Shown: one piece after another, positions 1-64,000 of the stretch
Position numbering within the stretch: the stretch's first letter is position 1
How the letters are laid out: each line of letters begins with the position of its first letter
Source: Chloroflexota bacterium
GTDB lineage: Bacteria > Chloroflexota > Anaerolineae > Aggregatilineales > J027
Length of the DNA: 64,000 bases
NCBI GenBank assembly: GCA_013112715.1
Contig: JABFGB010000006.1
Span: forward strand, 124,001-188,000
Reading direction: 5' to 3'
Program-made: the position numbers and the translations under genes
The notes under the pieces: generated by a model
Told to the model about the DNA's origin: nothing
Seen by the model: the letters and a program-made list of their open reading frames with translations, nothing else
The model's database searches: none

Positions 1-2
1 GC

Positions 3-428
3 GGTCAGCGGGGGTGGTTTGCCGATCAGGAATTGGCCCCCATTGCGGAACTTGGCCTGACCGAGCATGTGCGGCTGTTTGAGGATGTACCTTTCGGGGT
101 TTTGCCTGCCCTGTATAATGGGGCACGTTTGTTGGTGATGCCGTCGTTTTACGAGGGTTTTGGGATGCCCGCCATTGAAGCGATGGCCTGTGGGACGCCA
201 GTGGTCGTGACCGAACGCGGCGCATTACCAGAGGTCGTTGGCGAACACGGTGTCTATGTCAATCCTGATGAGCCGGAAAGTATCATGCAGGGGATCACCC
301 GGCTGTTGGAGGACACCGCCCTTTATGACCGACTGCGCGAAAGTGGTCTGCGACACGCGGCTACTTTTTCGTGGCGTCGGACGGCGGAAATTGCATTGGA
401 TGTTTATCGTAAAATAATCGAGTCATAA
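3..428 (+). CDS. Glycosyltransferase family 4, C-terminal part (5' end outside window)
   Basis: The reading frame is open to the left edge, so only the last 141 residues are present. They form the C-terminal Rossmann half of a GT-B fold enzyme that uses a nucleotide-sugar donor. The diagnostic E-x7-E stretch is visible as FYEGFGMPAIEAMACGTPVV-like sequence around nucleotides 147-210, where the two glutamates bind the donor sugar nucleotide. It is followed by the usual GALPEVVG and a C-terminal helix (SWRRTAEIALDVY). A TTG at 33 could be read as a start, but it would cut the fold and is not needed. The next gene begins 8 bases downstream on the same strand and is also a sugar-transfer membrane protein, so the two probably belong to one envelope polysaccharide operon. 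Acceptor and sugar are unknown. Confidence 0.9.
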   Translation, partial: GQRGWFADQELAPIAELGLTEHVRLFEDVPFGVLPALYNGARLLVMPSFYEGFGMPAIEAMACGTPVVVTERGALPEVVGEHGVYVNPDEPESIMQGITRLLEDTALYDRLRESGLRHAATFSWRRTAEIALDVYRKIIES

Positions 429-435
429 AATCGTC

Positions 436-2319
436 ATGAAAAAATCGGCGCTGCTTGCTCTGCTGCTTTGTTACTGCGCGATGGTGGGGTCGGTGTGGGT
501 TGCCCATTCGGTATTTGAGAAACTGCCTCATCTGGAAGACGAGATGGCCTATTTGTATCAGGCCAAGATTTTTGCACGGGGGGACGCCTATGTGGATGTC
601 CCGCAGCCGCTGCGTTCCTATTGGCAGCCATTTGTGCTTTCGGAAGAGGGCAAACGTTTTGGCAAATATCCCCCCGGTTGGCCTTTGCTGTTGGCGATAG
701 GCGTCAAACTCAATATGACGTGGGCCATCAACGCTTGGATCGGCATGTTAAGTGTCGCCCTGACCTATCGGCTGGCCCGCGAGGTTTTTAATGAACAGAC
801 CGGGGTCGTCGCGGCGGCCTTATTCACCATCAGCCCGATTGCCCTGCTGATTAATGGCACCTTGATGGGTCACACCTCCGCCCAATTTTTTACCCTCTTA
901 TTCCTATATGGGTCGTGGCGGGTCGAAAAAGGCAAACATCCTTTTGGGTGGGCCGCAGTGAGCGGCATGTCGCTGGGGATGCTGGTCGCCAATCGGCCCT
1001 TAACCGCCGCCGGGGTTGCCGTGCCATTAGTGGCATATAGCGGTCTGCGGGTGCTCGTTGCCCTGATTCGCACAATTCAACAAGGGTGGTCAGAGCGAGA
1101 AGACCGTGAAGTGGTATCTCGTCAGTGGTTGACTGATGAAAACGGTCAGGTAATCTGGTGGGCACGCCTAGCCATTCTCTATGTTCCCCTCATTATTATG
1201 ACAGGGGCGGCGTATTGGGCCGTTAGTGAATTGGCGCTGAAAAAAGGGGATGATCCATTTTGGCCCAAATGGCCCGTTTTGGCAATGGGTGGGGCGATTG
1301 GATTGGCAATCATGGCGTGGGTGGTCTTGCGTGAACCGCCTGCCGAACCTGAATTAAATCCGCGCTGGCCTGCTCAATTTGGCAAAACGTTGCGTCCTCT
1401 GCTGATTTTGGCGGTGTTTACAGTGGCCTACGGCGCGTTATATCCAGCCTTTAATTATGCGGTAGTTGGCGACCCCTCGAAAAATCTATATGAATACGTT
1501 TGGAATTATGACAAAATCGGCTTTGGCGAGGGGCATGGTCGCAATACGGGTGGTCATAGCTGGTATTGGGCCAAATATTATTTGCGAAAAGACACCGTTT
1601 GTTATAGCCGCGATTTGTTTGGATGGGTGAAGCAGCCCGATAATCCGCCAGATTCGCCTACAGCGGTTAGTCGGAATGACTGCATGGTAGATAAAGCCGG
1701 ATTGAGTTGGGTGCTGCTGCCCCTCGGCCTATTTTTCGGCTGGCGGCGGCGTTGGATGTGGCTGATTGCGCTGACGGCAGGTTCGATCATTTTTGTCACC
1801 CTATTTTATTGGATAGGAGCGGGCGTTTACAGTGCCCGCTACTATTACGAGGCGACAGCGCTTCTAGCTATTATTTCGGCGGCAGGCATTACCGGTGTGG
1901 CGGATATGCTGAAAGGGCTGCATTTGCGGAGCGGGGTCTATATGTTGGCGGCCTTAGCGATTGGCATGTCGCTGATTGGATATACGCCGGAACGCCTTGA
2001 AAAACTTTTCCGTTATGGGATTATTGGGGAAGATCAAATCGAACGGGTAGATCGTCTGCGCGGGGATGATGAACGACCCGTGTTGATTATCGCCTATTTG
2101 CCGGAAATACGAATGTGGCGGGAAGTTGGGGCATTGATGGCAATGACCAATCCCTACCTCGACAGCGAATATGTCTTGGCCCGTGATCCGGATGGGCAAT
2201 ATACGGAATCCCTTGTGCAACGATTCAAAGACCGCAAGGTCGTGATTTATCGGGATGGCACATTCGCTAATTATGAGCCGTCGCAGGGTCAGGCAGTGGG
2301 TAAAGCCCCAAGCCCTTGA
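436..2319 (+). CDS. Polytopic membrane glycosyltransferase, GT-C/ArnT-PMT-like
   Basis: A 627-residue integral membrane protein with an N-terminal hydrophobic helix followed by HLEDEMAYLYQAKIFARG, the acidic pair in the first periplasmic/extracellular loop that is typical of lipid-linked-sugar GT-C transferases (PMT_2/ArnT group). About ten further hydrophobic segments follow (for example at residues 85-105, 120-150, 240-265, 275-300, 330-350, 430-480), and a soluble tail ends the protein. By family it would move a sugar from a polyprenyl-phosphate carrier to an extracytoplasmic acceptor. It lies 7 bases after the GT4 gene in the same direction and converges end to end with the gene on the minus strand, with no terminator hairpin visible between them. 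No strong ribosome binding site precedes the ATG. Substrate cannot be told. Confidence 0.72.
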   Translation: MKKSALLALLLCYCAMVGSVWVAHSVFEKLPHLEDEMAYLYQAKIFARGDAYVDVPQPLRSYWQPFVLSEEGKRFGKYPPGWPLLLAIGVKLNMTWAINAWIGMLSVALTYRLAREVFNEQTGVVAAALFTISPIALLINGTLMGHTSAQFFTLLFLYGSWRVEKGKHPFGWAAVSGMSLGMLVANRPLTAAGVAVPLVAYSGLRVLVALIRTIQQGWSEREDREVVSRQWLTDENGQVIWWARLAILYVPLIIMTGAAYWAVSELALKKGDDPFWPKWPVLAMGGAIGLAIMAWVVLREPPAEPELNPRWPAQFGKTLRPLLILAVFTVAYGALYPAFNYAVVGDPSKNLYEYVWNYDKIGFGEGHGRNTGGHSWYWAKYYLRKDTVCYSRDLFGWVKQPDNPPDSPTAVSRNDCMVDKAGLSWVLLPLGLFFGWRRRWMWLIALTAGSIIFVTLFYWIGAGVYSARYYYEATALLAIISAAGITGVADMLKGLHLRSGVYMLAALAIGMSLIGYTPERLEKLFRYGIIGEDQIERVDRLRGDDERPVLIIAYLPEIRMWREVGALMAMTNPYLDSEYVLARDPDGQYTESLVQRFKDRKVVIYRDGTFANYEPSQGQAVGKAPSP

Positions 2320-3300
2320 TTACTTATCCTCCGCTTTTTCAGACCGCCGATTGGGTGGAGGGAGCTTCTGTACGGGTTTGGCACGGGCAATCGCATAATG
2401 GTCAAAGTCACGGGCGACGTAGGTGCCGGAAAACACGCTACGGGCCTCTTGACGCACATCATGGTCATGATTACGGCGTGAAATATGGGTCAGAATAAGC
2501 GTTTTTACGTTGGCGGCTTTGGCAAGTTCAGCGGCTTGAATTGCGGTCAGATGTCCGACCTCGCCTGCCATCCAGCGTTCTTCTTCCAAATAGGTCGCTT
2601 CAATCACCAGACAATCAGCATCTTTGACATAGGGACGCAGACTTTCGGTATCCCCCACGTCGCCAATCACCACCAATTTCGCCCCCGGCACCACCTCCCC
2701 CAATACATCATTCGGGGTAATGACCCGCCCATCGGCTAAGGTGATGTTTTCGCCTTTGACCAATAATGCGCGTTCCGGGCCATTGGGGACACCCAGTTCC
2801 GTCGCTTTTTCGGGATTAAATTGGCGGTGGTCGTGCTGCTGAAACACAAAACCGAAGCAGCCCGGCCCGCGATGAATGACTGGGACGGCGGTCACTTTCA
2901 TATGTTTGTCTTCTACAATCACGTCCCCGGCTTCAATCGGGATGAGATTAATCGGAATCGGTACCGGCGCACCCCGCACCACAATGTTAAAAATCAAATC
3001 ATGCACTCGTTCGAGGGTCGCCATGCCGCCGTAAATGTTGATGCCCTCAATCCCCTCTTCCCAACGAATGAAGGTGGAAACCAACCCGCCCAAGCCTAAA
3101 ATGTGATCGAGATGGCTGTGGGTTAGCAGAATGTGATTGAGCCGCCGAAAGCCGATGCCACTTTTCAAAATTTGCCGCTGTGTACCTTCGCCACAATCCA
3201 CCAAGAAGCGATATTCGTTTGCCAGCACGATCAGCGCAGGCAGGCCACGTTGAATGCTGGGGGCGGAGGCGGAAGTACCAAGAAAGATGACTTCAAACAT
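2320..3300 (-). CDS. rnz: Ribonuclease Z-like MBL-fold hydrolase
   Basis: A 326-residue metallo-beta-lactamase-fold protein. It has the RNase Z hallmark DCGEGTQRQ (residues 35-43), the zinc motif HSHLDH (61-66), a GDVGDT stretch and the C-terminal GHLTAIQAA and LILTHIS segments that supply the remaining metal ligands. RNase Z matures tRNA 3' ends in the cytoplasm. The zinc motif reads HSHLDH rather than the more usual HLHGDH of bacterial RNase Z, so another MBL hydrolase of this branch is possible. The ATG at 3300 is chosen because the fold starts exactly there (MFEVIFLGTSASAPS). A longer in-frame start at 3417 would run into the upstream gene. The start lies 7 bases after the stop of the preceding membrane transferase, suggesting translational coupling. 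Confidence 0.8.
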   Translation of the reverse strand: MFEVIFLGTSASAPSIQRGLPALIVLANEYRFLVDCGEGTQRQILKSGIGFRRLNHILLTHSHLDHILGLGGLVSTFIRWEEGIEGINIYGGMATLERVHDLIFNIVVRGAPVPIPINLIPIEAGDVIVEDKHMKVTAVPVIHRGPGCFGFVFQQHDHRQFNPEKATELGVPNGPERALLVKGENITLADGRVITPNDVLGEVVPGAKLVVIGDVGDTESLRPYVKDADCLVIEATYLEEERWMAGEVGHLTAIQAAELAKAANVKTLILTHISRRNHDHDVRQEARSVFSGTYVARDFDHYAIARAKPVQKLPPPNRRSEKAEDK

Positions 3301-3307
3301 GCGTGTT

Positions 3308-5404
3308 TCAATCTTCTGTTCTGATGAGAATAGGCTGGCTGATTTGCAGATAGTTGCCCCGCAGTTGATAAACATCGGGGTTATAAATCGGTAGTTGGTT
3401 GGTGGGGTGGCCTTCATAGACTCCCAGTGTAAGCAGGTATTCCTGTTCGCGCAGGGTGTCGGGCAAAATCAAATAACCTACTTGGATGACGACATCTCGC
3501 GGGCGCAGGCGGTCAGTTTCGACACTGAAGCCGTTGATTTCGTTATAGGGGCTGGATTGAGGGGTGTCATGTAAGCGCACAAATACGCCAATATCGTCTG
3601 GCAGTGGGCCATCTATCCGCCAATAACTGACGATGGTTAGCACATCCCCCGGCTCAAATTCGGGTTGAGTAGACACCGGCTCGATTCCGATAAGGGTCAA
3701 ACTGCTGTTGAATCGGAAAGGTAATCGCACCGTCTCAAAAGCTTGGCCTGCCGTCCGCGGATAATACAAGGTACTCAAGGCGGTCAACTGCCCCCCCTTG
3801 TCGGCTAAGGCTTGTTCCGCATTGAGCAACCATCCTACTCCATCAGGTAGACTTGTGTTTTGTAAAGGCTCCGCAAGATGTATCCATTCTAATAGCGGCG
3901 CGGGGACGGCGTTGCGCTGCTCAGTATCCACAAACAGCAATCGCATGGGCTGACCGCCTGCTGTCAAAATTAAATCGGTATTGCAGTTGGCGACCCGGAA
4001 TGGAATATTTTCGCGGTGCAGCATCCATTCCAATAGCCGCGAATCCGATTCTCTATTGTTAATTTGGGTTGCGCAGATACTGACGGGTGGGCCATCGGCA
4101 TTGTTTTCCAAGTAGTAGGCGATTTCCCCCAAATTGGTGTGATAGGCGGCCTGCATATCTTGTCGGTCTGACCAATTGGTAAACAGGTTATCGCGCAGGC
4201 GTAGGAAATTCGCTCCAAAATCCAACAACATCAATACAACCGCCAGATAGACCACTGGCGCGGGCCATGCCAACCAACCTTTTTGCTCTTTTAGCCGATG
4301 CAAACTGGCGGGTAAGTCGCTCTGTTTGAAAAATCGGATGAGTTCAAAGACGCCTAAGCCGATTATGATGTAGATCAAGGGCGAGACGAACGATAATGCA
4401 CGATAGTCTGGCCCTTCATCGAACCACAGATCAGGTAACAGGCCCAAGACAAAAAAGATCAACAGAAGGCCGTAATTGGCGTGGCGGCGGAGGCGGAAAG
4501 CACTGTAAATGCCAAAAGCCAATATGACTGGCTCGATAAAGGAGATTAGCGGTAGGCCGGGGACGTTATGCGCTGGATTTTTGTCACCCGCCTCCAACCA
4601 GAAAAAGCCCAAAATCGTGCGGCCAATGGATTCAATAAAGGCGATAATGCTGGAGGGGCGCTCGGCGATAAAGATATATGGCCCACTATAGGTGGGGTTT
4701 CGCAGCACTGAGATGAAATAGGGCAGGCCCAAAATGGTCGCCAAAAGAATCGCATAGCTGCTGTTCCACCAGAGATAACGGGATACTGATTGGTGGGTAT
4801 AGCGCAAATACACGACAAAAATGAAGATGCCGATGCCTGCCATCAACCCGGTGTAGTGTTCATAAGCGGCAGCCGACATGGCAATCGCCAACACGGTATA
4901 GGGAGCCGTTGCTGGCGGCAAAGGGCGAATTTGCCTGCCCAAGTGGAAGGCCTTTAGCGCGGCAGCAAGGACAATCAGCATCATTAAGCCGGATAATGAT
5001 GTTTCAGTGACGGTGCGAGCGGCAATCACGGGCCATATCCCCGTCAGCATTGCCAGTAGCGCAATAAACCCCACCCCGCGACCAAACAGACGGCGGGCGA
5101 CTGCAAAAGTTAATGCCATCGTCAGCAGAGAGGCCATCAAGGGCAAAAAACGCATGACGAAAAAGCCATCCCCGACGACAATTTTGGTGCCAGCAATCAA
5201 AATGGGGAAAAACGACTCTGTCCCGGAGGTCTGGGTATCAAAAAAGACCTGTATATTGCCGTTACGAATGCTTTCGGCTAGACGCAGGGTCGTAATTTCT
5301 TCATCCGAATAGCCTAGTGGGAGGGTGGCGATGTCCCATGCCCGCAGCAGAAACCCTGCAATCAGCAGCAGCGCGACCAGCAAGGTATCCCAACGTTTAG
5401 CCAC
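3308..5404 (-). CDS. Large polytopic membrane protein, GT-C glycosyltransferase-like (PMT_2 type)
   Basis: 698 residues. An N-terminal helix leads into LPLGYSDEEITTLRLAESI, where the acidic cluster matches the catalytic loop position of GT-C lipid-sugar transferases. Nine or more hydrophobic helices fill residues 60-430. The last about 270 residues are soluble and beta-rich with an Ig-like feel (FEPGDVLTIVSYWRIDGPL, LTLGVYEG), probably outside the cell. By family it would glycosylate a secreted acceptor from a polyprenyl-linked donor. The start is GTG at 5404, preceded by GGAGGAG at a good distance. The gene sits in a minus-strand run: ABM protein, CopD-like protein, this gene, RNase Z-like gene. 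Sequence resemblance to the transferase at 436-2319 is only architectural, so the two are not recent duplicates. Confidence 0.65.
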   Translation of the reverse strand: MAKRWDTLLVALLLIAGFLLRAWDIATLPLGYSDEEITTLRLAESIRNGNIQVFFDTQTSGTESFFPILIAGTKIVVGDGFFVMRFLPLMASLLTMALTFAVARRLFGRGVGFIALLAMLTGIWPVIAARTVTETSLSGLMMLIVLAAALKAFHLGRQIRPLPPATAPYTVLAIAMSAAAYEHYTGLMAGIGIFIFVVYLRYTHQSVSRYLWWNSSYAILLATILGLPYFISVLRNPTYSGPYIFIAERPSSIIAFIESIGRTILGFFWLEAGDKNPAHNVPGLPLISFIEPVILAFGIYSAFRLRRHANYGLLLIFFVLGLLPDLWFDEGPDYRALSFVSPLIYIIIGLGVFELIRFFKQSDLPASLHRLKEQKGWLAWPAPVVYLAVVLMLLDFGANFLRLRDNLFTNWSDRQDMQAAYHTNLGEIAYYLENNADGPPVSICATQINNRESDSRLLEWMLHRENIPFRVANCNTDLILTAGGQPMRLLFVDTEQRNAVPAPLLEWIHLAEPLQNTSLPDGVGWLLNAEQALADKGGQLTALSTLYYPRTAGQAFETVRLPFRFNSSLTLIGIEPVSTQPEFEPGDVLTIVSYWRIDGPLPDDIGVFVRLHDTPQSSPYNEINGFSVETDRLRPRDVVIQVGYLILPDTLREQEYLLTLGVYEGHPTNQLPIYNPDVYQLRGNYLQISQPILIRTED

Positions 5405-5438
5405 GATTATTTACTCCTCCCTACAGTATGGCGGCACA

Positions 5439-5939
5439 CTATTGGGCCGTCGCAATCGCGGTAAATATCAGCACAATCACGCCAAACCCTGCTAGTCCCC
5501 ACATCAGCCGGACTTCCCGCACCAACAGGTTTTCTAATGGATTTGGTTGCCCCTTGCTTGCCAACAAAATAGCCCGTTCAATCGCCGGGGCCAAACTGAA
5601 TTGAGTCAATAGGGTCAGCCCAACCATCACGCCAAAAGCGACATGTTTGAGAAGCATGGCAAGACTCCATGTATTCTCAAAAGTCAGGAAACCTTCGTAA
5701 TTGGGATCACCAGACATCTGTACCAAGCCTGTGCCAAGCAGGATGACTAAACTGAAATTTGCCATCGGGCGGAAGCGGGCTTGAATCCCCAATACCACTT
5801 TACGCCGTTCCTCTTGATTGGCAAGACTGCGGGCAGATTCCGGCCAGACGAGGAACAAAATCATCGCAAGACCACCAATCCAAACGACAGTGGCAATCAG
5901 ATGAACAAAATAGGAAATAGCGAGAATGGTATCTTTCAT
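5439..5939 (-). CDS. CopD-like four-helix membrane protein
   Basis: 166 residues from the ATG at 5939 (a TTG five codons earlier is an alternative). Four hydrophobic helices are evident: ISYFVHLIATVVWIGGLAMILF, then FSLVILLGTGLVQM, then a helix with KHVAFGVMVGLTLLTQ, and a last one near the C-terminus (WGLAGFGVIVLIFTAIA). The pattern of a His in helix 1 with WxGG, a Lys-His pair in helix 3 and a short length fits the CopD-domain family (copper resistance/cytochrome-like membrane proteins). The two membrane His residues could bind metal or heme, but this is inferred. It starts 18 bases after the ABM-domain gene and ends 34 bases before the GT-C gene, all on the minus strand. Confidence 0.6.
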   Translation of the reverse strand: MKDTILAISYFVHLIATVVWIGGLAMILFLVWPESARSLANQEERRKVVLGIQARFRPMANFSLVILLGTGLVQMSGDPNYEGFLTFENTWSLAMLLKHVAFGVMVGLTLLTQFSLAPAIERAILLASKGQPNPLENLLVREVRLMWGLAGFGVIVLIFTAIATAQ

Positions 5940-5957
5940 GTGCTCAGTGTTCAAAGA

Positions 5958-6251
5958 TCAAAAAAGGATACTATCAATAATTTCACCATCAAACCATGTC
6001 GGGTCACTCGCCAAAAACTGCCGCACTTGGAGATAGCGTTCGTGTTGGGCAGGATGATTGGCATTGGCAAGATAGGCTTCCCGACTTTCAAACATGACGA
6101 CTAACATCACTTCGTCCGGGTCCCGATCCAATTGATAGACATGCACCGCGACGATGCCGGGAACCGCCACACTTTCTTGCTCATGTAGGGTTTGTAGTGC
6201 AACCTCGCGCATCCCCGGTAGTATGCGGTAATGTCCGATAGTGCCATACAT
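5958..6251 (-). CDS. ABM-domain (antibiotic biosynthesis monooxygenase-like) small protein
   Basis: 97 residues with the dimeric alpha-beta barrel pattern of the ABM family: YGTIGHYRILPGMREVAL at the N-terminus, a central PGIVAVHVYQLDRDPDEV, then VMFESREAYLANANHPAQH. The family includes quinol oxidising monooxygenases, heme degrading enzymes and many proteins of unknown role. The final DPTWFDGEI is a common ending for this group. The ATG at 6251 is chosen because it is preceded by AAGGAGA about 11 bases upstream and begins directly at the first beta strand; a longer start at 6305 is not needed. It is the first gene of the minus-strand run that leads to the RNase Z-like gene. No catalytic function can be assigned. 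Confidence 0.65.
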   Translation of the reverse strand: MYGTIGHYRILPGMREVALQTLHEQESVAVPGIVAVHVYQLDRDPDEVMLVVMFESREAYLANANHPAQHERYLQVRQFLASDPTWFDGEIIDSILF

Positions 6252-6302
6252 AAAGAGCCTGTCTCCTTGTAACGCCGATGCGATAGCCCCTCCATTGTAT
6301 CG

Positions 6303-6340
6303 CAAAATAAACAGGGACAGAGATTTTGGCCCTGCCCCTG
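6303..6340 (-). terminator. Rho-independent terminator of the glycosidase gene
   Basis: Read on the minus strand, a CAGGGGCAG arm (6332-6340) pairs with CTGTCCCTG (6312-6320) with one G-U pair. It is followed by TTTATTTT. It lies 26 bases after the stop of the glycosidase gene at 6366. Confidence 0.7.
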
Positions 6341-6365
6341 CTTTGATTGCTAAATTATCGAGGGT

Positions 6366-7916
6366 TTATTGTGCCTGTGCGCGGCCCCGGAAATCCATCC
6401 CCGCGATTTGCCCCCATGCCGGTGACAAGAAATAGTTGGGGCGAATCAGGGAGTAAGGTACATTGTCGTTGGTGGCGTTGAAGCCCTCTTCTGGCCCAAA
6501 ATTGAGGTTCCAGATAAAGGCCAAACGCACAAAGCCCCAACTTTCCATTAGTTGAATCGCTTCGACAAGGAATTGGGCGCTTTCGTCCAATGTGTTGTCG
6601 TTGGCAAATTCAAAATACTGAGGATATTGACCACCGAGATCAGCAGTGGTGGCCCAACCAAATTCGGTCACGCACAAGGGTACGGTACTGCCCGCCGCGC
6701 TGATCTTGTTGGCATAGGTGGTCAGTGTGGTGTAGAACGACCATGAAGGATGGGGACTGTCAAATGGCCCTCGGAAGGTGGCAGCGGGGTCGTTCGGTAC
6801 TTGGTCATAAGGCACGTTTGGGCCGATGTTATAGCCATTGTGGTGCGCCCCATAACAGTCAATCACATCCAGTACACCCGCTGCGATCAGTTCATCGGTA
6901 TAACGGAAGTCGTCATGCACAGCTTCGTTATTGACACCCGTTGGCGAAAGCGCCCCACTGACCACCAAGATATTTGGGTCAAGGAAGCGAATCGTGTTGG
7001 CCGCTACACGCAGCATTTCCACATATTCTGGGGCATTGATGCCGTTGATGCTGGCCCATTCGCGGTCAAGATTCATTTCATTCCAGACTTCAATGGCGTG
7101 AATCTTGCCCGGATAGCGCATAATCAACTGACCAATGAAATCAGCAAATTTCTGATTGTCGGCGGGTGGGCCGTGTTTAGTGAGATCTGCACCGGGTTGA
7201 CGCGCCCATTCAGGAGCCGTTACTACGCCGACCAAAACCTTGAGGTTCTTTTCGGTGACGGATTGGAAGAACACGTCCAAATAGCTCCAGTCATAAACGC
7301 CCTCTTCGGGTTCAACAAATTCCCAACGCACCTGCAATTTGACCCAGTTCAGACGCAACTGATTGGCAGCGGCATCCAGTGTACCCGCCATTGAATTCGC
7401 ATCTTTGCTGTACGGCACCATCACCTGTGCGCCGAGGTCAAAGCCTGTTTGCTGTGTGGCGGGAAGGGTCGGGGCAAAAGTGGGGGTCGGGGTGGCATCC
7501 TGTTGAGCAGGTTGGGCTGGAGGGTTATTTTCTGTACCACCACTCGCCGCTGCTTCTGGGTTGGATTCGCCCTCACCCGATGCCTGTGCCGCCTCATTAT
7601 TATCCGTTGAGACAGGGGCTTCCACGTCGGAATTGGCAGAGGTATCCTGCGCTGTGACTTCATTCACGCTGGCATCGGTTTGGTCGGCAGGGGCTGCTTC
7701 TTGGTCGGATTGGTTGGCAACTATGGCGGCGGCGTTGCTGCCACTGTTGCTATTGCCATTGTTGCCATCATCGCCCAAATTACCTGTGCCGAGATAAATG
7801 GCGACAAAGGTTGCTACTCCCACCAAAAGGGTGACGGCCATCCAAACGGCCATAAAACCACGCAGTTGTCGTTGGTGAGTCGGATTGGAGCGCTGCATAT
7901 GTGTTGTTGTGTTCAT
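6366..7916 (-). CDS. Membrane-anchored clan GH-A glycoside hydrolase
   Basis: 516 residues. A positively charged N-terminus and one hydrophobic helix (residues about 20-43) anchor it. A low-complexity Asn/Ser/Glu/Ala/Thr/Pro linker of about 110 residues follows (about 45-155), then a TIM-barrel glycosidase domain. The acid/base glutamate sits in IEVWNEMNLDREW (E280) and the nucleophile in LCVTEFGWAT (E418). This is the two-glutamate arrangement of clan GH-A (families such as GH5, GH39, GH53). Substrate is unknown. The protein is probably displayed outside the membrane to act on wall or environmental polysaccharide. A GAGGAAGGA ribosome binding site precedes the ATG. The next gene upstream (8001-9650) encodes a clear paralogue of the catalytic domain; the two are separated by a terminator hairpin. 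Confidence 0.8.
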   Translation of the reverse strand: MNTTTHMQRSNPTHQRQLRGFMAVWMAVTLLVGVATFVAIYLGTGNLGDDGNNGNSNSGSNAAAIVANQSDQEAAPADQTDASVNEVTAQDTSANSDVEAPVSTDNNEAAQASGEGESNPEAAASGGTENNPPAQPAQQDATPTPTFAPTLPATQQTGFDLGAQVMVPYSKDANSMAGTLDAAANQLRLNWVKLQVRWEFVEPEEGVYDWSYLDVFFQSVTEKNLKVLVGVVTAPEWARQPGADLTKHGPPADNQKFADFIGQLIMRYPGKIHAIEVWNEMNLDREWASINGINAPEYVEMLRVAANTIRFLDPNILVVSGALSPTGVNNEAVHDDFRYTDELIAAGVLDVIDCYGAHHNGYNIGPNVPYDQVPNDPAATFRGPFDSPHPSWSFYTTLTTYANKISAAGSTVPLCVTEFGWATTADLGGQYPQYFEFANDNTLDESAQFLVEAIQLMESWGFVRLAFIWNLNFGPEEGFNATNDNVPYSLIRPNYFLSPAWGQIAGMDFRGRAQAQ

Positions 7917-7953
7917 AGAGTTCCTTCCTCAAATGAGTGCGGTTATAAAAGGC

Positions 7954-7984
7954 AACCCCCTCTACATCACATCACAAGGGGGTT
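7954..7984 (-). terminator. Terminator hairpin after SH3-glycosidase gene
   Basis: On the minus strand, arms AACCCCCT and AGGGGGTT (7977-7984 and 7954-7961) enclose a 15-base loop and are followed by GCCTTTTAT. It lies between the two glycosidase genes and would end transcription of the upstream one. The T run is short, so termination may be partial. Confidence 0.6.
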
Positions 7985-8000
7985 ATAAGTCAGTTGAAAC

Positions 8001-9650
8001 CTAACGGCCAGCCAAACGATCACACGCCGGGCATGAGCCATCGGGACGAATGAGCGCGTAACCCCCCATTGGGTCGTCACCAAATGTTCCGGTAAAGTCC
8101 ATATTCCAGATGATGACCAACGGTACTTTGCCGCTGCTGCGTGCCAAACGAATGGCATCGGCGACCCATTGGGCCTGCTGTGCGACAGTGGTATTGACGG
8201 CCCATCCAAAAGCGCCCGGCAAGTTCCCATAACCTTCAGGGGTGAGATAGCCCAATTCAGTAAAACAGACGGGCTTGCGAATGGCATTATAGTAGGTATT
8301 GACCATGCCATAGAAATAGCGGGTGTAATAATTGTCGCGCGGGTCGCCGCTGGTTTGGCGGGGGCTGACAATGCCCTCATTGTAATGCGCACCAACACAG
8401 TCCATATAGCGCCCGGCCCCTGCCGCCGCCATGCCTGCAACGTAGGTGTTGTCGTTCCAGACCCGTTCACGCCCAAATGCGCTTTCAGCACCGGTTGGGG
8501 CTGGCGCGGCGCTAATCACAATTGTGCCGGGGTTGGTGCTCTTAATGGCATTATAAGCACGGGCCAGCAGTTGCGTATATCGAGCCGGATCAATTTGTCC
8601 AGTCGGCCATTCACGGTCAATATTGGGTTCGTTCCACACTTCAATGGCGTCCGCCCCCAAACCCGCTAACCCGGCAACAAACTTAGCATAATCATCAAAA
8701 TAGGCTTCTCCGCCGTTGATGTCCGCCGGGAAGCCGACTACACCCAGCAAAATGCGGAAGCCTTTGGCATGGGCATCATTGATTGTCCCCGCGACGGAAC
8801 TAGGGTCTTGCCCGCGCCCATAACGAATTTGTACTTTGGCCCATGTCATTCCGGCATAACGCATTAGATCGGGATGGGCGAAACTGGAAACATGCGCTCC
8901 ATAGGAGAATACGCGCAAATTGGCCGAGCTGTAGGCGGCGGCTGGGGCGCTGACTGGGCCAGTGCTGCTTGTCGTTGAATTTGTAGTAGGTGCGGGAGCG
9001 GTTTCGGTGCCGGGAACAACCGGTAGTGAGTTCTTATTGCCAGAAACGCTCACCAAACTGGCGAACAACCAACCCGTTTGACCGTTATAGACGGCCTGCA
9101 ACCATGTGCCATCCCCATTGCGTCCGTTTAATACAACTAACGTGTTGGCACCTAGTCCGGCGATAATGCCCGCACTGGTGCTTGGCCCACTGCGGAAATT
9201 GACCAGTCCGGTGGTTCTGCCGCTTAATCCCCCCGCAGGTACTTCGGCAGGTGGATTAGAAGGATTTGATGGGGCGGGATTGGTTCCACCTGTATTGGAT
9301 GCCACGCCTTCAACGGTGAGGACGGGCAGATTGTTCATCACAAAATCGGGGGAGAAGCGCAAATAATCGGACAGCATCCATCCAGTCGGGCTGCCGCTTT
9401 CCGGCGAACCGTAGACCCAGATACCACCGTTGCCCTGTTGATCTTCACGTCCGGTGATATTTACAACGGTATCGAGTGGGATCGTTCCCAGCGGAGACGC
9501 ATTGATGCCGGGGCGCATCCGAATGGCGAGTCGGTCGGTGGTGACACGCGCCTGCACCGGGCCTTGCGCTTGGACAGCAGGATTGGAATGAATTGAAACC
9601 GCAGAGAAAAGGGAGACTACAATGAGCAAAAAGATTGTAATTCGTTGCAT
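8001..9650 (-). CDS. Secreted SH3-domain clan GH-A glycoside hydrolase
   Basis: 549 residues. The N-terminus (MQRITIFLLIVVSLFSAVS, cleavage near AVQAQ) is a secretion signal. Two bacterial SH3-type domains follow: residues about 32-105 (LAIRMRPGINASPLGTIPL) and about 150-210 (TGLVNFRSGPSTSAGIIAGL). These probably bind peptidoglycan. After a Thr/Ser/Pro linker comes a TIM-barrel glycosidase with the acid/base in IEVWNEPNIDREW (E341) and the nucleophile in CFTELGYLT (E465). The catalytic half is clearly homologous to the adjacent gene at 6366-7916. Start choice: the ATG at 9650 directly precedes the signal sequence and has AAGGA upstream. An ATG at 9665 is possible, and a longer start at 9743 adds nothing recognisable. 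Substrate unknown; the SH3 domains suggest the cell wall as location. Confidence 0.78.
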   Translation of the reverse strand: MQRITIFLLIVVSLFSAVSIHSNPAVQAQGPVQARVTTDRLAIRMRPGINASPLGTIPLDTVVNITGREDQQGNGGIWVYGSPESGSPTGWMLSDYLRFSPDFVMNNLPVLTVEGVASNTGGTNPAPSNPSNPPAEVPAGGLSGRTTGLVNFRSGPSTSAGIIAGLGANTLVVLNGRNGDGTWLQAVYNGQTGWLFASLVSVSGNKNSLPVVPGTETAPAPTTNSTTSSTGPVSAPAAAYSSANLRVFSYGAHVSSFAHPDLMRYAGMTWAKVQIRYGRGQDPSSVAGTINDAHAKGFRILLGVVGFPADINGGEAYFDDYAKFVAGLAGLGADAIEVWNEPNIDREWPTGQIDPARYTQLLARAYNAIKSTNPGTIVISAAPAPTGAESAFGRERVWNDNTYVAGMAAAGAGRYMDCVGAHYNEGIVSPRQTSGDPRDNYYTRYFYGMVNTYYNAIRKPVCFTELGYLTPEGYGNLPGAFGWAVNTTVAQQAQWVADAIRLARSSGKVPLVIIWNMDFTGTFGDDPMGGYALIRPDGSCPACDRLAGR

Positions 9651-9819
9651 TAGTCCTTGACCCATTATACTTCTGTACCGCTTTAAGATTTGAGTGTGGT
9701 TAGAGTTGATTAACTGGCCCACAACGCGGGTGTAGTCTAGCATGAAGCAGGGAGGTGTCGCAATAGACCAAGCATCCCCGTCAGGTGAACGTTGGTTAAT
9801 GAATTCCGACCTTTGTGTG

Positions 9820-9848
9820 TTGGTGAAACCATAAAACCCGACTATAAT
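9820..9848 (+). promoter_or_regulatory. Sigma70-type promoter of the response regulator/kinase pair
   Basis: TTGGTG (9820-9825), a 17-base spacer and a perfect TATAAT (9843-9848). It lies about 100 bases before the response regulator start, in the 298-base gap that divides the minus-strand glycosidases from the plus-strand signalling and pilus genes. Confidence 0.6.
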
Positions 9849-9948
9849 TCTATGTGTAGCTTAATGTTTCTTGAATTTTCCTAAAAATGGTAAACGACCA
9901 AGTTGCCCGCTGCTATACGGGTAGTTTGTAAATGACGGGAAAGAACTT

Positions 9949-10713
9949 ATGAGTTCACCAGAACGCGATCCCATCCTCCGTAAGATCACCGTCATGATTG
10001 TGGACGACCATCCGGTTTGGCGGCGGGGTCTGCGGAGTGTATTATCGGACGATGAACATTTAGAAGTCATCGCCGAGGGTGAAAACGGTGAGCAGGCGCT
10101 TGAACTAGCGCGGGAGCTTCACCCTGATGTTATTTTGCTCGATGTCAACCTGCCTCAAATGAACGGTCTACAAATCGCCTCGCGTCTCAAAGCCGAGCGT
10201 AATTCAGCTTGCGTGGTTATGCTGACTGGATATGATGATGAGGAGCAGGCGCTTCATGCACTGCGGGCGGGTTGTTCGGCCTATTGCTCTAAAGATATTG
10301 ATCCGCTTTTGCTGATTGAGGTTATTCAAAAGGTGGTACAAGGGTATTATATGGTCAAAGGTGAGTATTATGATTTGGCGGGTATCCGTAAATGGACAAA
10401 CACCCGCATTGAAGCCACGACTGGCCCTTATACCATTGACCCCCATGAACATTTTGTGCCCCTCAGCCCACGCGAAATGGAAATTCTGCGCTATGTTACC
10501 CAGGGCAAGACCAACAAACAGATTGCCGAAGTCTTGAAAATTAGCCAACAAACCGTCAAAAATCATGTCAGTTCGATCCTGACCAAGCTGTATGTGGAAG
10601 ATCGGACACAGGCTGCGATCTATGCTATGCGGCGCGGATGGGTACGAATTGCGGATACCCCCAATACCCACGATAATGAAGATAACAAGCAAGACCATAC
10701 TGGGAGATTGTAA
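9949..10713 (+). CDS. NarL/FixJ-type response regulator (receiver + LuxR HTH)
   Basis: 254 residues. The receiver domain (about 12-130) has the acidic pair in IVDDHPVWRRGL, the phosphoacceptor D65 in ILLDVNLPQMNG, the Thr in VVMLTGYDDE and the Lys in YCSKD, so all phosphorylation residues are intact. The C-terminal domain (about 175-240) is a LuxR-type helix-turn-helix: LSPREMEILRYVTQGKTNK followed by ISQQTVKNHVSSIL. It would bind DNA as a phosphorylation-dependent dimer. The stop overlaps the start of the histidine kinase gene by one base (TAATG), so the two are translationally coupled and form a two-component pair. The location directly upstream of the pilus cluster suggests control of pili, but there are 164 bases between the kinase and cpaB and this link is inferred. 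Confidence 0.9.
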   Translation: MSSPERDPILRKITVMIVDDHPVWRRGLRSVLSDDEHLEVIAEGENGEQALELARELHPDVILLDVNLPQMNGLQIASRLKAERNSACVVMLTGYDDEEQALHALRAGCSAYCSKDIDPLLLIEVIQKVVQGYYMVKGEYYDLAGIRKWTNTRIEATTGPYTIDPHEHFVPLSPREMEILRYVTQGKTNKQIAEVLKISQQTVKNHVSSILTKLYVEDRTQAAIYAMRRGWVRIADTPNTHDNEDNKQDHTGRL

Positions 10714-11822
10714 TGAGCGCTCAATCATTGCGAGATGAACTCATCGCCGAAATCCAAGCCGAATATGACGGTATCAAGATGCGGATGAAGGAAAATCAGG
10801 CCCTCGTTGACCAGAGCCAAGTCGAGGTACAGCGCCTTCAGGAACGCAACGTCTCGGTGAACGCTCGAATGCGCCGCATTGAAGATGCCTTCGACACCGT
10901 GCCGCGTCAAGATATTCGCGTGACCTATGAAGATGCCATTGATGCCAAAAGCCGCTTGTTAACGATGCGAGCACAACTTGAAAAATTGCAGGAAGGCCAA
11001 CAGCAGCTTGAACAATCCAGTCAAATTTTAGGGCGTTTGCTCGAAAAACTAAAAAGCGCGGGTAATTTTGGATTGGGTGGTGGCTATATGCCCATGTCTG
11101 GCGCAGGCAATACACCCAAGCCTACCCTTAGCCTTGATGGGCAAGCGATTATCCGCGTTGTGCAGGCCCAAGAGCAAGAGCGTCAGGCCTTGGCAAATAA
11201 ATTGCACGACGGCCCCGCGCAGTCGCTCACCAATTTCATCCTGCAAGCCGAAGTATGCCAGCGCTTGTTTGACCGTGATCCTGATCGTGCCAGCCAAGAA
11301 TTGGTGAATCTGAAGGCCGCCGCCAGTCAGAGTTTCCAAAAGGTACGCGATTTCATTTTTGATCTGCGCCCGATGATGCTGGATGACCTCGGTCTTATCC
11401 CCACCCTACGCCGCTATGCTGAAAATTTTGAGCAGAAAAGCGAGACCAAGTTGCAATTTAATGTGGTCGGCGAAGAACGGCGCATGGCAAAACATACCGA
11501 AGTCATGATGTTCCGCAGTGTACAGTCCCTTTTGTCCATTTGCCGTGACCAGTTGAGTGCCAAAACGATTCGCGTCATGATTGACGTAGGTTCGGAAACG
11601 ATTAAGGCAGTAGTTGAGGATGATGGACAAGGCTTTGATATCGAGGCTGTCTCCAATCCTGCGCTTGGTGATCCAAGAGTACAGGGGTTGAATGCCCTAA
11701 TTGAACGCATTGAGGTGGTGGGTGGCAAGCTCGATATTTACAGTGAAGAGGGGTCTGGCAGTCGTTTCCAATTGGTGCTGCCCATCTTTGAGGATGAAGA
11801 ACCTGATTTAGACTATAACTAG
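10713..11822 (+). CDS. Soluble DegS-like histidine kinase with degenerate N-box
   Basis: 369 residues with no membrane segment. Residues 1-115 are predicted coiled coil (repeated charged heptads, EVQRLQERN, LEKLQEGQQQLEQ). The HisKA_3 dimerisation helix carries the phosphoacceptor H165 in NKLHDGPAQSL, and RDFIFDLRPMMLDDLGL is typical of the DegS/NarX branch. In the ATPase domain the G1 box (VEDDGQGFD, about 302-309) and the following GLNALIERIEVVGGKL are intact. The N-box position (about 267-281) reads FRSVQSLLSICRDQLS, lacking both the usual Glu and the Mg-binding Asn seen in FRxxQEAxxNxxKH. ATP binding or kinase activity may therefore be weakened or depend on a partner. Paired with the response regulator immediately upstream. 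Confidence 0.85.
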   Translation: MSAQSLRDELIAEIQAEYDGIKMRMKENQALVDQSQVEVQRLQERNVSVNARMRRIEDAFDTVPRQDIRVTYEDAIDAKSRLLTMRAQLEKLQEGQQQLEQSSQILGRLLEKLKSAGNFGLGGGYMPMSGAGNTPKPTLSLDGQAIIRVVQAQEQERQALANKLHDGPAQSLTNFILQAEVCQRLFDRDPDRASQELVNLKAAASQSFQKVRDFIFDLRPMMLDDLGLIPTLRRYAENFEQKSETKLQFNVVGEERRMAKHTEVMMFRSVQSLLSICRDQLSAKTIRVMIDVGSETIKAVVEDDGQGFDIEAVSNPALGDPRVQGLNALIERIEVVGGKLDIYSEEGSGSRFQLVLPIFEDEEPDLDYN

Positions 11823-11986
11823 GCCAAGTGCTTGCGTTTGAAAAATTCATCGCAATAATTGATTTTGTGTGAATTTTCTAACGGCGATAGGACTATAGGC
11901 CCGTTTGCATTATTTTATCTTCCAACTACACTAAGGGAAGGCAACTTTTAGTCTAAAAATGTTCCTCCCCGGAAGGAGCAACTTAC

Positions 11987-13210
11987 ATGCGAGGTCGTGT
12001 TCTCATTTTAGTTGGTTTAATTATTGTGCTGGGGGTTGTCCTCGCTGCCGTGTTGTTACTGGGCGGCGGAGGTGATGATGGTACTGATGAAACAACTCCA
12101 GAGGCGAACACCACACCCGGAACTCCCGGCGTGGTCATTCCTACTACCCGCCCCGGCGATACCCCCGCGCCACCAGTACAAGAAAATGTTGAATATGTAG
12201 TTATTGCATTGCAAGACCTACCACGCGGTATTGAAATTACCGACGCGATGGTTGACGTGCGGGCATGGCCGATTGGTTCTGCACCCACTACTTCTTTCGT
12301 CGCCGTTGAACAGGTCATCGGCAAGATCACCCGTACCGATATTCCGCGCGAATCACCCATTGTGCAAGCACAACTGGTTGAAAGTTTGGCGGATGTGGCG
12401 GGTGAAGGCTCGGACTTGGCAACGCAGATTGAACCGGGGCAAGTTGCGATGGCAGTACCACTGGATGCCACCGGGCTTGGACAGGTCGCTTATGGGTTCC
12501 AACCGGGTGACCGGATTGATGTCATTATGTCTTTCTTGTTCATTGATGTGGACGAAGAATTCCAAACCCGTTTGCCCAATCAAATTACGATTGTGACACG
12601 GCTTGAAGACGGCTCCATCGGTTTTACTGATGGACGTATCGGGCGTGCCGAACCCAGCCCCATCTTCCCTGAAGGGGTAGTCATTGGCCCCAGCGAACCT
12701 GTCCAACGTCCACGTTTGGTTACGCAACGTACCATTCAAGACGCAACCGTGTTGCATGTAGGTTGGTTACCGGAGGATGGTAAGCTGTTTGAGGCCGAAG
12801 AAGCGACCCCCACTGCGCCTGCGGTACTGGCACCACCTCCAACGGCTGATCCTAATCAGGCGAACAATGCCAATACTGTGTTGACGGTTGTCCCCACCGA
12901 GACATCCTTTATTCCGGTCATTATGGTGGTCGCGGTGCCGCCACAGGATGCCATTGTTTTGACATGGGCGGTGGATGCTGGTATTCCGATCACTTATGTC
13001 TTGCGTTCGGCCCAAGATCAGGGTGCGGCCTCAACATTGACCGAATCGGTCACGCTAGAGTATATGATTAATACCTACAACGTGCGTCAGGCCGAAAATC
13101 TGCCGTTTGCGATTGAACCCGCTGTTACGGACATTCGTCGGTTGGACTTGAGCAGCCTACGTACATTCAGTGGTCTAAGCGACCCGGCAGTCCAACAGGT
13201 GGCGCAGTAA
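11987..13210 (+). CDS. cpaB: Flp/Tad pilus assembly protein CpaB (SAF domain)
   Basis: 407 residues. One N-terminal membrane helix (LILVGLIIVLGVVLAAVLLL) is followed by a Thr/Pro-rich linker. A SAF-type domain then starts near residue 68 (YVVIALQDLPRGIEITDAM, GKITRTDIPRESPIVQAQL), followed by the RcpC/CpaB core (PGQVAMAVPLDATGLGQVAYG, FQPGDRIDVIMSF). CpaB is an extracytoplasmic pilus assembly factor that in didermal bacteria works with the secretin; no secretin gene is seen here. A second Pro-rich insert (about residues 262-300) is longer than in textbook CpaB. GGAAGGAG precedes the ATG. The 164 bases before it hold a weak promoter candidate (TTGCGT at 11832, AATAAT at 11854). First gene of the pilus operon. 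Confidence 0.85.
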   Translation: MRGRVLILVGLIIVLGVVLAAVLLLGGGGDDGTDETTPEANTTPGTPGVVIPTTRPGDTPAPPVQENVEYVVIALQDLPRGIEITDAMVDVRAWPIGSAPTTSFVAVEQVIGKITRTDIPRESPIVQAQLVESLADVAGEGSDLATQIEPGQVAMAVPLDATGLGQVAYGFQPGDRIDVIMSFLFIDVDEEFQTRLPNQITIVTRLEDGSIGFTDGRIGRAEPSPIFPEGVVIGPSEPVQRPRLVTQRTIQDATVLHVGWLPEDGKLFEAEEATPTAPAVLAPPPTADPNQANNANTVLTVVPTETSFIPVIMVVAVPPQDAIVLTWAVDAGIPITYVLRSAQDQGAASTLTESVTLEYMINTYNVRQAENLPFAIEPAVTDIRRLDLSSLRTFSGLSDPAVQQVAQ

Positions 13211-13295
13211 ACCACTAGCATTGAGCATGAATTGAAGGTTGCCGTTTCTGCCAATCCCCGGTAGAGATGGCAACCGGGTCAAAGGAATTATTGAT

Positions 13296-14615
13296 ATGGG
13301 TAAGCCACAAGGCGGCATGGGTAAAAAAGATGTCATCCGCGTCATTCTGGTAGACGACATTCCAGAAGCCCGTGAAGGCTTGCGTAAACTGCTGGCCTTT
13401 GAGTCCGATATTGAAGTCGTTGGTTCTGGCAGCACCGGGCGCGAAGGGCTGGATTTGGCGATTCGCACCCAACCAGACATTATCTTGATGGACATCAATA
13501 TGCCGGACATGGACGGCATCAACGCTACCGAGCAGATTAGCAAAGCCGTTCCTACAGCCGCTGTCGTGATGATGTCGGTTCATAAAGATTCGGCCTATCT
13601 GCGGCGGGCGATGCTGGCAGGGGCACGTGATTTTCTCGAAAAACCGATTTCGGGAGAAGAACTTTACTCGACGATTCGCAAAGTTTATCAATTAAACGCG
13701 AATGTTCGGGAGCAATACCGCCAAGGCGGTGCTGTTGCTTCTGCGGAACGGGCCAAAGCCGCGGCTGGCGGAAGTTCTGCTGGCAAACGGGCTGGTCATA
13801 TTGTGGCCGTCTATAGCCCGCAAGGTGGAGTTGGCAAGACTACCCTTGCGACCAATGTTGCTGCTGGGTTGATGCGTGAAGATACACGGGTTTTGTTGGT
13901 AGATTGCGATTTTGAATTTGGGGATTTGGCGGTGTTTTTATATCTCCAGAGCAATCTCAGTGTAGTTGATCTGGCAAAAGCCGTTGAAGAACTTGATCCT
14001 GATCTTATTGAAAACGTATTGATGACCCATGCCAGTGGGTTGCGGGTATTGCTCGGCCCGGCTCACTTGGATGACGTAGATGAGACGAACCTGCTCACAC
14101 CAGATGTGTTTGAGCGTATCATCCAACAATTGGCGGGTAATTTTGACTTCACGATTTTGGATATGCGGGTGCGCCTAGACCGCTTGGCTGCAAAGTTGTT
14201 CGGGTTGGCTGACCGGATTGTATTGGTTGGAACCCCTACCCTGCCGACTGTAAAAAGCTGCCGCCAAGTGTTAGAAGTGCTAGATGGTGAGTTTGGGCCG
14301 GAAAAGACTATTTTTGTAATGAACCGTGTCACCGACCCCCGTGAAAAAGCGGGACTCCCCTTAGAAGATATTGAAAAGAGCCTGAAGCGTCAGATTGAAG
14401 CGCGTATCCCCCTTGACGAAAAAACTATGATTGCAGCTGTTAATCAAGGGGTGCCTGTGGTTGCCAAAGGACGTGGTAAATCGCCCGCCAAAGAAATTGT
14501 TGAGCTGGCCGAACTGGTGCGGCGCTCGGTTTCAGGTGAGGATGAATCCACCTCGATGCAGGCCACTGCCGCTGGTAAACAAGAACGTTCCCGTTTTGGA
14601 CGGCGTTCGGGCTGA
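13296..14615 (+). CDS. cpaE: CpaE-type pilus ATPase: receiver domain + MinD/ParA-like ATPase
   Basis: 439 residues. N-terminal receiver domain (about 10-130): acidic pair in ILVDDIPEAREGL, D66 in IILMDINMPDMDG, Ser in MMSVHKDS and Lys in FLEKPIS, so it looks phosphorylatable, unlike the degenerate receiver-like domain of classical CpaE. After an Ala/Gly linker comes a MinD/ParA-type ATPase with a deviant Walker A (SPQGGVGKTT, K181), then LLVDCDFEFGDLAVFL and IPLDEKTMIAAVNQG. CpaE localises and positions the pilus machine at the membrane. The ATG at 13296 has AAGGA at the right distance and starts directly before the receiver. A TTG at 13239 has no support. It sits 85 bases after cpaB and 62 before the ATPase gene cpaF. 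Confidence 0.87.
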   Translation: MGKPQGGMGKKDVIRVILVDDIPEAREGLRKLLAFESDIEVVGSGSTGREGLDLAIRTQPDIILMDINMPDMDGINATEQISKAVPTAAVVMMSVHKDSAYLRRAMLAGARDFLEKPISGEELYSTIRKVYQLNANVREQYRQGGAVASAERAKAAAGGSSAGKRAGHIVAVYSPQGGVGKTTLATNVAAGLMREDTRVLLVDCDFEFGDLAVFLYLQSNLSVVDLAKAVEELDPDLIENVLMTHASGLRVLLGPAHLDDVDETNLLTPDVFERIIQQLAGNFDFTILDMRVRLDRLAAKLFGLADRIVLVGTPTLPTVKSCRQVLEVLDGEFGPEKTIFVMNRVTDPREKAGLPLEDIEKSLKRQIEARIPLDEKTMIAAVNQGVPVVAKGRGKSPAKEIVELAELVRRSVSGEDESTSMQATAAGKQERSRFGRRSG

Positions 14616-14677
14616 TAAGATGACAAGTTGATAGGTTGCCCGTTTCAAAAGTTTGAGTTGGATGAGGAGCATTTTCT

Positions 14678-16075
14678 ATGTCGTTACTACGCAAAATCGA
14701 AAAAGGTGGCGGTACTCCCGGTGGTCCCGGAGATGGCGGCCCCAATGATACTTCACGTTTGGACGAGATGCGCGTTCGTCGCCAACCCGTCCCCCAACAG
14801 GCCCAAGGCGCATCCAGCTATAAAGACCTGAAATCGCGTGTCCAAAAGAAGCTGTTGAGTGAAATTGACCCATCCATGGATCCTCACTCACCTGAGGTGC
14901 GTACTACCATTGAAGAGCTTTTTACCACCATCTTGGCTGAAGAAGGCATCGTCTTAAGCCGTGCCGACAAACAAAAGCTGTTCGATGCCATCCTTGCGGA
15001 AATTTTGGGCTATGGCCCGATTGAGCCTCTCTTGGCGGACGAATCCATCACCGAAATTATGGTGAATGGCCCCAAAAATATCTATATCGAGCGTAAAGGG
15101 ATGGTTGCGCGAGTCAACGTTACATTTGAAAGTGACGAACATGTAAAGCGTGTGATTGACCGTATCGTGTCACCACTGGGTCGTCGTGTGGACGAATCAC
15201 ACCCCTATGAAGACGCCCGTTTGAAGGACGGCTCGCGTGTGAATGTAATTATTCCCCCATTGGCGCTGAACGGCCCCACGATTACCATTCGTAAATTCTC
15301 CAAGTCGCCCCTACAAGTGGAAGACTTGGTTCGTTTTGGCTCTATGACTCCCGAAATTGCCGAATTTCTACGGGCATGTGTGATCGCAGCCCTCAATATC
15401 GTCGTGTCAGGGGGTACAGGCTCTGGCAAGACGACGCTGTTGAACGTGCTCTCCGGGTTTATTCCCAACGATGAGCGTATCATTACCGTCGAAAATGCCG
15501 CTGAATTGCAGCTTCGTCAAGAACACGTGGTTACATTGGAATCTCGCCCTGCCAATATTGAAGGCAAAGGCGCAGTCACGATTCAAGACTTGGTCGTCAA
15601 TACCCTTCGTATGCGTCCTGACCGCATCATCGTTGGGGAATGCCGTTCGGGTGAGGCGCTGGACATGCTTCAGGCCATGAATACGGGTCACGAAGGTTCT
15701 ATGACTACTGCCCATGCCAACAGCCCGCGTGACTGTCTATCCCGTCTGGAAGTTATGTGTTTGATGTCGGGTATGGATTTGCCAGTACGGGCTATTCGTG
15801 AACAAGTATCTTCCGCTATTGACCTGATTATTCAACAAAGCCGTATGCGTGACGGTACTCGTAAGATCACCAATATCACCGAAGTGCAAGGCATGGAAGG
15901 TGACATCATCACCATGTCGGACATCTTTGTGTTTGAGCAGACCGGTATTGAAGCAGGTAAGGTCATCGGACGTATTCGACCTACGGGTATACGGCCCAAA
16001 TTCATTGACCGTATCGAGGCTGCTGGCATCCACCTGCCGCCGTCGGTCTTTGGTATCGGTTCCTCCCGTTACTAG
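14678..16075 (+). CDS. cpaF: Tad pilus secretion ATPase CpaF/TadA
   Basis: 465 residues, the hexameric type II/IV secretion ATPase that drives Flp pilus assembly from the cytoplasmic side. An N-terminal low-complexity Gly/Pro stretch is followed by the CpaF N-domain (EILGYGPIEPLLADESITEI, MVNGPKNIYIERKG). Walker A is SGGTGSGKTTLLN (K251). The Asp/Glu box and Walker B region read IITVENAAELQL and RPDRIIVGECRSGEALDML, and the His box is GHEGSMTTAHANSPRD. All motifs are intact and the length is usual. GAGGAG precedes the ATG. The gene is followed by a strong inverted repeat (16087-16121) before tadB. Confidence 0.93.
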   Translation: MSLLRKIEKGGGTPGGPGDGGPNDTSRLDEMRVRRQPVPQQAQGASSYKDLKSRVQKKLLSEIDPSMDPHSPEVRTTIEELFTTILAEEGIVLSRADKQKLFDAILAEILGYGPIEPLLADESITEIMVNGPKNIYIERKGMVARVNVTFESDEHVKRVIDRIVSPLGRRVDESHPYEDARLKDGSRVNVIIPPLALNGPTITIRKFSKSPLQVEDLVRFGSMTPEIAEFLRACVIAALNIVVSGGTGSGKTTLLNVLSGFIPNDERIITVENAAELQLRQEHVVTLESRPANIEGKGAVTIQDLVVNTLRMRPDRIIVGECRSGEALDMLQAMNTGHEGSMTTAHANSPRDCLSRLEVMCLMSGMDLPVRAIREQVSSAIDLIIQQSRMRDGTRKITNITEVQGMEGDIITMSDIFVFEQTGIEAGKVIGRIRPTGIRPKFIDRIEAAGIHLPPSVFGIGSSRY

Positions 16076-16086
16076 CAATAACTAAA

Positions 16087-16121
16087 ACCGAGGTGAGCTA
16101 AACGTTTAGACTCACCTCGGT
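16087..16121 (+). repeat. Perfect inverted repeat between cpaF and tadB
   Basis: Arms ACCGAGGTGAG (16087-16097) and CTCACCTCGGT (16111-16121) pair perfectly over 11 bases. The loop itself contains the 12-base palindrome CTAAACGTTTAG. It is followed by only a broken T run (AAAAAGTTTTTGG) and then the tadB ribosome binding site. It looks like an intercistronic processing or attenuation hairpin rather than a full terminator. Confidence 0.75.
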
Positions 16122-16149
16122 GTGAAAAAGTTTTTGGAGGAGATGGGTA

Positions 16150-17127
16150 ATGGAAATTGTCATTATTGGAGTGTTTGCACTTGTTGCGGTATTGGTGCTA
16201 GGTTTTGGTGTTGCCAGCCTGCGTCGAGAACGTCAAGTAAAACTTGATGAGCGCTTGGGTCGTTATACGACCGATTATGGTGTTTTGCTGGCCGATCTCG
16301 AAGAAGAAGAAAAACAGGCTAAAGAACAACGGGCTATTACACAAGCCCTTGATAAGGCCATTGAAGGACGCGATTTTGCCAAAAATTGGAAAGAGCAACT
16401 CGCCCGCGCCGATCTCAAAATTACTCCCGGCGAATATGCGGCGGCGCATGTACTTTCGATTATCGCCACTTTTCTTGTTGGCTTTCTGATTATTTTTGGT
16501 GGCAATATTATCTTGGCAAGTGTTGCTGGGGCAGCCGGATTCTTTTGGCCGCGACTCTATGTTGGATTCCGCAAAGGCAAACGTCTGCGTAATTTTGAAG
16601 GTCAACTACCCGACACATTGGGTATGTGGGTAAACGGCCTTCGTTCTGGTTACTCTGTGCTCCAAGCGATGGAAGCAATCGCTCAGGAATCCCCTGAACC
16701 TACGGCAATGGAATTTCGCCGTGTCGTTCAAGAAATGCAGCTGGGTGTTAGCCGACCAGAGGCTTTTGACCATTTGCTGAGTCGTATGCCCAGCGACGAC
16801 CTTGACCTTGTGATTACAGCCGTCAATATTCAGCAAGAAGTGGGCGGTAACTTAGCCGAGATTTTGGACATCATCAGCCATACGATCCGCGAACGTATCA
16901 AGCTAAAAGGCGAGGTGCGGGTGTTGACAGCACAAGGTCGTATCACGGGTTATGTCATTGGTGGTCTGCCGATTGTATTGTCGCTGTTCTTGTACATGGT
17001 CAATGAAGAATACATGGGTCGTCTCTTCCGAAACCGTATGTGTGGTTGGCCGATGCTGTGCTGTGGTATCGGAATGATCTCATTGGGTACTGCTGCTATT
17101 CAGAAAATCGTAGACATTGAGATTTAG
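16150..17127 (+). CDS. tadB: Tad pilus inner-membrane protein TadB
   Basis: 325 residues. An N-terminal membrane helix (IVIIGVFALVAVLVLGFGVA) is followed by a charged cytoplasmic stretch and a helix pair near residues 97-140. The T2SF domain (GQLPDTLGMWVNGLRSGYSV, LDLVITAVNIQQEVGGNLAEIL) covers about 155-275, and two C-terminal helices end the protein. It forms the membrane platform of the pilus with TadC. Ribosome binding site TTGGAGGAG. Encoded after the hairpin and 38 bases before tadC. Confidence 0.9.
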   Translation: MEIVIIGVFALVAVLVLGFGVASLRRERQVKLDERLGRYTTDYGVLLADLEEEEKQAKEQRAITQALDKAIEGRDFAKNWKEQLARADLKITPGEYAAAHVLSIIATFLVGFLIIFGGNIILASVAGAAGFFWPRLYVGFRKGKRLRNFEGQLPDTLGMWVNGLRSGYSVLQAMEAIAQESPEPTAMEFRRVVQEMQLGVSRPEAFDHLLSRMPSDDLDLVITAVNIQQEVGGNLAEILDIISHTIRERIKLKGEVRVLTAQGRITGYVIGGLPIVLSLFLYMVNEEYMGRLFRNRMCGWPMLCCGIGMISLGTAAIQKIVDIEI

Positions 17128-17165
17128 GTTATCGTCTCATCCATGTAAGTAAGGAAACCGCTGAG

Positions 17166-18098
17166 ATGATTGGGATAATTGTATTGCTGCTATTAGGTGC
17201 GGGCCTGTTGGTAGGTCTCTATATTGCTGGACGCAATCAAGAGGAAGGTGATCCTTTGATGCGTCGCCTGCAAGAATATGGGGATCGTGAACTTCCGGCT
17301 TCACTTGAAGAATTGGAAATGTCCCTCAGCCGTAAAGAACGTATTGTGATTCCGGCCTTTAATGCACTTGCCAAAGTTTTAGGTAACTTTGCCCCGGAGC
17401 AACAAATAGAACTGATTCAGCAGAAACTGGATCGGGCAGGCAAAACCGAAACTGACCCATCGGTGTTTTTCGCCCAACGGATTTTCCTCACGATTCTCTT
17501 GGGTGTGGCAGGTTTTGGTCTGTTCTTCATGTTGACCGATTGGCCCATTATCCGGGCAATCATCGGTACTGTTGTTTTTACATTGCTAGGTTACTTCCTG
17601 CCAATGCTGCAACTGTCAAGCCAGATCAAGAAACGTCAGGACGGGATTGTAAAAGCCCTACCCGACGCGCTTGATCTCATGACTATCTGCGTAGAAGCGG
17701 GCCTCAGCTTTGACATGGCGATGGGCAAGGTCTACGAAAAGTGGGACAGCGACCTAGCACAGGCTTTTGGACGAGTGCTGCAAGAAATCCAATTGGGTAA
17801 GCTCCGGCGTGAAGCGCTTCGGGATATGTCCGAACGCTTGGATGTGCCCGACCTTACCACCTTTGCTGCCGCGATTATACAGGCTGACCAGTTGGGTGTG
17901 AGTATTGGGAAGATTTTGCGTGTGCAGGCCGATCAAATGCGTGTCAAGCGCCGCCAGCGTGCCCAAGAAAAAGCCCAACAAGCGCCCGTTAAAATGATTA
18001 TTCCGATGGTATTCCTCATCTTCCCCAGTATCTGGATCGTGTTGATGGGGCCATCGGTAATTTTCTTGATCGAACAGGGGATCGTCGGCGGATTGTAA
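17166..18098 (+). CDS. tadC: Tad pilus inner-membrane protein TadC
   Basis: 310 residues. N-terminal helix (IGIIVLLLLGAGLLVGLYIA), two central helices (about 100-145), a T2SF domain (about 160-290: KALPDALDLMTICVEAGLSF, AAAIIQADQLGVSIGKIL) and a last membrane helix. Partner of TadB in the pilus platform. It is the last pilus gene here and is followed by a terminator at 18143-18164. No prepilin gene, prepilin peptidase, TadZ partner beyond CpaE, TadD lipoprotein or secretin is found within the window. Confidence 0.9.
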   Translation: MIGIIVLLLLGAGLLVGLYIAGRNQEEGDPLMRRLQEYGDRELPASLEELEMSLSRKERIVIPAFNALAKVLGNFAPEQQIELIQQKLDRAGKTETDPSVFFAQRIFLTILLGVAGFGLFFMLTDWPIIRAIIGTVVFTLLGYFLPMLQLSSQIKKRQDGIVKALPDALDLMTICVEAGLSFDMAMGKVYEKWDSDLAQAFGRVLQEIQLGKLRREALRDMSERLDVPDLTTFAAAIIQADQLGVSIGKILRVQADQMRVKRRQRAQEKAQQAPVKMIIPMVFLIFPSIWIVLMGPSVIFLIEQGIVGGL

Positions 18099-18142
18099 CT
18101 TATGGCAGAATCCGATCTACAACTTGATAAAACACTCACAGG

Positions 18143-18164
18143 CTCGCCTCATGGGGCGAGTTTT
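18143..18164 (+). terminator. Terminator of the Tad pilus operon
   Basis: CTCGCC (18143-18148) pairs with GGCGAG (18155-18160) over a 6-base loop, followed directly by TTTTGCCTTTT. It lies 44 bases after the tadC stop and before the comF start chosen here. Confidence 0.7.
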
Positions 18165-18191
18165 GCCTTTTATTCAGGGGGTATCAAACAG

Positions 18192-18872
18192 ATGCTTCGT
18201 ACCCTATGGATAACCGGACTCGAAATCATTTTTCCATCGGTATGTGTCGGATGTGAGCGGGTCGGCGAGTTGCTGTGTGAGCATTGTATTGAGGCTATTG
18301 AAGAACCACCGCCCCCTCCTATCCTATTTGGCAATCTGGTTGAGCTTGTGGCAGTCGGGGCACACACCACTGCCCTGCGGGATGCTCTCCATGCGCTCAA
18401 ATATGAAGGCGAACGGCGAATGGGAGATGTGTTGGGACGCTTGTTGGCCGAAAAAGTATTAGAAAAAGAATGGCCGATTGACATTGTTATTCCTGTGCCT
18501 TTGCACTCGCAACGATTCGCCGAACGGGGGTATAATCAGGCTAATGAGATCGCAAAAACACTGGCGATTGAAATCGGCGGCAAGTTGGCTTCCGATGCCC
18601 TTGATAAAGTGCGTGCAACAACATCACAGGTTGAGCTTTCCGCAGTGGATCGCCAGCGCAACGTAGAAGGGGCTTTTAAAGTGGCTGAATCTTATCAGCA
18701 ACACCTCCAAGATCAAACAATTCTCCTTGTGGATGATGTCTGTACAACTGGCTCAACTTTGATGGAATGCGCTGCGGCATTGCGGGATGCTGGTGTGGCG
18801 AAAGTTTATGTTGCCACCGTCACTCGAGCCGGGTCTACTTCAGCAGATTCACTCTCAGGAAAGATTTCCTGA
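18192..18872 (+). CDS. comF: ComF family phosphoribosyltransferase-like protein
   Basis: 226 residues. An N-terminal zinc-finger pair (CVGCERVGELLCEHC) is followed by the GYNQA box (RFAERGYNQANEIAKTLA) and the PRPP-binding loop of type I phosphoribosyltransferases (ILLVDDVCTTGSTL). ComF proteins act in the cytoplasm on incoming single-stranded DNA during natural transformation, though their reaction is not settled. The ATG at 18192 is chosen: AGGGGG lies 10 bases upstream, and the alternative start at 18102 would translate the tadC terminator hairpin. A comEA gene occurs at 54435-55037, so two competence-type genes are present in this window, but unlinked. Confidence 0.88.
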   Translation: MLRTLWITGLEIIFPSVCVGCERVGELLCEHCIEAIEEPPPPPILFGNLVELVAVGAHTTALRDALHALKYEGERRMGDVLGRLLAEKVLEKEWPIDIVIPVPLHSQRFAERGYNQANEIAKTLAIEIGGKLASDALDKVRATTSQVELSAVDRQRNVEGAFKVAESYQQHLQDQTILLVDDVCTTGSTLMECAAALRDAGVAKVYVATVTRAGSTSADSLSGKIS

Positions 18873-18922
18873 AGATTTCCTTATTCTTCGCATCTTTACC
18901 CATGTTGCAAAGGAGTCGCATG

Positions 18923-19495
18923 ATGGAGATTAAAGTTCATACCAGAGGTCTAAATTATGGCCCGAAATTGGAGGAACACGTCAATAAGAAATTAGATCGT
19001 CTGGGGCGCTATCTGCCGAATATCATGACTGCCGATTTGGAGCTTTCAAGTGAGGGACGCAGTAATCAACCCGTTGCCCAACTGACCATTCGGAATAAGC
19101 GGGGTATGATTTTCCGTGCGGAGGATAAAAAGCAACAAGACATGTTTTCTGCCGTAGACGCGGTGGTAGATAAGATGTCACGCCAAATTCGCCAATATAA
19201 GACCAAACAGCGCCGTAAGGGTAAGGAACGTTGGAGCGAAGCGGTTGACCCTGAATTGATTGAAATTTCGTTTGACGAAGCTGAACCGGAAGCCGCCGAA
19301 GAGGTGGTCGAAAGCAAGATTATCCGTCGCAAAGATGTAATTTTAACTCCCATGAACGAGGATGAGGCGGTTGAACAACTGGAGTTGTTGGGCCATGACT
19401 TTTTCGTTTTTCTCAATGGGGATACGGGTCATGTCGGAGTCGTTTATAAACGTCAGGATGGGAACTTTGGGGTGTTGAATACCCAAACCTCCTAG
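18923..19495 (+). CDS. hpf: Long-form ribosome hibernation promoting factor HPF
   Basis: 190 residues. The N-terminal RaiA/HPF domain (about 1-100: IKVHTRGLNYGPKLEEHVNK, LDRLGRYLPNI, basic RQIRQYKTKQRRKGKERW) binds the decoding centre of the 30S subunit. The C-terminal domain (about 135-190: RRKDVILTPMNEDEAVEQLE, LLGHDFFVFLNGDTGHVGVV) mediates 100S ribosome dimerisation in the long form. AAAGGAG lies 7 bases before the ATG at 18923; an ATG immediately before it (18920) is equally in frame. A longer reading from 18767 overlaps comF and is not supported. Followed by a GC-rich hairpin. Confidence 0.93.
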   Translation: MEIKVHTRGLNYGPKLEEHVNKKLDRLGRYLPNIMTADLELSSEGRSNQPVAQLTIRNKRGMIFRAEDKKQQDMFSAVDAVVDKMSRQIRQYKTKQRRKGKERWSEAVDPELIEISFDEAEPEAAEEVVESKIIRRKDVILTPMNEDEAVEQLELLGHDFFVFLNGDTGHVGVVYKRQDGNFGVLNTQTS

Positions 19496-19532
19496 CCACT
19501 CGATTTTGGTCTTTGCTGCATTAAGTTGACAG

Positions 19533-19561
19533 GCGGGGTGGGGTATGATACCCTGCCCCGC
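19533..19561 (+). terminator. GC-rich hairpin after hpf
   Basis: GCGGGG (19533-19538) and GGGTAT pair with ATACCC and CCCCGC (ending 19561), with small bulges. The following ATTTGCTTTCT is a weak T run. Probably the hpf terminator. Confidence 0.5.
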
Positions 19562-19588
19562 ATTTGCTTTCTACCAGACAGATTACCG

Positions 19589-20326
19589 ATGCTCAAACTC
19601 GACCACAAAAAATATAAACGCCCTCTCATCATTACCTCTCATCCCGATGATTTAGAGGGTTTTGTCGGTGGTTTAGGTTATCTACTTGCCCATAATGTCG
19701 TATCCATCGTGTTTGCAGGTGGGGATCGAGGGGTTTGGGATAGTACCTATGAGCACCTGCCCCTTGAGGAGTACATCGAAATTCGCAAAACTGAATCCAA
19801 TGCTGGCGGCAAGGTTTTGGGTTTGAGTGAAATACTCTACTTGGGCTATCATGACCGCGAAATTCCCGTCAACAAAATAACGATTCAGCAAGTGCTAGAT
19901 CAACTAGAGCGGTATCAACCGGATGTGGTCATTTCATTTGAGTTTTTTCGTTTTTCCACACCCTACCCACACCCTGACCATATGGCGGTGGCCCAAATTG
20001 TGCGGAATGCGGTAGCGCGTTATGGCCTCGACCATACCCTCGACTATTATGTCTGCTCGACTTTGTTCCCCAACCGATTTGTGGACGTTTCGGCAGTACG
20101 ACGTATCAAATTGGATGCGCTGGCTTGCCATACGACCCAAAAAGGACTTAATGCCATTATCTTCCCATTTTTCGAACGGTTGCTATCAAAACTGTGGGGA
20201 ATTTATATTGGGGCAGATTACGCCGAAGCCTATCGGAAAATTTATATCCCCAAGCTGCAAAAGCGTTTGGGAATTGAGACGAAGGTCGACGTAACCTTTG
20301 GTGAAAGTGAAGCTGAGGGTGTCTGA
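19589..20326 (+). CDS. PIG-L/LmbE family zinc deacetylase
   Basis: 245 residues. The zinc site of the PIG-L family is clear: the N-terminal SHPDDLE (residues about 16-22) and PHPDHMAVAQ near residue 128. The family removes acetyl groups from N-acetylglucosaminyl lipids and related small molecules such as bacillithiol and mycothiol precursors; the substrate here is unknown. The ATG at 19589 starts just before the fold; an in-frame start at 19526 would translate the hpf terminator. The gene converges with the GNAT gene at 20366 with no clear terminator between them. Confidence 0.85.
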   Translation: MLKLDHKKYKRPLIITSHPDDLEGFVGGLGYLLAHNVVSIVFAGGDRGVWDSTYEHLPLEEYIEIRKTESNAGGKVLGLSEILYLGYHDREIPVNKITIQQVLDQLERYQPDVVISFEFFRFSTPYPHPDHMAVAQIVRNAVARYGLDHTLDYYVCSTLFPNRFVDVSAVRRIKLDALACHTTQKGLNAIIFPFFERLLSKLWGIYIGADYAEAYRKIYIPKLQKRLGIETKVDVTFGESEAEGV

Positions 20327-20365
20327 CCTCCCCTTTCAAAATACGTTTAGCCCTGCGGCTTTACC

Positions 20366-20872
20366 TCATTTTTCGTTCTCGACCTTGCGAATATAATGTA
20401 AAACGGGGTCACGGCTGAATTTGGTCAACAGATGGATAATCCGCACAAGATTAAACTTGCGGATAAGGTGAATTTTGAGAGGCTTGGGTAATTTCACCAT
20501 ACTGGTCTGGCTAAATTGGTACTGCTTTGCCAAATAGCCAATTACCGGGTTTTTTGTAACGACATATAGATTATAGGCGGCATTGATAGCAAACATCTCA
20601 TCAATAACCTGCCGTGCCACGCCTTTTTCGCGGGCGGCTTCAATGACATACAGTGGGCCGATTTCACGCCACTGGGGATTTACGATTTGCCATGCACCAA
20701 AGCCGAGCAGTTTGTCGTCCTCATATAGAAAGCGAATGGTGCCATTGCTGATGTGCCCTTCGATTTCCTTGTGGGTGACTTCCCCGATAAATTTGGTGGT
20801 TTTGATTTCTTCTAATAGGGCATCAATATCATTCGCACGCTGTAAGGTGGACAGCATTTGGGCGCTTTCCAT
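20366..20872 (-). CDS. GNAT-family N-acetyltransferase
   Basis: 168 residues with the GNAT acetyl-CoA fold: FLYEDDKLLGFGAWQIV, then REIGPLYVIEAAREKGVARQ, the V/I-x-x-x-x-R/K-G-x-G/A pyrophosphate-binding loop with one Gly changed to Val-Ala, and AAYNLYVVTKNPVIGYLAKQ as the C-terminal motif B. Target unknown. The ATG overlaps the TAA stop of the HdeD-like gene by one base, so the two are translationally coupled on the minus strand. Confidence 0.75.
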   Translation of the reverse strand: MESAQMLSTLQRANDIDALLEEIKTTKFIGEVTHKEIEGHISNGTIRFLYEDDKLLGFGAWQIVNPQWREIGPLYVIEAAREKGVARQVIDEMFAINAAYNLYVVTKNPVIGYLAKQYQFSQTSMVKLPKPLKIHLIRKFNLVRIIHLLTKFSRDPVLHYIRKVENEK

Positions 20873-21444
20873 TAGGCAATCACCTCGGCTTCGTTCAGAC
20901 GTGCGCTAATCTGCCCGGCGGAGGCCATTTGAATGCATCCTTCTACGATGGCATAAGCGCCAATATAGAGAATAAAGGCGATTTCATCCCCAAGAGGAGT
21001 GATGATTAGCCCCAGCCCAATCAAGATACTGCCAATCGCGGAGATCAGGGTAATGCGTTGGCCTTCGATGGGGGTTTCGATTTCGAGGAAACTGATAAAT
21101 TCCAATATCCCTCGGAAAATGATGGCGAAGGCAAACAAAAAGGCTATGAATTTGAAGGTGGAATGTCCATTGTAGAGCGCGATTGCTCCCACAAGAATTT
21201 CGAAAACCCCGCGTGATAGAGCGATTTGCCACAACCGCCATGTCGCGTTACTGAAAGCCGCTTCAGTGACAACCTTTAATCCATCGAGCATGAGGCCAAT
21301 GGATACAATATAAACTGCCGCTGATGCTGCAAGCAGGGGATTAAACATCGCCGTGACGCCAAACAGCACGGCTAGGAAACCACGTAGGGCGATAAACCAC
21401 CACGTAGTTGTATACGTTTCGCTCAAACTTAGAAAGTACAGCAT
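20872..21444 (-). CDS. HdeD/DUF308 family membrane protein
   Basis: 190 residues with six hydrophobic helices in three repeated pairs, beginning TTWWFIALRGFLAVLFGV and including the typical ALRGxxA/LFG start and the LIGLGLIITPL pair. This is the HdeD layout. HdeD is linked to acid stress in enteric bacteria; the role here is unknown. The C-terminus carries a short charged tail. It is the first gene of a two-gene unit with the overlapping acetyltransferase gene. Confidence 0.75.
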   Translation of the reverse strand: MLYFLSLSETYTTTWWFIALRGFLAVLFGVTAMFNPLLAASAAVYIVSIGLMLDGLKVVTEAAFSNATWRLWQIALSRGVFEILVGAIALYNGHSTFKFIAFLFAFAIIFRGILEFISFLEIETPIEGQRITLISAIGSILIGLGLIITPLGDEIAFILYIGAYAIVEGCIQMASAGQISARLNEAEVIA

Positions 21445-21473
21445 AAGTCCCTTGATAAAAATAACAAATGCAC

Positions 21474-21496
21474 CCCTGAAACGGAATATTTCAGGG
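21474..21496 (-). terminator. Hairpin after the VanW gene
   Basis: Perfect 8-base arms CCCTGAAA and TTTCAGGG with a 7-base loop, 14 bases after the VanW stop. On the minus strand it is followed by GTGCATTTGTTATTTTT, so the U-rich part is displaced. It may be a terminator or an intercistronic structure. Confidence 0.5.
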
Positions 21497-21510
21497 AATT
21501 GTTCCCATAC

Positions 21511-23394
21511 CTAACGGTTTACACGGGGGTCATCGGGTGCGACTTGGAATTGGGCCGGCCACGGAATGTAATGGCTGACAAATTCTTCCTTTTCCACCAG
21601 AATATTGCCTTCAGCGTCCTTGATGGTGCGATAAACATAAACATCTGAACCTGAAACGGCATAATCTACTTGGATCGCTTGCCCACGTTGCAGACCCGGT
21701 GTCGCTCGATAAATCGTTGGCCCCGGCGGCGTAACATTCCGCACATATGGGCCTTCTTTGGTCACTTTGCGTCCTACGCTGGTGCTATAAATCTTAAACT
21801 GAATACTCGCATTCGCTGGACGCACATACACTTCTAGCAGCAGATGATAATCTGTGTCGTTCTCAAATTTAAAATCTACAATTGGTGAAAAAACCGTCGC
21901 ATCCATACCCGGCCCTTCGCCCGTTTCATAATAGGCGACACGATAGCCATGCGGATAACGTTCGATAATGGGGAATCCACCGTAAAACGCGGCTTGGAAC
22001 AAGGTTGAAGAGACTTGGCAGACCCCACCCCCAACCCCCGTGATGGTTTGATCGCCCACAATCACAAGGCCTGTCTCATAGCCTTCTTCCTCGCTCACAT
22101 CCCCCAGATATTGATTAAATGAAAAGACGGTGTGTGGCGGGATAACAATGCCATGAAAACGCGCGGCGGCGACTTCGATATTGGTGCGGCGGTTGGCGGT
22201 GCTGCCGACAAAATAGGTTGTGGCGGCGGTAATCTGTTCCGTGATTCCCAATTCTTGCGCGGTCATGGTATCGCGTACCGCAGGCATAACGGTTTGGAAT
22301 ACCAGCGGTACGGCTCGATCTGTATTGGAGAAAACAGCCCGTTCAAATAGTGGCAGGGTGTTGGTGGTATCCAATTCTCGTCCGTCTTGACTGGCTTGGA
22401 GAACCTCTAGTTGTTTGGTCTCATCATTAAACGTAAAACGGGCATCCACCGGAGCCGTCCGCAGTTCGGGTGCGATTTGTTCCAAAAATCCTTCAACCGC
22501 ATCGGTGGTGACATTCACCTCGTAATGGGAAGTGCCGTCGCCGTTGGGGACTTTTTCAATGCGCAGCATGTTTTCAATATCTTCCGGTTTCGCTGTCCAT
22601 GGGCCGGCAGTTGTGCCTTCTTCAGGCGAAATGAAGAAGGTTACCCCGCGCGTGTCCAGCGCAATATTAACCAATGCGGCGGCATCACTGGCATCCCAAA
22701 CTTCAGGGGCTTGCTCGACTACCACCAGATTGATTTCACTGCGGCTGCTCAAGCGCATAATTTCTTGTTGCAACAAGGCCAGTGTCGCGGGGACATCTAC
22801 CACCCGCCCTACCTGACTGGTCGTAACAACGGCTTGGCGATTTTGAATGGTGAGGGTAGCGTCTTGTACCGGACGATTTACAAAATCGTTGGAGACCTGC
22901 GCCAGAATTTGCTCGGCTTCGCTTTGGTTATAAGTGATGACCGGAGCGAGTGGGTAACCGTTCCGCCATACATCCCACTGGGCGAATAAATTGCCCAATC
23001 CGGTGCGGCTACGTCCAACGTTATAGGCCTCGTTGACCGTCGCCTCAATATTCATCGTGACGCCGAGTTCGTTGGCGGTATATTCCCATGTTTTATCACC
23101 ATCTCGAAAAACAAAGGTAGCATCTTCGGGATAGGTAAAGCGATTAGCGAGGGCGGCCCGTGCTTCGTCTTTGGTCATGCCTGCTAGGTTGAGGCCAAAA
23201 ATAGTGGAAACGCCGGGGTAGATTCGATCTTGGTAGGTGAACTGATAACCTGCAATGCCCACAACCAAGAGGAAAAACATCAGGGCTAGGCCCGTTACCA
23301 CCAACATGGGCAGCCGAATCATCCAAGGATTCATGCTGTCATCATAGGCAACCCGACGCTGTGGAGAGTAGTATCGTTGTGGGCCACTGGTCAT
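21511..23394 (-). CDS. VanW family cell-wall protein with peptidoglycan-binding-type domains
   Basis: 627 residues. A short cytoplasmic N-terminus, one membrane helix (about residues 28-52), and two repeated YkuD/VanW-associated PG_binding_4-type domains (about 60-200 and 200-390). A VanW domain follows (about 400-545), recognised by RTNIEVAAARFHGIVIPPHT, VFSFNQYLG, GGGVCQVSSTLFQAAFYGG and ERYPHGYRVAYYETGEG. A beta-rich G5-like end (about 555-615) completes it. The protein is anchored outside the membrane, where VanW-family proteins are thought to bind or modify peptidoglycan stem peptides; the molecular role is not settled. The order of domains is the standard one for monoderm bacteria. Divergent from the M23 peptidase gene, which also acts on the wall. 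Confidence 0.87.
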   Translation of the reverse strand: MTSGPQRYYSPQRRVAYDDSMNPWMIRLPMLVVTGLALMFFLLVVGIAGYQFTYQDRIYPGVSTIFGLNLAGMTKDEARAALANRFTYPEDATFVFRDGDKTWEYTANELGVTMNIEATVNEAYNVGRSRTGLGNLFAQWDVWRNGYPLAPVITYNQSEAEQILAQVSNDFVNRPVQDATLTIQNRQAVVTTSQVGRVVDVPATLALLQQEIMRLSSRSEINLVVVEQAPEVWDASDAAALVNIALDTRGVTFFISPEEGTTAGPWTAKPEDIENMLRIEKVPNGDGTSHYEVNVTTDAVEGFLEQIAPELRTAPVDARFTFNDETKQLEVLQASQDGRELDTTNTLPLFERAVFSNTDRAVPLVFQTVMPAVRDTMTAQELGITEQITAATTYFVGSTANRRTNIEVAAARFHGIVIPPHTVFSFNQYLGDVSEEEGYETGLVIVGDQTITGVGGGVCQVSSTLFQAAFYGGFPIIERYPHGYRVAYYETGEGPGMDATVFSPIVDFKFENDTDYHLLLEVYVRPANASIQFKIYSTSVGRKVTKEGPYVRNVTPPGPTIYRATPGLQRGQAIQVDYAVSGSDVYVYRTIKDAEGNILVEKEEFVSHYIPWPAQFQVAPDDPRVNR

Positions 23395-23538
23395 TGGATG
23401 GTCTTCTCACCTGACTAATAAATCCCCAAAGAATATGTTAAATCCTAGCATTTTTGACGCCAGTCAGCAACTTTTTTCGCTGATCGTATGGGTATTGTAA
23501 CTTATCGTGCGTTTGACAAACGATAGAACGACTCACGC

Positions 23539-23567
23539 TAGACTTGCTCCACACCTATCATTACAAT
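23539..23567 (+). promoter_or_regulatory. Promoter of the M23 peptidase gene
   Basis: TAGACT (23539-23544), a 17-base spacer and TACAAT (23562-23567), followed by GTCCCC. It lies in the 207-base divergent gap between the VanW and M23 genes. The same gap has a consensus TTGACA at 23513-23518 inside a short palindrome (GTTTG-A-CAAAC). Confidence 0.45.
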
Positions 23568-23601
23568 GTCCCCTACAATTTATCATCTATAGGGTTTCAA
23601 C

Positions 23602-24519
23602 ATGCGGCGATTTCAAGCAGTGTTTGTATTTTTAACGGGACTAGCTGGATTAACAGTTGTTTTGTTTGCACATCCGGCCAACGCCCAAGACGCTTCGAGT
23701 AATGTTTTTGTCTTGGTAGAACCCAGCGAACAAATTCAAGAGGGGCGTTCGGCGCTTTTACGGGTGCAGATTTTAGATGGGTCACATCCAAACGAAGTAC
23801 AGGCTACATTTCTAGGCCGCGTAATCTCCCTTTATCCCAGTGTGGATGGCGACTGGATCGGCTTTTTGGGCATAGATATGGATGCCCCTACTGGAACCCA
23901 ATCTATTGAGATTTTCTATACTGCCGATGATGGTTCGCAACAAACTTTCCGCAAAGACATCGAGATTATGTGGGGCGCATTCCTCTATCAAGACATTCCC
24001 CTCCCGTATAATCTTGAGCCACTGCTGGACCCTGACATTAATCGCCAAGAGGAAGAAACGTTGGTGCGTGTGATGAATCGCACTACTCCCGAAAAATTTT
24101 TTACCAACTTTATCAACCCTGTCCGCGATATTGAAATTTCCGAGTTTGGTGGCATTCGTAATTACAACAATGGGGTGTATGAAGGACGCCACACTGGAAC
24201 GGATTATTTAGCGACAACGGGCGACCCGGTGGCTGCTTCTGCTGATGGCCGAGTGATATTTACCGAGCGGCTGCCTATTCACGGCAACCACATCATGATA
24301 GATCATGGGTGGGGTATCCTAACCGCCTATTCGCATCTGAGCGAGATTCAAGTTGTCCCCGGCCAATTGGTGCGTCAGGGGCAAATCATTGGATTGGTAG
24401 GGGCGACGGGTCGTGTGCAAGGATCGCACTTGCATTTTGAAGTCATGGTCAATGGTGTGTGGGTAGACCCGCCCCAATTCTTGACGCTCAACATTCCGGC
24501 GAGTTTACCACCACAATAA
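23602..24519 (+). CDS. Secreted M23 family metallopeptidase
   Basis: 305 residues. A signal peptide (FVFLTGLAGLTVVLFAHPANA) is followed by a beta-rich domain of about 130 residues and then a LytM/M23 endopeptidase domain (about 180-300). The zinc ligands are visible in EGRHTGTDY (H and D) and in GSHLHFEV (HxH); VDPPQFL is the usual ending. All ligands are present, so it should be an active peptidoglycan endopeptidase outside the membrane. It is transcribed away from the VanW gene and ends in a terminator hairpin. Confidence 0.92.
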   Translation: MRRFQAVFVFLTGLAGLTVVLFAHPANAQDASSNVFVLVEPSEQIQEGRSALLRVQILDGSHPNEVQATFLGRVISLYPSVDGDWIGFLGIDMDAPTGTQSIEIFYTADDGSQQTFRKDIEIMWGAFLYQDIPLPYNLEPLLDPDINRQEEETLVRVMNRTTPEKFFTNFINPVRDIEISEFGGIRNYNNGVYEGRHTGTDYLATTGDPVAASADGRVIFTERLPIHGNHIMIDHGWGILTAYSHLSEIQVVPGQLVRQGQIIGLVGATGRVQGSHLHFEVMVNGVWVDPPQFLTLNIPASLPPQ

Positions 24520-24540
24520 ACTTTACTAATCTCTAACCCC

Positions 24541-24584
24541 ATCACCCGCCATAACGTAGTATAGTTGTGGGACGGGTGATTTTT
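24541..24584 (+). terminator. Terminator of the M23 peptidase gene
   Basis: ATCACCCG (24541-24548) and CGGGTGAT (24573-24580) form a perfect 8-base stem with a 24-base loop, followed by TTTTGATTT. Located between the peptidase and dnaB genes. Confidence 0.6.
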
Positions 24585-24621
24585 GATTTAGACGAACCAA
24601 CAAGATCGAAAAATTTCTGTG

Positions 24622-27273
24622 ATGGACGAACCACTGCTCAATCCTGAAGAAGGTTTAGCGCCCCATAGTCAAGAGGCCGAAGAAGCACTACTAGGGGCGA
24701 TTCTTATTAATAATGATGCGCTGTTTGAAGTGGCGTCATTTTTGCGTGCCGATGACTTTTTCTTCCTGCGCAATCAATATGTGTGGGAAGCGATGATGCG
24801 ACTGCAAGAGCGCAATGAGGTGATTGACAGCCTGACGCTTATTGAAGAACTGCGTAATCAAGGCCGCCTTGATTCCATTGGCAGCGGTTCTTATATCACC
24901 TACCTCCTTAGCAATTCCGCCACCGCCATGAACGCGGAAATTTATGGTCGGATTGTGGAGCGCACTGCCACCCGCCGCCGTTTGTTGAAAGCATCGGTTG
25001 AGATTGCGCAGCTGGCAAAAAGCGAAGACATGGATGTGAATGAGGTCATCGAACGCGCCGAAGCCAACCTCTTTAGTGTCACCGAGCGCCGTTTGAAACG
25101 GGAAGTCACTATTATTCAGGATGTCCTAGCCGAATATTATGACCGCATCGAATATCTTTATCGCACCCGTGATAAACAATCGGGCGTGCCTACCGGATTC
25201 ATTGATCTTGACCGCTTGTTGGGTGGGTTGCAGAAAAGTGACCTGCTGATTGTGGCTGCGCGTCCCGGTATGGGCAAGACCAGCTTTGGCCTCAATATTG
25301 CCCGGAATGCGGCGCGGGCCGGTGGACGAGTGGCGGTGTTTAGCCTTGAAATGAGCAACGAACAGCTTGTCCAGCGATTTATTGCCAGCGAATCCGGCAT
25401 AGATAGCCAAAAACTGCGCCTCGGTGATCTGGATGACCGGGAATGGGGGCTTTTTACTCAATCGGCTGCCCGACTCAGCGAACTCCCCATCTTTTTGGAT
25501 GATACCGTCGCCATCACCCCTATCCAACTGCGAACCAAGTGCCGCCGCCTCAAGCGCGAATTTGACATTAACTTGGTGATTGTGGACTACCTGCAATTGA
25601 TGAATGGCAAACAGGGAGACCGCAATCAGAACCGCGAACAGGAAATCAGCTATATTTCGCAGTCCCTCAAAGAGTTGGCCCGCGAACTAAATCTACCCGT
25701 TTTGGCATTGGGTCAATTAAATCGTGCCGTTGAGCAGCGTGCTGACAAAAGACCACAGCTATCGGATTTACGCGAATCGGGATGTTTATCAGGGGATACC
25801 TTAATTTCGTTGGCAGATACCGGCGAAGTCCTACCAATTCGGGCCTTAGCCGGACGTGCAGGCTTCAATATTTGGGCGTTGAACCCAGATACTCTGAAAC
25901 TGGAAAAAGCATTGGTCAGTCGGGCTTTTTCAACAGGAGTAAAGCCTGTTTATCGTTTGACTACCCAACTGGGGCGGACGATCCACGCTACAGCCAACCA
26001 CAAATTCCTGACGATTCATGGTTGGCGGCGTTTGGATGAGCTTCAAGGAGGGGATTATCTTGCCCTGCCGCGAACGATGCCAAGTTCTGATTCCCAAACA
26101 ATGACCGACGCTGAACTGGCCTTACTTGGTCATTTAATTGGAGACGGGTGTATCTTGCCGGGACAATCTATCCATTACACAACCCGCGAAATAGACCTTG
26201 CCCAAAAAGTGGCAGACTTGGCCTTAGAAGTGTTTGGCAACAAGGTCAAGCCCCGTATTCAACAAGATCACACGTGGTATCAGGTGTATTTACCCACCAC
26301 CCTTAAACCCAGTCGTCGCACTCGTAGTCCTATAGTTGAATGGTTAGTGGAATTGGGAATTTGGGGGTTCCGTTCACATGAGAAATTCGTCCCAGCAAAG
26401 GTTTTCCAGCAACCTACTGAAGCTATTGCACTATTTCTGCGCCATTTATGGGCAACGGATGGTTGCATAAAACTTGTCGAAGGCAAAAGTATCCGACCTA
26501 TTGCCTATTACGCTTCGAGTAGCGAACGACTTGCCATAGATGTGCAGACACTACTGATTCGGAATTGTATTAACGCAAGGTTAAAGCGTATTCCACAAGG
26601 CAGTAAGGGGCGTGACCAGTATCATGTCATCGTTACTGGCAAACAGGATATGTCTATTTTTATTGATAGAATCGGGGCAGTAGGCCAATACAAAACCCAA
26701 TCCCTACAACAAATTTGGCAGCACTTAGATGCCCATATTGCCAATACCAATCGAGACATTATTCCATTTGATATATGGCGAATGTACGTTGTCCCTTCAA
26801 TGCAAGCCTCTGGAATGACCGTGCGACAAATGCAGAGTGCGATAGATATGGCCCATTGTGGGACAACCCTTTACAAACAAAATGTCAGCCGTGCGAGAGC
26901 TGCGCGTGTAGCGAATGTTGTCCAGTCAAAGCCGCTCGCTGCATTAGCCGAGAGCGATGTCTATTGGGATACCATTCAATCAATTGAATTGGATGGTGAG
27001 GAAGAAGTTTTTGATCTAACCGTACCCGGACTGCATAATTTCGTGGCGAATAACATCATCGTACACAACTCTATCGAGCAGAACAGTGACGTGGTGATGT
27101 TTATTTATCGGGATGATGTCTATAACGAAAATTCTGAAGCCCCGAATCAGGCTGAAATCATTGTGGCGAAACACCGCAATGGCCCAACCGGAATGATCTC
27201 GCTCTATTTTGATAAGCGACTCACCCAGTTCCGGGACTTGATGAAACAATCCATTGACTTGACTAATTACTAA
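24622..27273 (+). CDS. dnaB: Replicative DNA helicase DnaB containing an intein
   Basis: 883 residues as translated. The N-terminal primase-interacting domain (APHSQEAEEALLGAILINND) is followed by the RecA-like ATPase domain with Walker A in AARPGMGKTSFGLNIA and the Walker B region VIVDYLQLMNG. After RPQLSDLRESG the sequence is interrupted by a 429-residue intein (residues 388-816). The helicase resumes at SIEQNSDVVMFIYRDDVYNE and ends with the arginine-finger region and KHRNGPTG. Without the intein DnaB is 454 residues, the normal length, so the spliced protein should be complete. DnaB unwinds DNA at the replication fork as a hexamer. A GTG directly before the ATG could also start it. The DnaD-domain and dual-DnaC genes follow, giving a helicase-loading neighbourhood. 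Confidence 0.96.
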   Translation: MDEPLLNPEEGLAPHSQEAEEALLGAILINNDALFEVASFLRADDFFFLRNQYVWEAMMRLQERNEVIDSLTLIEELRNQGRLDSIGSGSYITYLLSNSATAMNAEIYGRIVERTATRRRLLKASVEIAQLAKSEDMDVNEVIERAEANLFSVTERRLKREVTIIQDVLAEYYDRIEYLYRTRDKQSGVPTGFIDLDRLLGGLQKSDLLIVAARPGMGKTSFGLNIARNAARAGGRVAVFSLEMSNEQLVQRFIASESGIDSQKLRLGDLDDREWGLFTQSAARLSELPIFLDDTVAITPIQLRTKCRRLKREFDINLVIVDYLQLMNGKQGDRNQNREQEISYISQSLKELARELNLPVLALGQLNRAVEQRADKRPQLSDLRESGCLSGDTLISLADTGEVLPIRALAGRAGFNIWALNPDTLKLEKALVSRAFSTGVKPVYRLTTQLGRTIHATANHKFLTIHGWRRLDELQGGDYLALPRTMPSSDSQTMTDAELALLGHLIGDGCILPGQSIHYTTREIDLAQKVADLALEVFGNKVKPRIQQDHTWYQVYLPTTLKPSRRTRSPIVEWLVELGIWGFRSHEKFVPAKVFQQPTEAIALFLRHLWATDGCIKLVEGKSIRPIAYYASSSERLAIDVQTLLIRNCINARLKRIPQGSKGRDQYHVIVTGKQDMSIFIDRIGAVGQYKTQSLQQIWQHLDAHIANTNRDIIPFDIWRMYVVPSMQASGMTVRQMQSAIDMAHCGTTLYKQNVSRARAARVANVVQSKPLAALAESDVYWDTIQSIELDGEEEVFDLTVPGLHNFVANNIIVHNSIEQNSDVVMFIYRDDVYNENSEAPNQAEIIVAKHRNGPTGMISLYFDKRLTQFRDLMKQSIDLTNY
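25783..27069 (+). mobile_element. Homing intein in DnaB (LAGLIDADG endonuclease type)
   Basis: The intein begins with Cys388 (CLSGDTLISLADTGEVLPI) and ends with FVANNIIVHN before Ser817, so the splice residues Cys1, the terminal His-Asn and Ser+1 are all present. Block B reads GRTIHATANHKFLTI. The centre holds a DOD endonuclease: block C LLGHLIGDGC (D508) and block E FLRHLWATDGC (D613), both with the catalytic Asp. Insertion is in the helicase motif at ESG|C...HN|SIEQ. From general knowledge this is the same site as the Synechocystis DnaB intein, and the N- and C-terminal blocks resemble it closely. It should be able to both splice and home. The central part looks more AT-rich than the flanking exteins. 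Confidence 0.95.
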
Positions 27274-27366
27274 TCCATCGTTTCAATTCAGCCTGCCCTA
27301 CTTTCTCTGGCTGGTGCGAACTAAAATTGTCCGTAAAGAGTTCCGAAAAGTCTTAGGATACCGATT

Positions 27367-28014
27367 ATGCAGGGATTTAATGGTTTTCCGAAGAAAGCCA
27401 AATTTATCGGATTACCCGAACCGTTTTTTATCGAATTGCTGCCGATGATTGACCATCTGGCTGAGTTGAAGGTCACGCTCTATTGCTTGTGGGCCATTCA
27501 GCAGCAAGAAGGCAAATATAAATACCTGCGCCTGTCAGAGATCATGGCGGATGAATTATTTATGGCGGGTTTGGCCTCCAAGGAGCCTGAGCGTGAGGTT
27601 GTTTTGCGAGATGCCCTTGAACGAGCCGTCATACGTGGCACGTTATTTCATGTCACGATCACACTAACCGCCACACAAGAAGAGATTTATTTTGTGAATA
27701 CTCCTGATGGTCGAGCGGCGCTAAATGCCTTAGAAAAAGGGTCATGGGTGCCGGGTGATGCTTTACGACCAGTCCAGTTGATTACGGAAAGGCCGCTCAT
27801 TTTTAAACTGTATGAGCAAAATATTGGAAACATTACGCCGATGATGCGTGATCGGCTGTTGGATGCCGAACGAGAATTTCCTGAAGACTGGATTGAAGAG
27901 GCGATTCGCATTGCTGTCGAGCAAAACAAGCGTAGTTGGAGTTACATTCAGGCGATTCTTGATCGTTGGATGAGGGATGGAAAGGGGACAGGTAAAAATG
28001 GGTTCTCTCGGTGA
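27367..28014 (+). CDS. DnaD-domain primosome-type protein
   Basis: 215 residues. The N-terminal half is a winged-helix-like region (KFIGLPEPFFIELLPMIDHL, LKVTLYCLWAIQQQEGKY). The C-terminal half is a DnaB2/DnaD domain: YEQNIGNITPMMRDRLLD, then EFPEDWIEEAIRIAVEQNKR and SWSYIQAILDRW, the signature helices of the DnaD family that bind DNA and remodel it during primosome assembly. It follows dnaB by 93 bases and overlaps the start of the dual-DnaC gene by 17 bases. The three genes probably form a helicase loading unit comparable to DnaD-DnaI in Firmicutes. An AGGA lies 9 bases before the ATG. Confidence 0.83.
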   Translation: MQGFNGFPKKAKFIGLPEPFFIELLPMIDHLAELKVTLYCLWAIQQQEGKYKYLRLSEIMADELFMAGLASKEPEREVVLRDALERAVIRGTLFHVTITLTATQEEIYFVNTPDGRAALNALEKGSWVPGDALRPVQLITERPLIFKLYEQNIGNITPMMRDRLLDAEREFPEDWIEEAIRIAVEQNKRSWSYIQAILDRWMRDGKGTGKNGFSR

Positions 28015-29392
28015 TTACCTTGATAAATTCAATAGTTTTTGGGATAAATCTGATGCGTCTTCTGAAAATGTTGAGCTGTCGCCCGATGTCTGTCCCATTT
28101 GTGGGGGCCTAGGATATTTCACACCGAGCAATGCGCCGATAGGTCATCCGGCTTTTGGTAGAGCCATAGTTTGTGAGTGTCAGCAGAATAATATTGCTAA
28201 ACAAGAGACTGATCGTCGAAGAAATATCAGCAATCTTACCTATTATCAAAATATGAGTTTTGATAACTTTATTACTTCTGATGTCGCCTTGTCTCAAATA
28301 CAGAAAGCAACTCTTAGTAATTGCATAGATAAAGCATATCATTTTGCCAACAATCCTGAAGGATGGATACTGTTTTACGGTGGTTATGGATGTGGCAAAA
28401 CCCATTTAGCAGCTTCAATTGGCAACTATTGTCTAACCCGAGGGCAATCTGTAATTTTCATGACAATTCCTGACCTTTTGGATCATCTAAGGGCCGCGTT
28501 TGGACCAAATTCTGAGTTGGCCTATGATGAGAAGTTTGAAATGATACGGGAAGCACCCCTTTTGATTCTTGATGACCTAGGAGCGGAAAGCCCTACCGCT
28601 TGGGCTAACGAGAAACTCTATCAATTGTTCAACCACCGATATGTTAGGAGATTGCCGACAGTTATCACCACAAACTGTGATTTTGACCGTTTGGACCCAC
28701 GAATTACCAGCAGATTGAGAGATTATCAACTGTGCAGGCTGGTCAACATGCAGGAGTTGCCTGATTATCGTAGCCATCTTGATGATCAGACTCTGGGAGA
28801 AATATCAAATGTCAAAATCTATGAGGGGATGACATTTGAAAATTTCTCAACACACCGCGACGAGCCACATACAAAGTCTAAGGAATCGCTCTCAAAGGCG
28901 GCGGCGGCGGCTAAACAATTTGCTGAAGCTCCCAGCCAACAGTGGCTGATACTTGTTGGGAAAAATGGAACCGGAAAGACCCATCTTGCTGCTGCAATCG
29001 CTAATGCCCGAATCAAGGTGGGTGAGCCTGTGTATTTTGTTACATTACCCGACTTATTAGACTACTTGCGGAGATCTTTTGAGCCTAATTCACGGATGAG
29101 CTTGGAAAAACGCTTTCAAGAAGTTTGTGCGACGGATGTCCTTATCCTAGATCATTTTGACCTCAGTGCTGCGTCTTCATGGGCACGGGAAAAGGTTTTC
29201 CAACTGATTGAATATCGTTATGTTCGTCGCTTGCCTACTGTTATTACAAAGCCGGGAGACAGTTTTGTGGACTTGGATCCTGTGTTCGAAAGCCGCTTTT
29301 CAGATTCACGTTTATGTCGAGTAATTCATATTTCAACCCCGGAACGTAAAGGTAAATCGATACTGACTTTTGACGAGAACAATCGAAAATAG
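27998..29392 (+). CDS. Tandem DnaC/DnaI-type AAA+ protein (two ATPase domains in one chain)
   Basis: 464 residues. An N-terminal zinc-binding region (CPICGGLGYF...CECQQN, residues 29-63) leads to a first DnaC/IstB-type AAA+ domain: Walker A GGYGCGKTH (K134), Walker B LLILDDLGAE (D192-D193), and DPRITSRLRD with the arginine finger. A second, homologous domain begins at about residue 275 (IYEGMTFENFSTH matches TYYQNMSFDNFIT of the first): Walker A GKNGTGKTH (K327), Walker B VLILDHFDLS (D385-H386), and ESRFSD. The second catalytic acidic residue is thus His. Usual DnaC loaders have a single domain of 250-330 residues. ATG 27998 is used, with AGG upstream; an ATG at 27977 is possible. Base composition is lower in GC than neighbours. 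Likely loads DnaB with the DnaD-domain partner, by inference. Confidence 0.85.
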   Translation: MGSLGDYLDKFNSFWDKSDASSENVELSPDVCPICGGLGYFTPSNAPIGHPAFGRAIVCECQQNNIAKQETDRRRNISNLTYYQNMSFDNFITSDVALSQIQKATLSNCIDKAYHFANNPEGWILFYGGYGCGKTHLAASIGNYCLTRGQSVIFMTIPDLLDHLRAAFGPNSELAYDEKFEMIREAPLLILDDLGAESPTAWANEKLYQLFNHRYVRRLPTVITTNCDFDRLDPRITSRLRDYQLCRLVNMQELPDYRSHLDDQTLGEISNVKIYEGMTFENFSTHRDEPHTKSKESLSKAAAAAKQFAEAPSQQWLILVGKNGTGKTHLAAAIANARIKVGEPVYFVTLPDLLDYLRRSFEPNSRMSLEKRFQEVCATDVLILDHFDLSAASSWAREKVFQLIEYRYVRRLPTVITKPGDSFVDLDPVFESRFSDSRLCRVIHISTPERKGKSILTFDENNRK

Positions 29393-29396
29393 TAGG

Positions 29397-29756
29397 CTAG
29401 ACTAGCCCATGCTTGCTGGAAGTGGTTTGACTGGCCTGATATTGCTTAAATTCCTCCGCAGTCACCACTTCACCCCCGCTGACCTCGCAGTCGCGGATTT
29501 GGCGTTTGTTGTCGAAAAATACCGTAATTTCGGCACGACGGAATGAACGGGCACCGACCACTGTTTTTTTGACAAAGTGATTGCCTTCATCATCTTCCGA
29601 GACATCACTATAGGGATTCAGGCGAAGCTGCACAATTTCATCCTCCGGTGAGGGGCGGTTTGGGAATTTGTGTACTCTGACGTACAGATATAATCCCCCG
29701 TCCTGCGTTTTGGCCTTTCCCCCAAACAAGGATTGAATATTACGTAAAAATCCCAT
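29397..29756 (-). CDS. Conserved-looking protein of unknown function
   Basis: 119 residues, soluble apart from a short N-terminal amphipathic helix (MGFLRNIQSLFGG). The body is beta-rich with LYLYVRVHKFPN, VQLRLNPYSDVSEDDEGNHF, VKKTVVGARSFRRAEITVFF and SGGEVVTAEEFKQYQ. No family is recognised, though the regular length, codon quality and a good ribosome binding site (GAGGAG 9 bases before the ATG) support a real gene. A GTG at 29762 is an alternative start. It converges with the dual-DnaC gene, the two stops being only 4 bases apart. Confidence 0.7.
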   Translation of the reverse strand: MGFLRNIQSLFGGKAKTQDGGLYLYVRVHKFPNRPSPEDEIVQLRLNPYSDVSEDDEGNHFVKKTVVGARSFRRAEITVFFDNKRQIRDCEVSGGEVVTAEEFKQYQASQTTSSKHGLV

Positions 29757-29979
29757 CAACACAATCTCCTCAAGTTATTCACCACTCCGTTACAAAACAT
29801 GATGTTAACACTCAATCGGCAGATTTGGTAAATAAAATTTTAAGTTAAATTAAAATTTCTTTAAACTTAAATTAGGGCAGGTTTTATGGTCTCAGGTTAT
29901 GATTGACACTTGGAATTCGATGTCAAGGTTTTTGTCAGAGTATTTCCCCAAACAACATCCTTTAAGGAGGAGTTACAAA

Positions 29980-31365
29980 GTGAAATCTGTTTTGAGCAAG
30001 TCCTTTGTTATACTTATGGTTCTGGCTGTAATCGTAGCAGCGCTGCCCTCAGCGTTTGCTCAAGATACCTCTTCTTTCCGCAAGACCTTCGAACTCACCG
30101 TACCAGCAACTGAAGGTGCTTTTGCTGGCGTTGACCCCAGCGGCCAAACCGTTACATGGTGGCACAATCACAGTGGGGCACGTGAAGAACGCCTCGCCGA
30201 ACTGATCGCTGAGTTTAACTCCGATAATCCTTGGGGTATCACCGTCGAAGCAACCAATCAAGGGAGCTATGATGACATCTATGGCAAGATTATTGCGGGT
30301 TTGACCTCTGGTGAACTGCCCAATTTGGTTGTGGCCTATCAAAACCAAGCGTTGGCCTACAAAGCGGGTGGCGGTATTGTTGACCTGAACCCTTTCGTGA
30401 CCGACCCTGCCGTTGGTTTGAACGAAGCTGAAACTGCCGACTTTATCCCGGCCTTCTTTACTCAAGACATCGCCCCCGATGGTGTCCGTATCGGCTTCCC
30501 GCCCAACCGTTCCGCCGAAGTGATGTACTACAATCGCTCGGCTTTGGCTGAACTGGGTTATGATGCACCACCCACCAATTGGGAACAATTCCGCGAAATG
30601 GCCTGCGCCTTTACGGAAAATGGCTGGAGCGGCTATGAAGGCGATGACCCTATCGGCTACAGTGTTCGTACCGATGCTTCCAACGTTGCGGCACTGACCT
30701 ACGCGCTTGGTGCTGACATCTTCGATGCCGAGACCAACACCTACACCTATAACAACGAAGCCACCATCACCGCCCTGACCTTTATGCAGAGTCTGGTTGC
30801 CGATGGCTGCGCGAACCTGATTGCGGAAAACTTTGCCGATCAAAATGACTTCGCCGCTGGCAAGAACCTGTTCTACATGGGTTCGACCTCTGGTATTCCA
30901 TTTGTTGCTTCCGCCATTCAAGAGGGCGGCGTCGAATTGGATTGGGGTATCACCTTTATCCCCTACGGCGAAACCCCAGCGGTTGATATCTACGGCGCGA
31001 GCGTCAGCATCATCGCTGGCAGCAGCACTCCTGAAGCACAACTGGCGACTTGGTTGTTTGTCCGCTGGTTCACCGAAGCCGAACAACAGGCACGTTGGGC
31101 CGCCGCTTCCAACTACTTCCCGGTTCGTATCAGCACCGCCGAAAATCTGGGAGAAGTATTCACGGCTACCCCGCAATATGAAGAAGCCTTCAATCTATTG
31201 CTCGAAGGTCAAGGCTTCGTTGAACCCGCCACTGCTGGTTATGATGTGGTGCGCGATAATGTTCAGGCGACCTTCCAAAGCATTTTGGTCGAAGGTGTGG
31301 ATGTTCAAGCCGCTCTTGAGGCACTGGATGTTGCCGCTAACGAAATCGAAGCCAGCTTCCAATAG
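29980..31365 (+). CDS. ABC transporter extracellular solute-binding protein, family 1
   Basis: 461 residues. The signal peptide (VKSVLSKSFVILMVLAVIVA, cleavage near SAFAQ) is followed by a family 1 solute-binding fold: TVTWWHNHSGAREERLAELI, LVVAYQNQALAYKAGGGIVD, GIPFVASAIQEGG and WLFVRWFTEAEQQARWA. This group binds sugars, oligosaccharides or glycerol phosphates for import. No lipobox Cys is seen, so it may be released or held by other means. The start is GTG at 29980, with AAGGAGGAG 7 bases upstream; a start at 29899 would add non-signal sequence. An AT-rich 5' region (29820-29880) probably holds its promoter. No permease or ATPase gene is nearby. A strong terminator follows. Confidence 0.88.
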   Translation: MKSVLSKSFVILMVLAVIVAALPSAFAQDTSSFRKTFELTVPATEGAFAGVDPSGQTVTWWHNHSGAREERLAELIAEFNSDNPWGITVEATNQGSYDDIYGKIIAGLTSGELPNLVVAYQNQALAYKAGGGIVDLNPFVTDPAVGLNEAETADFIPAFFTQDIAPDGVRIGFPPNRSAEVMYYNRSALAELGYDAPPTNWEQFREMACAFTENGWSGYEGDDPIGYSVRTDASNVAALTYALGADIFDAETNTYTYNNEATITALTFMQSLVADGCANLIAENFADQNDFAAGKNLFYMGSTSGIPFVASAIQEGGVELDWGITFIPYGETPAVDIYGASVSIIAGSSTPEAQLATWLFVRWFTEAEQQARWAAASNYFPVRISTAENLGEVFTATPQYEEAFNLLLEGQGFVEPATAGYDVVRDNVQATFQSILVEGVDVQAALEALDVAANEIEASFQ

Positions 31366-31420
31366 GCAGGCTAGTGCAAAAAAGGTGAACCCTTTCTTGC
31401 AAATCTTAGATTGATCAAGA

Positions 31421-31470
31421 CGGGCCTTTGCATTCATCATGAGAAGCAAAGGCTCGTTTCATAATTTTTT
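31421..31470 (+). terminator. Strong rho-independent terminator of the solute-binding protein gene
   Basis: CGGGCCTTTGC (31421-31431) pairs with GCAAAGGCTCG (31445-31455) with a single G-U pair. It is followed by a U-rich tail ending in TTTTTT (31465-31470). Confidence 0.85.
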
Positions 31471-31482
31471 CACGAAAATTTC

Positions 31483-31512
31483 CTGACGCCTCGATTCAAA
31501 CAATTGTATAAT
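31483..31512 (+). promoter_or_regulatory. Promoter P1 of the pseudo-receiver/kinase unit
   Basis: CTGACG (31483-31488), an 18-base spacer and TATAAT (31507-31512), in the gap between the terminator and the roadblock gene. Confidence 0.45.
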
Positions 31513-31557
31513 GGGGGACAAACAACCCCTTTATCTTTTTCGAGAAAAATACATTCT

Positions 31558-31586
31558 TCGCCAATACTATATTGATACAGTATAAT
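31558..31586 (+). promoter_or_regulatory. Possible second promoter P2 (TATAATGTCCC)
   Basis: A second perfect TATAAT at 31581-31586 followed by GTCCC, with a poor -35 region. It would put a start site about 60 bases before the gene. The same -10 and discriminator occur upstream of the aldehyde dehydrogenase gene (49060). Confidence 0.35.
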
Positions 31587-31653
31587 GTCCCGTAGGGTGG
31601 GGTGTCCTTCCCTGTAGTGTTGGCCTGTGACAGATTTTTGCGGAGGCAGTGTT

Positions 31654-32784
31654 ATGGCTTCGATCCATCGTATTATGGTAATTGATACACGCGCACATCT
31701 CAGTGATCTCGTGCGTGCTGCTATGTCTATGCTAGGCAGGCGTTATGCGATTTATGAAGTCCCCTCGGCAGAATCTGCGCTGGATGAAATCGCACGAGTT
31801 GAATTTGACTTGGTGGTCGCGGCGTATACACTGGATGGCACGATGAATGGCCTTGAATTTGCGAAACGGGCTATACGTGAACGGGCTGGTGTAGCGATTG
31901 TCATAGTTGCAGCCGAAAATGATCCCATGATTGATACTGATCAACTTGAAGAACTCCCGATTCAGTTTATGCTCTATCCTCCCGGCGAAAAATTCGTGCG
32001 TGCCCTTCGGGTAGGCCTTGATGGTGCGGATGTCGTTGAAGCCAGCGAGGGGATAGTAGAAGTTGATCTTGGCCCCATTCCGACGTTGGATGTGGATAAA
32101 GCACGGACGATTTTGGTCAACACAATGCGCGAAGTAGGCGCGATTGGCGGCCTCATTGCGGATCGAACAGGCCGGGTAGTAGTAGATGAACGCACTGGCT
32201 ATATTGACAAGAGCCTAATTGCAGGTGTCTTGGGGCCAACATTTGCTCACGCTCCCAAGATTGCCCCCCAAATTGGCGGGCAGGGGTGGTCTCTCAAATT
32301 CTACGACGGCAACCGTTATGATCTATTTGCACTTTCCCTCGGCTATCACTATTTTGCAGCCTTTTTATTTGATGATAATAAATCAGGTGTGTTTGGCGCA
32401 ATGACTCGCTTTGGGCGACTAGGGGCTGACGCGATTATCAAGCTATTGGGCGACAGCGCGTGGACTTTTGAGCAACCTGCTCCCGTGCCTGTCCCGACAT
32501 CACCCACCGCCCCACGCCCCGGTTCGCGTCCGCCCAAACATGCCACACAACCTCTACCCAAATTGGAGGTTGCACCAACGGCCCCAGCCATTGTGGATGA
32601 GCCTATTTTAGAGCCAGTTGGGGAGCTTGATTTAGATTTATTGTTTGGACAAAGTACCCCCGATGAAGTAAGTTTTGACGATCTATTTGCCAGCAACCAG
32701 CCAGTAGATTTAGACCTCGGCAATATTCATGGGGATAAGATGAGTTTTGAGGAGGCTCAAAATATGGGCCTCTTAGGTGATTAA
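31654..32784 (+). CDS. Pseudo-receiver + roadblock-like protein
   Basis: 376 residues. The N-terminal domain (about 1-120) has a receiver-like fold (HRIMVIDTRAHLSDLVRAAM, FDLVVAAYTLDGTMNGLEFA), but the phosphoacceptor position is Ala57 and the usual Lys-Pro is replaced by Tyr-Pro in QFMLYPPGEKF, so phosphorylation is unlikely. The middle domain (about 145-260: ARTILVNTMREVGAIGGLIA, DRTGRVVVDERTG, FGAMTRFGRLGADAIIKLL) resembles a roadblock/LC7 domain, the fold that pairs with small GTPases. A Pro-rich linker and an acidic C-terminus end it. The ATG at 31654 has GGAGG upstream. The kinase gene starts 26 bases later, so the two are probably co-transcribed. A Ras-like GTPase that could be a partner is at 61782-62306, but this is inference. 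Confidence 0.68.
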   Translation: MASIHRIMVIDTRAHLSDLVRAAMSMLGRRYAIYEVPSAESALDEIARVEFDLVVAAYTLDGTMNGLEFAKRAIRERAGVAIVIVAAENDPMIDTDQLEELPIQFMLYPPGEKFVRALRVGLDGADVVEASEGIVEVDLGPIPTLDVDKARTILVNTMREVGAIGGLIADRTGRVVVDERTGYIDKSLIAGVLGPTFAHAPKIAPQIGGQGWSLKFYDGNRYDLFALSLGYHYFAAFLFDDNKSGVFGAMTRFGRLGADAIIKLLGDSAWTFEQPAPVPVPTSPTAPRPGSRPPKHATQPLPKLEVAPTAPAIVDEPILEPVGELDLDLLFGQSTPDEVSFDDLFASNQPVDLDLGNIHGDKMSFEEAQNMGLLGD

Positions 32785-32810
32785 TCAGATCAGGCAAGGC
32801 AGGAACCTCA

Positions 32811-34514
32811 GTGGTCACAAAAACCGACGACCCGATGATCGGGCAAATCTTAGGGGATTATCGCATCGTTCGATTGTTGGGCAAAGGCGGCATGTCGCGG
32901 GTCTATCTGGCGACAGATCGTAATTTACAGCGTGATGTGGCCCTAAAAGTCATTACGCTTGATCGTGACCGCGCCAATGAATTGATGAAGCGATTCAAGC
33001 GCGAGGCCCGCACCATTGGCAAACTGGATAGTCACCCCAATATTGTGACCGTTTACCGCTATGCCACTCAAGAAGATACGCATTACATGGCGATGCAGTT
33101 AATTCGCGGTGAGACACTTACCCAAATGTTGGGCCGTCTAAAGCGCAAAAAGAGCTATATGCCCTATGCTGACGTGCTCAATATTATGCGGCAGGTGGCG
33201 GCGGCTTTGGATTATGCCCACAAAAACCAGATTATCCATCGGGATGTAAAGCCTTCCAATGTCATGATTGAAGAGGATACCGGGCGGGTGGTTTTGATGG
33301 ATTTTGGCCTTGTGATGGAGGCTGGCACAGAAAGCACCCTCGGTACAGCGTTCGGGACGCCGCGTTATATCGCGCCTGAGCAAGCGATCTCGTCCCAGCA
33401 GGCTGTTCCCCAAAGTGACATTTACTCATTAGGGGTGATTCTATTTGAAATGCTGACCGGGCAAGTCCCGTTTGACGAAGAATCGGCGATGAGTCTAGCC
33501 CTTAGTCATATCACCAATCCGCCCCCTTCCCCACGTGAAATTCGGGCCGATTTGCCGGAAGCTGTGGCGAAAGTTGTCTTAAAGGCGCTGGAAAAACAAC
33601 CGGAAAATCGTTTTCAATCGGCGAGTGAGATGGTCACCGCTCTGCAATCGGCATTGGGTGAGATTTCTACAATGACCGAAATGCCCGTGCCTGCCCCAAC
33701 ACCTGTGCCTATGAAATCTGGCGCGCCTGTGCCGCCGCCAAGTGCTGCAATGCTGGATGTGCCGACAGATACTCCAAGTAAAACACCTGCTAACGGAGTG
33801 GTTTCTCCGCCTGCCCCTAAGTCAGCGAAAAAATCTGCGCCGAAGGCAGTCAAGGCCGAAGAAATTCCAACTCCTCCACCCCCAAAGCCTGCACCGCCAG
33901 TGACCGCGGCCTCGGACAAAAAAGCCAACAATCGTAAACCCTTATTCTATGGAATTGGTGGTATTGCGGCGCTTTTAATCCTAGCCGCGATTTTGGCGTT
34001 AAGTGGTGTTTTGAGTGACTCAAATGACAAACCCTCCTCAGGAAATTCTGATGGGGGTTCTGGTGGGCAGTCCAATACTGGAACCACCAACAATGGTGAC
34101 GACGGGAGTTTGAAGCTGATTTATGACAATGACTCCCTCACCATTGTCAATATCTCTGACCAAGTCTTGAATCTCACTGGCATCGGGTTCAATTCACTGG
34201 ATAACAGTCGGATGTTCATCTCGCGTGATTTTGGTGCCCAAACGATGAGTGCGTTTGAACCGGGGGAATGTATTCGGGTTTTTATTACAAATGAAGCACT
34301 GCCTGAACCTGAATTATGTCAAGGCATGAAAAAAAATGTGAGCTATTTTGCGAAAGATAGAGATAATTTCTATTGGGTCTGGAATTCAGAACTCAACAGT
34401 GATGCGGAATTTCGGCTTATTCTCAGTACCGAGACGCTCAAAACTTGTAAAGTTGGGCCAAATGAATGTACAGTCAACTGGCCTCAACTCGCGGAAACCA
34501 CCGCCGGACAATAG
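32811..34514 (+). CDS. PknB-like Ser/Thr protein kinase, membrane-anchored
   Basis: 567 residues. Kinase domain about 19-285 with LGKGGMSRVYLA (Gly loop), catalytic K46 in VALKVI, HRDVKPSN (D145), DFGLVM (metal-binding Asp) and the APE motif as IAPEQ. All key residues are present. A Pro/Ala-rich juxtamembrane region (about 290-378), one membrane helix (FYGIGGIAALLILAAILAL) and an extracellular domain of about 165 residues follow. That domain has no PASTA repeats but a beta-rich sequence with cysteines (ECIRVFITNEALPEPELCQG, CKVGPNECTVNW). Starts with GTG preceded by AGGA. An FHA protein that could read its phosphothreonine targets is encoded at 63432-63965. Confidence 0.93.
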   Translation: MVTKTDDPMIGQILGDYRIVRLLGKGGMSRVYLATDRNLQRDVALKVITLDRDRANELMKRFKREARTIGKLDSHPNIVTVYRYATQEDTHYMAMQLIRGETLTQMLGRLKRKKSYMPYADVLNIMRQVAAALDYAHKNQIIHRDVKPSNVMIEEDTGRVVLMDFGLVMEAGTESTLGTAFGTPRYIAPEQAISSQQAVPQSDIYSLGVILFEMLTGQVPFDEESAMSLALSHITNPPPSPREIRADLPEAVAKVVLKALEKQPENRFQSASEMVTALQSALGEISTMTEMPVPAPTPVPMKSGAPVPPPSAAMLDVPTDTPSKTPANGVVSPPAPKSAKKSAPKAVKAEEIPTPPPPKPAPPVTAASDKKANNRKPLFYGIGGIAALLILAAILALSGVLSDSNDKPSSGNSDGGSGGQSNTGTTNNGDDGSLKLIYDNDSLTIVNISDQVLNLTGIGFNSLDNSRMFISRDFGAQTMSAFEPGECIRVFITNEALPEPELCQGMKKNVSYFAKDRDNFYWVWNSELNSDAEFRLILSTETLKTCKVGPNECTVNWPQLAETTAGQ

Positions 34515-34554
34515 TGGCCTATTCATGGCAGCTTGAATAACAAGGTCAGCTATT

Positions 34555-35421
34555 TTGAATCCGATTGGTGTTTCAATTGTTCCCTATACCCCCACCCAAT
34601 ATCGGACGGTGTTGCAATTTTGTGCCCAACAATTTCGCACCCATCATCATCTGGATTGGCGTCAGATCAATGAATGGCTGCGGGACGAATATCACTATAC
34701 TGTGCTGGCCTATTGTCATAAAGAACTAATTGGAGTGTTATCGGTCTCCGCTCCTCACAACGGCACAACATGGTTACGCTTAGTATCGCTGCACGACCAA
34801 GCCCCCGAAAATGCGTTTAATGATCTGCTGCAAGCCGCTCTATCCCGCTGTACCCAATCTGGCATTCACGAAATCGCGGTTCTGGAAATGGAATTTTGGC
34901 TGCAAGTTCTCTTGGAGAAAAGCGGCTTTAGTGCGCTTGACCAGATTGTTCATCTGATTCGAGAGGCTGCCCCGATTGAGTATGAGCCGCCCCGCGATTT
35001 CAAAATTCGTTTGGTACACGGTCATGATTTGCGGATTATTGAAGCCATTGACCATGCAGCTTTTCCCTCGTTGTGGCACATGAGCCTGACCGATTTAGAA
35101 GGATCCAGCCATTATGCCATCAGTTTTACGATGGCGGTGATGGAAAAACATGCCGTCGGTTATCAACTTTCAACTTCCTATTCGGATGGCATTCATCTGG
35201 CACGATTGGCGACATGGCCCTCAGCGCAAAAACGTGGCATTGGTCGAGCGCTGGTGGAGCGCCTCATCGCGCAATTCCCACATCGAGCCATTACCGTCAA
35301 CACGCAATCCAGCAATGTAGCAGCGCGGCGGATTTATGAAAGTCTCGGTTTTGTTACCCAAAAAATGCCCACGCCCGTCTGGCATCTTTCACTCCCGACG
35401 CCAGTAGCCGATTTTGATTAA
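34555..35421 (+). CDS. GNAT-family acetyltransferase, two-domain length
   Basis: 288 residues. The C-terminal half carries a clear GNAT motif A: HLARLATWPSAQKRGIGRAL with the R/Q-x-x-G-x-G/A acetyl-CoA loop, then TVNTQSSNVAARRIYESLGF (motif B). The N-terminal half (about 1-140) also looks like a GNAT-type fold (FRTHHHLDWRQINEWLRDEY, LIGVLSVS) but lacks a clear acetyl-CoA loop, as in tandem GNAT proteins. Substrate unknown. The likely start is TTG at 34555, with AAGGTC nine bases upstream; no ATG or GTG in frame lies close to the fold. Followed after 28 bases by the KARI-like gene. Confidence 0.75.
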   Translation: MNPIGVSIVPYTPTQYRTVLQFCAQQFRTHHHLDWRQINEWLRDEYHYTVLAYCHKELIGVLSVSAPHNGTTWLRLVSLHDQAPENAFNDLLQAALSRCTQSGIHEIAVLEMEFWLQVLLEKSGFSALDQIVHLIREAAPIEYEPPRDFKIRLVHGHDLRIIEAIDHAAFPSLWHMSLTDLEGSSHYAISFTMAVMEKHAVGYQLSTSYSDGIHLARLATWPSAQKRGIGRALVERLIAQFPHRAITVNTQSSNVAARRIYESLGFVTQKMPTPVWHLSLPTPVADFD

Positions 35422-35449
35422 TATGACCCTTTAGAAAAGTGGTTCAGCT

Positions 35450-36448
35450 ATGACGACCCTCTACTATGAAAAAGATGCCGATTTGCGTAATCTGCGCCAG
35501 CGGCAGATCACGGTGATTGGCTATGGCAATCTGGGTCGCTCGGTGGCCCTGAATTTGCGTGACAGTGGCTATGATCTCATTGTGGGTAACCGTGAGGACG
35601 ATTTTGCCCGCCTTGCCCGCAATGATGGATTTATCGTCACACCGATTATCCAAGCAGCGCAGGGGTCGGATACCATTTTTCTGATGATTCCTGATGAAAT
35701 CATGCCGCAGGTGTATTTGGAGCATATCGCACCGAATTTACGCACTGGCGACATGCTGATTTTTGCGTCGGGCTATAACGTCGCCTTTGGCTACATCGAA
35801 CCGCCGAATCATGTGGATGCTGGTTTGATTGCGCCTCGCACGCTTGGCATTGGGGTACGCGATGGTTATTTGAATGGGTTGGGGTATCCCTGCTATGTTT
35901 CGGTTGCGCAAGATGGATCGGGTCGGGCGTGGGAGTATTTGTTGGCTTTGGCTGCCGCGATTGGGGCGTTGCGACAGGGTGCGATTGAGGTGTCGTTTAA
36001 TCAGGAAGTCGAAATTGATTTGTTTGTCCATCAGGCCGTCTTATCGGCGATTCACAGCACACTGCTGGCCGCCGCCGATGTTCTCATCCGCGAAGGCTAT
36101 CCTCCCGAAGTGGCGCTGACCGAACTCTATCTATCTGGTGAATTGGGCATGTTATTTTCGCGGGCAGGCATTACAGGCCTAACCAATGCGTTGCATATGT
36201 TTTCACCCGCTGGACAATATGGCATCATGTCCCGTACAGAGCGCTTCCAAGAGGTCAAAATGCAGCGTCAATTGGAATCTATCCTCGACAACATCCGACA
36301 GGGGAATTTTGCCCAAGAATGGGTTTCGGAATCGGCAGATGGTTATCCCCGCCTAAAAGCCCTACAGCGACGTTTTCAATCGAGTGCCTTGTGGCGTTTT
36401 GAACGCGAGGTGCTGGATATGTTGCGCGGTCTGCCACCTGACGCTTAA
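35450..36448 (+). CDS. Ketol-acid reductoisomerase homologue lacking catalytic residues
   Basis: 332 residues, the length and layout of class I KARI (IlvC). The Rossmann domain has TVIGYGNLGRSVALNLRDSG and MIPDE; the helical domain is recognisable (EVEIDLFVHQAVLS, YPPEVALTELYLSGELG). The KARI reaction makes dihydroxy acids in branched-chain amino acid synthesis and needs H107, K130, D190 and E194. Here these positions read Ser107 (FASGYN), Arg130 (APRTLG), Asp190 and His194 (DLFVHQ in place of DLFGEQ). The residue numbers fall out of the sequence without gaps. Metal binding and isomerase activity are thus unlikely in the classical form. It may act as a plain NAD(P)-dependent dehydrogenase or have another substrate. 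It lies between a GNAT gene and the cobalamin-binding gene, not among ilv genes. Confidence 0.8.
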   Translation: MTTLYYEKDADLRNLRQRQITVIGYGNLGRSVALNLRDSGYDLIVGNREDDFARLARNDGFIVTPIIQAAQGSDTIFLMIPDEIMPQVYLEHIAPNLRTGDMLIFASGYNVAFGYIEPPNHVDAGLIAPRTLGIGVRDGYLNGLGYPCYVSVAQDGSGRAWEYLLALAAAIGALRQGAIEVSFNQEVEIDLFVHQAVLSAIHSTLLAAADVLIREGYPPEVALTELYLSGELGMLFSRAGITGLTNALHMFSPAGQYGIMSRTERFQEVKMQRQLESILDNIRQGNFAQEWVSESADGYPRLKALQRRFQSSALWRFEREVLDMLRGLPPDA

Positions 36449-36538
36449 AAATAGGCAATTGTTCACTCACCATTCCTAAAATTTCTGCGCTATACTCGTA
36501 TTCTAAGTTTCATATTTTCTGAGCAGGGAAAACACCCA

Positions 36539-36937
36539 ATGGAAAATCGCAAAATCCGCGTACTGATTGCCAAACCCGGCCTTGATGGGCATGACCGGGG
36601 CGCCAAAGTGATTGCCCGCAGTCTGCGCGATGCCGGGATGGAAGTCATCTATACGGGTTTGCGCCAAACCCCCGAAATGATTGTGGAAGCGGCGCTGCAA
36701 GAGGATGTGGATGTCATCGGCATGTCTATTCTATCTGGCGCACATATGGCGTTGACCCCGCGTGTGATTGAGCTAATGCACGAAAGCGGGCTGGACGATG
36801 TAAAGGTTATTATTGGCGGCATTATCCCCGATGAAGACGTTCCGGCGCTCAAGTCAATGGGGGTGAGTGAGGTTTTTGGCCCCGGCACCAACACCGATGA
36901 CATTGTAAAACATATCCGCACGGTTGTTTCTGTCTGA
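36539..36937 (+). CDS. Cobalamin-binding subunit of methylmalonyl-CoA mutase type
   Basis: 132 residues forming a stand-alone B12-binding Rossmann domain: [20 protein letters not shown] contains the DxHxxG motif whose His coordinates cobalt, followed by [11 protein letters not shown] and [20 protein letters not shown], ending in FGPGT. Such small subunits work with a separate large catalytic subunit (McmA1 type) in acyl-CoA mutases. No large subunit gene is in the window. The MeaB chaperone gene follows after 14 bases. Confidence 0.9.
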
Positions 36938-36951
36938 TAGAAGGATTGCCT

Positions 36952-37974
36952 GTGTTAAAAACGTTTCCGGAAACACTCGTCAGCCAATTGCTGGCGGGTA
37001 ACCGTCGTGCTTTGGCCCGCACCATTACTGCCGTTGAGAATGAAGCTCCTGAGTCGGTTGAAATCCTAAAAACACTTTATCCCTATACGGGCCGTGCCTA
37101 TACCATCGGGATTACCGGCGCACCGGGTACAGGCAAAAGTTGCCTTGTAACCGCCCTGACTCAACATCTCCGCAAGCAGAACAAAACCGTCGGCATTATC
37201 GCGGTTGACCCCACTAGCCCATTTACGGGCGGCGCGGTTTTAGGGGATCGTTTTCGGATGCGTGACCTTTCTGGCGACAGCGGGGTTTTTATCCGCAGTA
37301 TGGCGAGTCGTGGACATTTGGGCGGCTTGGCGCGTACCACCTATGATGTCATGCGGGTGATGGATGCTGCTGGTTTCGACATTATCATTATCGAAACGGT
37401 GGGGGCAGGCCAAAATGAGGTTGAAATCGTGAAGGCCGCCGATACTACCATTGTGGTTGAAGCCCCCGGCCTCGGTGATGATATTCAAGCGATCAAAGCC
37501 GGGATTTTGGAAATTGCCGATATTTTGGTGGTCAATAAAGCCGATAGTCCGTTGGTACAAAACACGGTTCGTGCTCTCAAGGCCATGCTCGATCTAGGGC
37601 ATCGTCAGCGCTTGGTTGCCCATCACGGCCAGTTAATGGCCCAAACTGACAGCACGGGCGCGCCGGAATATGATTTCCGCGAAGTGCCTATTATCCAAAC
37701 GGTAGCGATTAATGGGCAGGGCATCTCCACATTGGTCGAAGCGATTGATGCACACCGTTCCTATCTGGCTGAGAATGGGATTCGGCAAGATCGCCAGCGG
37801 GCGCGTTTACAAGGCGAGTTGATTGCGCGGCTTAAAGAAACCCTACTGAAAAACCTGTTGGATACCGTTCCCGATGAGACATTCGATCAACTGATTGAGA
37901 GCTTGCTGGCGCGACAAATTGATCCAGTGAGTGCTGTCCAGTCCTTGCTCAATCCCCAAAGGCCATTGTCATGA
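36952..37974 (+). CDS. meaB: MeaB/ArgK-type GTPase, methylmalonyl-CoA mutase chaperone
   Basis: 340 residues. P-loop GTPase of the G3E group: IGITGAPGTGKSCLVTALTQ (Walker A), VDPTSPFTGGAVLGDRFRMR, then IIETVGAGQNEVEIVKAADT, and NKAD as base-specificity motif. MeaB loads and protects the adenosylcobalamin cofactor of mutases. The start is GTG at 36952, six bases after AAGGA; a TTG at 36946 is too close to it. It follows the B12-binding subunit and overlaps the next gene by four bases (ATGA), indicating one operon. Confidence 0.93.
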   Translation: MLKTFPETLVSQLLAGNRRALARTITAVENEAPESVEILKTLYPYTGRAYTIGITGAPGTGKSCLVTALTQHLRKQNKTVGIIAVDPTSPFTGGAVLGDRFRMRDLSGDSGVFIRSMASRGHLGGLARTTYDVMRVMDAAGFDIIIIETVGAGQNEVEIVKAADTTIVVEAPGLGDDIQAIKAGILEIADILVVNKADSPLVQNTVRALKAMLDLGHRQRLVAHHGQLMAQTDSTGAPEYDFREVPIIQTVAINGQGISTLVEAIDAHRSYLAENGIRQDRQRARLQGELIARLKETLLKNLLDTVPDETFDQLIESLLARQIDPVSAVQSLLNPQRPLS

Positions 37975-38246
37975 ACATCATCCAACTGCTCTTTATCATA
38001 CTTGGAATTGTCGGGATGGCTTATGGCCTACGCATTATCCTCAAGCAGTCGGCTACCCTCTATCGTCGGCGCACGGGTCAGATGCGTGAATATGAAGGCC
38101 AAGCTGCCCAACTCATTGGAGTGGGTATCTTGGCATTGGGAATTGGCGCAGTGTTCTTTGGTCTGATTGGTTGGGGCGGTGTGTTCTATGGTCTGGTCGG
38201 CGCTACCATCTATTTTGTGATGGTTTACCTTGCCGACAACCGCTAG
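37971..38246 (+). CDS. Small three-helix membrane protein
   Basis: 91 residues, mainly hydrophobic: LLFIILGIVGMAYGLRIIL, then a polar loop (RRRTGQMREYEGQ), then two helices (LIGVGILALGIGAVFFGLI and GVFYGLVGATIYFVMVYLA). No function recognised. The ATG overlaps the stop of meaB (ATGA), so it is translationally coupled to the mutase accessory genes. Confidence 0.65.
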   Translation: MNIIQLLFIILGIVGMAYGLRIILKQSATLYRRRTGQMREYEGQAAQLIGVGILALGIGAVFFGLIGWGGVFYGLVGATIYFVMVYLADNR

Positions 38247-38358
38247 GTCGAAACTAAACTCTATCTCTATAACTCCCCCTTTCTAAGCTATAATAGAATG
38301 TTGAATTTGAGTTTTCCCCTCATTTTCGGCTTGACCGCTTCCAAGATAGGGCGTATGA

Positions 38359-39171
38359 ATGCACCTGACACCAGAGACCATTGAAGAATACTTCTCACGA
38401 TATGAGTGGAGCTATACCCGCAGCAGCGAAAATACATGGATTACAGGGGTGCGAACTTCGGTTTCCTCCTTCCGAATTTTCATTCGGCTCAGTGAGCACT
38501 GGATTTATTTTGTCATCAATCCGTTTGTGGTAGCCCCACCGAATGCTGAAGACCGCCTGCGCTTTTACTATCACGTCCTGCGCCTTAACCTTGATATGAA
38601 CATGGCAAAATTTGGCCTCGACAGCGATGGCGATTTGTTTCTTGCGGTTGAGCTGCCCACCGAGAATTTTGGCTACAGCCATTTCGCGGATGCCCTGAAT
38701 GGGGTATCGCATCATGCTGAACGCCTTTACAGCGAAGTGTTTAACCTAGCCCACAATGCCACCCTGCTGCATGGTCGTTATGATGATGAACTGCGCGGTG
38801 ATGATCTGCCCAAACGTGAACTCCCTCCTCCCTCCCGCCCGTTGGATGATATGGATTTACCTGAAGATTTGAATGACAGCAGCGAGATTGGGCCAATTAT
38901 CGCGGGCAAGGAAGTACGTATTGTAGATGGCGAAGACGGCAATCCGCGCATCGAATTTGAGACTGCCCATGACTTGGATGCACCCGAAGATTTGCCCCCC
39001 GACATTGCACCTGAAGCCGATAGTGGATTGGCACTTTTGGATGATGCTGGGGAGTTATCGGTTGATGCCCCGCGCAACGAAGACGACCAGCGGGACGGTG
39101 ATGAGCCTGAATCCTCCCAAGCGGACTCGACGGAAAAACTAGACGATAAAGACGAAGACGAGGACGATTAA
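38359..39171 (+). CDS. YbjN-domain protein with long acidic tail
   Basis: 270 residues. The first about 140 residues fit the YbjN (bacterial sensory transduction regulator-like) fold: LTPETIEEYFSRYEWSYTR, FRIFIRLSEHWIYFVINPFV, FYYHVLRLNLDMNMAKFGLD, LFLAVELPTENFGYSHFADA. The last 130 residues are highly acidic and probably disordered (DDMDLPEDLND, ending DKDEDEDD). The YbjN fold resembles type III secretion chaperones; function here is unknown. A possible -10 (TATAAT, 38289) precedes it. Confidence 0.7.
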   Translation: MHLTPETIEEYFSRYEWSYTRSSENTWITGVRTSVSSFRIFIRLSEHWIYFVINPFVVAPPNAEDRLRFYYHVLRLNLDMNMAKFGLDSDGDLFLAVELPTENFGYSHFADALNGVSHHAERLYSEVFNLAHNATLLHGRYDDELRGDDLPKRELPPPSRPLDDMDLPEDLNDSSEIGPIIAGKEVRIVDGEDGNPRIEFETAHDLDAPEDLPPDIAPEADSGLALLDDAGELSVDAPRNEDDQRDGDEPESSQADSTEKLDDKDEDEDD

Positions 39172-39271
39172 TCCTCTGTTGACTGCTGCGAGTAGTTTAG
39201 TGAGTCAACGGTGAGACGAAAGCATCAAAATATCACCGCTTTAGTCTAGGATTAATGGATAGGATAGGCCC

Positions 39272-39853
39272 ATGCGTCCCGAAAATAAACCCCGCCTGCA
39301 TTTTCTCAGCCTTGCGATTGCCGCGATTGGATTGGCAGTCGTAGGGCTGTTTGTTTTTGGTGTTTGGCTAGAGACCCCCGGTGAAAATAACGAGATTGAT
39401 TCGTTTACGGGTTTTGATCTGGCGGCCCGCAATGTCAATTTCACCGAAGATTTTCCGTCCGGAATCATGTTCATTTTGCCGATTGTGGCAGGCGCGATGA
39501 CGTTCCAATTTTATCGGCGCATTGCTACTCCCGAACGCCCCGGTAGTCGTGCCAATAACGCATTGATGCTGTTGCTCGGCATTGTGGTGGTGCTGTTGTG
39601 GGTGCGGACATACACCCTTAATGTGACCGGTGCGCTCAACGAGAGCCTTTTTGTCACATCGGGTGAACATGCCCCTTATACCAACGGTGACATCATTCGT
39701 GACTTTTTCACATCAGAAATCTGGCTTTGTTTGGCCCTGTCTGTGATATTATTGATTTTGCCGTTCTTTGATAAGCGACCTGCTGCCGCTTCGATTTTTC
39801 TAAATCCTGAGCGACAGGGCAATTTCAAACCTAAAGCTGGAAAATACAAATGA
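39272..39853 (+). CDS. Four-helix membrane protein, unknown
   Basis: 193 residues with four hydrophobic helices (about 10-30, 66-84, 97-116, 147-167) and a polar C-terminus. A soluble loop of about 35 residues with FTGFDLAARNVNFTEDFPS separates helices 1 and 2. No family recognised. AGG lies before the ATG, and the end overlaps the prephenate dehydratase start by four bases (ATGA), so it is co-translated with amino acid genes. Confidence 0.7.
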   Translation: MRPENKPRLHFLSLAIAAIGLAVVGLFVFGVWLETPGENNEIDSFTGFDLAARNVNFTEDFPSGIMFILPIVAGAMTFQFYRRIATPERPGSRANNALMLLLGIVVVLLWVRTYTLNVTGALNESLFVTSGEHAPYTNGDIIRDFFTSEIWLCLALSVILLILPFFDKRPAAASIFLNPERQGNFKPKAGKYK

Positions 39854-40728
39854 GTCCAATTATTGTTGCGTTTCAAGGTGAACACGGAGCCTATTCCGAA
39901 GAAGCCGTTCGTCAGCATTTTGGTCGAGAGGTTGAAACCCTCCCCTGCCCCAATTTTCAGTGCCTGTTTGAAGCAGTGCTAACCGGAGAAGCGACCTATG
40001 GGATGCTGCCCGTCGAAAATGCACTTGCTGGAACCGTTGCCCAAAGTTACGAACTACTATTTGAACATGACATGCGGGTGCAGGCCGAAGTTATTTTGCG
40101 TGTCCAACATATGCTGCTTGCGCCTGCCGGAACCAAATTATCGGACATCAAGCGTGTAAAATCTCATCCGCAGGCATTGGCTCAGTGCGAAGGCTATTTG
40201 CGCCGACGTGGATTTGAATCCGTTGTTGCCTATGATACGGCTGGCAGCGCTCGTGATCTTGCTGCGAACCCAGAACCGCATACAGCCTCGATTGCGAGTG
40301 CGCTGGCGGGTGAATTGTATGGCCTCACGGTGTTGGATCGAGGTGTTGAGGATGAACCCTATAATTCTACGCGCTTTTTTGTGATTGGCCTGCATGATGC
40401 CCCCCGCACCGAAGGCCCACAGAAAACCTCAATTGTTTTTGCCGTTCGCCATCGTCCGGCGGCCCTCTATGAATGTCTTGGGGCATTTGCACGACACGAA
40501 GTCAATCTTACTAAGCTAGAATCCCGTCCCATGCGCTCTAAAGCATGGCAGTATTGGTTTTATCTGGATTTTGAGGGCCATGCCGAGGACCCGCAGTGTA
40601 AACAGGCCTTGATGGGGCTACTGCAAAGTGCCTCGATGGTCAAATTGCTTGGTTCCTACCCGGCGGCGACATCGGTGCTTATGCCGGAAAACGACAATGG
40701 ACACGTTCAACGTGGAGGCAAACCATGA
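39850..40728 (+). CDS. pheA: Prephenate dehydratase
   Basis: 292 residues. Converts prephenate to phenylpyruvate in phenylalanine synthesis. The catalytic domain (about 1-185) shows VAFQGEHGAYSEEAVRQHF, GMLPVENALAGTVAQSYELL, KSHPQALAQCEGYL and NSTRFFVIG, in which the Thr-Arg-Phe is the dehydratase hallmark. A C-terminal ACT regulatory domain (about 197-275: KTSIVFAVRHRPAALYECLG, LTKLESRPMRSKAWQYWFYL) would bind phenylalanine; the ESRP allosteric motif is present. No chorismate mutase domain is attached. It overlaps threonine synthase by four bases. Confidence 0.96.
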   Translation: MSPIIVAFQGEHGAYSEEAVRQHFGREVETLPCPNFQCLFEAVLTGEATYGMLPVENALAGTVAQSYELLFEHDMRVQAEVILRVQHMLLAPAGTKLSDIKRVKSHPQALAQCEGYLRRRGFESVVAYDTAGSARDLAANPEPHTASIASALAGELYGLTVLDRGVEDEPYNSTRFFVIGLHDAPRTEGPQKTSIVFAVRHRPAALYECLGAFARHEVNLTKLESRPMRSKAWQYWFYLDFEGHAEDPQCKQALMGLLQSASMVKLLGSYPAATSVLMPENDNGHVQRGGKP

Positions 40729-42035
40729 ACACGAATGCTAGAACATGGCTGCAATGTGTAGACTGTTCCGAGACCTACTATCGCAACGCCAAGCTCTACA
40801 ATTGTCCCAAATGTGGCGGCTTGCTGGATGTGCAGCATGATCTGGACTATCTGCGAACTCGTGTCTCCACTGATTTATTCGATCAACGTCTCGGCGGATT
40901 CAAAACTTGGGAACGCAGCGGGGTTTGGCGCTATCGGGAATTGATCGCCCCCGAATTAGCCGAAGAGGAGATGGTGACACGCGGCGAGGGCAATACCATG
41001 CTCTATGATAGCCCACCATGGCTGGCCCAATTTACCGGACACAAAAAATTGCAGCTAAAACATGAAGGCGAAAACCCAACAGGCAGCTTCAAAGACCGGG
41101 GCATGACCACCGGGGTGAGTCAGGCCAAACATTTGGGGGCACACGCCGTCATTTGTGCCAGCACAGGTAACACGTCGGCGAGTATGGCTTCGTATGCCGC
41201 ACTGACAGGTTTACAGGGTGTGGTGGCGATTCCGGCGGGCAAAATCGCACTCGGCAAGGTGGCCCAAGCAATTGCCTATGGCGCGACGTGTTTAGAAATC
41301 TGTGGGGATTTTGACCAAGCCCAAAAATTGGTGTTGGATGCTGCCAATAAACTGCCTGTCTATATGCTCAATTCGGTCAATCCCTTCCGATTGGAGGGGC
41401 AAAAGACCATTATGTTAGAAATGCTACAACAGCGGCGCTGGAAAGTGCCAGATTGGGTGGTTGTACCGGGGGGCAATCTCGGTAATTCGTCGTCGTTTGG
41501 CAAGGCGTTTATGGAACTACATCATCTTGGCATCATCAAGCGAATGCCGCGTATTGCGATTGTTCAGGCAGAGGGAGCATCGCCCTTTTTCCGCAGTTGG
41601 CAAGGGGATTTTAAAGAGCACATCACTATGAAAGCCGAGACACTAGCAACCGCTATTCGCATTGGCGACCCCACCAACTATACCAAAGCCAAACGTACCA
41701 TTGAAGTCACAGGTGGACTGGTGGTGTGTGTGACTGACCAAGACATCATGGACGCCAAAGCCTGTATTGACGCGGCAGGAATTGGTTGCGAACCTGCCTC
41801 GGCTGCGTCAGTCGCAGGGGTACGACAGTTGGTCGAACAAGGGGAGATTAGACCGAATGATGAAGTGGTTGCCATTCTTACCGGGCATCTGCTCAAAGAC
41901 CCCGACGCGGTGATTGAATACCATAAGGGAAATTTGGAGGACATCGCACCGAACTACCGCAATCAGATTCACCAGATAGAGGCGGATTTTGATGCGATGT
42001 CGGCATGGGTGACGGCCCCCGCTTCCCCACAATAG
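40725..42035 (+). CDS. thrC: Threonine synthase
   Basis: 436 residues. Pyridoxal-phosphate enzyme making threonine from O-phosphohomoserine. It has an N-terminal zinc-ribbon-like pair (CVDCSETYYRN..CPKCGG), PLP lysine in ENPTGSFKDRGMTTG, the substrate loop ICASTGNTSASMASYAALTG and the phosphate loop PGGNLGNSSSFGKAF. It ends in VAILTGHLLKDPD, typical for the enzyme. ATG overlaps the pheA stop. Converges with the sugar isomerase-like gene one base later. Confidence 0.95.
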   Translation: MNTNARTWLQCVDCSETYYRNAKLYNCPKCGGLLDVQHDLDYLRTRVSTDLFDQRLGGFKTWERSGVWRYRELIAPELAEEEMVTRGEGNTMLYDSPPWLAQFTGHKKLQLKHEGENPTGSFKDRGMTTGVSQAKHLGAHAVICASTGNTSASMASYAALTGLQGVVAIPAGKIALGKVAQAIAYGATCLEICGDFDQAQKLVLDAANKLPVYMLNSVNPFRLEGQKTIMLEMLQQRRWKVPDWVVVPGGNLGNSSSFGKAFMELHHLGIIKRMPRIAIVQAEGASPFFRSWQGDFKEHITMKAETLATAIRIGDPTNYTKAKRTIEVTGGLVVCVTDQDIMDAKACIDAAGIGCEPASAASVAGVRQLVEQGEIRPNDEVVAILTGHLLKDPDAVIEYHKGNLEDIAPNYRNQIHQIEADFDAMSAWVTAPASPQ

Positions 42036-42036
42036 G

Positions 42037-42861
42037 CTATTCTTGCAGCACTTGTAAACGTAAATCACGCAGGGCATCGCGTGTTTTTACGATTTCCTGC
42101 GTGATATTCACTTCTGCCATGCCATGCCAGCCAAACGTGGTCATATATTCAATTGAGACCACGCCATGATAATCGGCTTCGGCAAGGTCAACCATCAACT
42201 GCTCCAAATCCAATTTGCCTTTTTCAAACGGCACTTGCAACCGATCTCGGCGGGCCTGCCGTACCTGTACATGCGCGGTGTGTTCGAACAACATGCGGAT
42301 GTTGCGCCATGTAATCCCCTGCGCCACCAGATGGGCTACATCCAGTGTCAGACTCAACCCCGGCACAGCCTCCACCAACAAAATCGCTTGTTCGGGGGTA
42401 CTGGCGGATGAATCCAAATGCGGCTCAAATGAAATCCGCAAATCGGTGTTTTCGGTGGCGTCCACAATACGCTGCAAGGCAGGCACAGTTCGCGCAAGGC
42501 TGTGTTCTGGCCCATCCTGTTGAAGCAGCCCCGGCGAAACGGTGATCCCCGGTGTGCCCAATTCAATTGCAAAGGGGATAAGGCGGCGAAACAGCAGCAA
42601 TTGACTTTCGCGGCGGGCGGGGTCGGCGGAATTGACGTGCGGTAGCAGTAAGTAGAGGTCGGTAACGCTTAGGTTAAAATCTTCAACTACACGACGCACG
42701 GCTGTCCCATACTTTTCGGGATCACGTGCCGCCACCATCACATCAATATGCGGGCCGGTGCCAAGATCAATCGAACGAAAACCGAGCCGCGCTATCGTCC
42801 CAATGGCCTCGCGCAGTGGTAGATTATTGTAGGCCCACGCATGGCACGCAAATTGCATCAT
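42037..42861 (-). CDS. Sugar phosphate isomerase/epimerase-like TIM barrel (AP endonuclease family 2)
   Basis: 274 residues with the xylose-isomerase-like TIM barrel pattern: FACHAWAYNNLPLREAIGTI at the N-terminus, DLGTGPHID, ISFEPHLDSSASTPEQAILL, LTLDVAHLVAQG and VSIEYMTTFGW. Likely metal ligands Glu (FEPH), Asp/His (LDVAH) and Glu (IEYM) are present. The reaction is unknown. Either ATG at 42861 or 42858 can be the start, both behind GGGGAG. It follows the lipoprotein gene by 17 bases on the minus strand. Confidence 0.8.
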   Translation of the reverse strand: MMQFACHAWAYNNLPLREAIGTIARLGFRSIDLGTGPHIDVMVAARDPEKYGTAVRRVVEDFNLSVTDLYLLLPHVNSADPARRESQLLLFRRLIPFAIELGTPGITVSPGLLQQDGPEHSLARTVPALQRIVDATENTDLRISFEPHLDSSASTPEQAILLVEAVPGLSLTLDVAHLVAQGITWRNIRMLFEHTAHVQVRQARRDRLQVPFEKGKLDLEQLMVDLAEADYHGVVSIEYMTTFGWHGMAEVNITQEIVKTRDALRDLRLQVLQE

Positions 42862-42878
42862 AGGGTCTCCCCACTTGG

Positions 42879-43457
42879 TTAGGGTTGGATTCTCACCGTG
42901 TAATCATCTGGGGGACGGGCAATCGCCATCAAAAAAATCCCCATCACTTCATAATCACAGTCAGGTGCTACTGTAAATTGTACCCGAATCGTGACCGTTC
43001 GCGCTTGTGCGTCTATCGTTGGTGAGTCGGGATAAAAATTGGCGTCACAGCCCTGCCCCACTTGAATTTGCCCGACTAGAATTTGACTCGAAAAATCGAA
43101 GGTCGGGGCTGCCAGTGTCTCTTCACAGATGCCTAAGCTGTTCAGATTGATGAAGTATTGGTCAAGGTCGGCTTGGACACGTAGGATGATGGGCGTTCCT
43201 ACCAAAACACGCAGTGCATCATAACAAACCCCGTCCAACAAATAGGCCGCGTCCTCGTATCCGGCAGGCAGGGCAGGTGTAGCTGTTTTAAGCGTAATCG
43301 GCGTGGCGTAGCTCCGCAAAATGGGCAGGGTCTCGGTTGGGGCGATGGTGGGTGGCACGGTAAACTGGGGGGTAGGCTGACAGGATACCATTGCCATAAG
43401 TAGGCCGACTCCAAGCTCTAACCAAACGACGATATTTTTGAGAGATAATCTTGACAT
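42879..43457 (-). CDS. Putative lipoprotein, unknown
   Basis: 192 residues. N-terminal signal with a lipobox-like end (GVGLLMAMVSCQ), then a Thr/Pro-rich stretch and a compact domain (residues about 65-190) with four cysteines (VCYD, ICEE, GCDAN, DCDYE) that could form two disulfides outside the cell. No family recognised. It is encoded between the tRNA-Gly (opposite strand) and the sugar isomerase-like gene. Confidence 0.65.
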   Translation of the reverse strand: MSRLSLKNIVVWLELGVGLLMAMVSCQPTPQFTVPPTIAPTETLPILRSYATPITLKTATPALPAGYEDAAYLLDGVCYDALRVLVGTPIILRVQADLDQYFINLNSLGICEETLAAPTFDFSSQILVGQIQVGQGCDANFYPDSPTIDAQARTVTIRVQFTVAPDCDYEVMGIFLMAIARPPDDYTVRIQP

Positions 43458-43502
43458 CTGGCTTGTTGCACGCTATCATTATCTGTGTTAACAAAATGAA
43501 AT

Positions 43503-43574
43503 GCGGGCGTGGCTTAGTGGTATAGCGTCTCCTTGCCAAGGAGAAGGTCACGGGTTCGAATCCCGTCGCCCGCT
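43503..43574 (+). tRNA. tRNA-Gly (anticodon GCC)
   Basis: GCGGGCG (43503-43509) pairs with CGCCCGC (43567-43573). The anticodon arm is TCTCC-TTGCCAA-GGAGA with anticodon GCC. The T arm is ACGGG-TTCGAAT-CCCGT. The discriminator base is T and no CCA is encoded. 72 bases long, with a terminator 10 bases downstream. Confidence 0.97.
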
Positions 43575-43584
43575 CAATCAAATT

Positions 43585-43605
43585 CCGACACACCGTCGGT
43601 TTTTT
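43585..43605 (+). terminator. Terminator of the tRNA-Gly gene
   Basis: CCGAC (43585-43589) pairs with GTCGG (43595-43599), followed by TTTTTT and GTTTT. Confidence 0.75.
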
Positions 43606-43608
43606 GTT

Positions 43609-43932
43609 TTATAGCCCCGTGATGTTATCCCCAATCCATTTGAGATATTCGGCTGACCCTATCACAATAGGCATCCCGATAATTTCTGGCACATCATAGC
43701 TGTGCAGCCGCTTGATTTCGGCCTCCAGCTTGTCCTTGAAAATGGCATGGGTGGTCTTGATAATCATCAGAACTTCGGTTTCGTCTTGCACCTGATCTTG
43801 CCAAATAAACATCGAGCGTACCGGAATAAGATTAGCGCAGGCGATGAGTCTTTTTTCCAACAACTCCCCAGCGATTTTGCGTGCTTGTTCTTCCGAATTT
43901 GCTGTGACCAACACCACAAGATAGTCGCTCAT
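43609..43932 (-). CDS. cutA: CutA divalent-ion tolerance family protein
   Basis: 107 residues, the standard CutA length. VTANSEEQARKIAGELLEKR, ANLIPVRSMFIWQDQVQDET, then EVLMIIKTTHAIFKDKLEAE and LHSYDVPEIIGMPI are characteristic. CutA forms very stable trimers; its link to metal tolerance is debated. It follows the DM13 gene after 8 bases on the minus strand. Confidence 0.93.
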   Translation of the reverse strand: MSDYLVVLVTANSEEQARKIAGELLEKRLIACANLIPVRSMFIWQDQVQDETEVLMIIKTTHAIFKDKLEAEIKRLHSYDVPEIIGMPIVIGSAEYLKWIGDNITGL

Positions 43933-43940
43933 GACGCCTC

Positions 43941-44651
43941 CTAGTTGACGGCTGAGATGAGGGGCGCGACGCTATACAACAAGTTGAACTGCTTGGAGTA
44001 AATCACCACACTGTTGTATTGGGTAAGGTCAATATCTGACGGGAGTTCATAGTTCTGTTCGCCAATGTTGCCCTTGATGATACTGATTTCCACCGCACCC
44101 AAATCGCCCTCCATCATTTGATCCACAGTCAGGGGATTTTGCGATTGACTGAGATAGACATACAAATCCGGCCCATTGATGATGCGGAACGTCTCCTCAA
44201 AGGCACTTTCAAAGCGCAGAATATGTTTGACCTCCGTACCATCCAAGCGCCCAATTTCATATATGACGACATTCCCCTCAGCGCCACGTATGGCATCAAA
44301 GCTATTAAAGGTGCCACTTTTAACCACATGGGGCGTTATGGGGTCGGATGTTCCTTCCGCTACCTCCGCCGCAATTTTGGCTAGGGTATCTTCATTGGTT
44401 ACTTCTCTTTGTGCGTCGGGGTCAAGCGCGGCTTGTTGGGCTAGGGCCAAATCGGGATTCGTCTTATAATTTTCGCGCAGTACCGCACATTGTTCGCCAT
44501 TGACATAATCCGCACAGCTAAATTGTTCAGCGGCATCTCCGGTGTTTATTAGCGAGGGCTGTAGTTCGGGAATCCAATAGGTCGAGGTGACAGCTGCCAC
44601 TGCAAACAAAGTGCTGATAAAAATGATCGTCCAGTTGGTATAACGTCTCAT
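43941..44651 (-). CDS. DM13-domain extracytoplasmic protein
   Basis: 236 residues. One N-terminal membrane helix (about residues 8-27) is followed by an acidic stretch and a DM13 domain (about 108-232): VVKSGTFNSFDAIRGAEGNV, LRFESAFEETFRIINGPDLY, YVYLSQ, IGEQNYELPSDIDLTQYNSV, VIYSKQFNLLYSVA. The GPDL and QYxLP motifs are diagnostic. DM13 is predicted to be a redox or electron-transfer domain, but here the usual WC (Cys) before the last strand reads YSKQF, so a cysteine-based role is not supported. Two other cysteines (CADYVNGEQC) lie N-terminal to it. Confidence 0.8.
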   Translation of the reverse strand: MRRYTNWTIIFISTLFAVAAVTSTYWIPELQPSLINTGDAAEQFSCADYVNGEQCAVLRENYKTNPDLALAQQAALDPDAQREVTNEDTLAKIAAEVAEGTSDPITPHVVKSGTFNSFDAIRGAEGNVVIYEIGRLDGTEVKHILRFESAFEETFRIINGPDLYVYLSQSQNPLTVDQMMEGDLGAVEISIIKGNIGEQNYELPSDIDLTQYNSVVIYSKQFNLLYSVAPLISAVN

Positions 44652-44716
44652 AAAGGTGCTGATAAGCGTTCACTCCACATGATAAATAGGCCATCGCAGT
44701 ATAGCGCATGTCACCG

Positions 44717-44754
44717 AAAAAAAAACACCCTTCTAGCCATTGGTTAGAAGGGCG
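44717..44754 (-). terminator. Strong terminator of the giant lipoprotein gene
   Basis: On the minus strand CGCCCTTCTA pairs with TAGAAGGGTG (44745-44754 with 44726-44735) around a 9-base loop, followed by nine T (complement of 44717-44725). Confidence 0.9.
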
Positions 44755-44775
44755 TTGAGAATTAGGCGTGGAAAA

Positions 44776-47700
44776 TCATGGGAACAGCGCTTGGCGGATA
44801 CGAATTAGGACCTGGAGTGCCGCCAAATTGCGACGATTTGCCCCACCGGAGAGATCATTAAAGTCGTTCGCATCACTGCCACTGACACTGTAGACCCCCG
44901 ATGACCCTTCCATTGTGACGTATACATTCCACAACGGCACATCGTTGTTGTCGGCAACCGTGACGATAATTTCATTGTAGTCGGCGATTATGCCTGCATC
45001 TACAAATCCATCGTTCGGTAGGGCCGCCAAGACGGGAATCGTACCATTGGCAAGGGCGGTATCAACCGCCTGTTGCAACAGGTTGTTAAATTGATCTTGA
45101 CCCGTCTGGGTGGCGTTGGACGGAGTGAAACTGATGAACAATACCGCAGGACTGGCGATACGCAGTTCGCACGCCAGCGGAGTTTCGCCGGGATTGCAAA
45201 TGTTGGTATCGGCAGAGTTAGGATCGAACAAGCGGTCAATTGTCCAGCCATTCCCACTGGCAGCACTTTGAACATCAAAGCTATTGCTCGAAGTATCGCC
45301 TACGGTGTGGGCAGGAACATTATAGAAATTCACAATTGCTTGTAGATCGGGGTCGCTATTTGAGACCGGGTTGGCTGCGATGTTGTTGAGGAAGTTCGAG
45401 CTATTGACCGATTCATCCCCTGCTACCGAGAAGACATCATTCCGTTTGCCCTGCGACTGACCATTGTTATACACCCCACCAATACCGGGTTGTAACGCCC
45501 CAATATCAGGCAGTTCGGGATACTGGGTGACATCAAAGGGCGGAGCAACTGCGTTGACGGTCACACCAAACGAAGTCGAAGCTGTGCCACCATTGCCGTC
45601 ATCAATGCCAACGGTGATATTGGCACTGCCCGCCGTCGAGCAGGTTACATTCAAGGGTTCACCACTGGCATTGACATCCGCCACGCCGGGGTTATCTGAG
45701 AAGGCACTGACGCTGATGGGGTTGCCATCCGGGTCATTGTAAGTCGGGGTGATTGTCAGGGTATCGCCTTCATTACAGGTCTGACCACCAATCGGGTCAA
45801 GCGTCGGGTTTTGATTGGCAGGTGGATTGACCGAGACCGCAAACGGAGTCGAGACTGTGCCGCCGTTGCCATCGTCCAGATTGACCGTGATGTTGGCTGA
45901 TCCTGCACTGGCACAGAAGACACTGAGGGGTTCACCAGACGCATTGACACTCGCCGCACCGGGGTTGTCTGAGGACGACGTGACACTGATTGGGTTGCCT
46001 TCCGGGTCATTGTAAGTCAGGGTGACGGTTACAGTATCGCCCACCGTACAGGTTTGCCCGCTGATGGGGTTAATCGTTGGGTTCTGGTTCGCCGGAGCGT
46101 TGACCGTGACCGCGAATGAGACCGAAGCCGTACCGCCGTTGCCATCACTGATATTGACCGTAATTGTGGCAAATCCCGCGCTGGCACAAAAGACGCTGAG
46201 GGGTTCACCAGACGCATTGACACTTGCCGCACCGGGGTTGTCTGAGGACGACGTGACACTGATTGGGTTGCCTTCAGGATCGCTGTAGCTGAGGGTGATA
46301 TTGAGCGTATCGCCCACCGTGCAGGTTTGGTCGTTAACCGCGTTAAGGGTCGGGTTCTGGTTGGCGGGTGCATTAACGGTTACAACGAATGAGGTTGAAG
46401 CCGTGCCGCCATTGCCGTCGTCGAGATTCACGGTGATGTTGGCCGTTCCTGCGCCTGTACAAGTCACGACTAGTGGTTCGCCAGTGGCATTAACCGCTGC
46501 CGCACTGGCATTATCCGAACTCGAACTGACGGAAATGGCATTGCCTTCCGGGTCATTGTAAGTCAGGGTGACGGTTACAGTATCGCCCACCGTACAGGTC
46601 TGTCCGCCGATGCCATTGAGGGTCGGGTTTTGATTTGGCGGCGCACCGACAGTCACACCAAAGCTGATGTTGGCTGTACCCCCCTTGCCATCACTGCCGC
46701 TAACATTGATAGTCGCCGTGCCTTGCGCCACGCAGTTGATTGCAAGTGGTTCACCGGAGGCATTGACAGTCGCCACACCCGTATTGTCGGAAGTGGAGGC
46801 AATCGTGACAGTATCCCCATCGGCATCGCTGACGTTCAAATCTACGTTTACGCTGCCACCGGGCAGGCAGTTTTGTTGGCCTACTGCGTCAATCACAGGC
46901 GATTGATTGGCTGCTGTAACAGTTACTGCGAAAGTTTCGTTGGCTGTACCGCCTTTGCCATCATCTACCGAGACGGTGACATTCGCTGTGCCGCCCGCCA
47001 CGCCTGTGACATTAATGGTAGTCTCGCCTGCGCGAAGGGCCGTCGCCACGCCCGCATTATCGGACGCCACATTGATATTCAGTGCATCCCCATCAGGGTC
47101 GCTTGCCACGAAATCAACCGTTTGGCTTTGCCCTGCGGTTACCGAAATATCACCAATAGTGGCAATGGTGGGTGGGTTATTTTGTACCACTGCCGGATCA
47201 ACTTGTACTGCGAAGGTGGTAGAGGTGCTCCCCCCGCGACCATCCCCGACGGCGACGGTGACATTAGCCTTTCCGACAGCAACGCCCGTGACTCGCACAG
47301 TATTATTTTCCCCTGCGGCAGCACTCGCGGCAGCTGGATCAGATGAAGTTGCTGAATAGGTTAGAGTATCACCATCGGGATCACTGATGTTGAGATTCAC
47401 CGTGATTGTCTCGCCCACCTTAACGGTTTGAGCACCAATCGCAGCGATCACGGGTGGTCGGTTTTGCGGTGGCGGAGCATTGACCGTAACGCCAAACACC
47501 GTTGAGGCACTCCCGCCCTTGCCATCGCTGACGGAGACGGTAATTTGGGCGCTGCCTGCGCTTACCCCGGTAATGCGAATCGAGGTATTGGAATTCTTGG
47601 TCACGGTCACAGCCGTGTTATTGCTAGTGACAGTGGTCGTCAGGGTATCTCCGGCGTCAGGGTCTTGGATGCTTAAGGTGAGATCACGATTCTCGCCGAC

Positions 47701-48921
47701 ATTGATGGATTGGCTGGGAACAGCCGCAATCGAGGGCGGATTATTGGTCGCCGCTTTCGGATTGATTACGACGGCGAAGACCGAAGTAAACGTACCCCCC
47801 TTGCCATCGCTGGCGGTGACGGAGACAGAGGTCGTGCCAGAATTCAGCGCCGAAAGCACAAGACTCTGACCCGTACCAGCCGTTGCCGACAAAATAGAGG
47901 GCAAGGCACTCGTGACAGTAAATGTTACCGGGTCGCCATCTGGATCGCTGAGACTGATAGGTACGGTAATCACCGTCCCCTGTGTCATGATTTGACTGGG
48001 GATGGGCGCAATGGAGGGTGGATTGTTCGTCGTTGCCTGCTGTTGAACGGTTATAAGGAAGCTGGTTTGGGCGGTGCCGCCGCGTACATCGGTGACTCGT
48101 ACCGTAACAGTGGCGATACCCGCCGATTTCGCTTGGACGGTGATGGCCTGCCCAACCGGGCTGACCGTCGCCACGTTGACATTATCAGTGGTGGCATAGA
48201 AACTCGTCGCGTCGTTATCGGGGTCATAAATGCCAAGCGCGATGGTAGCTGCAATGCCCGTTCGCAGAGTCAGCGGCGCGATGGGGCTAATCACCGGATT
48301 GTTATTGGTACGTGGTGGAGTATTGGTGGGTAGCCGATTGCGAACTTGCAGCCCACTCACCACGACATTGGTGACTTCCCGGCCACCGCGTAACCACACA
48401 TGCAGGCGAATTTGATATTGCCCATCCGGCACAGCCCCGGTGTTCCAGCCACCCAATGCACTGTTGAAAACAGGCACGGTGACGGCTTGGGGAGTGATCG
48501 GATAGAACAGGCCACCGGGGTTCGGGTCTGGCCCAAATTCAACCGCATATTGGATGAAATCGGGGTGACTGGCACTCCCGAAAATGCTCACAAACCCTTG
48601 AAGCTGCTGCCCAAAGACAGGTGAGGTAATTTGGATGTTGTTGGGCAAATTTGACGGAATGGTAGCAACGCCACCACTGCTCGGAAAGCCTGCAAATCGA
48701 GTCGGGCTGGCAGCAATTGCGCCGGGTGAGGGAAAAGGCGTTGGGCTTTGAGTCGTCAGCGTGGAAGTCCCGCCGGGGGTAATGCTTGGCAGACGCGCGA
48801 TGGTTGGGGCTTCGTCGTCGCCGTCATCGCCTCCACGCCGACATGCTCCCAGCACCAATGCCGCTGATAGCAGTAGAAAAACTATCAGAAAGCGACTTCG
48901 GTGTTTGGCACGTAACGGCAT
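44776..48921 (-). CDS. Giant repeat lipoprotein with Ig/cadherin-like repeats and SGNH-like end domain
   Basis: 1381 residues. Basic N-terminus and signal with lipobox (FLLLSAALVLGAC), then a Thr/Pro linker and an Ig-like domain (about 90-190). Ten repeats of about 91 residues follow (nucleotides 48306 down to 45545), each starting N-x-x-P-x-I and containing SDPDGD or NDPEGN and a DGxGGT turn, like cadherin-like calcium-binding modules. Repeats 1-5 lack cysteine; repeats 6-10 each have two at fixed places. The last about 270 residues resemble an SGNH hydrolase (FSVAGDESVNSSNFLNNI, GWTIDRLFDPN, ETPLACELRIASPAVLFISF, GTIPVLAALPND, VPLWNVYVTM), but the catalytic signatures are changed. Start ATG 48921 has AAGGA upstream; 48996 or 48969 are less likely. 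Probably a surface adhesin or binding stalk. Confidence 0.8.
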   Translation of the reverse strand: MPLRAKHRSRFLIVFLLLSAALVLGACRRGGDDGDDEAPTIARLPSITPGGTSTLTTQSPTPFPSPGAIAASPTRFAGFPSSGGVATIPSNLPNNIQITSPVFGQQLQGFVSIFGSASHPDFIQYAVEFGPDPNPGGLFYPITPQAVTVPVFNSALGGWNTGAVPDGQYQIRLHVWLRGGREVTNVVVSGLQVRNRLPTNTPPRTNNNPVISPIAPLTLRTGIAATIALGIYDPDNDATSFYATTDNVNVATVSPVGQAITVQAKSAGIATVTVRVTDVRGGTAQTSFLITVQQQATTNNPPSIAPIPSQIMTQGTVITVPISLSDPDGDPVTFTVTSALPSILSATAGTGQSLVLSALNSGTTSVSVTASDGKGGTFTSVFAVVINPKAATNNPPSIAAVPSQSINVGENRDLTLSIQDPDAGDTLTTTVTSNNTAVTVTKNSNTSIRITGVSAGSAQITVSVSDGKGGSASTVFGVTVNAPPPQNRPPVIAAIGAQTVKVGETITVNLNISDPDGDTLTYSATSSDPAAASAAAGENNTVRVTGVAVGKANVTVAVGDGRGGSTSTTFAVQVDPAVVQNNPPTIATIGDISVTAGQSQTVDFVASDPDGDALNINVASDNAGVATALRAGETTINVTGVAGGTANVTVSVDDGKGGTANETFAVTVTAANQSPVIDAVGQQNCLPGGSVNVDLNVSDADGDTVTIASTSDNTGVATVNASGEPLAINCVAQGTATINVSGSDGKGGTANISFGVTVGAPPNQNPTLNGIGGQTCTVGDTVTVTLTYNDPEGNAISVSSSSDNASAAAVNATGEPLVVTCTGAGTANITVNLDDGNGGTASTSFVVTVNAPANQNPTLNAVNDQTCTVGDTLNITLSYSDPEGNPISVTSSSDNPGAASVNASGEPLSVFCASAGFATITVNISDGNGGTASVSFAVTVNAPANQNPTINPISGQTCTVGDTVTVTLTYNDPEGNPISVTSSSDNPGAASVNASGEPLSVFCASAGSANITVNLDDGNGGTVSTPFAVSVNPPANQNPTLDPIGGQTCNEGDTLTITPTYNDPDGNPISVSAFSDNPGVADVNASGEPLNVTCSTAGSANITVGIDDGNGGTASTSFGVTVNAVAPPFDVTQYPELPDIGALQPGIGGVYNNGQSQGKRNDVFSVAGDESVNSSNFLNNIAANPVSNSDPDLQAIVNFYNVPAHTVGDTSSNSFDVQSAASGNGWTIDRLFDPNSADTNICNPGETPLACELRIASPAVLFISFTPSNATQTGQDQFNNLLQQAVDTALANGTIPVLAALPNDGFVDAGIIADYNEIIVTVADNNDVPLWNVYVTMEGSSGVYSVSGSDANDFNDLSGGANRRNLAALQVLIRIRQALFP
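45545..48306 (-). repeat. Ten tandem repeats of about 273 bases within the giant lipoprotein gene
   Basis: Units of about 91 codons. The later units are closest to one another: 45908-46002 (unit 9) matches 46181-46275 (unit 8) with 3 mismatches in 95 bases. The region 45995-46053 of unit 9 is identical over 59 bases to 46541-46599 of unit 7. Earlier units are more diverged. Confidence 0.85.
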
Positions 48922-49035
48922 AGCATCTGAATCCTTACTTACTTGATGAAACCAATATTTTAAGCGCATTGTATGCCTATTCGTGGTTTTACACAACGTT
49001 CGTAGGGGTTCGGAAGTGTTGCGATTGTTCTACGC

Positions 49036-49065
49036 TTGGCAGAATTCATCTCCGCTGTCTATAAT
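49036..49065 (+). promoter_or_regulatory. Promoter of the aldehyde dehydrogenase gene
   Basis: TTGGCA (49036-49041), an 18-base spacer and TATAAT (49060-49065), followed by GTCCCC. It lies 36 bases before the chosen start. Confidence 0.6.
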
Positions 49066-49100
49066 GTCCCCAAGTGGTGAGTGGTTTAGGAGAAGCGGAT

Positions 49101-50696
49101 ATGACTGAGCAGTCAGTTTCAACAGCGCTGCCATTGCAGGGGGTTTATCCTGAAAATGGGCATCGCACCGACGGGGAGCGTAACATCATTCAATCTATCA
49201 ACCCAATTACAAAGGTCGTGTTGGGAGAAGTCCCTGTCGCCACCCCCGAAGATATTCAAGCCGTGATGCAGCGAGTTCGGGCTGCTCAACCCGCATGGGC
49301 CAGTCGTCCCCTTGAGGAACGGATTGCTCTCCTACGCCAGTTCCAAAAATCGCTCTACTATCATCATGAAGCAATGGTGCAGATGCTGGCGGATGAGGCG
49401 GGCAAGGTATTGCATGAAGCCCGTATCGAGATGATTGATGCCTTTGGGGTGACGGAGTATTACGTCAAGATCACCAAAAAAGCCCTCAAACCCCAGCCGC
49501 GATATGTGATGTTGTTGCCCTATCGCCGCCAAAAGGTCGTGCGTAAACCCTATGGGGTGGTGTTGGTGATTGCCCCTTGGAATTTCCCCCTGCTGCTCTC
49601 ACTGACCCCGATTATCACCGCGCTGGTTGCTGGAAACACAGTAGTTTATAAACCTTCCGAATATGGTACACAGACGGGCGAACTGATTAAAAAAGCTCTC
49701 TATGACGCAGGTTTCCCCGAAGATGTATTCCAAATCGTGCATGGCTATGGTGATGTCGGCGCGGCTTTGATTGATGCCCGCCCTGACAAAATCTGTTTTA
49801 CAGGCAGTGAGACTACCGGGCGCAAGATCGCAGCGAAAGCTGGCGAGCATCTAATTCCAGTGATTATGGAATTGGGAGGTAAGGACGCCGCGATTGTGTT
49901 GGAAGATGCTGATATTGAACGCACGGCACGCGGGTTGGTGTGGGCTGGCGTTTTTAATGCAGGGCAGATGTGTGTAGCAATTGAACGGGTCTATGTGATG
50001 CGCTCAGTGGCTGACCAATTGATTGAGCGCATGAAGTACCATATGGAAAAAAGCGTGCGCCCCGGCCCCAACAGCGATCACCATTCGACCTATGGTGCGA
50101 TCATCACCGAAGCGCAGGCTAAAATTATCCAACAGCAGGTGGAGGATGCACGGGCCAAAGGCGCAACTGTGATGACTTTCAGTGAGCCACACGGCGAAAA
50201 TGCGGAACGTTTCTATGCCCCGACATTGATTACCAATGTCAAGCCGGATATGGAAATCATGCAGCGTGAAACTTTTGGCCCGGTGATTCCAGTCATTCCC
50301 GTAGACAGCGAAGAAGAAGCCATTCGCCTGCATAATGATTCGGAATACGGCCTGACGGGAAGTGTTTGGACGGAAGATGCCGAACGCGGCAAACGGATTA
50401 TGGAGCAACTGAATGTTGGGGTGGTTAGCCTGAATGACCATGTGGTTTCAATGTCCACGCCGGAAATGCCTTGGGGTGGTATCAAGGCCAGCGGCTATGG
50501 ACGGACACGTGGTATTGAAGGCTTACACGAGATGACCTATCCCCAAACCTTTAGCACCGAACGTTTTCGCCTGCCTTATAAATTCGATTTGTTTTGGCTA
50601 CCCTATACCCCCTTCAAGAAAGCCTTCCTGCGGCGCTTTTTCCATCTCTGGTTTGGGGCAACTTTCAAAGACCGCCTGAAGGCTTTTAAACCCTGA
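49101..50696 (+). CDS. Aldehyde dehydrogenase family protein
   Basis: 531 residues. NAD(P)-dependent oxidation of an aldehyde to an acid. It has PYGVVLVIAPWNFPLLLSLT (cofactor pocket), the FTGSETTGRKIAAKAGE motif, general base Glu in VIMELGGKDAAIV and the nucleophile C291 in FNAGQMCVAIERV. The C-terminal tail after VSMSTPEMPWGGIKASGYGR is longer than usual and ends hydrophobic and basic (LFWLPYTPFKKAFLRRFFHL), as in class 3 enzymes attached to membranes; long-chain or fatty aldehydes are a possible substrate. The ATG at 49101 has AGGAG upstream; a GTG at 49074 is in frame but less well placed. A bidirectional terminator follows. Confidence 0.92.
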   Translation: MTEQSVSTALPLQGVYPENGHRTDGERNIIQSINPITKVVLGEVPVATPEDIQAVMQRVRAAQPAWASRPLEERIALLRQFQKSLYYHHEAMVQMLADEAGKVLHEARIEMIDAFGVTEYYVKITKKALKPQPRYVMLLPYRRQKVVRKPYGVVLVIAPWNFPLLLSLTPIITALVAGNTVVYKPSEYGTQTGELIKKALYDAGFPEDVFQIVHGYGDVGAALIDARPDKICFTGSETTGRKIAAKAGEHLIPVIMELGGKDAAIVLEDADIERTARGLVWAGVFNAGQMCVAIERVYVMRSVADQLIERMKYHMEKSVRPGPNSDHHSTYGAIITEAQAKIIQQQVEDARAKGATVMTFSEPHGENAERFYAPTLITNVKPDMEIMQRETFGPVIPVIPVDSEEEAIRLHNDSEYGLTGSVWTEDAERGKRIMEQLNVGVVSLNDHVVSMSTPEMPWGGIKASGYGRTRGIEGLHEMTYPQTFSTERFRLPYKFDLFWLPYTPFKKAFLRRFFHLWFGATFKDRLKAFKP

Positions 50697-50700
50697 ACAA

Positions 50701-50735
50701 AAAAGGGGTAGGTAATCAATGACCTGCCCCTTTTT
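50701..50735. terminator. Bidirectional terminator between convergent genes
   Basis: AAAAGGGGTAGGT pairs with ACCTGCCCCTTTTT around a short loop with one mismatch. The flanking A and T runs let it work for both the aldehyde dehydrogenase gene (+) and the gene ending at 50750 (-). Confidence 0.8.
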
Positions 50736-50749
50736 ATTTGCCTTAACCG

Positions 50750-52087
50750 TTAGCTTTGACCTTCGTCATCCTTAAATGTGCTGTCTGAAGGCGTGATGGT
50801 CTTATCGTCGGCAAAATCTACCACAATGTTCGATTCCTGCGAATCTGTCGGCGGCTTTGGCACAGGTGGAGGTGTCGGTGGGCGCGGGACAGGCGGCGGC
50901 GTGGGACGCGGCGATGGGGTGCTGCCAAATGATTGGGTTTGCGGTGGCATCATGGCTTGTGGATAGGCCATGTTGGGATTGGGGGTCAGATAGAACATTT
51001 GCTGTTCAGGTGGCTCTTCTGGCCCGCGTATGACGGCAGCAATCACGATTCCCATCACACCGATAATCAACATCCCGATACCCAATACCCCTAATGGGCC
51101 GAGCATGTCCTGAGCGATAGATCGTTGGAAGGCAATAATGGCGTCTCCGGCCAATTGTTCCATCGGATTTGTAGCGATGGCCTGTGGAGAACTGACAAGG
51201 TTACTCAACCATGCAAACAGCGGGATAAACACAAACAAGCCACTGACAGCGAAGGTAAGCCCACCCCACAGGAATAGATCTTTGGCAGAACGCACGGCCA
51301 CCATCACCAGCAGGGAAAACAACATGATGGGGACTAGACCTGCCAGTGGCGTCAATCGGTCGAAAAACAGCACCCCTTTGCGAACTTCCTCAAACGATTG
51401 GTCAACTTCGGTCAGCGTAGTATCGCCGCCCTTTGTGATTTCATTTCGTAAAATGAACTGATCGGGTAGGCTGTCTGCCAGCACATTCATATAGCCTTGC
51501 AACCGCTGCTGCATTTCCGCTTGGTTGTCTGGATTACGGGGTTGGCAGAAGGGGAATGTCTCGGTATCGCCTGCAAGATACTGGCTAATTTCGGTCTCTT
51601 GGCTCGGTGAACAGTTGTCCCAAGAATCCATCATTCGCACAACGGCATCCCGACCCTGCTGTCCACCCAATGTCTCGCGTAAGATGGCTGAATCAAAACG
51701 TACATCAAAAAATTCACGGTCATCATTAAAATATTCAACGGCGACTACCGCATTTGATTCAAACTGTTCTTGTACCCGGTCAATGGATACTAAATCCGCT
51801 GAGATATTGGCCCACACATCGGCATCGGTGTGATCAATCGCATCACGCAGTACGGTTAAATTCTTCTCCGTCTCCGAATCATCCTCAGCACCCTGTATCT
51901 GCACGCCTAAAAAGGAAGGGATTACCAATGGACGGAGTTTTTCATAAAATTCCCGATCCAAGTTGGTATAAGTATCTTCTTTGCTCATGTAATCCCACGA
52001 TACCACCGTATAAACCGCGCAGGGTATCCAGATCACCAGCGTTACAAGCAGCATAAATCCTAACATTTGACCGAGGCAGCGCAGCAT
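50750..52087 (-). CDS. Membrane protein with large extracytoplasmic loop and Pro-rich tail, unknown
   Basis: 445 residues. A first membrane helix (about 8-30) is followed by a soluble region of about 210 residues with a Cys pair (DNCSPSQ, FPFCQPR), then three helices (about 252-272, 276-300, 336-362). A cytoplasmic Pro-rich tail (PSPRPTPPPVPRPPTPPPVP) ends with an acidic segment (VVDFADDKTITPSDSTFKDD). No family recognised. Such Pro-rich tails often bind partner proteins, which is only a suggestion. AAGGGAAAG precedes the ATG, and the gene lies 15 bases after the YgfZ gene on the same strand. Confidence 0.7.
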   Translation of the reverse strand: MLRCLGQMLGFMLLVTLVIWIPCAVYTVVSWDYMSKEDTYTNLDREFYEKLRPLVIPSFLGVQIQGAEDDSETEKNLTVLRDAIDHTDADVWANISADLVSIDRVQEQFESNAVVAVEYFNDDREFFDVRFDSAILRETLGGQQGRDAVVRMMDSWDNCSPSQETEISQYLAGDTETFPFCQPRNPDNQAEMQQRLQGYMNVLADSLPDQFILRNEITKGGDTTLTEVDQSFEEVRKGVLFFDRLTPLAGLVPIMLFSLLVMVAVRSAKDLFLWGGLTFAVSGLFVFIPLFAWLSNLVSSPQAIATNPMEQLAGDAIIAFQRSIAQDMLGPLGVLGIGMLIIGVMGIVIAAVIRGPEEPPEQQMFYLTPNPNMAYPQAMMPPQTQSFGSTPSPRPTPPPVPRPPTPPPVPKPPTDSQESNIVVDFADDKTITPSDSTFKDDEGQS

Positions 52088-52102
52088 AGGCTTTCCCTTT
52101 GC

Positions 52103-53137
52103 TTAATGGACGGGCGAATAGACGCCTGCCAATCCAAGAATTTTGACCGCAATAAGGTTTCCATTTTCGAGACGACCCGTGAGGGTGATCGCCGGGTCTG
52201 CATGAGACGTTTTGACCACCGCTAGACCGATGTGTTTGGCTGGATGATTCAATGACGGCACACTGGCGACACTGGTTAACGTGCCGACTGACTTCCCCTC
52301 AGTGTCTGTCAAAGTTGTTCCGGTGGGTAGGGGTGCTTCCAGTTCGACCCTGACCAGCATTTTGGCTAATTTCCCACGACTTTCCATCCGAGCGATAATT
52401 TCCTGACCGATATAGCAGCCTTTATGAAAACTCACCGCATCCCATAGTCCTAACTCTAAGGGGATATATTCTTCCGTGAGTTCGTGGCCTGTTTCAGGTA
52501 ATCCGGCTTCAATCCGCAACGCCTCCATCACCTCGGCAGTAGTCTCCATGACGTGATGCTCGGCTAATTGCAGTTTGAAATTTTCCAAAATCCCCGGTGT
52601 GCCAATCACCCAAAAACCATTCCCTGCCAACCCCGGTACTCGTATCAACAGGGTTTTATCATTAGGCTTGGATTCATCAAGGCTCGTTTCTATAAAATGA
52701 TACCCGGGCAGTGTCTCTGCACCTGACCACCATTGACCAACCAGTGCCGCGCTGTACGCCCCAAAAATGCCGATGTGCCCAAGTTCCTGACTGACATCTT
52801 TGGATTGGAAACGGTCATTAAAAAACACATTGCGCTGTAGCCATCCACGAATTTGATCAGTTTTACCTCGGTTGGTAATCATCAATGCCTGTTCGCCTCG
52901 ATTGAGTACCACCACGCAATCTACAATCCGACCTATTGCCGTAGTGAATACCGTCGCGCACCCTTCACCCACTTGGAGCTTGAGGGTATCGTTGGTTGAA
53001 AGCCGATGGATTAAATCGAGGCGGTCACGATCCATGCAGATGACCCGTCCCTTATCACTGAGGTCGGCCCAAACCGCGTGGGTGTGGGCAGTGTGAATCA
53101 TTTCTATCAGCGTGTTGTTGACTGCTGCATTGTTCAT
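52103..53137 (-). CDS. ygfZ: YgfZ/GcvT-like folate-binding protein
   Basis: 344 residues with the YgfZ signature KGCYIGQEIIARMESRGK containing the conserved Cys (about residues 237-254). The GcvT-like fold is seen in VWADLSDKGRVICMDRDRLD and RLSTNDTLKLQVGEG. YgfZ proteins use tetrahydrofolate and support iron-sulfur enzymes such as the tRNA-modifying MiaB. The start overlaps the stop of the DinB-like gene by four bases, so the two are translationally coupled. Confidence 0.9.
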   Translation of the reverse strand: MNNAAVNNTLIEMIHTAHTHAVWADLSDKGRVICMDRDRLDLIHRLSTNDTLKLQVGEGCATVFTTAIGRIVDCVVVLNRGEQALMITNRGKTDQIRGWLQRNVFFNDRFQSKDVSQELGHIGIFGAYSAALVGQWWSGAETLPGYHFIETSLDESKPNDKTLLIRVPGLAGNGFWVIGTPGILENFKLQLAEHHVMETTAEVMEALRIEAGLPETGHELTEEYIPLELGLWDAVSFHKGCYIGQEIIARMESRGKLAKMLVRVELEAPLPTGTTLTDTEGKSVGTLTSVASVPSLNHPAKHIGLAVVKTSHADPAITLTGRLENGNLIAVKILGLAGVYSPVH

Positions 53138-53643
53138 TCGTCAGAATCCTCGCCCATCTCATCTGCCATCGCATTACGCCAACTCACAATATCCTCGGCG
53201 TGCTCTTCTTCATGCCAGATGGCGTTTTCATAAATCAGATAGGATAGCGGCTCGCCCTCCATCCAAGCAAAAGCCCGATTGTCATCAAGGGTTTTGTCAT
53301 CTAATGCCTTGATCGCTTCTACTAGATATTTGGCAACCCCTTGAAAATCATCCCAAATCACATCCAACCCGCGTCCGGCATTGTTGTGATACTGTTCCTC
53401 ATTCCATTCATCAATATCTTCAATCGTGGCAACGGCAGGAGCACCTTTTTTCTTGTTTTCGACATGTACTAAGCCTGTAATGAGTTCGGATTCCCAAGCT
53501 GTCAAATGCGCCAAAACATCTTTGACCGACCAATAGCCGACAGCCCCCGGCATCAGCATTTCATCTTCCGACAATCCGTCAATCGCACGCATAAATTTGG
53601 CGCGGGCACGCTCGTATGCGGCGATGATATTTAGTTTTGGCAC
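53134..53643 (-). CDS. DinB/ClfS-like four-helix protein
   Basis: 169 residues, helical, with GYWSVKDVLAHLTAWESELI, the hallmark of the DinB-like/DUF1706 superfamily; His and Glu of this segment and the later HEEEH can form the usual metal site. Members include thiol transferases (bacillithiol or mycothiol) and many uncharacterised proteins. Acidic C-terminus. It is first in a minus-strand unit with ygfZ and the membrane protein gene. Confidence 0.75.
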   Translation of the reverse strand: MPKLNIIAAYERARAKFMRAIDGLSEDEMLMPGAVGYWSVKDVLAHLTAWESELITGLVHVENKKKGAPAVATIEDIDEWNEEQYHNNAGRGLDVIWDDFQGVAKYLVEAIKALDDKTLDDNRAFAWMEGEPLSYLIYENAIWHEEEHAEDIVSWRNAMADEMGEDSDE

Positions 53644-53682
53644 GTTTGGGCTTGCTCCTAATTATAAAAGCGTTTCTTGGTT

Positions 53683-53691
53683 ATTATAGCA
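53683..53691 (-). promoter_or_regulatory. Extended -10 promoter of the DinB-like/ygfZ unit
   Basis: On the minus strand TGCTATAAT, an extended -10 with a perfect TATAAT, 40 bases before the start at 53643. The -35 region is poor. Confidence 0.4.
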
Positions 53692-53733
53692 GTCTAAACC
53701 GCGCCTTGAGATGATGAGAATTGCCAACAATCT

Positions 53734-54456
53734 ATGACGGTAATTGTATTGCATCTGATCTTTATAGGGTTAATTTTGGGGCTACCCTTTACCCTGATTC
53801 AAATTTTGCACCATCGCTATCATGTGGGCTACCCCCTGTTGGTAGTTGGCATGATGACGTTCACTCTCTCATTCTTTATACGAACAGCGCTGCTCTGGGT
53901 TTTGCAAAATAGCCCCTTGGTCAATTCTCCCTTGATTGAGGCCACCTTGGTTGGATTGATTATTGGTTTTGTAGATATTGGCACGGTGACGTTCGGCTAC
54001 GCACGGTTGGCCCGCACTACCCTCTATCGTCCTCAAGCCGTTATGATTGGGATTGGTCACGCCCTGCCCGAAATGATTTTTGTGGGATTGTGGGTCGTGT
54101 GGGTCGTATTGGGCTTGGCAAAACAAGGGGCGGCCCCGGTTGGCCTCTCCAAAGTGGGGGTAAACGCTATCGGGGAAATGATCAGTACCCTTGCACCGCT
54201 GGCTTTACATATCACCTTGTCGTGGCTCGTGTTACAAACATTTCTGCGTAATGAGGCGGCATGGCTTTTTCAGGGGATTTTATGGTGCGCGATGGTGTTT
54301 GGTACGGAGACTTTGTTATATCGCGGCAGCACCCAACCGGAGCAGGTCGTGAGTATTTGGTGGGTGCTGGTAACACTCATCAATGCAATGATTTTATGGC
54401 GTATCAAGCCGCCATTTGTGTGGCAGGCTGAAAATCAGGGTTCGGCGGTGACGTAG
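53734..54456 (+). CDS. Polytopic membrane protein, YhfC-like
   Basis: 240 residues with seven hydrophobic helices. The central IGIGHALPEMIFVGLWVVWV and the later LHITLSWLVLQTFLRN resemble the YhfC family (related to CPBP intramembrane proteases), which has a Gly-His-Gly/Ala-x-x-Glu motif in that place; the His and Glu are both present here. Function unknown. The 3' end overlaps that of comEA (opposite strand) by 22 bases. Confidence 0.55.
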   Translation: MTVIVLHLIFIGLILGLPFTLIQILHHRYHVGYPLLVVGMMTFTLSFFIRTALLWVLQNSPLVNSPLIEATLVGLIIGFVDIGTVTFGYARLARTTLYRPQAVMIGIGHALPEMIFVGLWVVWVVLGLAKQGAAPVGLSKVGVNAIGEMISTLAPLALHITLSWLVLQTFLRNEAAWLFQGILWCAMVFGTETLLYRGSTQPEQVVSIWWVLVTLINAMILWRIKPPFVWQAENQGSAVT

Positions 54457-55037
54457 GCTCGAATATCATCTAATGTGCCCTCGCCGATGCCTTGCACCTC
54501 TAACAACTCATCAATACTTTCAAATGGCCCATTGGCATTGCGATAATCAATAATTGCTTGGGCCGTGGTTGGGCCAATTCCCGGTAAAGTATCGAGTTCT
54601 TCAAGTGTGGCTTCGTTGATATTGACAATACGTGGCGCATTGGGCGTTGGCAGGGCATTCCCCTCGCTAGTTTCTCCTTCGGCTGGAAGGGTCGGCACAA
54701 AAATCTGATCACCGTCCTGTAAACGTTGGGCCAGATTGACCGCGTTCAAATCAGCATTTTCCAATGCTCCCCCGGCGGCAGCAATCGCATCTTCGACCCG
54801 ACTGCCGACTGGCAAACTTAGGCGGGATTGCGGGTTTTGCACCGCTCCGGTCACATAAATTTCTAAAGGCGCAGGCGTTGCAGTCGGTAAATCGGTTGCT
54901 GTCGGCTGGGGCGGGATAATTTCAACAGTAGTATGTTTGGGTTCGCGGAGTAGGTAAATGCCACCCGCAACAAACAATGCCACCACGAAAATAAGAGTAA
55001 TAATTGGGCTATAGGGGGAGCGCTGGGATTTTTCCAT
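54435..55037 (-). CDS. comEA: ComEA-like competence protein (SLBB + helix-hairpin-helix)
   Basis: 200 residues. One N-terminal membrane helix (ITLIFVVALFVAGGIYLL), a Thr/Pro linker, an SLBB domain (YVTGAVQNPQSRLSLPVGSR, LNAVNLAQRLQDGDQIFVP) and a C-terminal DNA-binding HhH pair (VNINEATLEELDTLPGIGPT, IDELLEVQGIGEGTLDDI). ComEA is the surface DNA receptor for natural transformation. comEC is not in the window, but comF (18192) is. The gene overlaps the convergent membrane protein gene by 22 bases. Confidence 0.93.
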   Translation of the reverse strand: MEKSQRSPYSPIITLIFVVALFVAGGIYLLREPKHTTVEIIPPQPTATDLPTATPAPLEIYVTGAVQNPQSRLSLPVGSRVEDAIAAAGGALENADLNAVNLAQRLQDGDQIFVPTLPAEGETSEGNALPTPNAPRIVNINEATLEELDTLPGIGPTTAQAIIDYRNANGPFESIDELLEVQGIGEGTLDDIRAYVTAEP

Positions 55038-55444
55038 AAAAATTGCCTATTTAAATCATCTGATGATTATATGTATTCAATTTTACCAACATCTATAGGT
55101 TATTCACAAATGAAGGGTAAATTCTTTAGTTGTGCGCTTAAACAAAGTTCATTTGATGCGGTTTGTGACTTTTGACGAAATATTTCACAAGCAATTGGTC
55201 ACTTCAAACAATGATTAAACGCTTACCTACGTGGTATCTTGAGAGTACCTCCTAAACTCTAGCTCTACCGCTTACTTCTGCTGGTGAATGGTTGACATCC
55301 CCTTACTTATATCGTTAACTCGTTCACCAGCGGGGCGGAATTTTTTCCGAATGACCCCCTTCTCTCCCAAACTTCATAGAGATGAACCCCAAAACGGTAC
55401 GCATATTTGCCTACCGTGTGATGATCTATCAGATGGTCAATTGA
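55038..55444. other. Intergenic region with promoter-like sequence inside an inverted repeat
   Basis: 407 bases without a convincing gene. The left part is AT-rich and should hold the comEA promoter (minus). At 55280-55288 GCTGGTGAA and at 55323-55331 TTCACCAGC form a 9-base inverted repeat. Between them lie TTGACA (55292-55297), a 17-base spacer and TTAACT (55315-55320), a fair plus-strand promoter with no gene downstream before the convergent phosphoesterase gene. Confidence 0.45.
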
Positions 55445-56605
55445 TTAGGGCAGCATCAAATTTGCCAAACCCGTCAGTGCGCCAATTTCTTGAAGTGCAG
55501 TTGGCATAGGGTATGGACTGTGGGTTGTGGCTGGCAGTGAGGCCATGATGTTGATTTTGGAAAGGATTTCACCCAGATCACCACTTTGATAAATCTTGCG
55601 GTTTAGGTGATAGGGGGCCAGCGATTTTTCAGTAACCTCTTTTGGCTTATCCCAACGAATGAGCCGAATCTCACCCCGGTCAATTTCCAGTGCTGTAATC
55701 CCATTGGTATGAACACACGACCCCTCGTTCATATAATAGGGCACATTGTCCAACGACTGGTCGTTGGGTTTTTCATCATCAAAAATTTGGATGACTTGAT
55801 GAATTTGCTCAATTACAGGTGGCAACAGACGACACATATTCGCATCACTGGTGTGTTCTTGATAATGGACTAACCATTCCTGCACTGCCCGCAGCAAATA
55901 GAGTTTGGACAGTGGACGGAACACAGGACGATGGGTATGGCCTGCAATGACCATTGTGCGATTTTCTTTGCCCCACTCCTGCAAATGCCGAGCGCGGTTG
56001 CACAAAATGAGGTTGTTGTCGGCGGCGATATTCAATTTCCATTTGGTGGCGTGTTGGATATGTCGCCAGCCATGCCGCACAATCTGACGACTGAACCATG
56101 CTCGACGATCTGCGTGTGGGTCGCCTTGATGTCCATGTGTGATAAACAGTCGCTCACCTAGCATCACCCCTGAATAGACATTAATCGGGCCAAGTATGGG
56201 ACGGAGGTGGCGATTCACTTTTTGGGGGTCGGCCCAATCATCATCGTGATTGCCATAAATCCGCATATAGTAGGCTTCACCGAGGTTGGCATAGTCGCGC
56301 TCAACCGCAAACGCTGTGCTTTCATGGGCCGCGATGACATTCGAAAACTTACTTTTCCAACATTCTTCAATATCGCCATTCAACACAAGGCGGTAATCAT
56401 TGTCCATGTAGTAGCGCAGGGCATTGATATAGAGTTCAGAATTTTGGAGAAAGTCGTCGCTGATGGGTGTGCCATCGCCTTTATGCACGTCACTAAGGAT
56501 GACATAGCGATCACGGGCGATTTGATAATCGGTTATTCGCAACGCACTCTTTTGGGCAGCATCTAGAGACTTAAAGGTATGAGCGCGTTCGTTGGTTTTG
56601 AACAT
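55445..56605 (-). CDS. Metallophosphoesterase
   Basis: 386 residues with all calcineurin-like motifs: SDVHKGD (D-x-H), NGDIEE, YGNHDDD, ITHGHQGD and AGHTHRPVF. Two metals would be bound in the cytoplasm. A helical insert (about residues 165-220) and a C-terminal extension of about 60 residues are not recognised. Substrate unknown; it could be a nucleotide, phosphoprotein or UDP-diacylglucosamine-type lipid, the last only because the family includes LpxH. It starts 51 bases... downstream of the GT4 gene stop at 56660 on the same strand, but a strong terminator lies between them. Confidence 0.88.
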   Translation of the reverse strand: MFKTNERAHTFKSLDAAQKSALRITDYQIARDRYVILSDVHKGDGTPISDDFLQNSELYINALRYYMDNDYRLVLNGDIEECWKSKFSNVIAAHESTAFAVERDYANLGEAYYMRIYGNHDDDWADPQKVNRHLRPILGPINVYSGVMLGERLFITHGHQGDPHADRRAWFSRQIVRHGWRHIQHATKWKLNIAADNNLILCNRARHLQEWGKENRTMVIAGHTHRPVFRPLSKLYLLRAVQEWLVHYQEHTSDANMCRLLPPVIEQIHQVIQIFDDEKPNDQSLDNVPYYMNEGSCVHTNGITALEIDRGEIRLIRWDKPKEVTEKSLAPYHLNRKIYQSGDLGEILSKINIMASLPATTHSPYPMPTALQEIGALTGLANLMLP

Positions 56606-56628
56606 ATTATCCTGATCCTATATTCGGC

Positions 56629-56654
56629 AAAAAATCGGTCAACACTTTGACCGA
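56629..56654 (-). terminator. Terminator of the GT4 gene
   Basis: On the minus strand TCGGTCAA pairs with TTGACCGA (perfect 8-base stem, 4-base loop) followed by TTTTTTG. Lies 5 bases after the GT4 stop. Confidence 0.9.
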
Positions 56655-56659
56655 CTAAG

Positions 56660-58009
56660 CTACGCATTGAAGTCCGGGTGCTGGGGAAAGGACCGCCAGC
56701 GTGCCAAATTGGGCATGATAACGGGCGGCAGTGCCAACCTTGTGGGTTTTGGAGAGCGATACAAACCGTTAAGTCGTTCATTCAGGGCTACCGCTTCCGT
56801 ATAATACCCCTCAAGTTGGCCCATAATGGTTTCCCACGGGCGTTGCTCTGCAAATTGGCGGGCGTTGATTGCCATTTGCCGACGTAGTTCTGGAAAATCT
56901 CTCAATCGCTGAACAGCATTAACGAAAGATTGAGAATCGCTACTACAAGTATACCCGGTTTTATTCTGAATTACTAGTTCTGCGACTCCACCTTCGTTGA
57001 TTACGATAGAAGGTAGCCCCGAAGCCATCGCTTCCTGAACCACCTGTCCGAAGGTTTCGTTCGGCCCTGTAAAAGTAAAAACATCGGCACTGGCATAAGC
57101 ACGCGACAAATCCTCACCGACTTGATAGCCCATAAAATAGGTATCCGTCCCGGTGAAGAGACTTTCCAGTTCCTCACGCATCGCCCCATCGCCAATAATG
57201 GTGAGCGCCACTCCCGGCAGTTTGGCGACTTCGAGCAGCAAGTCCACCCGCTTTTCGTAGGCCAATCGCCCAACATACAAACAACTCAGGGAGTTCGGGT
57301 CACGGCCATTTAACAACCGTTCACGCCCTTCTGAAGAGCGATGATTAGGGTTAAAACGCCCACCATCTACCCCCCGTCCCCAGATTCGCAGGCGACGATA
57401 CCCCCAGTCATGAAGCTGGCGTAGGGTATATTGGGATGGCACCAGTGTCAAGTGGGAGCGATTGTGCAGGGTACGCAGCCAGTCGCGCAGGCCCTTGCCT
57501 AAGATATTCAATCCATAGTGTTCGGTGTAACCCGGCAAATCGGTTTGATAGTTGGCGATCACCGGAATTTTACGGTTGAGTCCTCCCACCAGACCGTTGA
57601 CCCCCAAGAGGGCAGGGCTGAATAGATGAATTAAATCCGGTTGAAATTCATCTAACAGCCTGCCAACCCCGGGATTGGGCATCAGTCCGACCCGTGTCTC
57701 TGGCGCAAACGGCATCCCGAATGACCGCAGCGGAACAACCCGGCTCGAACTGACCTGTGTAGGGGCGAAATCTGGCGCAAAAACCATCACTTCGCGCCCG
57801 GTTTTTTCAAGATATTGTAGGGTGAGATAAGCCGATTTTGATACCCCATCTAATTTGGGCAAAAAGGCTTCGGCAAAAATGGCAACCCGTTTGACGGGGG
57901 CGATCTGTGGCCCGGTATTGGGTAACTGAATGGATTCGCCCCCAAAAAGCCGACCTTCTCCTACTGATTCCAATTCCTTACGAATTTCATTTAGCCGTTG
58001 GATGGACAT
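56660..58009 (-). CDS. Glycosyltransferase family 4 (lipid/glycolipid type)
   Basis: 449 residues, a full GT-B enzyme. N-terminal half: VAIFAEAFLPKLDGVSKSAY (acceptor-side loop with the G-V-S/A motif), DLIHLFSPALLGVNGLVGGL, YQTDLPGYTEHYGLNILGKG, RRLRIWGRGVDGGRFNP. C-terminal half: LYVGRLAYEKRVDLLLEVAK, the E-x7-E region FTGPNETFGQVVQEAMASGL, and YTCSSDSQSFVNAVQRL. The N-terminal pattern resembles SqdX/MgtA-type enzymes that add sugar to diacylglycerol or related lipids, so a glycolipid synthase is a fair guess, not proven. A 45-residue N-terminal extension precedes the fold. Confidence 0.9.
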   Translation of the reverse strand: MSIQRLNEIRKELESVGEGRLFGGESIQLPNTGPQIAPVKRVAIFAEAFLPKLDGVSKSAYLTLQYLEKTGREVMVFAPDFAPTQVSSSRVVPLRSFGMPFAPETRVGLMPNPGVGRLLDEFQPDLIHLFSPALLGVNGLVGGLNRKIPVIANYQTDLPGYTEHYGLNILGKGLRDWLRTLHNRSHLTLVPSQYTLRQLHDWGYRRLRIWGRGVDGGRFNPNHRSSEGRERLLNGRDPNSLSCLYVGRLAYEKRVDLLLEVAKLPGVALTIIGDGAMREELESLFTGTDTYFMGYQVGEDLSRAYASADVFTFTGPNETFGQVVQEAMASGLPSIVINEGGVAELVIQNKTGYTCSSDSQSFVNAVQRLRDFPELRRQMAINARQFAEQRPWETIMGQLEGYYTEAVALNERLNGLYRSPKPTRLALPPVIMPNLARWRSFPQHPDFNA

Positions 58010-58257
58010 CTGGTTGTTTGCCTTTGCCCAATAACTCTCTTAGACATCTTCTTACTAGGGTAACGCCGTTGGGTTAAGTAACAACCTCTATCTTTTCAAA
58101 AGTTTATAAGATTTCGGTTAATTAATTTTCACCGCAAGCTGAGTGAGGATTTGCCGTTCTCAATGCGTACAACATCAACAAGACGAATGCATTTAGGATG
58201 TGGTATACTGGCAAAAGTATGCCTTTTAATATTTCCTCAATGATTCTGGAATAGCTT

Positions 58258-59718
58258 ATGTCTATAGACCTGACGACTTTAAGCATTGTGGAAGCCCGCG
58301 CTGGACTACGCAGCGGTCAATTTTCCGCGATTGATCTGACCCAAAGTTATCTGAATCGAATCAAGGCCTTAAATCAAACCGTCAAGGCCTATTTGCGCGT
58401 TACCGAAGCGCAAGCCCTTGAATCCGCACAGACTGCCGATCAAGCTATCCAAAATGGCAAAGATGGGGCACTGCTGGGGATTCCATTGGCGATTAAAGAT
58501 GTGTTGAGCACAACGGGTGTCGAAACGACCTGCGGTTCAAAAATCCTCGCGGGCTACACCCCCCCCTTTAATGCGACGGCGGTGCAACGATTATTCGACG
58601 CGGGCGTGATTATGCTCGGCAAGACCAACACCGACGAATTTGCCATGGGGTCGTCCACCGAAAACTCCGGCTATTTTACGACCCGTAACCCTTGGGACAC
58701 GGAACGTGTACCGGGCGGGTCGAGTGGTGGGAGTGCGGCTGCGGTGTCGGCTCGGCTCGCTGCTGGCGGATTGGGTACAGATACGGGCGGGAGTGTGCGT
58801 CAACCTGCTGCTTTGTGCGGTGTCGTTGCAATAAAGCCCTCCTATGGGCGTGTTTCCCGCTATGGCCTCATCGCGTTTGCCTCATCGCTCGATTCCGTAG
58901 GGGCGTTTGGCCGCACGGTTCAAGATGTCGGCCTGATCCTCGGTGTGATGGCCGGGCATGACCCCAAAGACAGCACCAGTATGAATGTGCCTGTACCTGA
59001 TTATATGGCAACCATTGGGCAAGGGGTCAAAGGATTACGGGTCGGCGTCCCCAAAGAATATTTTATTGATGGGATGCAGCCCGCCACTGAAAAAGCGGTA
59101 CGGGCCGCGATTGCTCAATTGGAAGCGATGGGCGCGGACATCCGTGAAATCAGCCTACCTCACACCCGCTATGCCCTTTCGACTTATTATCTAATCGCCC
59201 CCGCCGAAGCCTCGGCCAACCTTGCCCGGTTCGACAGTGTGCGTTACGGTCTGCGGAAAACACAAGGGGATTTGTGGGATACCTATAAGACCACACGCGG
59301 CGAAGGTTTTGGGCCAGAAGTCAAACGCCGTATTATGTTGGGAACGTATGCGCTCTCGGCGGGCTATTACGATGCCTATTATCTCAAAGCTCAAAAAGTG
59401 CGAACCCTGATTAAGCAGGATTTTGAAAAAGCCTTTGAACAGGTGGATGTCATCGCCTCGCCTGTCGCGCCAAGCACCGCCTTCAAAATTGGTGAAAAAG
59501 CCGATGACCCACTGCAAATGTATCTGAGTGACGTATTTACCCTGCCTGCCAGCCTTGCCGGGATTTGTGGCCTATCTTTGCCATGTGGGTTTGACGAGAG
59601 TAATCTGCCAATCGGGTTGCAGTTGATGGGGCCGTTTATGCGTGAGGATGTGGTGCTGCGTGTGGGCCATGTCTATGAACAGGCTACCAAATGGCACATG
59701 CGCCAACCCGCTCTGTAA
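58258..59718 (+). CDS. gatA: Aspartyl/glutamyl-tRNA amidotransferase subunit A
   Basis: 486 residues. Amidase-signature enzyme that hydrolyses glutamine for transamidation of Glu-tRNA(Gln)/Asp-tRNA(Asn). Catalytic Lys K80 in IPLAIKDVL, the Gly/Ser-rich segment VPGGSSGGSAAAVSARLAAG, and the nucleophile Ser in GTDTGGSVRQPAALCG; AIKPSYGRVSRYGLIAFASS is the GatA hallmark. gatB and gatC are not adjacent. A weak promoter (AAGACG at 58180, TATACT at 58204) lies in the 248-base gap upstream, which has no other feature. Confidence 0.96.
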   Translation: MSIDLTTLSIVEARAGLRSGQFSAIDLTQSYLNRIKALNQTVKAYLRVTEAQALESAQTADQAIQNGKDGALLGIPLAIKDVLSTTGVETTCGSKILAGYTPPFNATAVQRLFDAGVIMLGKTNTDEFAMGSSTENSGYFTTRNPWDTERVPGGSSGGSAAAVSARLAAGGLGTDTGGSVRQPAALCGVVAIKPSYGRVSRYGLIAFASSLDSVGAFGRTVQDVGLILGVMAGHDPKDSTSMNVPVPDYMATIGQGVKGLRVGVPKEYFIDGMQPATEKAVRAAIAQLEAMGADIREISLPHTRYALSTYYLIAPAEASANLARFDSVRYGLRKTQGDLWDTYKTTRGEGFGPEVKRRIMLGTYALSAGYYDAYYLKAQKVRTLIKQDFEKAFEQVDVIASPVAPSTAFKIGEKADDPLQMYLSDVFTLPASLAGICGLSLPCGFDESNLPIGLQLMGPFMREDVVLRVGHVYEQATKWHMRQPAL

Positions 59719-59754
59719 TTATTGACTTAAGCAATCAAAACCGGAGAAAATTTG

Positions 59755-60750
59755 ATGAAGGTTGTCATCCCTCTTGCTGGATATGGCACACGCCTCCGTC
59801 CTCATACCTATACCCGCCCCAAGCCGCTGATTAACATCGCAGGTAAGCCTGTGCTGGGCCATTTGCTGGATAAACTCAGCACGCTTGACATCAGCGAATA
59901 TATTTTCATTGTGGGGTATCTGGGTGACCAGATTGAAGAATATATCACAGAGCATCAACACGTGCCTGCCAAATATGTCGTGCAGCAGGAAATGTTGGGG
60001 CAATCCCACGCGATTTATTTGGCGCGTGAACACCTGACCACAGACGAACCGGTATTTGTAGTGTTTGGCGACCATATTTTCGAGACGAATTTCGACCTCA
60101 TCAAAGATGGTAAACATGAGGCCGTGATCTATGTCAAAGAGGTGGATGACCCTCAACGCTATGGGGTGGTAATGTTAGATAACAACCGTCATATCGTGAA
60201 AGTGGTCGAAAAAGCGGCGCAACCCCCTACCAATCTAGCCGTCATTGGTCTGTATTACATCAACAGCGGACGCAAGTTGATTGACGCAATTGATCGTCAA
60301 ATCAAAGACAACAAAAAGACCAAAAATGAATATTATATTGCCGATGCCCTGCAAAATCTGATTGACAGTGGCATGAAATTTGATATCGAAGCCGTTTCAG
60401 ATTGGTTGGACTGTGGCAGCCCTGAATTGGTATTAGAAGCGAACCGCTATTTGCTCAGTCAGGGGGGCAAAGACAACAGCCATCAACTCCATTTCGATAA
60501 TGTCATTGTCATTCCTCCCGTCCGCATTGATCCCTCCTGTCGAATTCAAAATTCCGTCGTCGGGCCATATGTGAGCATTGCGGCGGGCTGCAAGATTGAA
60601 TGGAGCATCGTGCGGGATTCCATCGTGGGCGAGGATGCCGAAATCCAAAATACGCTGCTGGAATCCAGCCTTGTGGGACAAGATGCTTTTGTCAAAGGGC
60701 AGTTTACCTCCTTTAATGTAGGCGATTCATCCAGCGTGCGCTTTTCGTGA
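59755..60750 (+). CDS. Sugar-1-phosphate nucleotidyltransferase with left-handed beta-helix
   Basis: 331 residues. The N-terminal nucleotidyltransferase domain has VVIPLAGYGTRLRPHTYTRP (NTP-binding loop; Ala-Gly-Tyr replaces the common Ala-Gly-Gly), KPLINIAGKPVLGH, VVFGDHIF (metal Asp) and VSDWLDCGSPELVLEANRYL. A C-terminal hexapeptide-repeat beta-helix (PSCRIQNSVVGPYVSIAAGC, IVGEDAEIQNTLL) follows. This is the layout of long glucose-1-phosphate thymidylyltransferase-like enzymes making NDP-sugars for envelope glycans; the exact sugar is unknown. The ATG at 59755 has GGAG 8 bases upstream. It follows gatA by 36 bases. Confidence 0.85.
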   Translation: MKVVIPLAGYGTRLRPHTYTRPKPLINIAGKPVLGHLLDKLSTLDISEYIFIVGYLGDQIEEYITEHQHVPAKYVVQQEMLGQSHAIYLAREHLTTDEPVFVVFGDHIFETNFDLIKDGKHEAVIYVKEVDDPQRYGVVMLDNNRHIVKVVEKAAQPPTNLAVIGLYYINSGRKLIDAIDRQIKDNKKTKNEYYIADALQNLIDSGMKFDIEAVSDWLDCGSPELVLEANRYLLSQGGKDNSHQLHFDNVIVIPPVRIDPSCRIQNSVVGPYVSIAAGCKIEWSIVRDSIVGEDAEIQNTLLESSLVGQDAFVKGQFTSFNVGDSSSVRFS

Positions 60751-60779
60751 AATGAAATAATGGACCCAAGGGGGTTGCG

Positions 60780-61349
60780 ATGCGAAATCTTTGTAGACGA
60801 AAAGTGATCCTGATGATCTACTGCGTCATGATGCCTATCTTGTTGGCGTGCAGCCTCCCTTCAATGTTCCAAACGGAATCGGCTTCGGGCGGTTCCAATT
60901 CTGTCCTATCTGATGAAGAAATCCAAGCGATTGTTGATGACTATCGAACATGGATGCGGCTGAACGAAGAGCCATTTAATGTTTCAGCTACGTTATGGGC
61001 CTTGTGTCGTTTGCCCTCTGCTGAGGAAGAGGCCTATCTGGATAGCCCACACGCGGAATATTACATCAATGTCTATGTCAATGAGTTGGGGTGGAATGTC
61101 ATTACCCAAGAAGGGCCACGCACTTTCCCGGTTGGTACAGTGATCGTAAAAGAAAAACTCGCTACGCTGGAAGGTGAAGTGCGTAACGAGTTGGGTATCA
61201 TGGTGAAAAACGACTCATCCGAATGGCAATATCTTTACTGGGATGATGGCACATTCTATCAATCCCCGGATGAGGTCGGGCATTGTGCGGAGTGCCACAG
61301 CGCCGAAACCGAAGGGGATTCGGTATTTTGGCCCCTATCTCCCCAATAG
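60780..61349 (+). CDS. Cytochrome P460-like lipoprotein
   Basis: 189 residues. An N-terminal signal with a lipobox-like end (MMPILLACS) is followed by a P460-type domain: YRTWMRLNEEPFNVSATLWA, YINVYVNELGW, FPVGTVIVKEKLATLEGEVR, WQYLYWDDGTFYQSPDEVGH and the c-type heme-binding CAECH (Cys-x-x-Cys-His) near the C-terminus. Cytochrome P460 proteins bind a cross-linked heme outside the membrane; those in nitrifiers oxidise hydroxylamine. Whether this one has such activity is not known; the Lys needed for the cross-link in the FPxGTxxxKE segment is present. Confidence 0.72.
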   Translation: MRNLCRRKVILMIYCVMMPILLACSLPSMFQTESASGGSNSVLSDEEIQAIVDDYRTWMRLNEEPFNVSATLWALCRLPSAEEEAYLDSPHAEYYINVYVNELGWNVITQEGPRTFPVGTVIVKEKLATLEGEVRNELGIMVKNDSSEWQYLYWDDGTFYQSPDEVGHCAECHSAETEGDSVFWPLSPQ

Positions 61350-61355
61350 GCCTCT

Positions 61356-61772
61356 TTAGACAACCGGATTACTGACTTCGGCTTTGGGCAGTGTCACCCG
61401 CAGCACCCCGTTTTTAAACTCGGCTGTGATTTCTTGCGGTTTGATTGCTCGCGGGATGTGCAGACGGCGCTCAAATTTTCCAAAGCGTCGTTCTCGTTTG
61501 AGATAAGCCGTAGTGGGAATTGTTTCATCAGCGCGTGTTTCCCCACTGATCGTTAGAAAATCCCCACTGATGACCACATCAATGCTTTCCGGTACCACCC
61601 CTGCCATTGGATTGGTGATGACTACTACGCTGGTTGGGGTTTCATACATATCCACTGGAACAGCATAGATGTGGCTCGCCGCAAAGGAAAACGCATCTTC
61701 CATCGCCCGCTTGATCGAATCTCCGACATTATTGAATTCACGCCGAGGGTCAAAACGCGGATTGCCGGACAT
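61356..61772 (-). CDS. Hsp20/alpha-crystallin small heat-shock protein
   Basis: 138 residues. ATP-independent chaperone. The alpha-crystallin domain is seen in VPVDMYETPTSVVVITNPMA, VISGDFLTISGETRADE, RRFGKFERRLHIPRAIKPQE and the C-terminal FKNGVLRVTLPKAEVSNPVV with the LxVxLPK strand. It ends without an extended I-x-I tail (only NPVV remains). It follows the GTPase gene by 9 bases on the minus strand and is last in the signalling cluster. Confidence 0.9.
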   Translation of the reverse strand: MSGNPRFDPRREFNNVGDSIKRAMEDAFSFAASHIYAVPVDMYETPTSVVVITNPMAGVVPESIDVVISGDFLTISGETRADETIPTTAYLKRERRFGKFERRLHIPRAIKPQEITAEFKNGVLRVTLPKAEVSNPVV

Positions 61773-61781
61773 CGCAGCCTC

Positions 61782-62306
61782 CTATTGATAATATTGCTCA
61801 ATCAGGCCAATCACCTGAAGCAGCACTTGGCGAACACTCGATTTTTGGGTGGAATTGCAGGGCATCACCGTAATGTCTGACCCGACTTGGGTACCACGCC
61901 GTACCTCATTCAAATTCGACGCCCCTTGCAAATCGGCTTTCCCGGCCACGACGAGATAGGGCACGGGATGGATGCTATAGAAATTTTCGATCAACTCAGT
62001 AGCATCGGGGAATGAGGCCGGGTCGGTGCTGTCCACGAGCACAATAAACGCCGTCATTTCTTTTGCCAAGATTTCCCACATAAAGCTGAAGCGAGCTTGG
62101 CCCGGGGTGCCATATAAATGTAGTTGGCGACCATCAATCGTGACCCGTCCGTAATCCATTGCGACAGTCGTTTCGGCTTTGATTCCGCTGTCCTCAGTCG
62201 TGATTTTGCGCTCAGTGCTGACCACTGGAACATCCGAAATCGCATTCACAAAACTGGTTTTTCCAGAGCTAAACGGCCCAGTCACAATCACCTTATACAG
62301 CGACAT
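61782..62306 (-). CDS. Ras-like small GTPase (CvnD/SRPRB-type) with atypical motifs
   Basis: 174 residues. P-loop VIVTGPFSSGKTSFVNAI, a switch II motif in LHLYGTPGQARFSFMWEILA where the usual Asp-x-x-Gly is Gly-Thr-Pro-Gly, and VAGKADLQG at the base-recognition place instead of Asn-Lys-x-Asp. TPGQxRFxFMW is typical of the small bacterial GTPases coded next to roadblock proteins (Streptomyces conservon type). The guanine specificity is uncertain because of the changed NKxD. ATG at 62306 has GAGGAG 8 bases upstream; a GTG at 62315 is too close to it. A possible roadblock partner is at 31654-32784, far away. Confidence 0.82.
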   Translation of the reverse strand: MSLYKVIVTGPFSSGKTSFVNAISDVPVVSTERKITTEDSGIKAETTVAMDYGRVTIDGRQLHLYGTPGQARFSFMWEILAKEMTAFIVLVDSTDPASFPDATELIENFYSIHPVPYLVVAGKADLQGASNLNEVRRGTQVGSDITVMPCNSTQKSSVRQVLLQVIGLIEQYYQ

Positions 62307-62381
62307 TCGATTCACTCCTCAGATTCCGCGCTTCAGTTGCCAGCATTTTATCGTGCCAAGCCGTAATTATCCAGAAATGGA

Positions 62382-63149
62382 CTATTCCGGCTCTGGCGGC
62401 GGTGGCGCAGGCAGTGTGCCCTGTTTCCGAAAATCTACAAACCGATACCCTACGCCGCGCTCGGTCAAGATATAACGGGGATTGGTGGGGTCGGGTTCAA
62501 TCTTTTCCCGTAGATAGTTGACATAGAGGCGGACGTAATGGGCTTCATCCCGATATTCATACCCCCATACCTTTGCTAATAGCTGTTCGTGGGGGACAGT
62601 CCAGCCTGCATTCTCAATCAAGTGATACAACAGGCGATACTCGGTTGGACGAAGTTTAATCCGTTCACCGTTGACGATGACTTCACGCTGGTTGAAGTCC
62701 ACACTCAAATAATCATCAATTCTCATCACGGCATCGCTAGGTGGGGCAGGCATATCCAAGCGGCGCAGCACCGCCCGCACCCGGCTAGAAAGCTCACGCG
62801 GGCCAAAGGGCTTGGTGACATAATCATCTGCCCCAAGCTCCAAACCCACTACTTTATCATCTTCCTCACTCTTGGCGGTCAGGATGATAACCGGGATGCT
62901 GGAAAATTCGCGTAACATACGGAGGGTTTCAAAACCATCCACCTGTGGCATCATGATGTCTAATATGACCAAGTCGGGCAGTTTGGTGCGGATGGCTTCC
63001 AGCGCGTCCAAGCCATTGCGGGCCTCCAAAACATGGAAGCCCTCCAATTCCAAATTCATGCGGATGAAATCAATCATCCGAGCCTCATCATCCACCACCA
63101 AAATGCGTTTGGCCTCTTTGGGGATGGATCGGGGCATTTGCGGTTTCAT
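62382..63149 (-). CDS. OmpR/PhoB-family response regulator
   Basis: 255 residues. Receiver domain (15-128) with [20 protein letters not shown] (D20, D21), phosphoacceptor D64 in [12 protein letters not shown], Thr in [11 protein letters not shown] and Lys in DDYVTKPFG, all intact. Winged-helix DNA-binding domain (about 145-240: [50 protein letters not shown]). The start at ATG 63149 is followed by a 14-residue tail before the fold. No histidine kinase gene is adjacent inside the window. The cluster position next to an FHA protein and a GTPase suggests integration with other signals. Confidence 0.92.
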
Positions 63150-63179
63150 AATCCAATCAATCCTTCTATATTAAACCGC

Positions 63180-63419
63180 CTAGTCGCGGATGAAGGTCAT
63201 GACTTCTTCTTCTTCACCCGTTGGCATGATCTCGACATAGTTAATACGCCACCAAGGAATGATGATCTGAGTGACTTCTTCCATCAGATAGCTGAAATCT
63301 TTGCCGTCGCGTTTGCGCGGATTCACCAATGTCACAAATTGATGGGTCGGGTCGGGAAGTTCGGCCATCTCAGCCATAATTGCTTCACCATCCGAGACAT
63401 GTACGTAAACGGTTTGCAT
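63180..63419 (-). CDS. Small protein of unknown function
   Basis: 79 residues: VYVHVSDGEAIMAEMAELP, THQFVTLVNPRKRDGKDFSY and the hydrophobic-acidic IIIPWWRINYVEIMPTGEEE. No family recognised. Its place between the FHA and response regulator genes, with spacings of 12 and 30 bases on the same strand and AGG upstream of the ATG, supports a real gene. Confidence 0.55.
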   Translation of the reverse strand: MQTVYVHVSDGEAIMAEMAELPDPTHQFVTLVNPRKRDGKDFSYLMEEVTQIIIPWWRINYVEIMPTGEEEEVMTFIRD

Positions 63420-63431
63420 CGTAGAACCATC

Positions 63432-63965
63432 CTATTTGAAGTAAATACGTAGCGCCAATTTTCCAAAACGCATTTCATCCCCATCATGCACAATACGTGC
63501 TTGGCGAGGGATAAGTCGCTGTCCATTCAAAAAAGTGCCGTTCACACTGCCTAGATCTATCAGGGTGAGCGTCGTATCGTTATATTGGATGATAGCATGG
63601 GCACGGGAAACCCCCTGCTCTACCGCATTGTAGGCTGAAAGATCAATATCAGGATAATGGCCGGATTGAACGTCGGCACGGCCTACCGTCATTTCTGCAC
63701 GAAGCCGAACCACCATTGGTTCAGGCACCCCGCTGATATGAATCACCAACGATGAGATACCTTTGAGACTTGATGTGCCGCCATAAATACGGGTATTGAT
63801 CGCATCAAACGCCGTTGCTGTACTGTTATGGAGTTCTTGTGTCCCAATTGTGTTTGTACTCGTACCCGTTGACCCTTGTAATGCTAAGAGAATAGGATTT
63901 CCGCACTCGTCGCAGAAATACTCTCCCTCCCGATTTCCTGTCCCACAATAATTACAAATAATCAT
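63432..63965 (-). CDS. Zinc-ribbon + FHA domain protein
   Basis: 177 residues. N-terminal zinc ribbon (CNYCGTGNREGEYFCDEC, residues 4-21) then a Ser/Thr/Gly linker and an FHA domain (about 75-175): VRLRAEMTVGRADVQSGHYP, ISRAHAIIQ-like sequence (QGVSRAHAIIQYNDTTLTLI), and DLGSVNGTFLNGQRL with the SxxH and N-G-T-x-x-N-G motifs that bind phosphothreonine peptides. It would read Ser/Thr kinase targets such as those of the PknB-like kinase at 32811-34514. AAGGA lies before the ATG. Confidence 0.92.
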   Translation of the reverse strand: MIICNYCGTGNREGEYFCDECGNPILLALQGSTGTSTNTIGTQELHNSTATAFDAINTRIYGGTSSLKGISSLVIHISGVPEPMVVRLRAEMTVGRADVQSGHYPDIDLSAYNAVEQGVSRAHAIIQYNDTTLTLIDLGSVNGTFLNGQRLIPRQARIVHDGDEMRFGKLALRIYFK

Positions 63966-63969
63966 GCGA

Positions 63970-63999
63970 TTATTCCTTGCTCTCGTCGGTTGGTGGCAG
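63970..63999 (-). CDS. Possible 3' end of an upstream gene (cut by window edge)
   Basis: On the minus strand the edge reads LPPTDESKE then TAA, four bases before the FHA start. A second frame ends in TGA overlapping the FHA ATG. One of the two is probably the end of the preceding gene of the cluster; the fragment is too short to decide. Confidence 0.3.
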   Translation of the reverse strand: MPPTDESKE

Positions 64000-64000
64000 C

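Follow-up and report, generated by a model that had tools for sequence, protein, structure and literature searches.

Can a helicase loader carry two unequal ATP sites within a single polypeptide? The question is raised by a gene in the window (the whole 64,000-nucleotide stretch of Chloroflexota DNA analyzed here), in which a preliminary description saw two fused DnaC-type AAA+ domains, perhaps one with an active and the other with a regulatory ATP site, encoded just downstream of a DnaD-domain protein. The features referred to below are as follows.

24619..27273, + strand: replicative helicase gene dnaB (PF03796, PF00772, PF14890, PF14528)
27367..28014, + strand: DnaD-like partner gene (PF07261 / TIGR01446), overlapping the next gene
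27977..29392, + strand: gene of the tandem AAA+ protein, a probable helicase loader (471 aa from ATG 27977; 464 aa from ATG 27998)
28091..28180, + strand: N-terminal CxxC...CxC motif (Cys39, Cys42, Cys66, Cys68), a candidate Zn site in the putative helicase-binding part
28229..28774, + strand: AAA+ domain 1 (D1), with the complete site K141, D199, D200, N233, R246 and R265
28805..29347, + strand: AAA+ domain 2 (D2), with K334, D392 and R440 kept, H393 in the place of the catalytic acid and P426 in that of the sensor-I Asn
29150..29155, + strand: Asp392-His393 of the D2 Walker B, placed by motif alignment

The frame at 27977-29392 (+) is open for 471 codons. Of its two starts, we judge ATG 27998 likelier than ATG 27977, as the AGG-rich stretch upstream is better placed for it. 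Residues are numbered here from ATG 27977; subtracting 7 gives the numbering from ATG 27998, so that our His393 is the His386 of the preliminary description. The genes run in the order dnaB, dnaD-domain gene and loader, and the DnaD assignment of the middle one, made earlier by inspection, was borne out by PF07261 and TIGR01446. The dnaB gene also contains an intein (PF14890), in which Pfam finds a LAGLIDADG_3 endonuclease domain; judging from the translation, the intein sits between the helicase stretches DLRESG and SIEQNSD.

Two homologous AAA+ domains are indeed present in the chain. PF01695 (IstB_IS21), the AAA+ domain type of DnaC, DnaI and IstB, matched two stretches of the loader (123.2 bits against a Pfam cut-off of 24.1), and a Smith-Waterman comparison of D1 (residues ~85-266) with D2 (~277-457) scored 355, when 300 shuffles gave 29 ± 5 with a maximum of 57, a likeness far beyond chance. 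The Walker A motifs (GGYGCGKTH and GKNGTGKTH) and Walker B motifs (LLILDDLGAE and VLILDHFDLS) read as they had been described. Two AAA+ domains per chain depart from the one-per-chain form that is typical of, though not strictly defining for, DnaC/DnaI loaders. The CxxC..CxC motif of the N-terminal part was found in 168 of 198 tandem and single-domain proteins, the remaining 30 having CxxC..C only.

An AlphaFold model of the loader alone (6 sequences, mean pLDDT 73, pTM 0.51) is too shallow to give a trustworthy domain-domain geometry, and the N-terminal part is modeled with low to middling confidence. Residues 87-265 of the model (D1) matched Aquifex DnaC (3ecc; Z 20.7, rmsd 2.0, 164 aligned), and D2 matched both DnaA (residues 277-460, 3r8f; Z 21.3, rmsd 1.9, 163 aligned) and E. 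coli DnaC (residues 271-460, 6qem; Z 20.0, rmsd 2.3, 179 aligned). Because these matches are nearly tied, they identify the clade, DnaC/DnaA-type AAA+, and not its member. The best PDB matches by sequence, 2w58 and 4m4w, are a point of likeness to Bacillus DnaI. The loader passed only one NCBIfam cut-off, that of the 'hypothetical protein' subfamily NF005992 (223.5 vs 189), and missed those of the equivalogs for DnaC (NF005931; 136.3 vs 357 bits), DnaI (NF006505; 140.7 vs 228 bits), IstB (146.3 vs 200 bits) and DnaA (86.3 vs 343.9 bits).

At E ≤0.001, whole-protein searches matched 150 of 151 order genomes, 295 of 298 class genomes and, in a draw from the phylum, 279 of 301, counts that include DnaA and other AAA+ proteins; at E <1e-20, counted by eye and including single-domain loaders, matches were found in 142 of 151 order and 279 of 298 class genomes. 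All seven of the weak-match order and class genomes that we viewed (L336-L342) had a faint AAA+ match only and no DnaD neighbor, which means that these genomes either lack the loader or have it in a gap of the assembly. The homologues compared were not drawn at random: they comprised the 30 best matches of each search (order, class, phylum) and 120 hand-picked places spanning families, with 41 genomes chosen by handle as a later addition. Left out of the motif counts were L003-L007, which repeat genome loci or L036, and identical sequences; L104 and L194, whose frames are broken or mixed; L056, L069 and L118, truncated by a contig end; L068, shortened and with an odd D2; and the DnaA-type L002. 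The comparison covered 153 tandem proteins, counting that of the window (60 from the order, 69 from elsewhere in the class and 24 from outside it); at first it also took in 45 single-domain proteins, all from outside the class.

The duplicated form is therefore shared with 152 other proteins. A fusion or sequencing artefact is excluded, the same frame being open in many independent assemblies, and in none of the loci examined did relatives carry the two domains as two adjacent genes; the genes there are either tandem or single-domain, L104 being a tandem whose frame is split in two and L294 one with an unread stretch at the end of D2. The 45 single-domain homologues are complete at the site in 43-45 cases per motif. 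Within the class, the divergent loaders of families f11, f19 and f56 had a single AAA+ domain with all six motif letters intact in 13 of 13 cases. By these comparisons the tandem is common within the class and also occurs beyond it, and it is neither universal nor needed in the class.

We read the motif columns from one alignment of all domains and mapped them to DnaC by adding the K-12 protein. D1 motifs aligned to DnaC K112, D169/E170, N203 and R237. MAFFT put R246 on DnaC R216; R216 and R220 were instead assigned by the R-x3-R pattern (RVMDR / RITSR), a judgement that makes R246 the equivalent of the finger R220. The complete motif set (Walker A, Walker B, sensor I, Arg finger and sensor II) is present in D1 and not in D2, so that D1 is, by its motifs, a complete ATPase. 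Asp392-His393 of D2 stand where D1 has Asp199-Asp200, and D2 does not align with an intact acid elsewhere: the acid column truly holds His. The preliminary description had not noticed that D2 is also without the sensor-I Asn (Pro426 for Asn233) and that it has kept Lys334 of Walker A and the finger Arg440. Its sensor-II position holds Lys458 by alignment (context PERKGK), a placement that is uncertain.

The same inequality runs through the 129 tandem proteins of the order and class. The Walker-A Lys and the first Walker-B acid were present in all 129 D1s and all 129 D2s. D1 also kept the second Walker-B acid (129/129), the sensor-I Asn (127/129), the Arg finger (129/129) and the sensor-II Arg (129/129), and the corresponding counts for D2 were 98, 4, 122 and 58. 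A complete D1 with an incomplete D2 was found in 125 of the 129, both domains being complete in 2 and neither in 2. The DnaC mutants K112R, E170Q, N203A, R220D and R237D each lack ATPase, and N203A was the most compromised loader of the mutant panel in the DnaC study (PMC8213410). Since the equivalent DnaC mutations abolish ATPase, D2 is predicted not to hydrolyze ATP. The older change in it is the loss of the sensor-I Asn, often together with that of sensor II, not the replacement by His. The positions of contact with ssDNA are kept in both domains: that of DnaC Arg172 has R or K in all 129 D1s and in 128 of the 129 D2s, that of Trp209 has W in 128 and 129, respectively, and the positions of K143, F146, S177 and Y179 are matched in D2. 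D2 accordingly retains the residues for binding ATP (Walker A), for reaching a neighbor's nucleotide (Arg finger) and for touching ssDNA.

The motifs support one intact and one hydrolysis-deficient ATP site in the chain of the window protein, and to this extent the built-in pair proposed earlier is supported. The special part given to the His is not. Among the order and class D2s, the second acid is missing in 31 of 129, replaced by H (11), N (7), Q (6), S (3), A (2) or G (2), and the other 98 still have it; the loss at sensor I goes deeper. On a FastTree tree built with that column included, the acid column underwent at least 17 changes of state, 8 of them forced by branches with support of at least 95. 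The His was found in five of five members of the genus compared and, outside it, in L012, L013, L014, L022, L032 and L155. As a conserved functional residue it was rejected beyond the genus, where it is one of several substitutes for a decaying acid. One further protein of the order, L322 (506 aa), has three HMM stretches and no DnaD match and stands outside the counts; read by eye, it has the tandem form, with an intact D1 and a D2 without acid, sensor I or sensor II.

Tandems from outside the class differ in which copy is impaired. In the 24 compared, D1 had the sensor-II Arg in 1 and the sensor-I Asn in 16, and D2 had them in 20 and 12, respectively, with both Walker-B acids in 24 of 24. 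By a four-motif rule, D2 alone was complete in 10 of the 24 and neither domain in 14; a complete D1 was found in none. After seeing this swap, we chose 20 further outside genomes by handle, which yielded 7 single-domain and 13 tandem proteins. The sensor-II Arg was absent from D1 in all 13 (Lys in L311) and present in D2 in 10 of the 12 that were readable (Fisher p = 2e-5), L294 being unreadable, L304 having His and L311 none. The sensor-I Asn was found in D1 of 1 of the 13 and in D2 of 2, which brings D2 of both outside sets to 14 of 37. With so few sensor-I Asn residues in either domain, the mirror image is clear for sensor II only, many of these proteins have no Asn-bearing site at all, and a rule of one complete site per chain fails for many outside-class tandems. 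Mean pairwise identity outside the class is 0.48 for D2 and 0.53 for D1, and this lower conservation of D2 does not favor it as the main working copy there. Among these tandems, two D1s show further decay: the Walker-A Lys is Arg by alignment in L309, and the second Walker-B acid is Asn in L302.

A single duplication is favored over two independent ones by the tree comparisons. An arrangement with all D2s on one side was not rejected by the AU test (p 0.81), and the tree constrained to it even scored 19.9 log units above that of the quick free search; in quick free trees, the outside-class D2s fall into more than one group. The outside-class single-domain forms group with D1 in the quick trees, which suggests that they lost D2 or originated before the duplication, and the 13 single-domain loaders within the class cluster together with weak support (62) at an uncertain position. 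Two of the outside-class one-domain loaders, L163 (1682-3310, -) and L176 (445-2412, +), have several hundred residues ahead of the AAA+ domain in the stop-to-stop frame. These long N-terminal parts, in which Pfam scans of the two showed no other family, are perhaps partly non-coding read-through; L167, L182, L186, L195, L201, L202 and L210 have similarly extended frames. A phage origin of the tandem was considered and rejected, as none of the 80 IMG/VR loci kept (of 105 found) was two-domain. In the 30 phage rows listed (636 records in all), matches covered ~830 bases of DNA at most, the size of one domain, and the two-piece phage matches H1-H6 were one domain aligning to both halves. The five matches listed in a broad search were all Chloroflexi/Anaerolineae records by title.

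The neighborhood points to helicase loading. A DnaD-like frame precedes the loader in 144 of 163 tandem frames, and in 8 more as an overlapping stop-to-stop frame (the 163 include the duplicate loci L003-L007 and fragments); for single-domain loaders the figures are 41 and 3 of 48. The DnaB C-terminus lies upstream on the same strand at 164 of 209 loci and at 52 of the 57 whose sequence ahead of the loader frame exceeds 1.55 kb, most loci without it having less upstream room. DciA (PF05258), the loader usually found in place of DnaC/DnaI types, was not found in 60 of 61 order genomes searched, the single match (G053, 24.7 bits) being partial and in a genome whose loader gene is broken in the assembly; it was found in 7 of 14 control genomes. 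Across 61 genomes of the phylum, a loader match below 1e-20, a cut chosen afterwards, was present in 0 of 15 with DciA and 39 of 46 without (Fisher p = 2e-9). Three genomes of family f68 (G434, G446 and G463; 95-99% complete) yielded neither loader nor DciA in sequence searches. The complementarity of loader and DciA agrees with the loss of dciA upon the advent of dna[CI] described in PMC5109545, which lists one domestication of a PF01695 gene in the Chloroflexi (Brezellec et al, 2016). From the dnaB-dnaD context, the complementarity with DciA and this agreement, we take the window protein, with good confidence, to be the probable resident replicative-helicase loader of the organism, one of the DnaC/DnaI type.

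How might such a chain work? On balance, we think it probable that each chain is a loader dimer in covalent form, pairing a catalytic with an ATP-holding site, and that about three such chains serve one DnaB hexamer. Bacillus DnaI binds the hexamer in the form of three dimers (PMC3791466), and the tandem chain can be read as one of these with its halves fused. The mechanism that we infer from the architecture, spread, motif states, neighborhood and DciA complementarity observed here would run as follows. The lone N-terminal domain would dock on DnaB, with D1 and D2 of one chain as a built-in dimer, so that about three chains would cover the hexamer with six AAA+ domains, arranged as a cracked ring or a spiral. 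Hydrolyzing D1 sites would alternate with non-hydrolyzing D2 sites, each D2 holding ATP and offering its Arg finger and DNA contacts. DnaD would bring the loader complex to the origin, DnaB would be loaded, and hydrolysis in D1 would release the loader.

The conservation of the fingers counts against simple alternation. In that ring order, the D1 finger would serve the dead D2 site, and it is this finger that is kept in 129 of 129, the D2 finger being replaced in 7 of 129; the reverse would be predicted. The covalent dimer can be retained if, as we suppose, the D2-bound ATP serves as a structural clasp that the D1 finger grips, or alternatively if D1 contacts D1. A fuller version of it is possible, if rather doubtful, and we put it forward tentatively: on each DnaB hexamer, three tandem chains would alternate hydrolyzing modules with permanently ATP-holding ones and, following a single duplication, opposite copies would have been silenced in separate branches of the phylum (D2 in the window's class, D1 via sensor II outside it), half the sites sufficing for loading.

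The loader might instead act as proposed with a D2 that is merely decaying, binding ATP for the stability of its fold, with no alternating role and with six chains per DnaB as for DnaC. The acid has been lost repeatedly, D2 falls below D1 in conservation both in the class (mean pairwise identity 0.45 vs 0.51) and outside it, some class members manage with one domain, and the scarcity of the sensor-I Asn in outside-class D2s raises the odds of this explanation while lowering those of the covalent dimer and of opposite silencing. Free decay, however, would not leave the Walker-A Lys in 153 of 153 and the Arg finger in 146 of 153 of all sampled D2s, nor does it sit well with the near-invariant ssDNA-contact Arg and Trp or with a tandem that persists across the sampled class; we judge decay unlikely. 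A D2 that hydrolyzes ATP slowly via substitute residues, as a timer or as the regulatory site of the preliminary description, would suit the acid and finger that most in-class D2s retain, but the sensor-I Asn has gone from 125 of 129 of them, the DnaC N203A equivalent is without ATPase, and the window's D2 lacks both acid and Asn, which makes slow hydrolysis quite improbable. An IstB-type transposition helper or a DnaA/Hda-like initiator would share the AAA+ clade, the Pfam name and the D2 model match to DnaA, tied with the DnaC rows at Z 20 to 20.7, but the protein falls below the IstB and DnaA cut-offs (as also below those of DnaC and DnaI) and its dnaB and dnaD neighbors are conserved across the phylum sample, so that such a role is very improbable.

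Bacillus DnaI partners with DnaD. Clamp loaders, ORC and F1-ATPase are rings that mix catalytic and non-catalytic ATP sites, with the two types on separate subunits; the window loader, in contrast, would carry both in one chain from one gene. From E. coli DnaC, to which the D1 motifs align, the protein differs in that DnaC has a single AAA+ domain and acts as six protomers per DnaB. DnaI is likewise an AAA+ loader and has a Zn-binding, helicase-interacting N-terminal fold, for which the conserved Cys motif makes the N-terminal part here a candidate, and forms three dimers per hexamer (PMC3791466); it has one AAA+ domain per chain where the window protein has two with unequal sites. The arrangement had been named as a candidate for an undescribed one, and this appears true in part. 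The window's gene family is very likely the resident dna[CI] of Chloroflexi, a DnaC/I-type loader already reported as a domesticated PF01695 protein in a set that includes Anaerolinea, Chloroflexus and Dehalococcoides (Brezellec et al, 2016; PMC5109545). The main text of that paper contains no occurrence of tandem, duplicat-, DnaD or IstB, and in open-licence PMC papers we found no description of a tandem loader with unequal, differently degraded sites. The kind of loader is known, then, and the tandem architecture with its swapped loss is the apparently new part.

How many of the six ATP sites in a loader ring have to fire, and whether loaders act as dimers, are questions that DnaC and DnaI, with their identical sites, make hard to answer by experiment. 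A natural covalent pair with unequal sites, together with lineages that have lost the sensor II of the other copy, makes these points testable by single mutations in one polypeptide. If the proposal is true, the protein would be the bacterial equivalent, encoded by one gene, of the AAA+ rings in which clamp loaders and ORC mix active and inactive sites. The seven in-class D2s with a replaced finger, in which the column holds Leu (4) or Lys (3) (L137, L143, L146, L149, L152, L153 and L154), offer a natural test of whether D2 needs it.

Follow-up and report, generated by a model that had tools for sequence, protein, structure and literature searches.

The window examined here, a stretch of 64,000 nucleotides from contig JABFGB010000006.1 of a Chloroflexota bacterium, contains at positions 35450..36448 an open reading frame (ORF) with an ATG start that encodes a protein of 332 amino acids (all window features given with two-dot coordinates lie on the forward strand). 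Profile matches and its position in the tree identify the product as a ketol-acid reductoisomerase (KARI)-like protein of the IlvC2 type (our label for a KARI side branch that includes Sso-KARI), belonging to a clade that lacks Glu194. It is a genuine full-length class I KARI homologue, covered over its entire length by the Pfam domains KARI_N (1.3e-49) and KARI_C (2e-24). The AF2 model (pLDDT of 94.6) has the KARI fold and matches solved KARIs with Z scores of 37 to 38 and a TM score of about 0.9, in agreement with the initial annotation, according to which the fold is kept. None of the curated ilvC equivalog cut-offs is reached; the protein is about 2 bits short for TIGR00465 (223.8 versus 226.15) and well under for PRK05479 (265.1 versus 336) and PRK13403 (210.1 versus 406).

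Directly upstream lies a gene for a GNAT acetyltransferase (34555..35421), a frequent neighbor and not an obligate partner: the GNAT gene is missing from family f4, which has the KARI paralogue, and present in families f3 and f5, which do not (P = 0.22), and a functional GNAT-KARI pair was therefore rejected. Downstream are genes for a B12-binding small subunit of the methylmalonyl-CoA mutase type (36539..36937) and a MeaB GTPase (36946..37974), whose proximity had been taken to hint at another metabolic role. Among the relatives, this pair is found beside the paralogue only in the same genus and in one further genome (G009), and the genome encodes its two large mutase subunits on other contigs; we dropped the cobalamin link, since these neighbors typify a genus and one relative and not the clade. 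The commonest neighbors of the paralogue throughout the order are the GNAT gene, dnaB, a dnaD-like gene, and a gene for a dnaC-like ATPase, and no clue to a substrate or pathway was found among the neighboring genes. Within the window, the replicative helicase DnaB (positions 24619-27273) is interrupted by an intein that contains a LAGLIDADG domain (residues 396 to 817 match Intein_splicing), and the product of positions 27977-29392 matches the DnaC/IstB-like ATPase profile twice, as if two loader-type ATPase domains had been fused.

Active-site residues of the KARI homologue

The GxGxxG nucleotide-binding loop (residues 24 to 30, GYGNLGR; 35519..35539) is intact, as initially annotated, with Gly24, Gly26, and Gly29 all present. 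Four further assignments of the initial annotation hold at the level of both the codons and an alignment to the canonical IlvC of the same genome, in which H108, K131, D191, and E195 align with residues 107, 130, 190, and 194 of the window protein: Ser107 (TCG, 35768..35770) stands in place of the His of canonical KARIs, Arg130 (CGC, 35837..35839) in place of Lys, Asp190 (GAT, 36017..36019), the metal-bridging ligand, is retained, and His194 (CAT, 36029..36031) replaces the Glu ligand of Mg(I).

Class I KARIs have four metal ligands. In Sac-KARI, D191 and E195 hold Mg(I), and D191, E227, and E231 hold Mg(II) (PMC5940873). E227 and E231 of the genome's own canonical IlvC align with Glu225 (36122..36124; equivalent to class I E226) and Glu231 (36140..36142; equivalent to class I E230) of the window protein, with an insertion of two residues between them; in the AF2 model, one helix (residues 219 to 228) stops and the next (residues 231 to 242) starts at this insertion. 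By alignment, the Mg(II) set of Asp190, Glu225, and Glu231 is thus complete, and the Mg(I) ligand Glu194 is absent. The initial annotation had counted three of four key catalytic residues as lost. The replacements themselves stand; the count was selective because it omitted Glu225 and Glu231, and with both of these present besides Asp190, only one of the four metal ligands is lost.

In the β2-αB coenzyme-specificity loop (residues 45 to 52; 35582..35605), the counterpart of Asp50 in the canonical IlvC of this genome is Ser51. Acidic residues in this loop have served to predict a preference for NADH (PMC5940873, citing Brinkmann-Chen). Since Asp50 occupies the position of the Ser of the canonical phosphate-binding loop, the alignment suggests NADH as the coenzyme of the window protein.

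Paralogy, selection, and phylogenetic distribution

The genome contains a separate, canonical ilvC gene, whose existence the initial annotation had proposed to check; its product scores 558.6 bits against a cut-off of 336, and the gene lies on another contig in the block ilvE-ilvB-(190-amino-acid ORF)-ilvC-leuA-leuC. The paralogue was found in 45 of 61 relatives, mostly alongside the canonical copy, and its reading frame is open in nearly all of them. Among five genomes of the same genus, dN/dS values were 0.01 to 0.045 for the paralogue and 0.015 to 0.041 for canonical ilvC; purifying selection acts on the paralogue as strongly as on the canonical gene. In the relative G008 (L051, 855-1844), the orthologue is broken into two frames, by either a frameshift or an assembly error.

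When species genomes were searched with the alignment of the clade, 80 loci were obtained. Those outside the Anaerolineae clade belong to Asgard archaea, Acidobacteriota, Planctomycetota, Myxococcota, haloarchaea, Actinomycetota, and others; together with Sso-KARI, they make up the set of 41 IlvC2-type sequences compared here. In a quick tree with SH-aLRT as the only support measure, a long branch (0.8 changes per site; SH-aLRT, 100) separates canonical IlvC from the IlvC2-type sequences, and the window protein falls among the latter. Arg130 and Asp50 are present in all 41 sequences, and position 107 is Ser in 32 and His in 8. Their metal ligands are nearly invariant (Asp190, 40/41; Glu194, 41/41; Glu225, 41/41; Glu231, 40/41), and 39 of the sequences have all four. 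His107 and Glu194 were each found in five of five canonical KARI sequences. Of the marks of the IlvC2 type, the window protein carries Arg130, Ser107, Asp50, and the two-residue insertion before Glu231, and it has His where the branch has Glu194. Judged from this distribution, Ser107 and Arg130 were inherited from an old and widely spread branch. Sso-KARI, which shares both, has been solved in structures that contain Mg2+, CPD (a KARI inhibitor), and either NADH or NADPH, and these two replacements alone therefore do not exclude KARI chemistry. For PDB entries 6JCV (Sso-KARI) and 8EP7, the sequences that entered our comparison were stretches.

The sequences lacking Glu194 form one clade (52 tree rows; SH-aLRT, 98), so that a replaced residue does characterize a separate clade, as the initial annotation had asked. 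Among the 67 clade sequences, Gln is the commonest residue at position 194 (53 sequences), followed by His (11), Asp (2), and Glu (1), and since the flanking Gln195 and Phe192 are present in all 67, the alignment at this position is not in doubt. The one exception, L032, has Ser225 besides Glu194 and may represent a reversion or an independent retention. Ser107 is found in 62 of the 67 sequences, and position 130 is Arg in 52, Gln in 12, and Lys in 3. Asp190 is kept in 57 and Glu231 in 62, position 225 is Glu in 28, Asp in 26, and Ser in 11, all three GxGxxG glycines are present in 60, and many other positions are conserved. A sample of 301 genomes across the phylum gave strong matches (E values up to 1e-72) only in the same order (the source genome and G010), together with two weaker matches outside it with 41 to 44% identity, and the clade therefore appears so far, as sampled, to be restricted to one order of Anaerolineae; the Aggregatilineales sequence L112 also falls within it. 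By these comparisons, the novelty is the loss of Glu194 inside one clade, Ser107 and Arg130 being older. Because it is confined to one clade and the gene is under strong purifying selection within the genus, the loss is attributable neither to chance nor to decay.

Two other departures from the usual ligand set were observed. In genus g17 of family f8 (L039, L040, L041, L042, and L043), Arg replaces the bridging Asp190, and part of the genus also lacks one of the GxGxxG glycines, making these proteins candidates for true catalytic loss within the clade. A divergent KARI homologue in genome G052 (L048, 4417-5385, reverse strand) has Asn for Lys130, keeps Asp190 and Glu194, and apparently lacks both Mg(II) Glu residues, a loss opposite to that of the window protein.

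Outside the clade, IlvC2-type genes have as neighbors genes for sugar isomerase-like, short-chain dehydrogenase/reductase (SDR), LarA-type racemase, amidohydrolase, cysteine synthase-like, and sulfatase proteins, and neither ilvB nor ilvD was among the twenty neighbor proteins scanned. We looked for ilvD and acetolactate synthase in six genomes. Three archaeal genomes (G361, G364, and G367) whose only KARI homologues are of the IlvC2 type (two in G367) gave no ilvD match, and their acetolactate synthase matches were all below the cut-off; neither gene was found in a Tissierellia metagenome-assembled genome (MAG; G368), and ilvD was present in the Lokiarchaeota genome G365. These absences hint that the IlvC2 type may act outside branched-chain synthesis, and they are suggestive only, because the MAGs may be incomplete.

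Possible function

We lean toward a functional KARI paralogue that is not a branched-chain enzyme and would act as an NAD(P)H-dependent, one-metal oxidoreductase of the 2-oxoacid type without alkyl migration, a proposal whose chances of being right or wrong we regard as balanced. Its ancestor would have belonged to the ancient IlvC2-type branch, in which Arg130 was already present, residue 107 was mostly Ser, and the region of the metal-binding helix was two residues longer, and the Mg(I) ligand Glu194 would then have been lost in one order of Anaerolineae. The dimeric KARI fold would bind NAD(P)H and hold one divalent metal ion, at site II, between Asp190 and the Glu225 and Glu231 of the partner subunit, and a 2-oxo or 2-hydroxy-3-oxo acid would be reduced or the matching hydroxy acid oxidized, whereas alkyl migration, for which both metals and the catalytic Glu are required, would no longer take place. 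The fold, the residues, the clade, the paralogy, and the purifying selection are observations; the use of metal site II, the coenzyme preference, the loss of isomerization, and the role as a reductase we infer.

Position 194 is one that we take to be equivalent to E319 of spinach KARI. E319 has been described as catalytic, with a part in the mechanism of methyl migration or transfer (PMC11264209), and KARIs reduce several other substrates in the reductase step alone, without isomerization (PMC4353338). Ketol-acid isomerization by the window protein is thus unlikely, as initially annotated, because Glu194 is lost; that loss is the sole basis for the statement, as Ser107 and Arg130, which had been cited with it, both occur in Sso-KARI. 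Structures of an E195S mutant of the Streptococcus pneumoniae KARI exist, as seen from PDB titles among the structure matches, and a literature text search found no KARI paper with this mutant.

Against a one-metal enzyme stand the variability of Glu225, the chance that His or Gln at position 194 still holds a metal together with water, and the members of the clade, in g17 and elsewhere, that also lack Asp190, Glu231, or a GxGxxG glycine, losses that would fit relaxed catalysis. The same losses (Asp190 in 10, Glu231 in 5, and the glycine motif in 7 of 67), beside many conserved positions, would be in keeping with a non-catalytic homologue, either an NAD(P)-binding pseudoenzyme or a regulatory or structural subunit in the oligomer of canonical IlvC. 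We consider this unlikely, though worth serious thought: the window protein itself has the GxGxxG motif and every Mg(II) ligand, Asp190, an acidic residue at 225, and Glu231 occur together in 44 of the 67 members, and there is no physical or genomic link to canonical ilvC, the two genes lying on separate contigs. That the gene is a decaying ilvC duplicate is hardly credible; a lost metal ligand and the split copy in G008 are what it can draw on, and it is refuted by the selection signal (dN/dS of 0.01 to 0.045); reading frames that stay open in nearly all relatives and the persistence of one clade across the order also speak against it.

A working ketol-acid isomeroreductase, kept as an isozyme for special conditions, would have its Mg(I) site completed by His194 or Gln194 or by water. 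It would agree with the TIGR00465 score just 2 bits below the cut-off, with three of four metal ligands retained, and with Sso-KARI, whose Ser107 and Arg130 accompany bound Mg2+, NAD(P)H, and CPD. We nevertheless think it improbable, given a Glu194 that is universal in the other IlvC2-type and the canonical sequences yet kept by one of 67 clade members, the catalytic role assigned to the spinach residue, and a canonical ilvC already present in its operon. New chemistry on the KARI fold has a precedent in BurG, a KARI homologue recruited in specialized metabolism for ring closure by a concealed redox reaction (PMC9359912); BurG structures rank with the best fold matches (Z score of 38.7, tied with ordinary KARIs), and the varied catabolic or specialized genes beside IlvC2-type genes elsewhere would suit it. 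It too seems a poor prospect for the window protein, as the two-Mg2+ cluster of BurG seems to be absent in the Anaerolineae clade, and the conserved order-wide neighbors are replication genes and not a biosynthetic cluster.

KARI serves as a model of alkyl migration with two metals and is a target for herbicides, antibiotics, and biofuels. If the one-metal proposal is true, a natural and strongly selected lineage without just the Mg(I) Glu would offer a ready test that separates the metal of migration from that of hydride transfer. More broadly, and somewhat more tentatively, there may be an order-wide clade with the KARI fold that uses one metal (or, in some members, none) in an undescribed NAD(P)H-linked reaction, together with an ancient IlvC2 type that acts outside branched-chain synthesis though annotated as KARI. 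It may be that many KARI-annotated genes in Chloroflexota, Asgard archaea, and Acidobacteriota do not make branched-chain amino acids.

Comparison with known reductases

Some KARIs can also reduce the substrates of ketopantoate reductase (PanE) and pyrroline-5-carboxylate reductase (ProC), which belong to the wider superfamily but form families separate from KARI. We rejected the window protein as a substitute for either: PanE has a strong match in the genome that encodes it, the presence of PanE in the 61 relatives does not depend on that of the paralogue (16/45 versus 8/16; P = 0.38), and ProC is found in 54 of the 61, including the source genome.

With canonical class I KARIs, the window protein shares the fold, the domain order, Asp190, the equivalents of E226 and E230, and the GxGxxG motif, and it differs in the H107S, K130R, and E194H replacements, in the coenzyme loop, and in its location outside the ilv operon; identity to the IlvC of its own genome is 37%. 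BurG, from malleicyprol biosynthesis (PDB entry 7PCC and others), resembles it as a protein with the KARI fold in a separate clade, encoded by a paralogue beside a normal ilvC, and in the use of NAD, which is predicted for the window protein. BurG has two Mg2+ and belongs to a specialized gene cluster (PMC9359912), whereas the window protein has lost the Mg(I) ligand and has GNAT, B12-binding, MeaB, and replication genes around it, as far as its adjacent genes show.

Among branches with solved structures, the nearest is that of Sso-KARI of Sulfolobus solfataricus ("putative KARI 2"; PDB entry 6JCV and others), with 38 to 39% identity over the full length. Chen and colleagues are said to have found in 2019 that it has KARI activity, which is lost above about pH 8. 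It shares Ser107, Arg130, the Asp of the coenzyme loop, and an identical two-residue insertion before the last Glu with the window protein, but it retains the Mg(I) ligand Glu194, and the tree places it outside the Anaerolineae clade.
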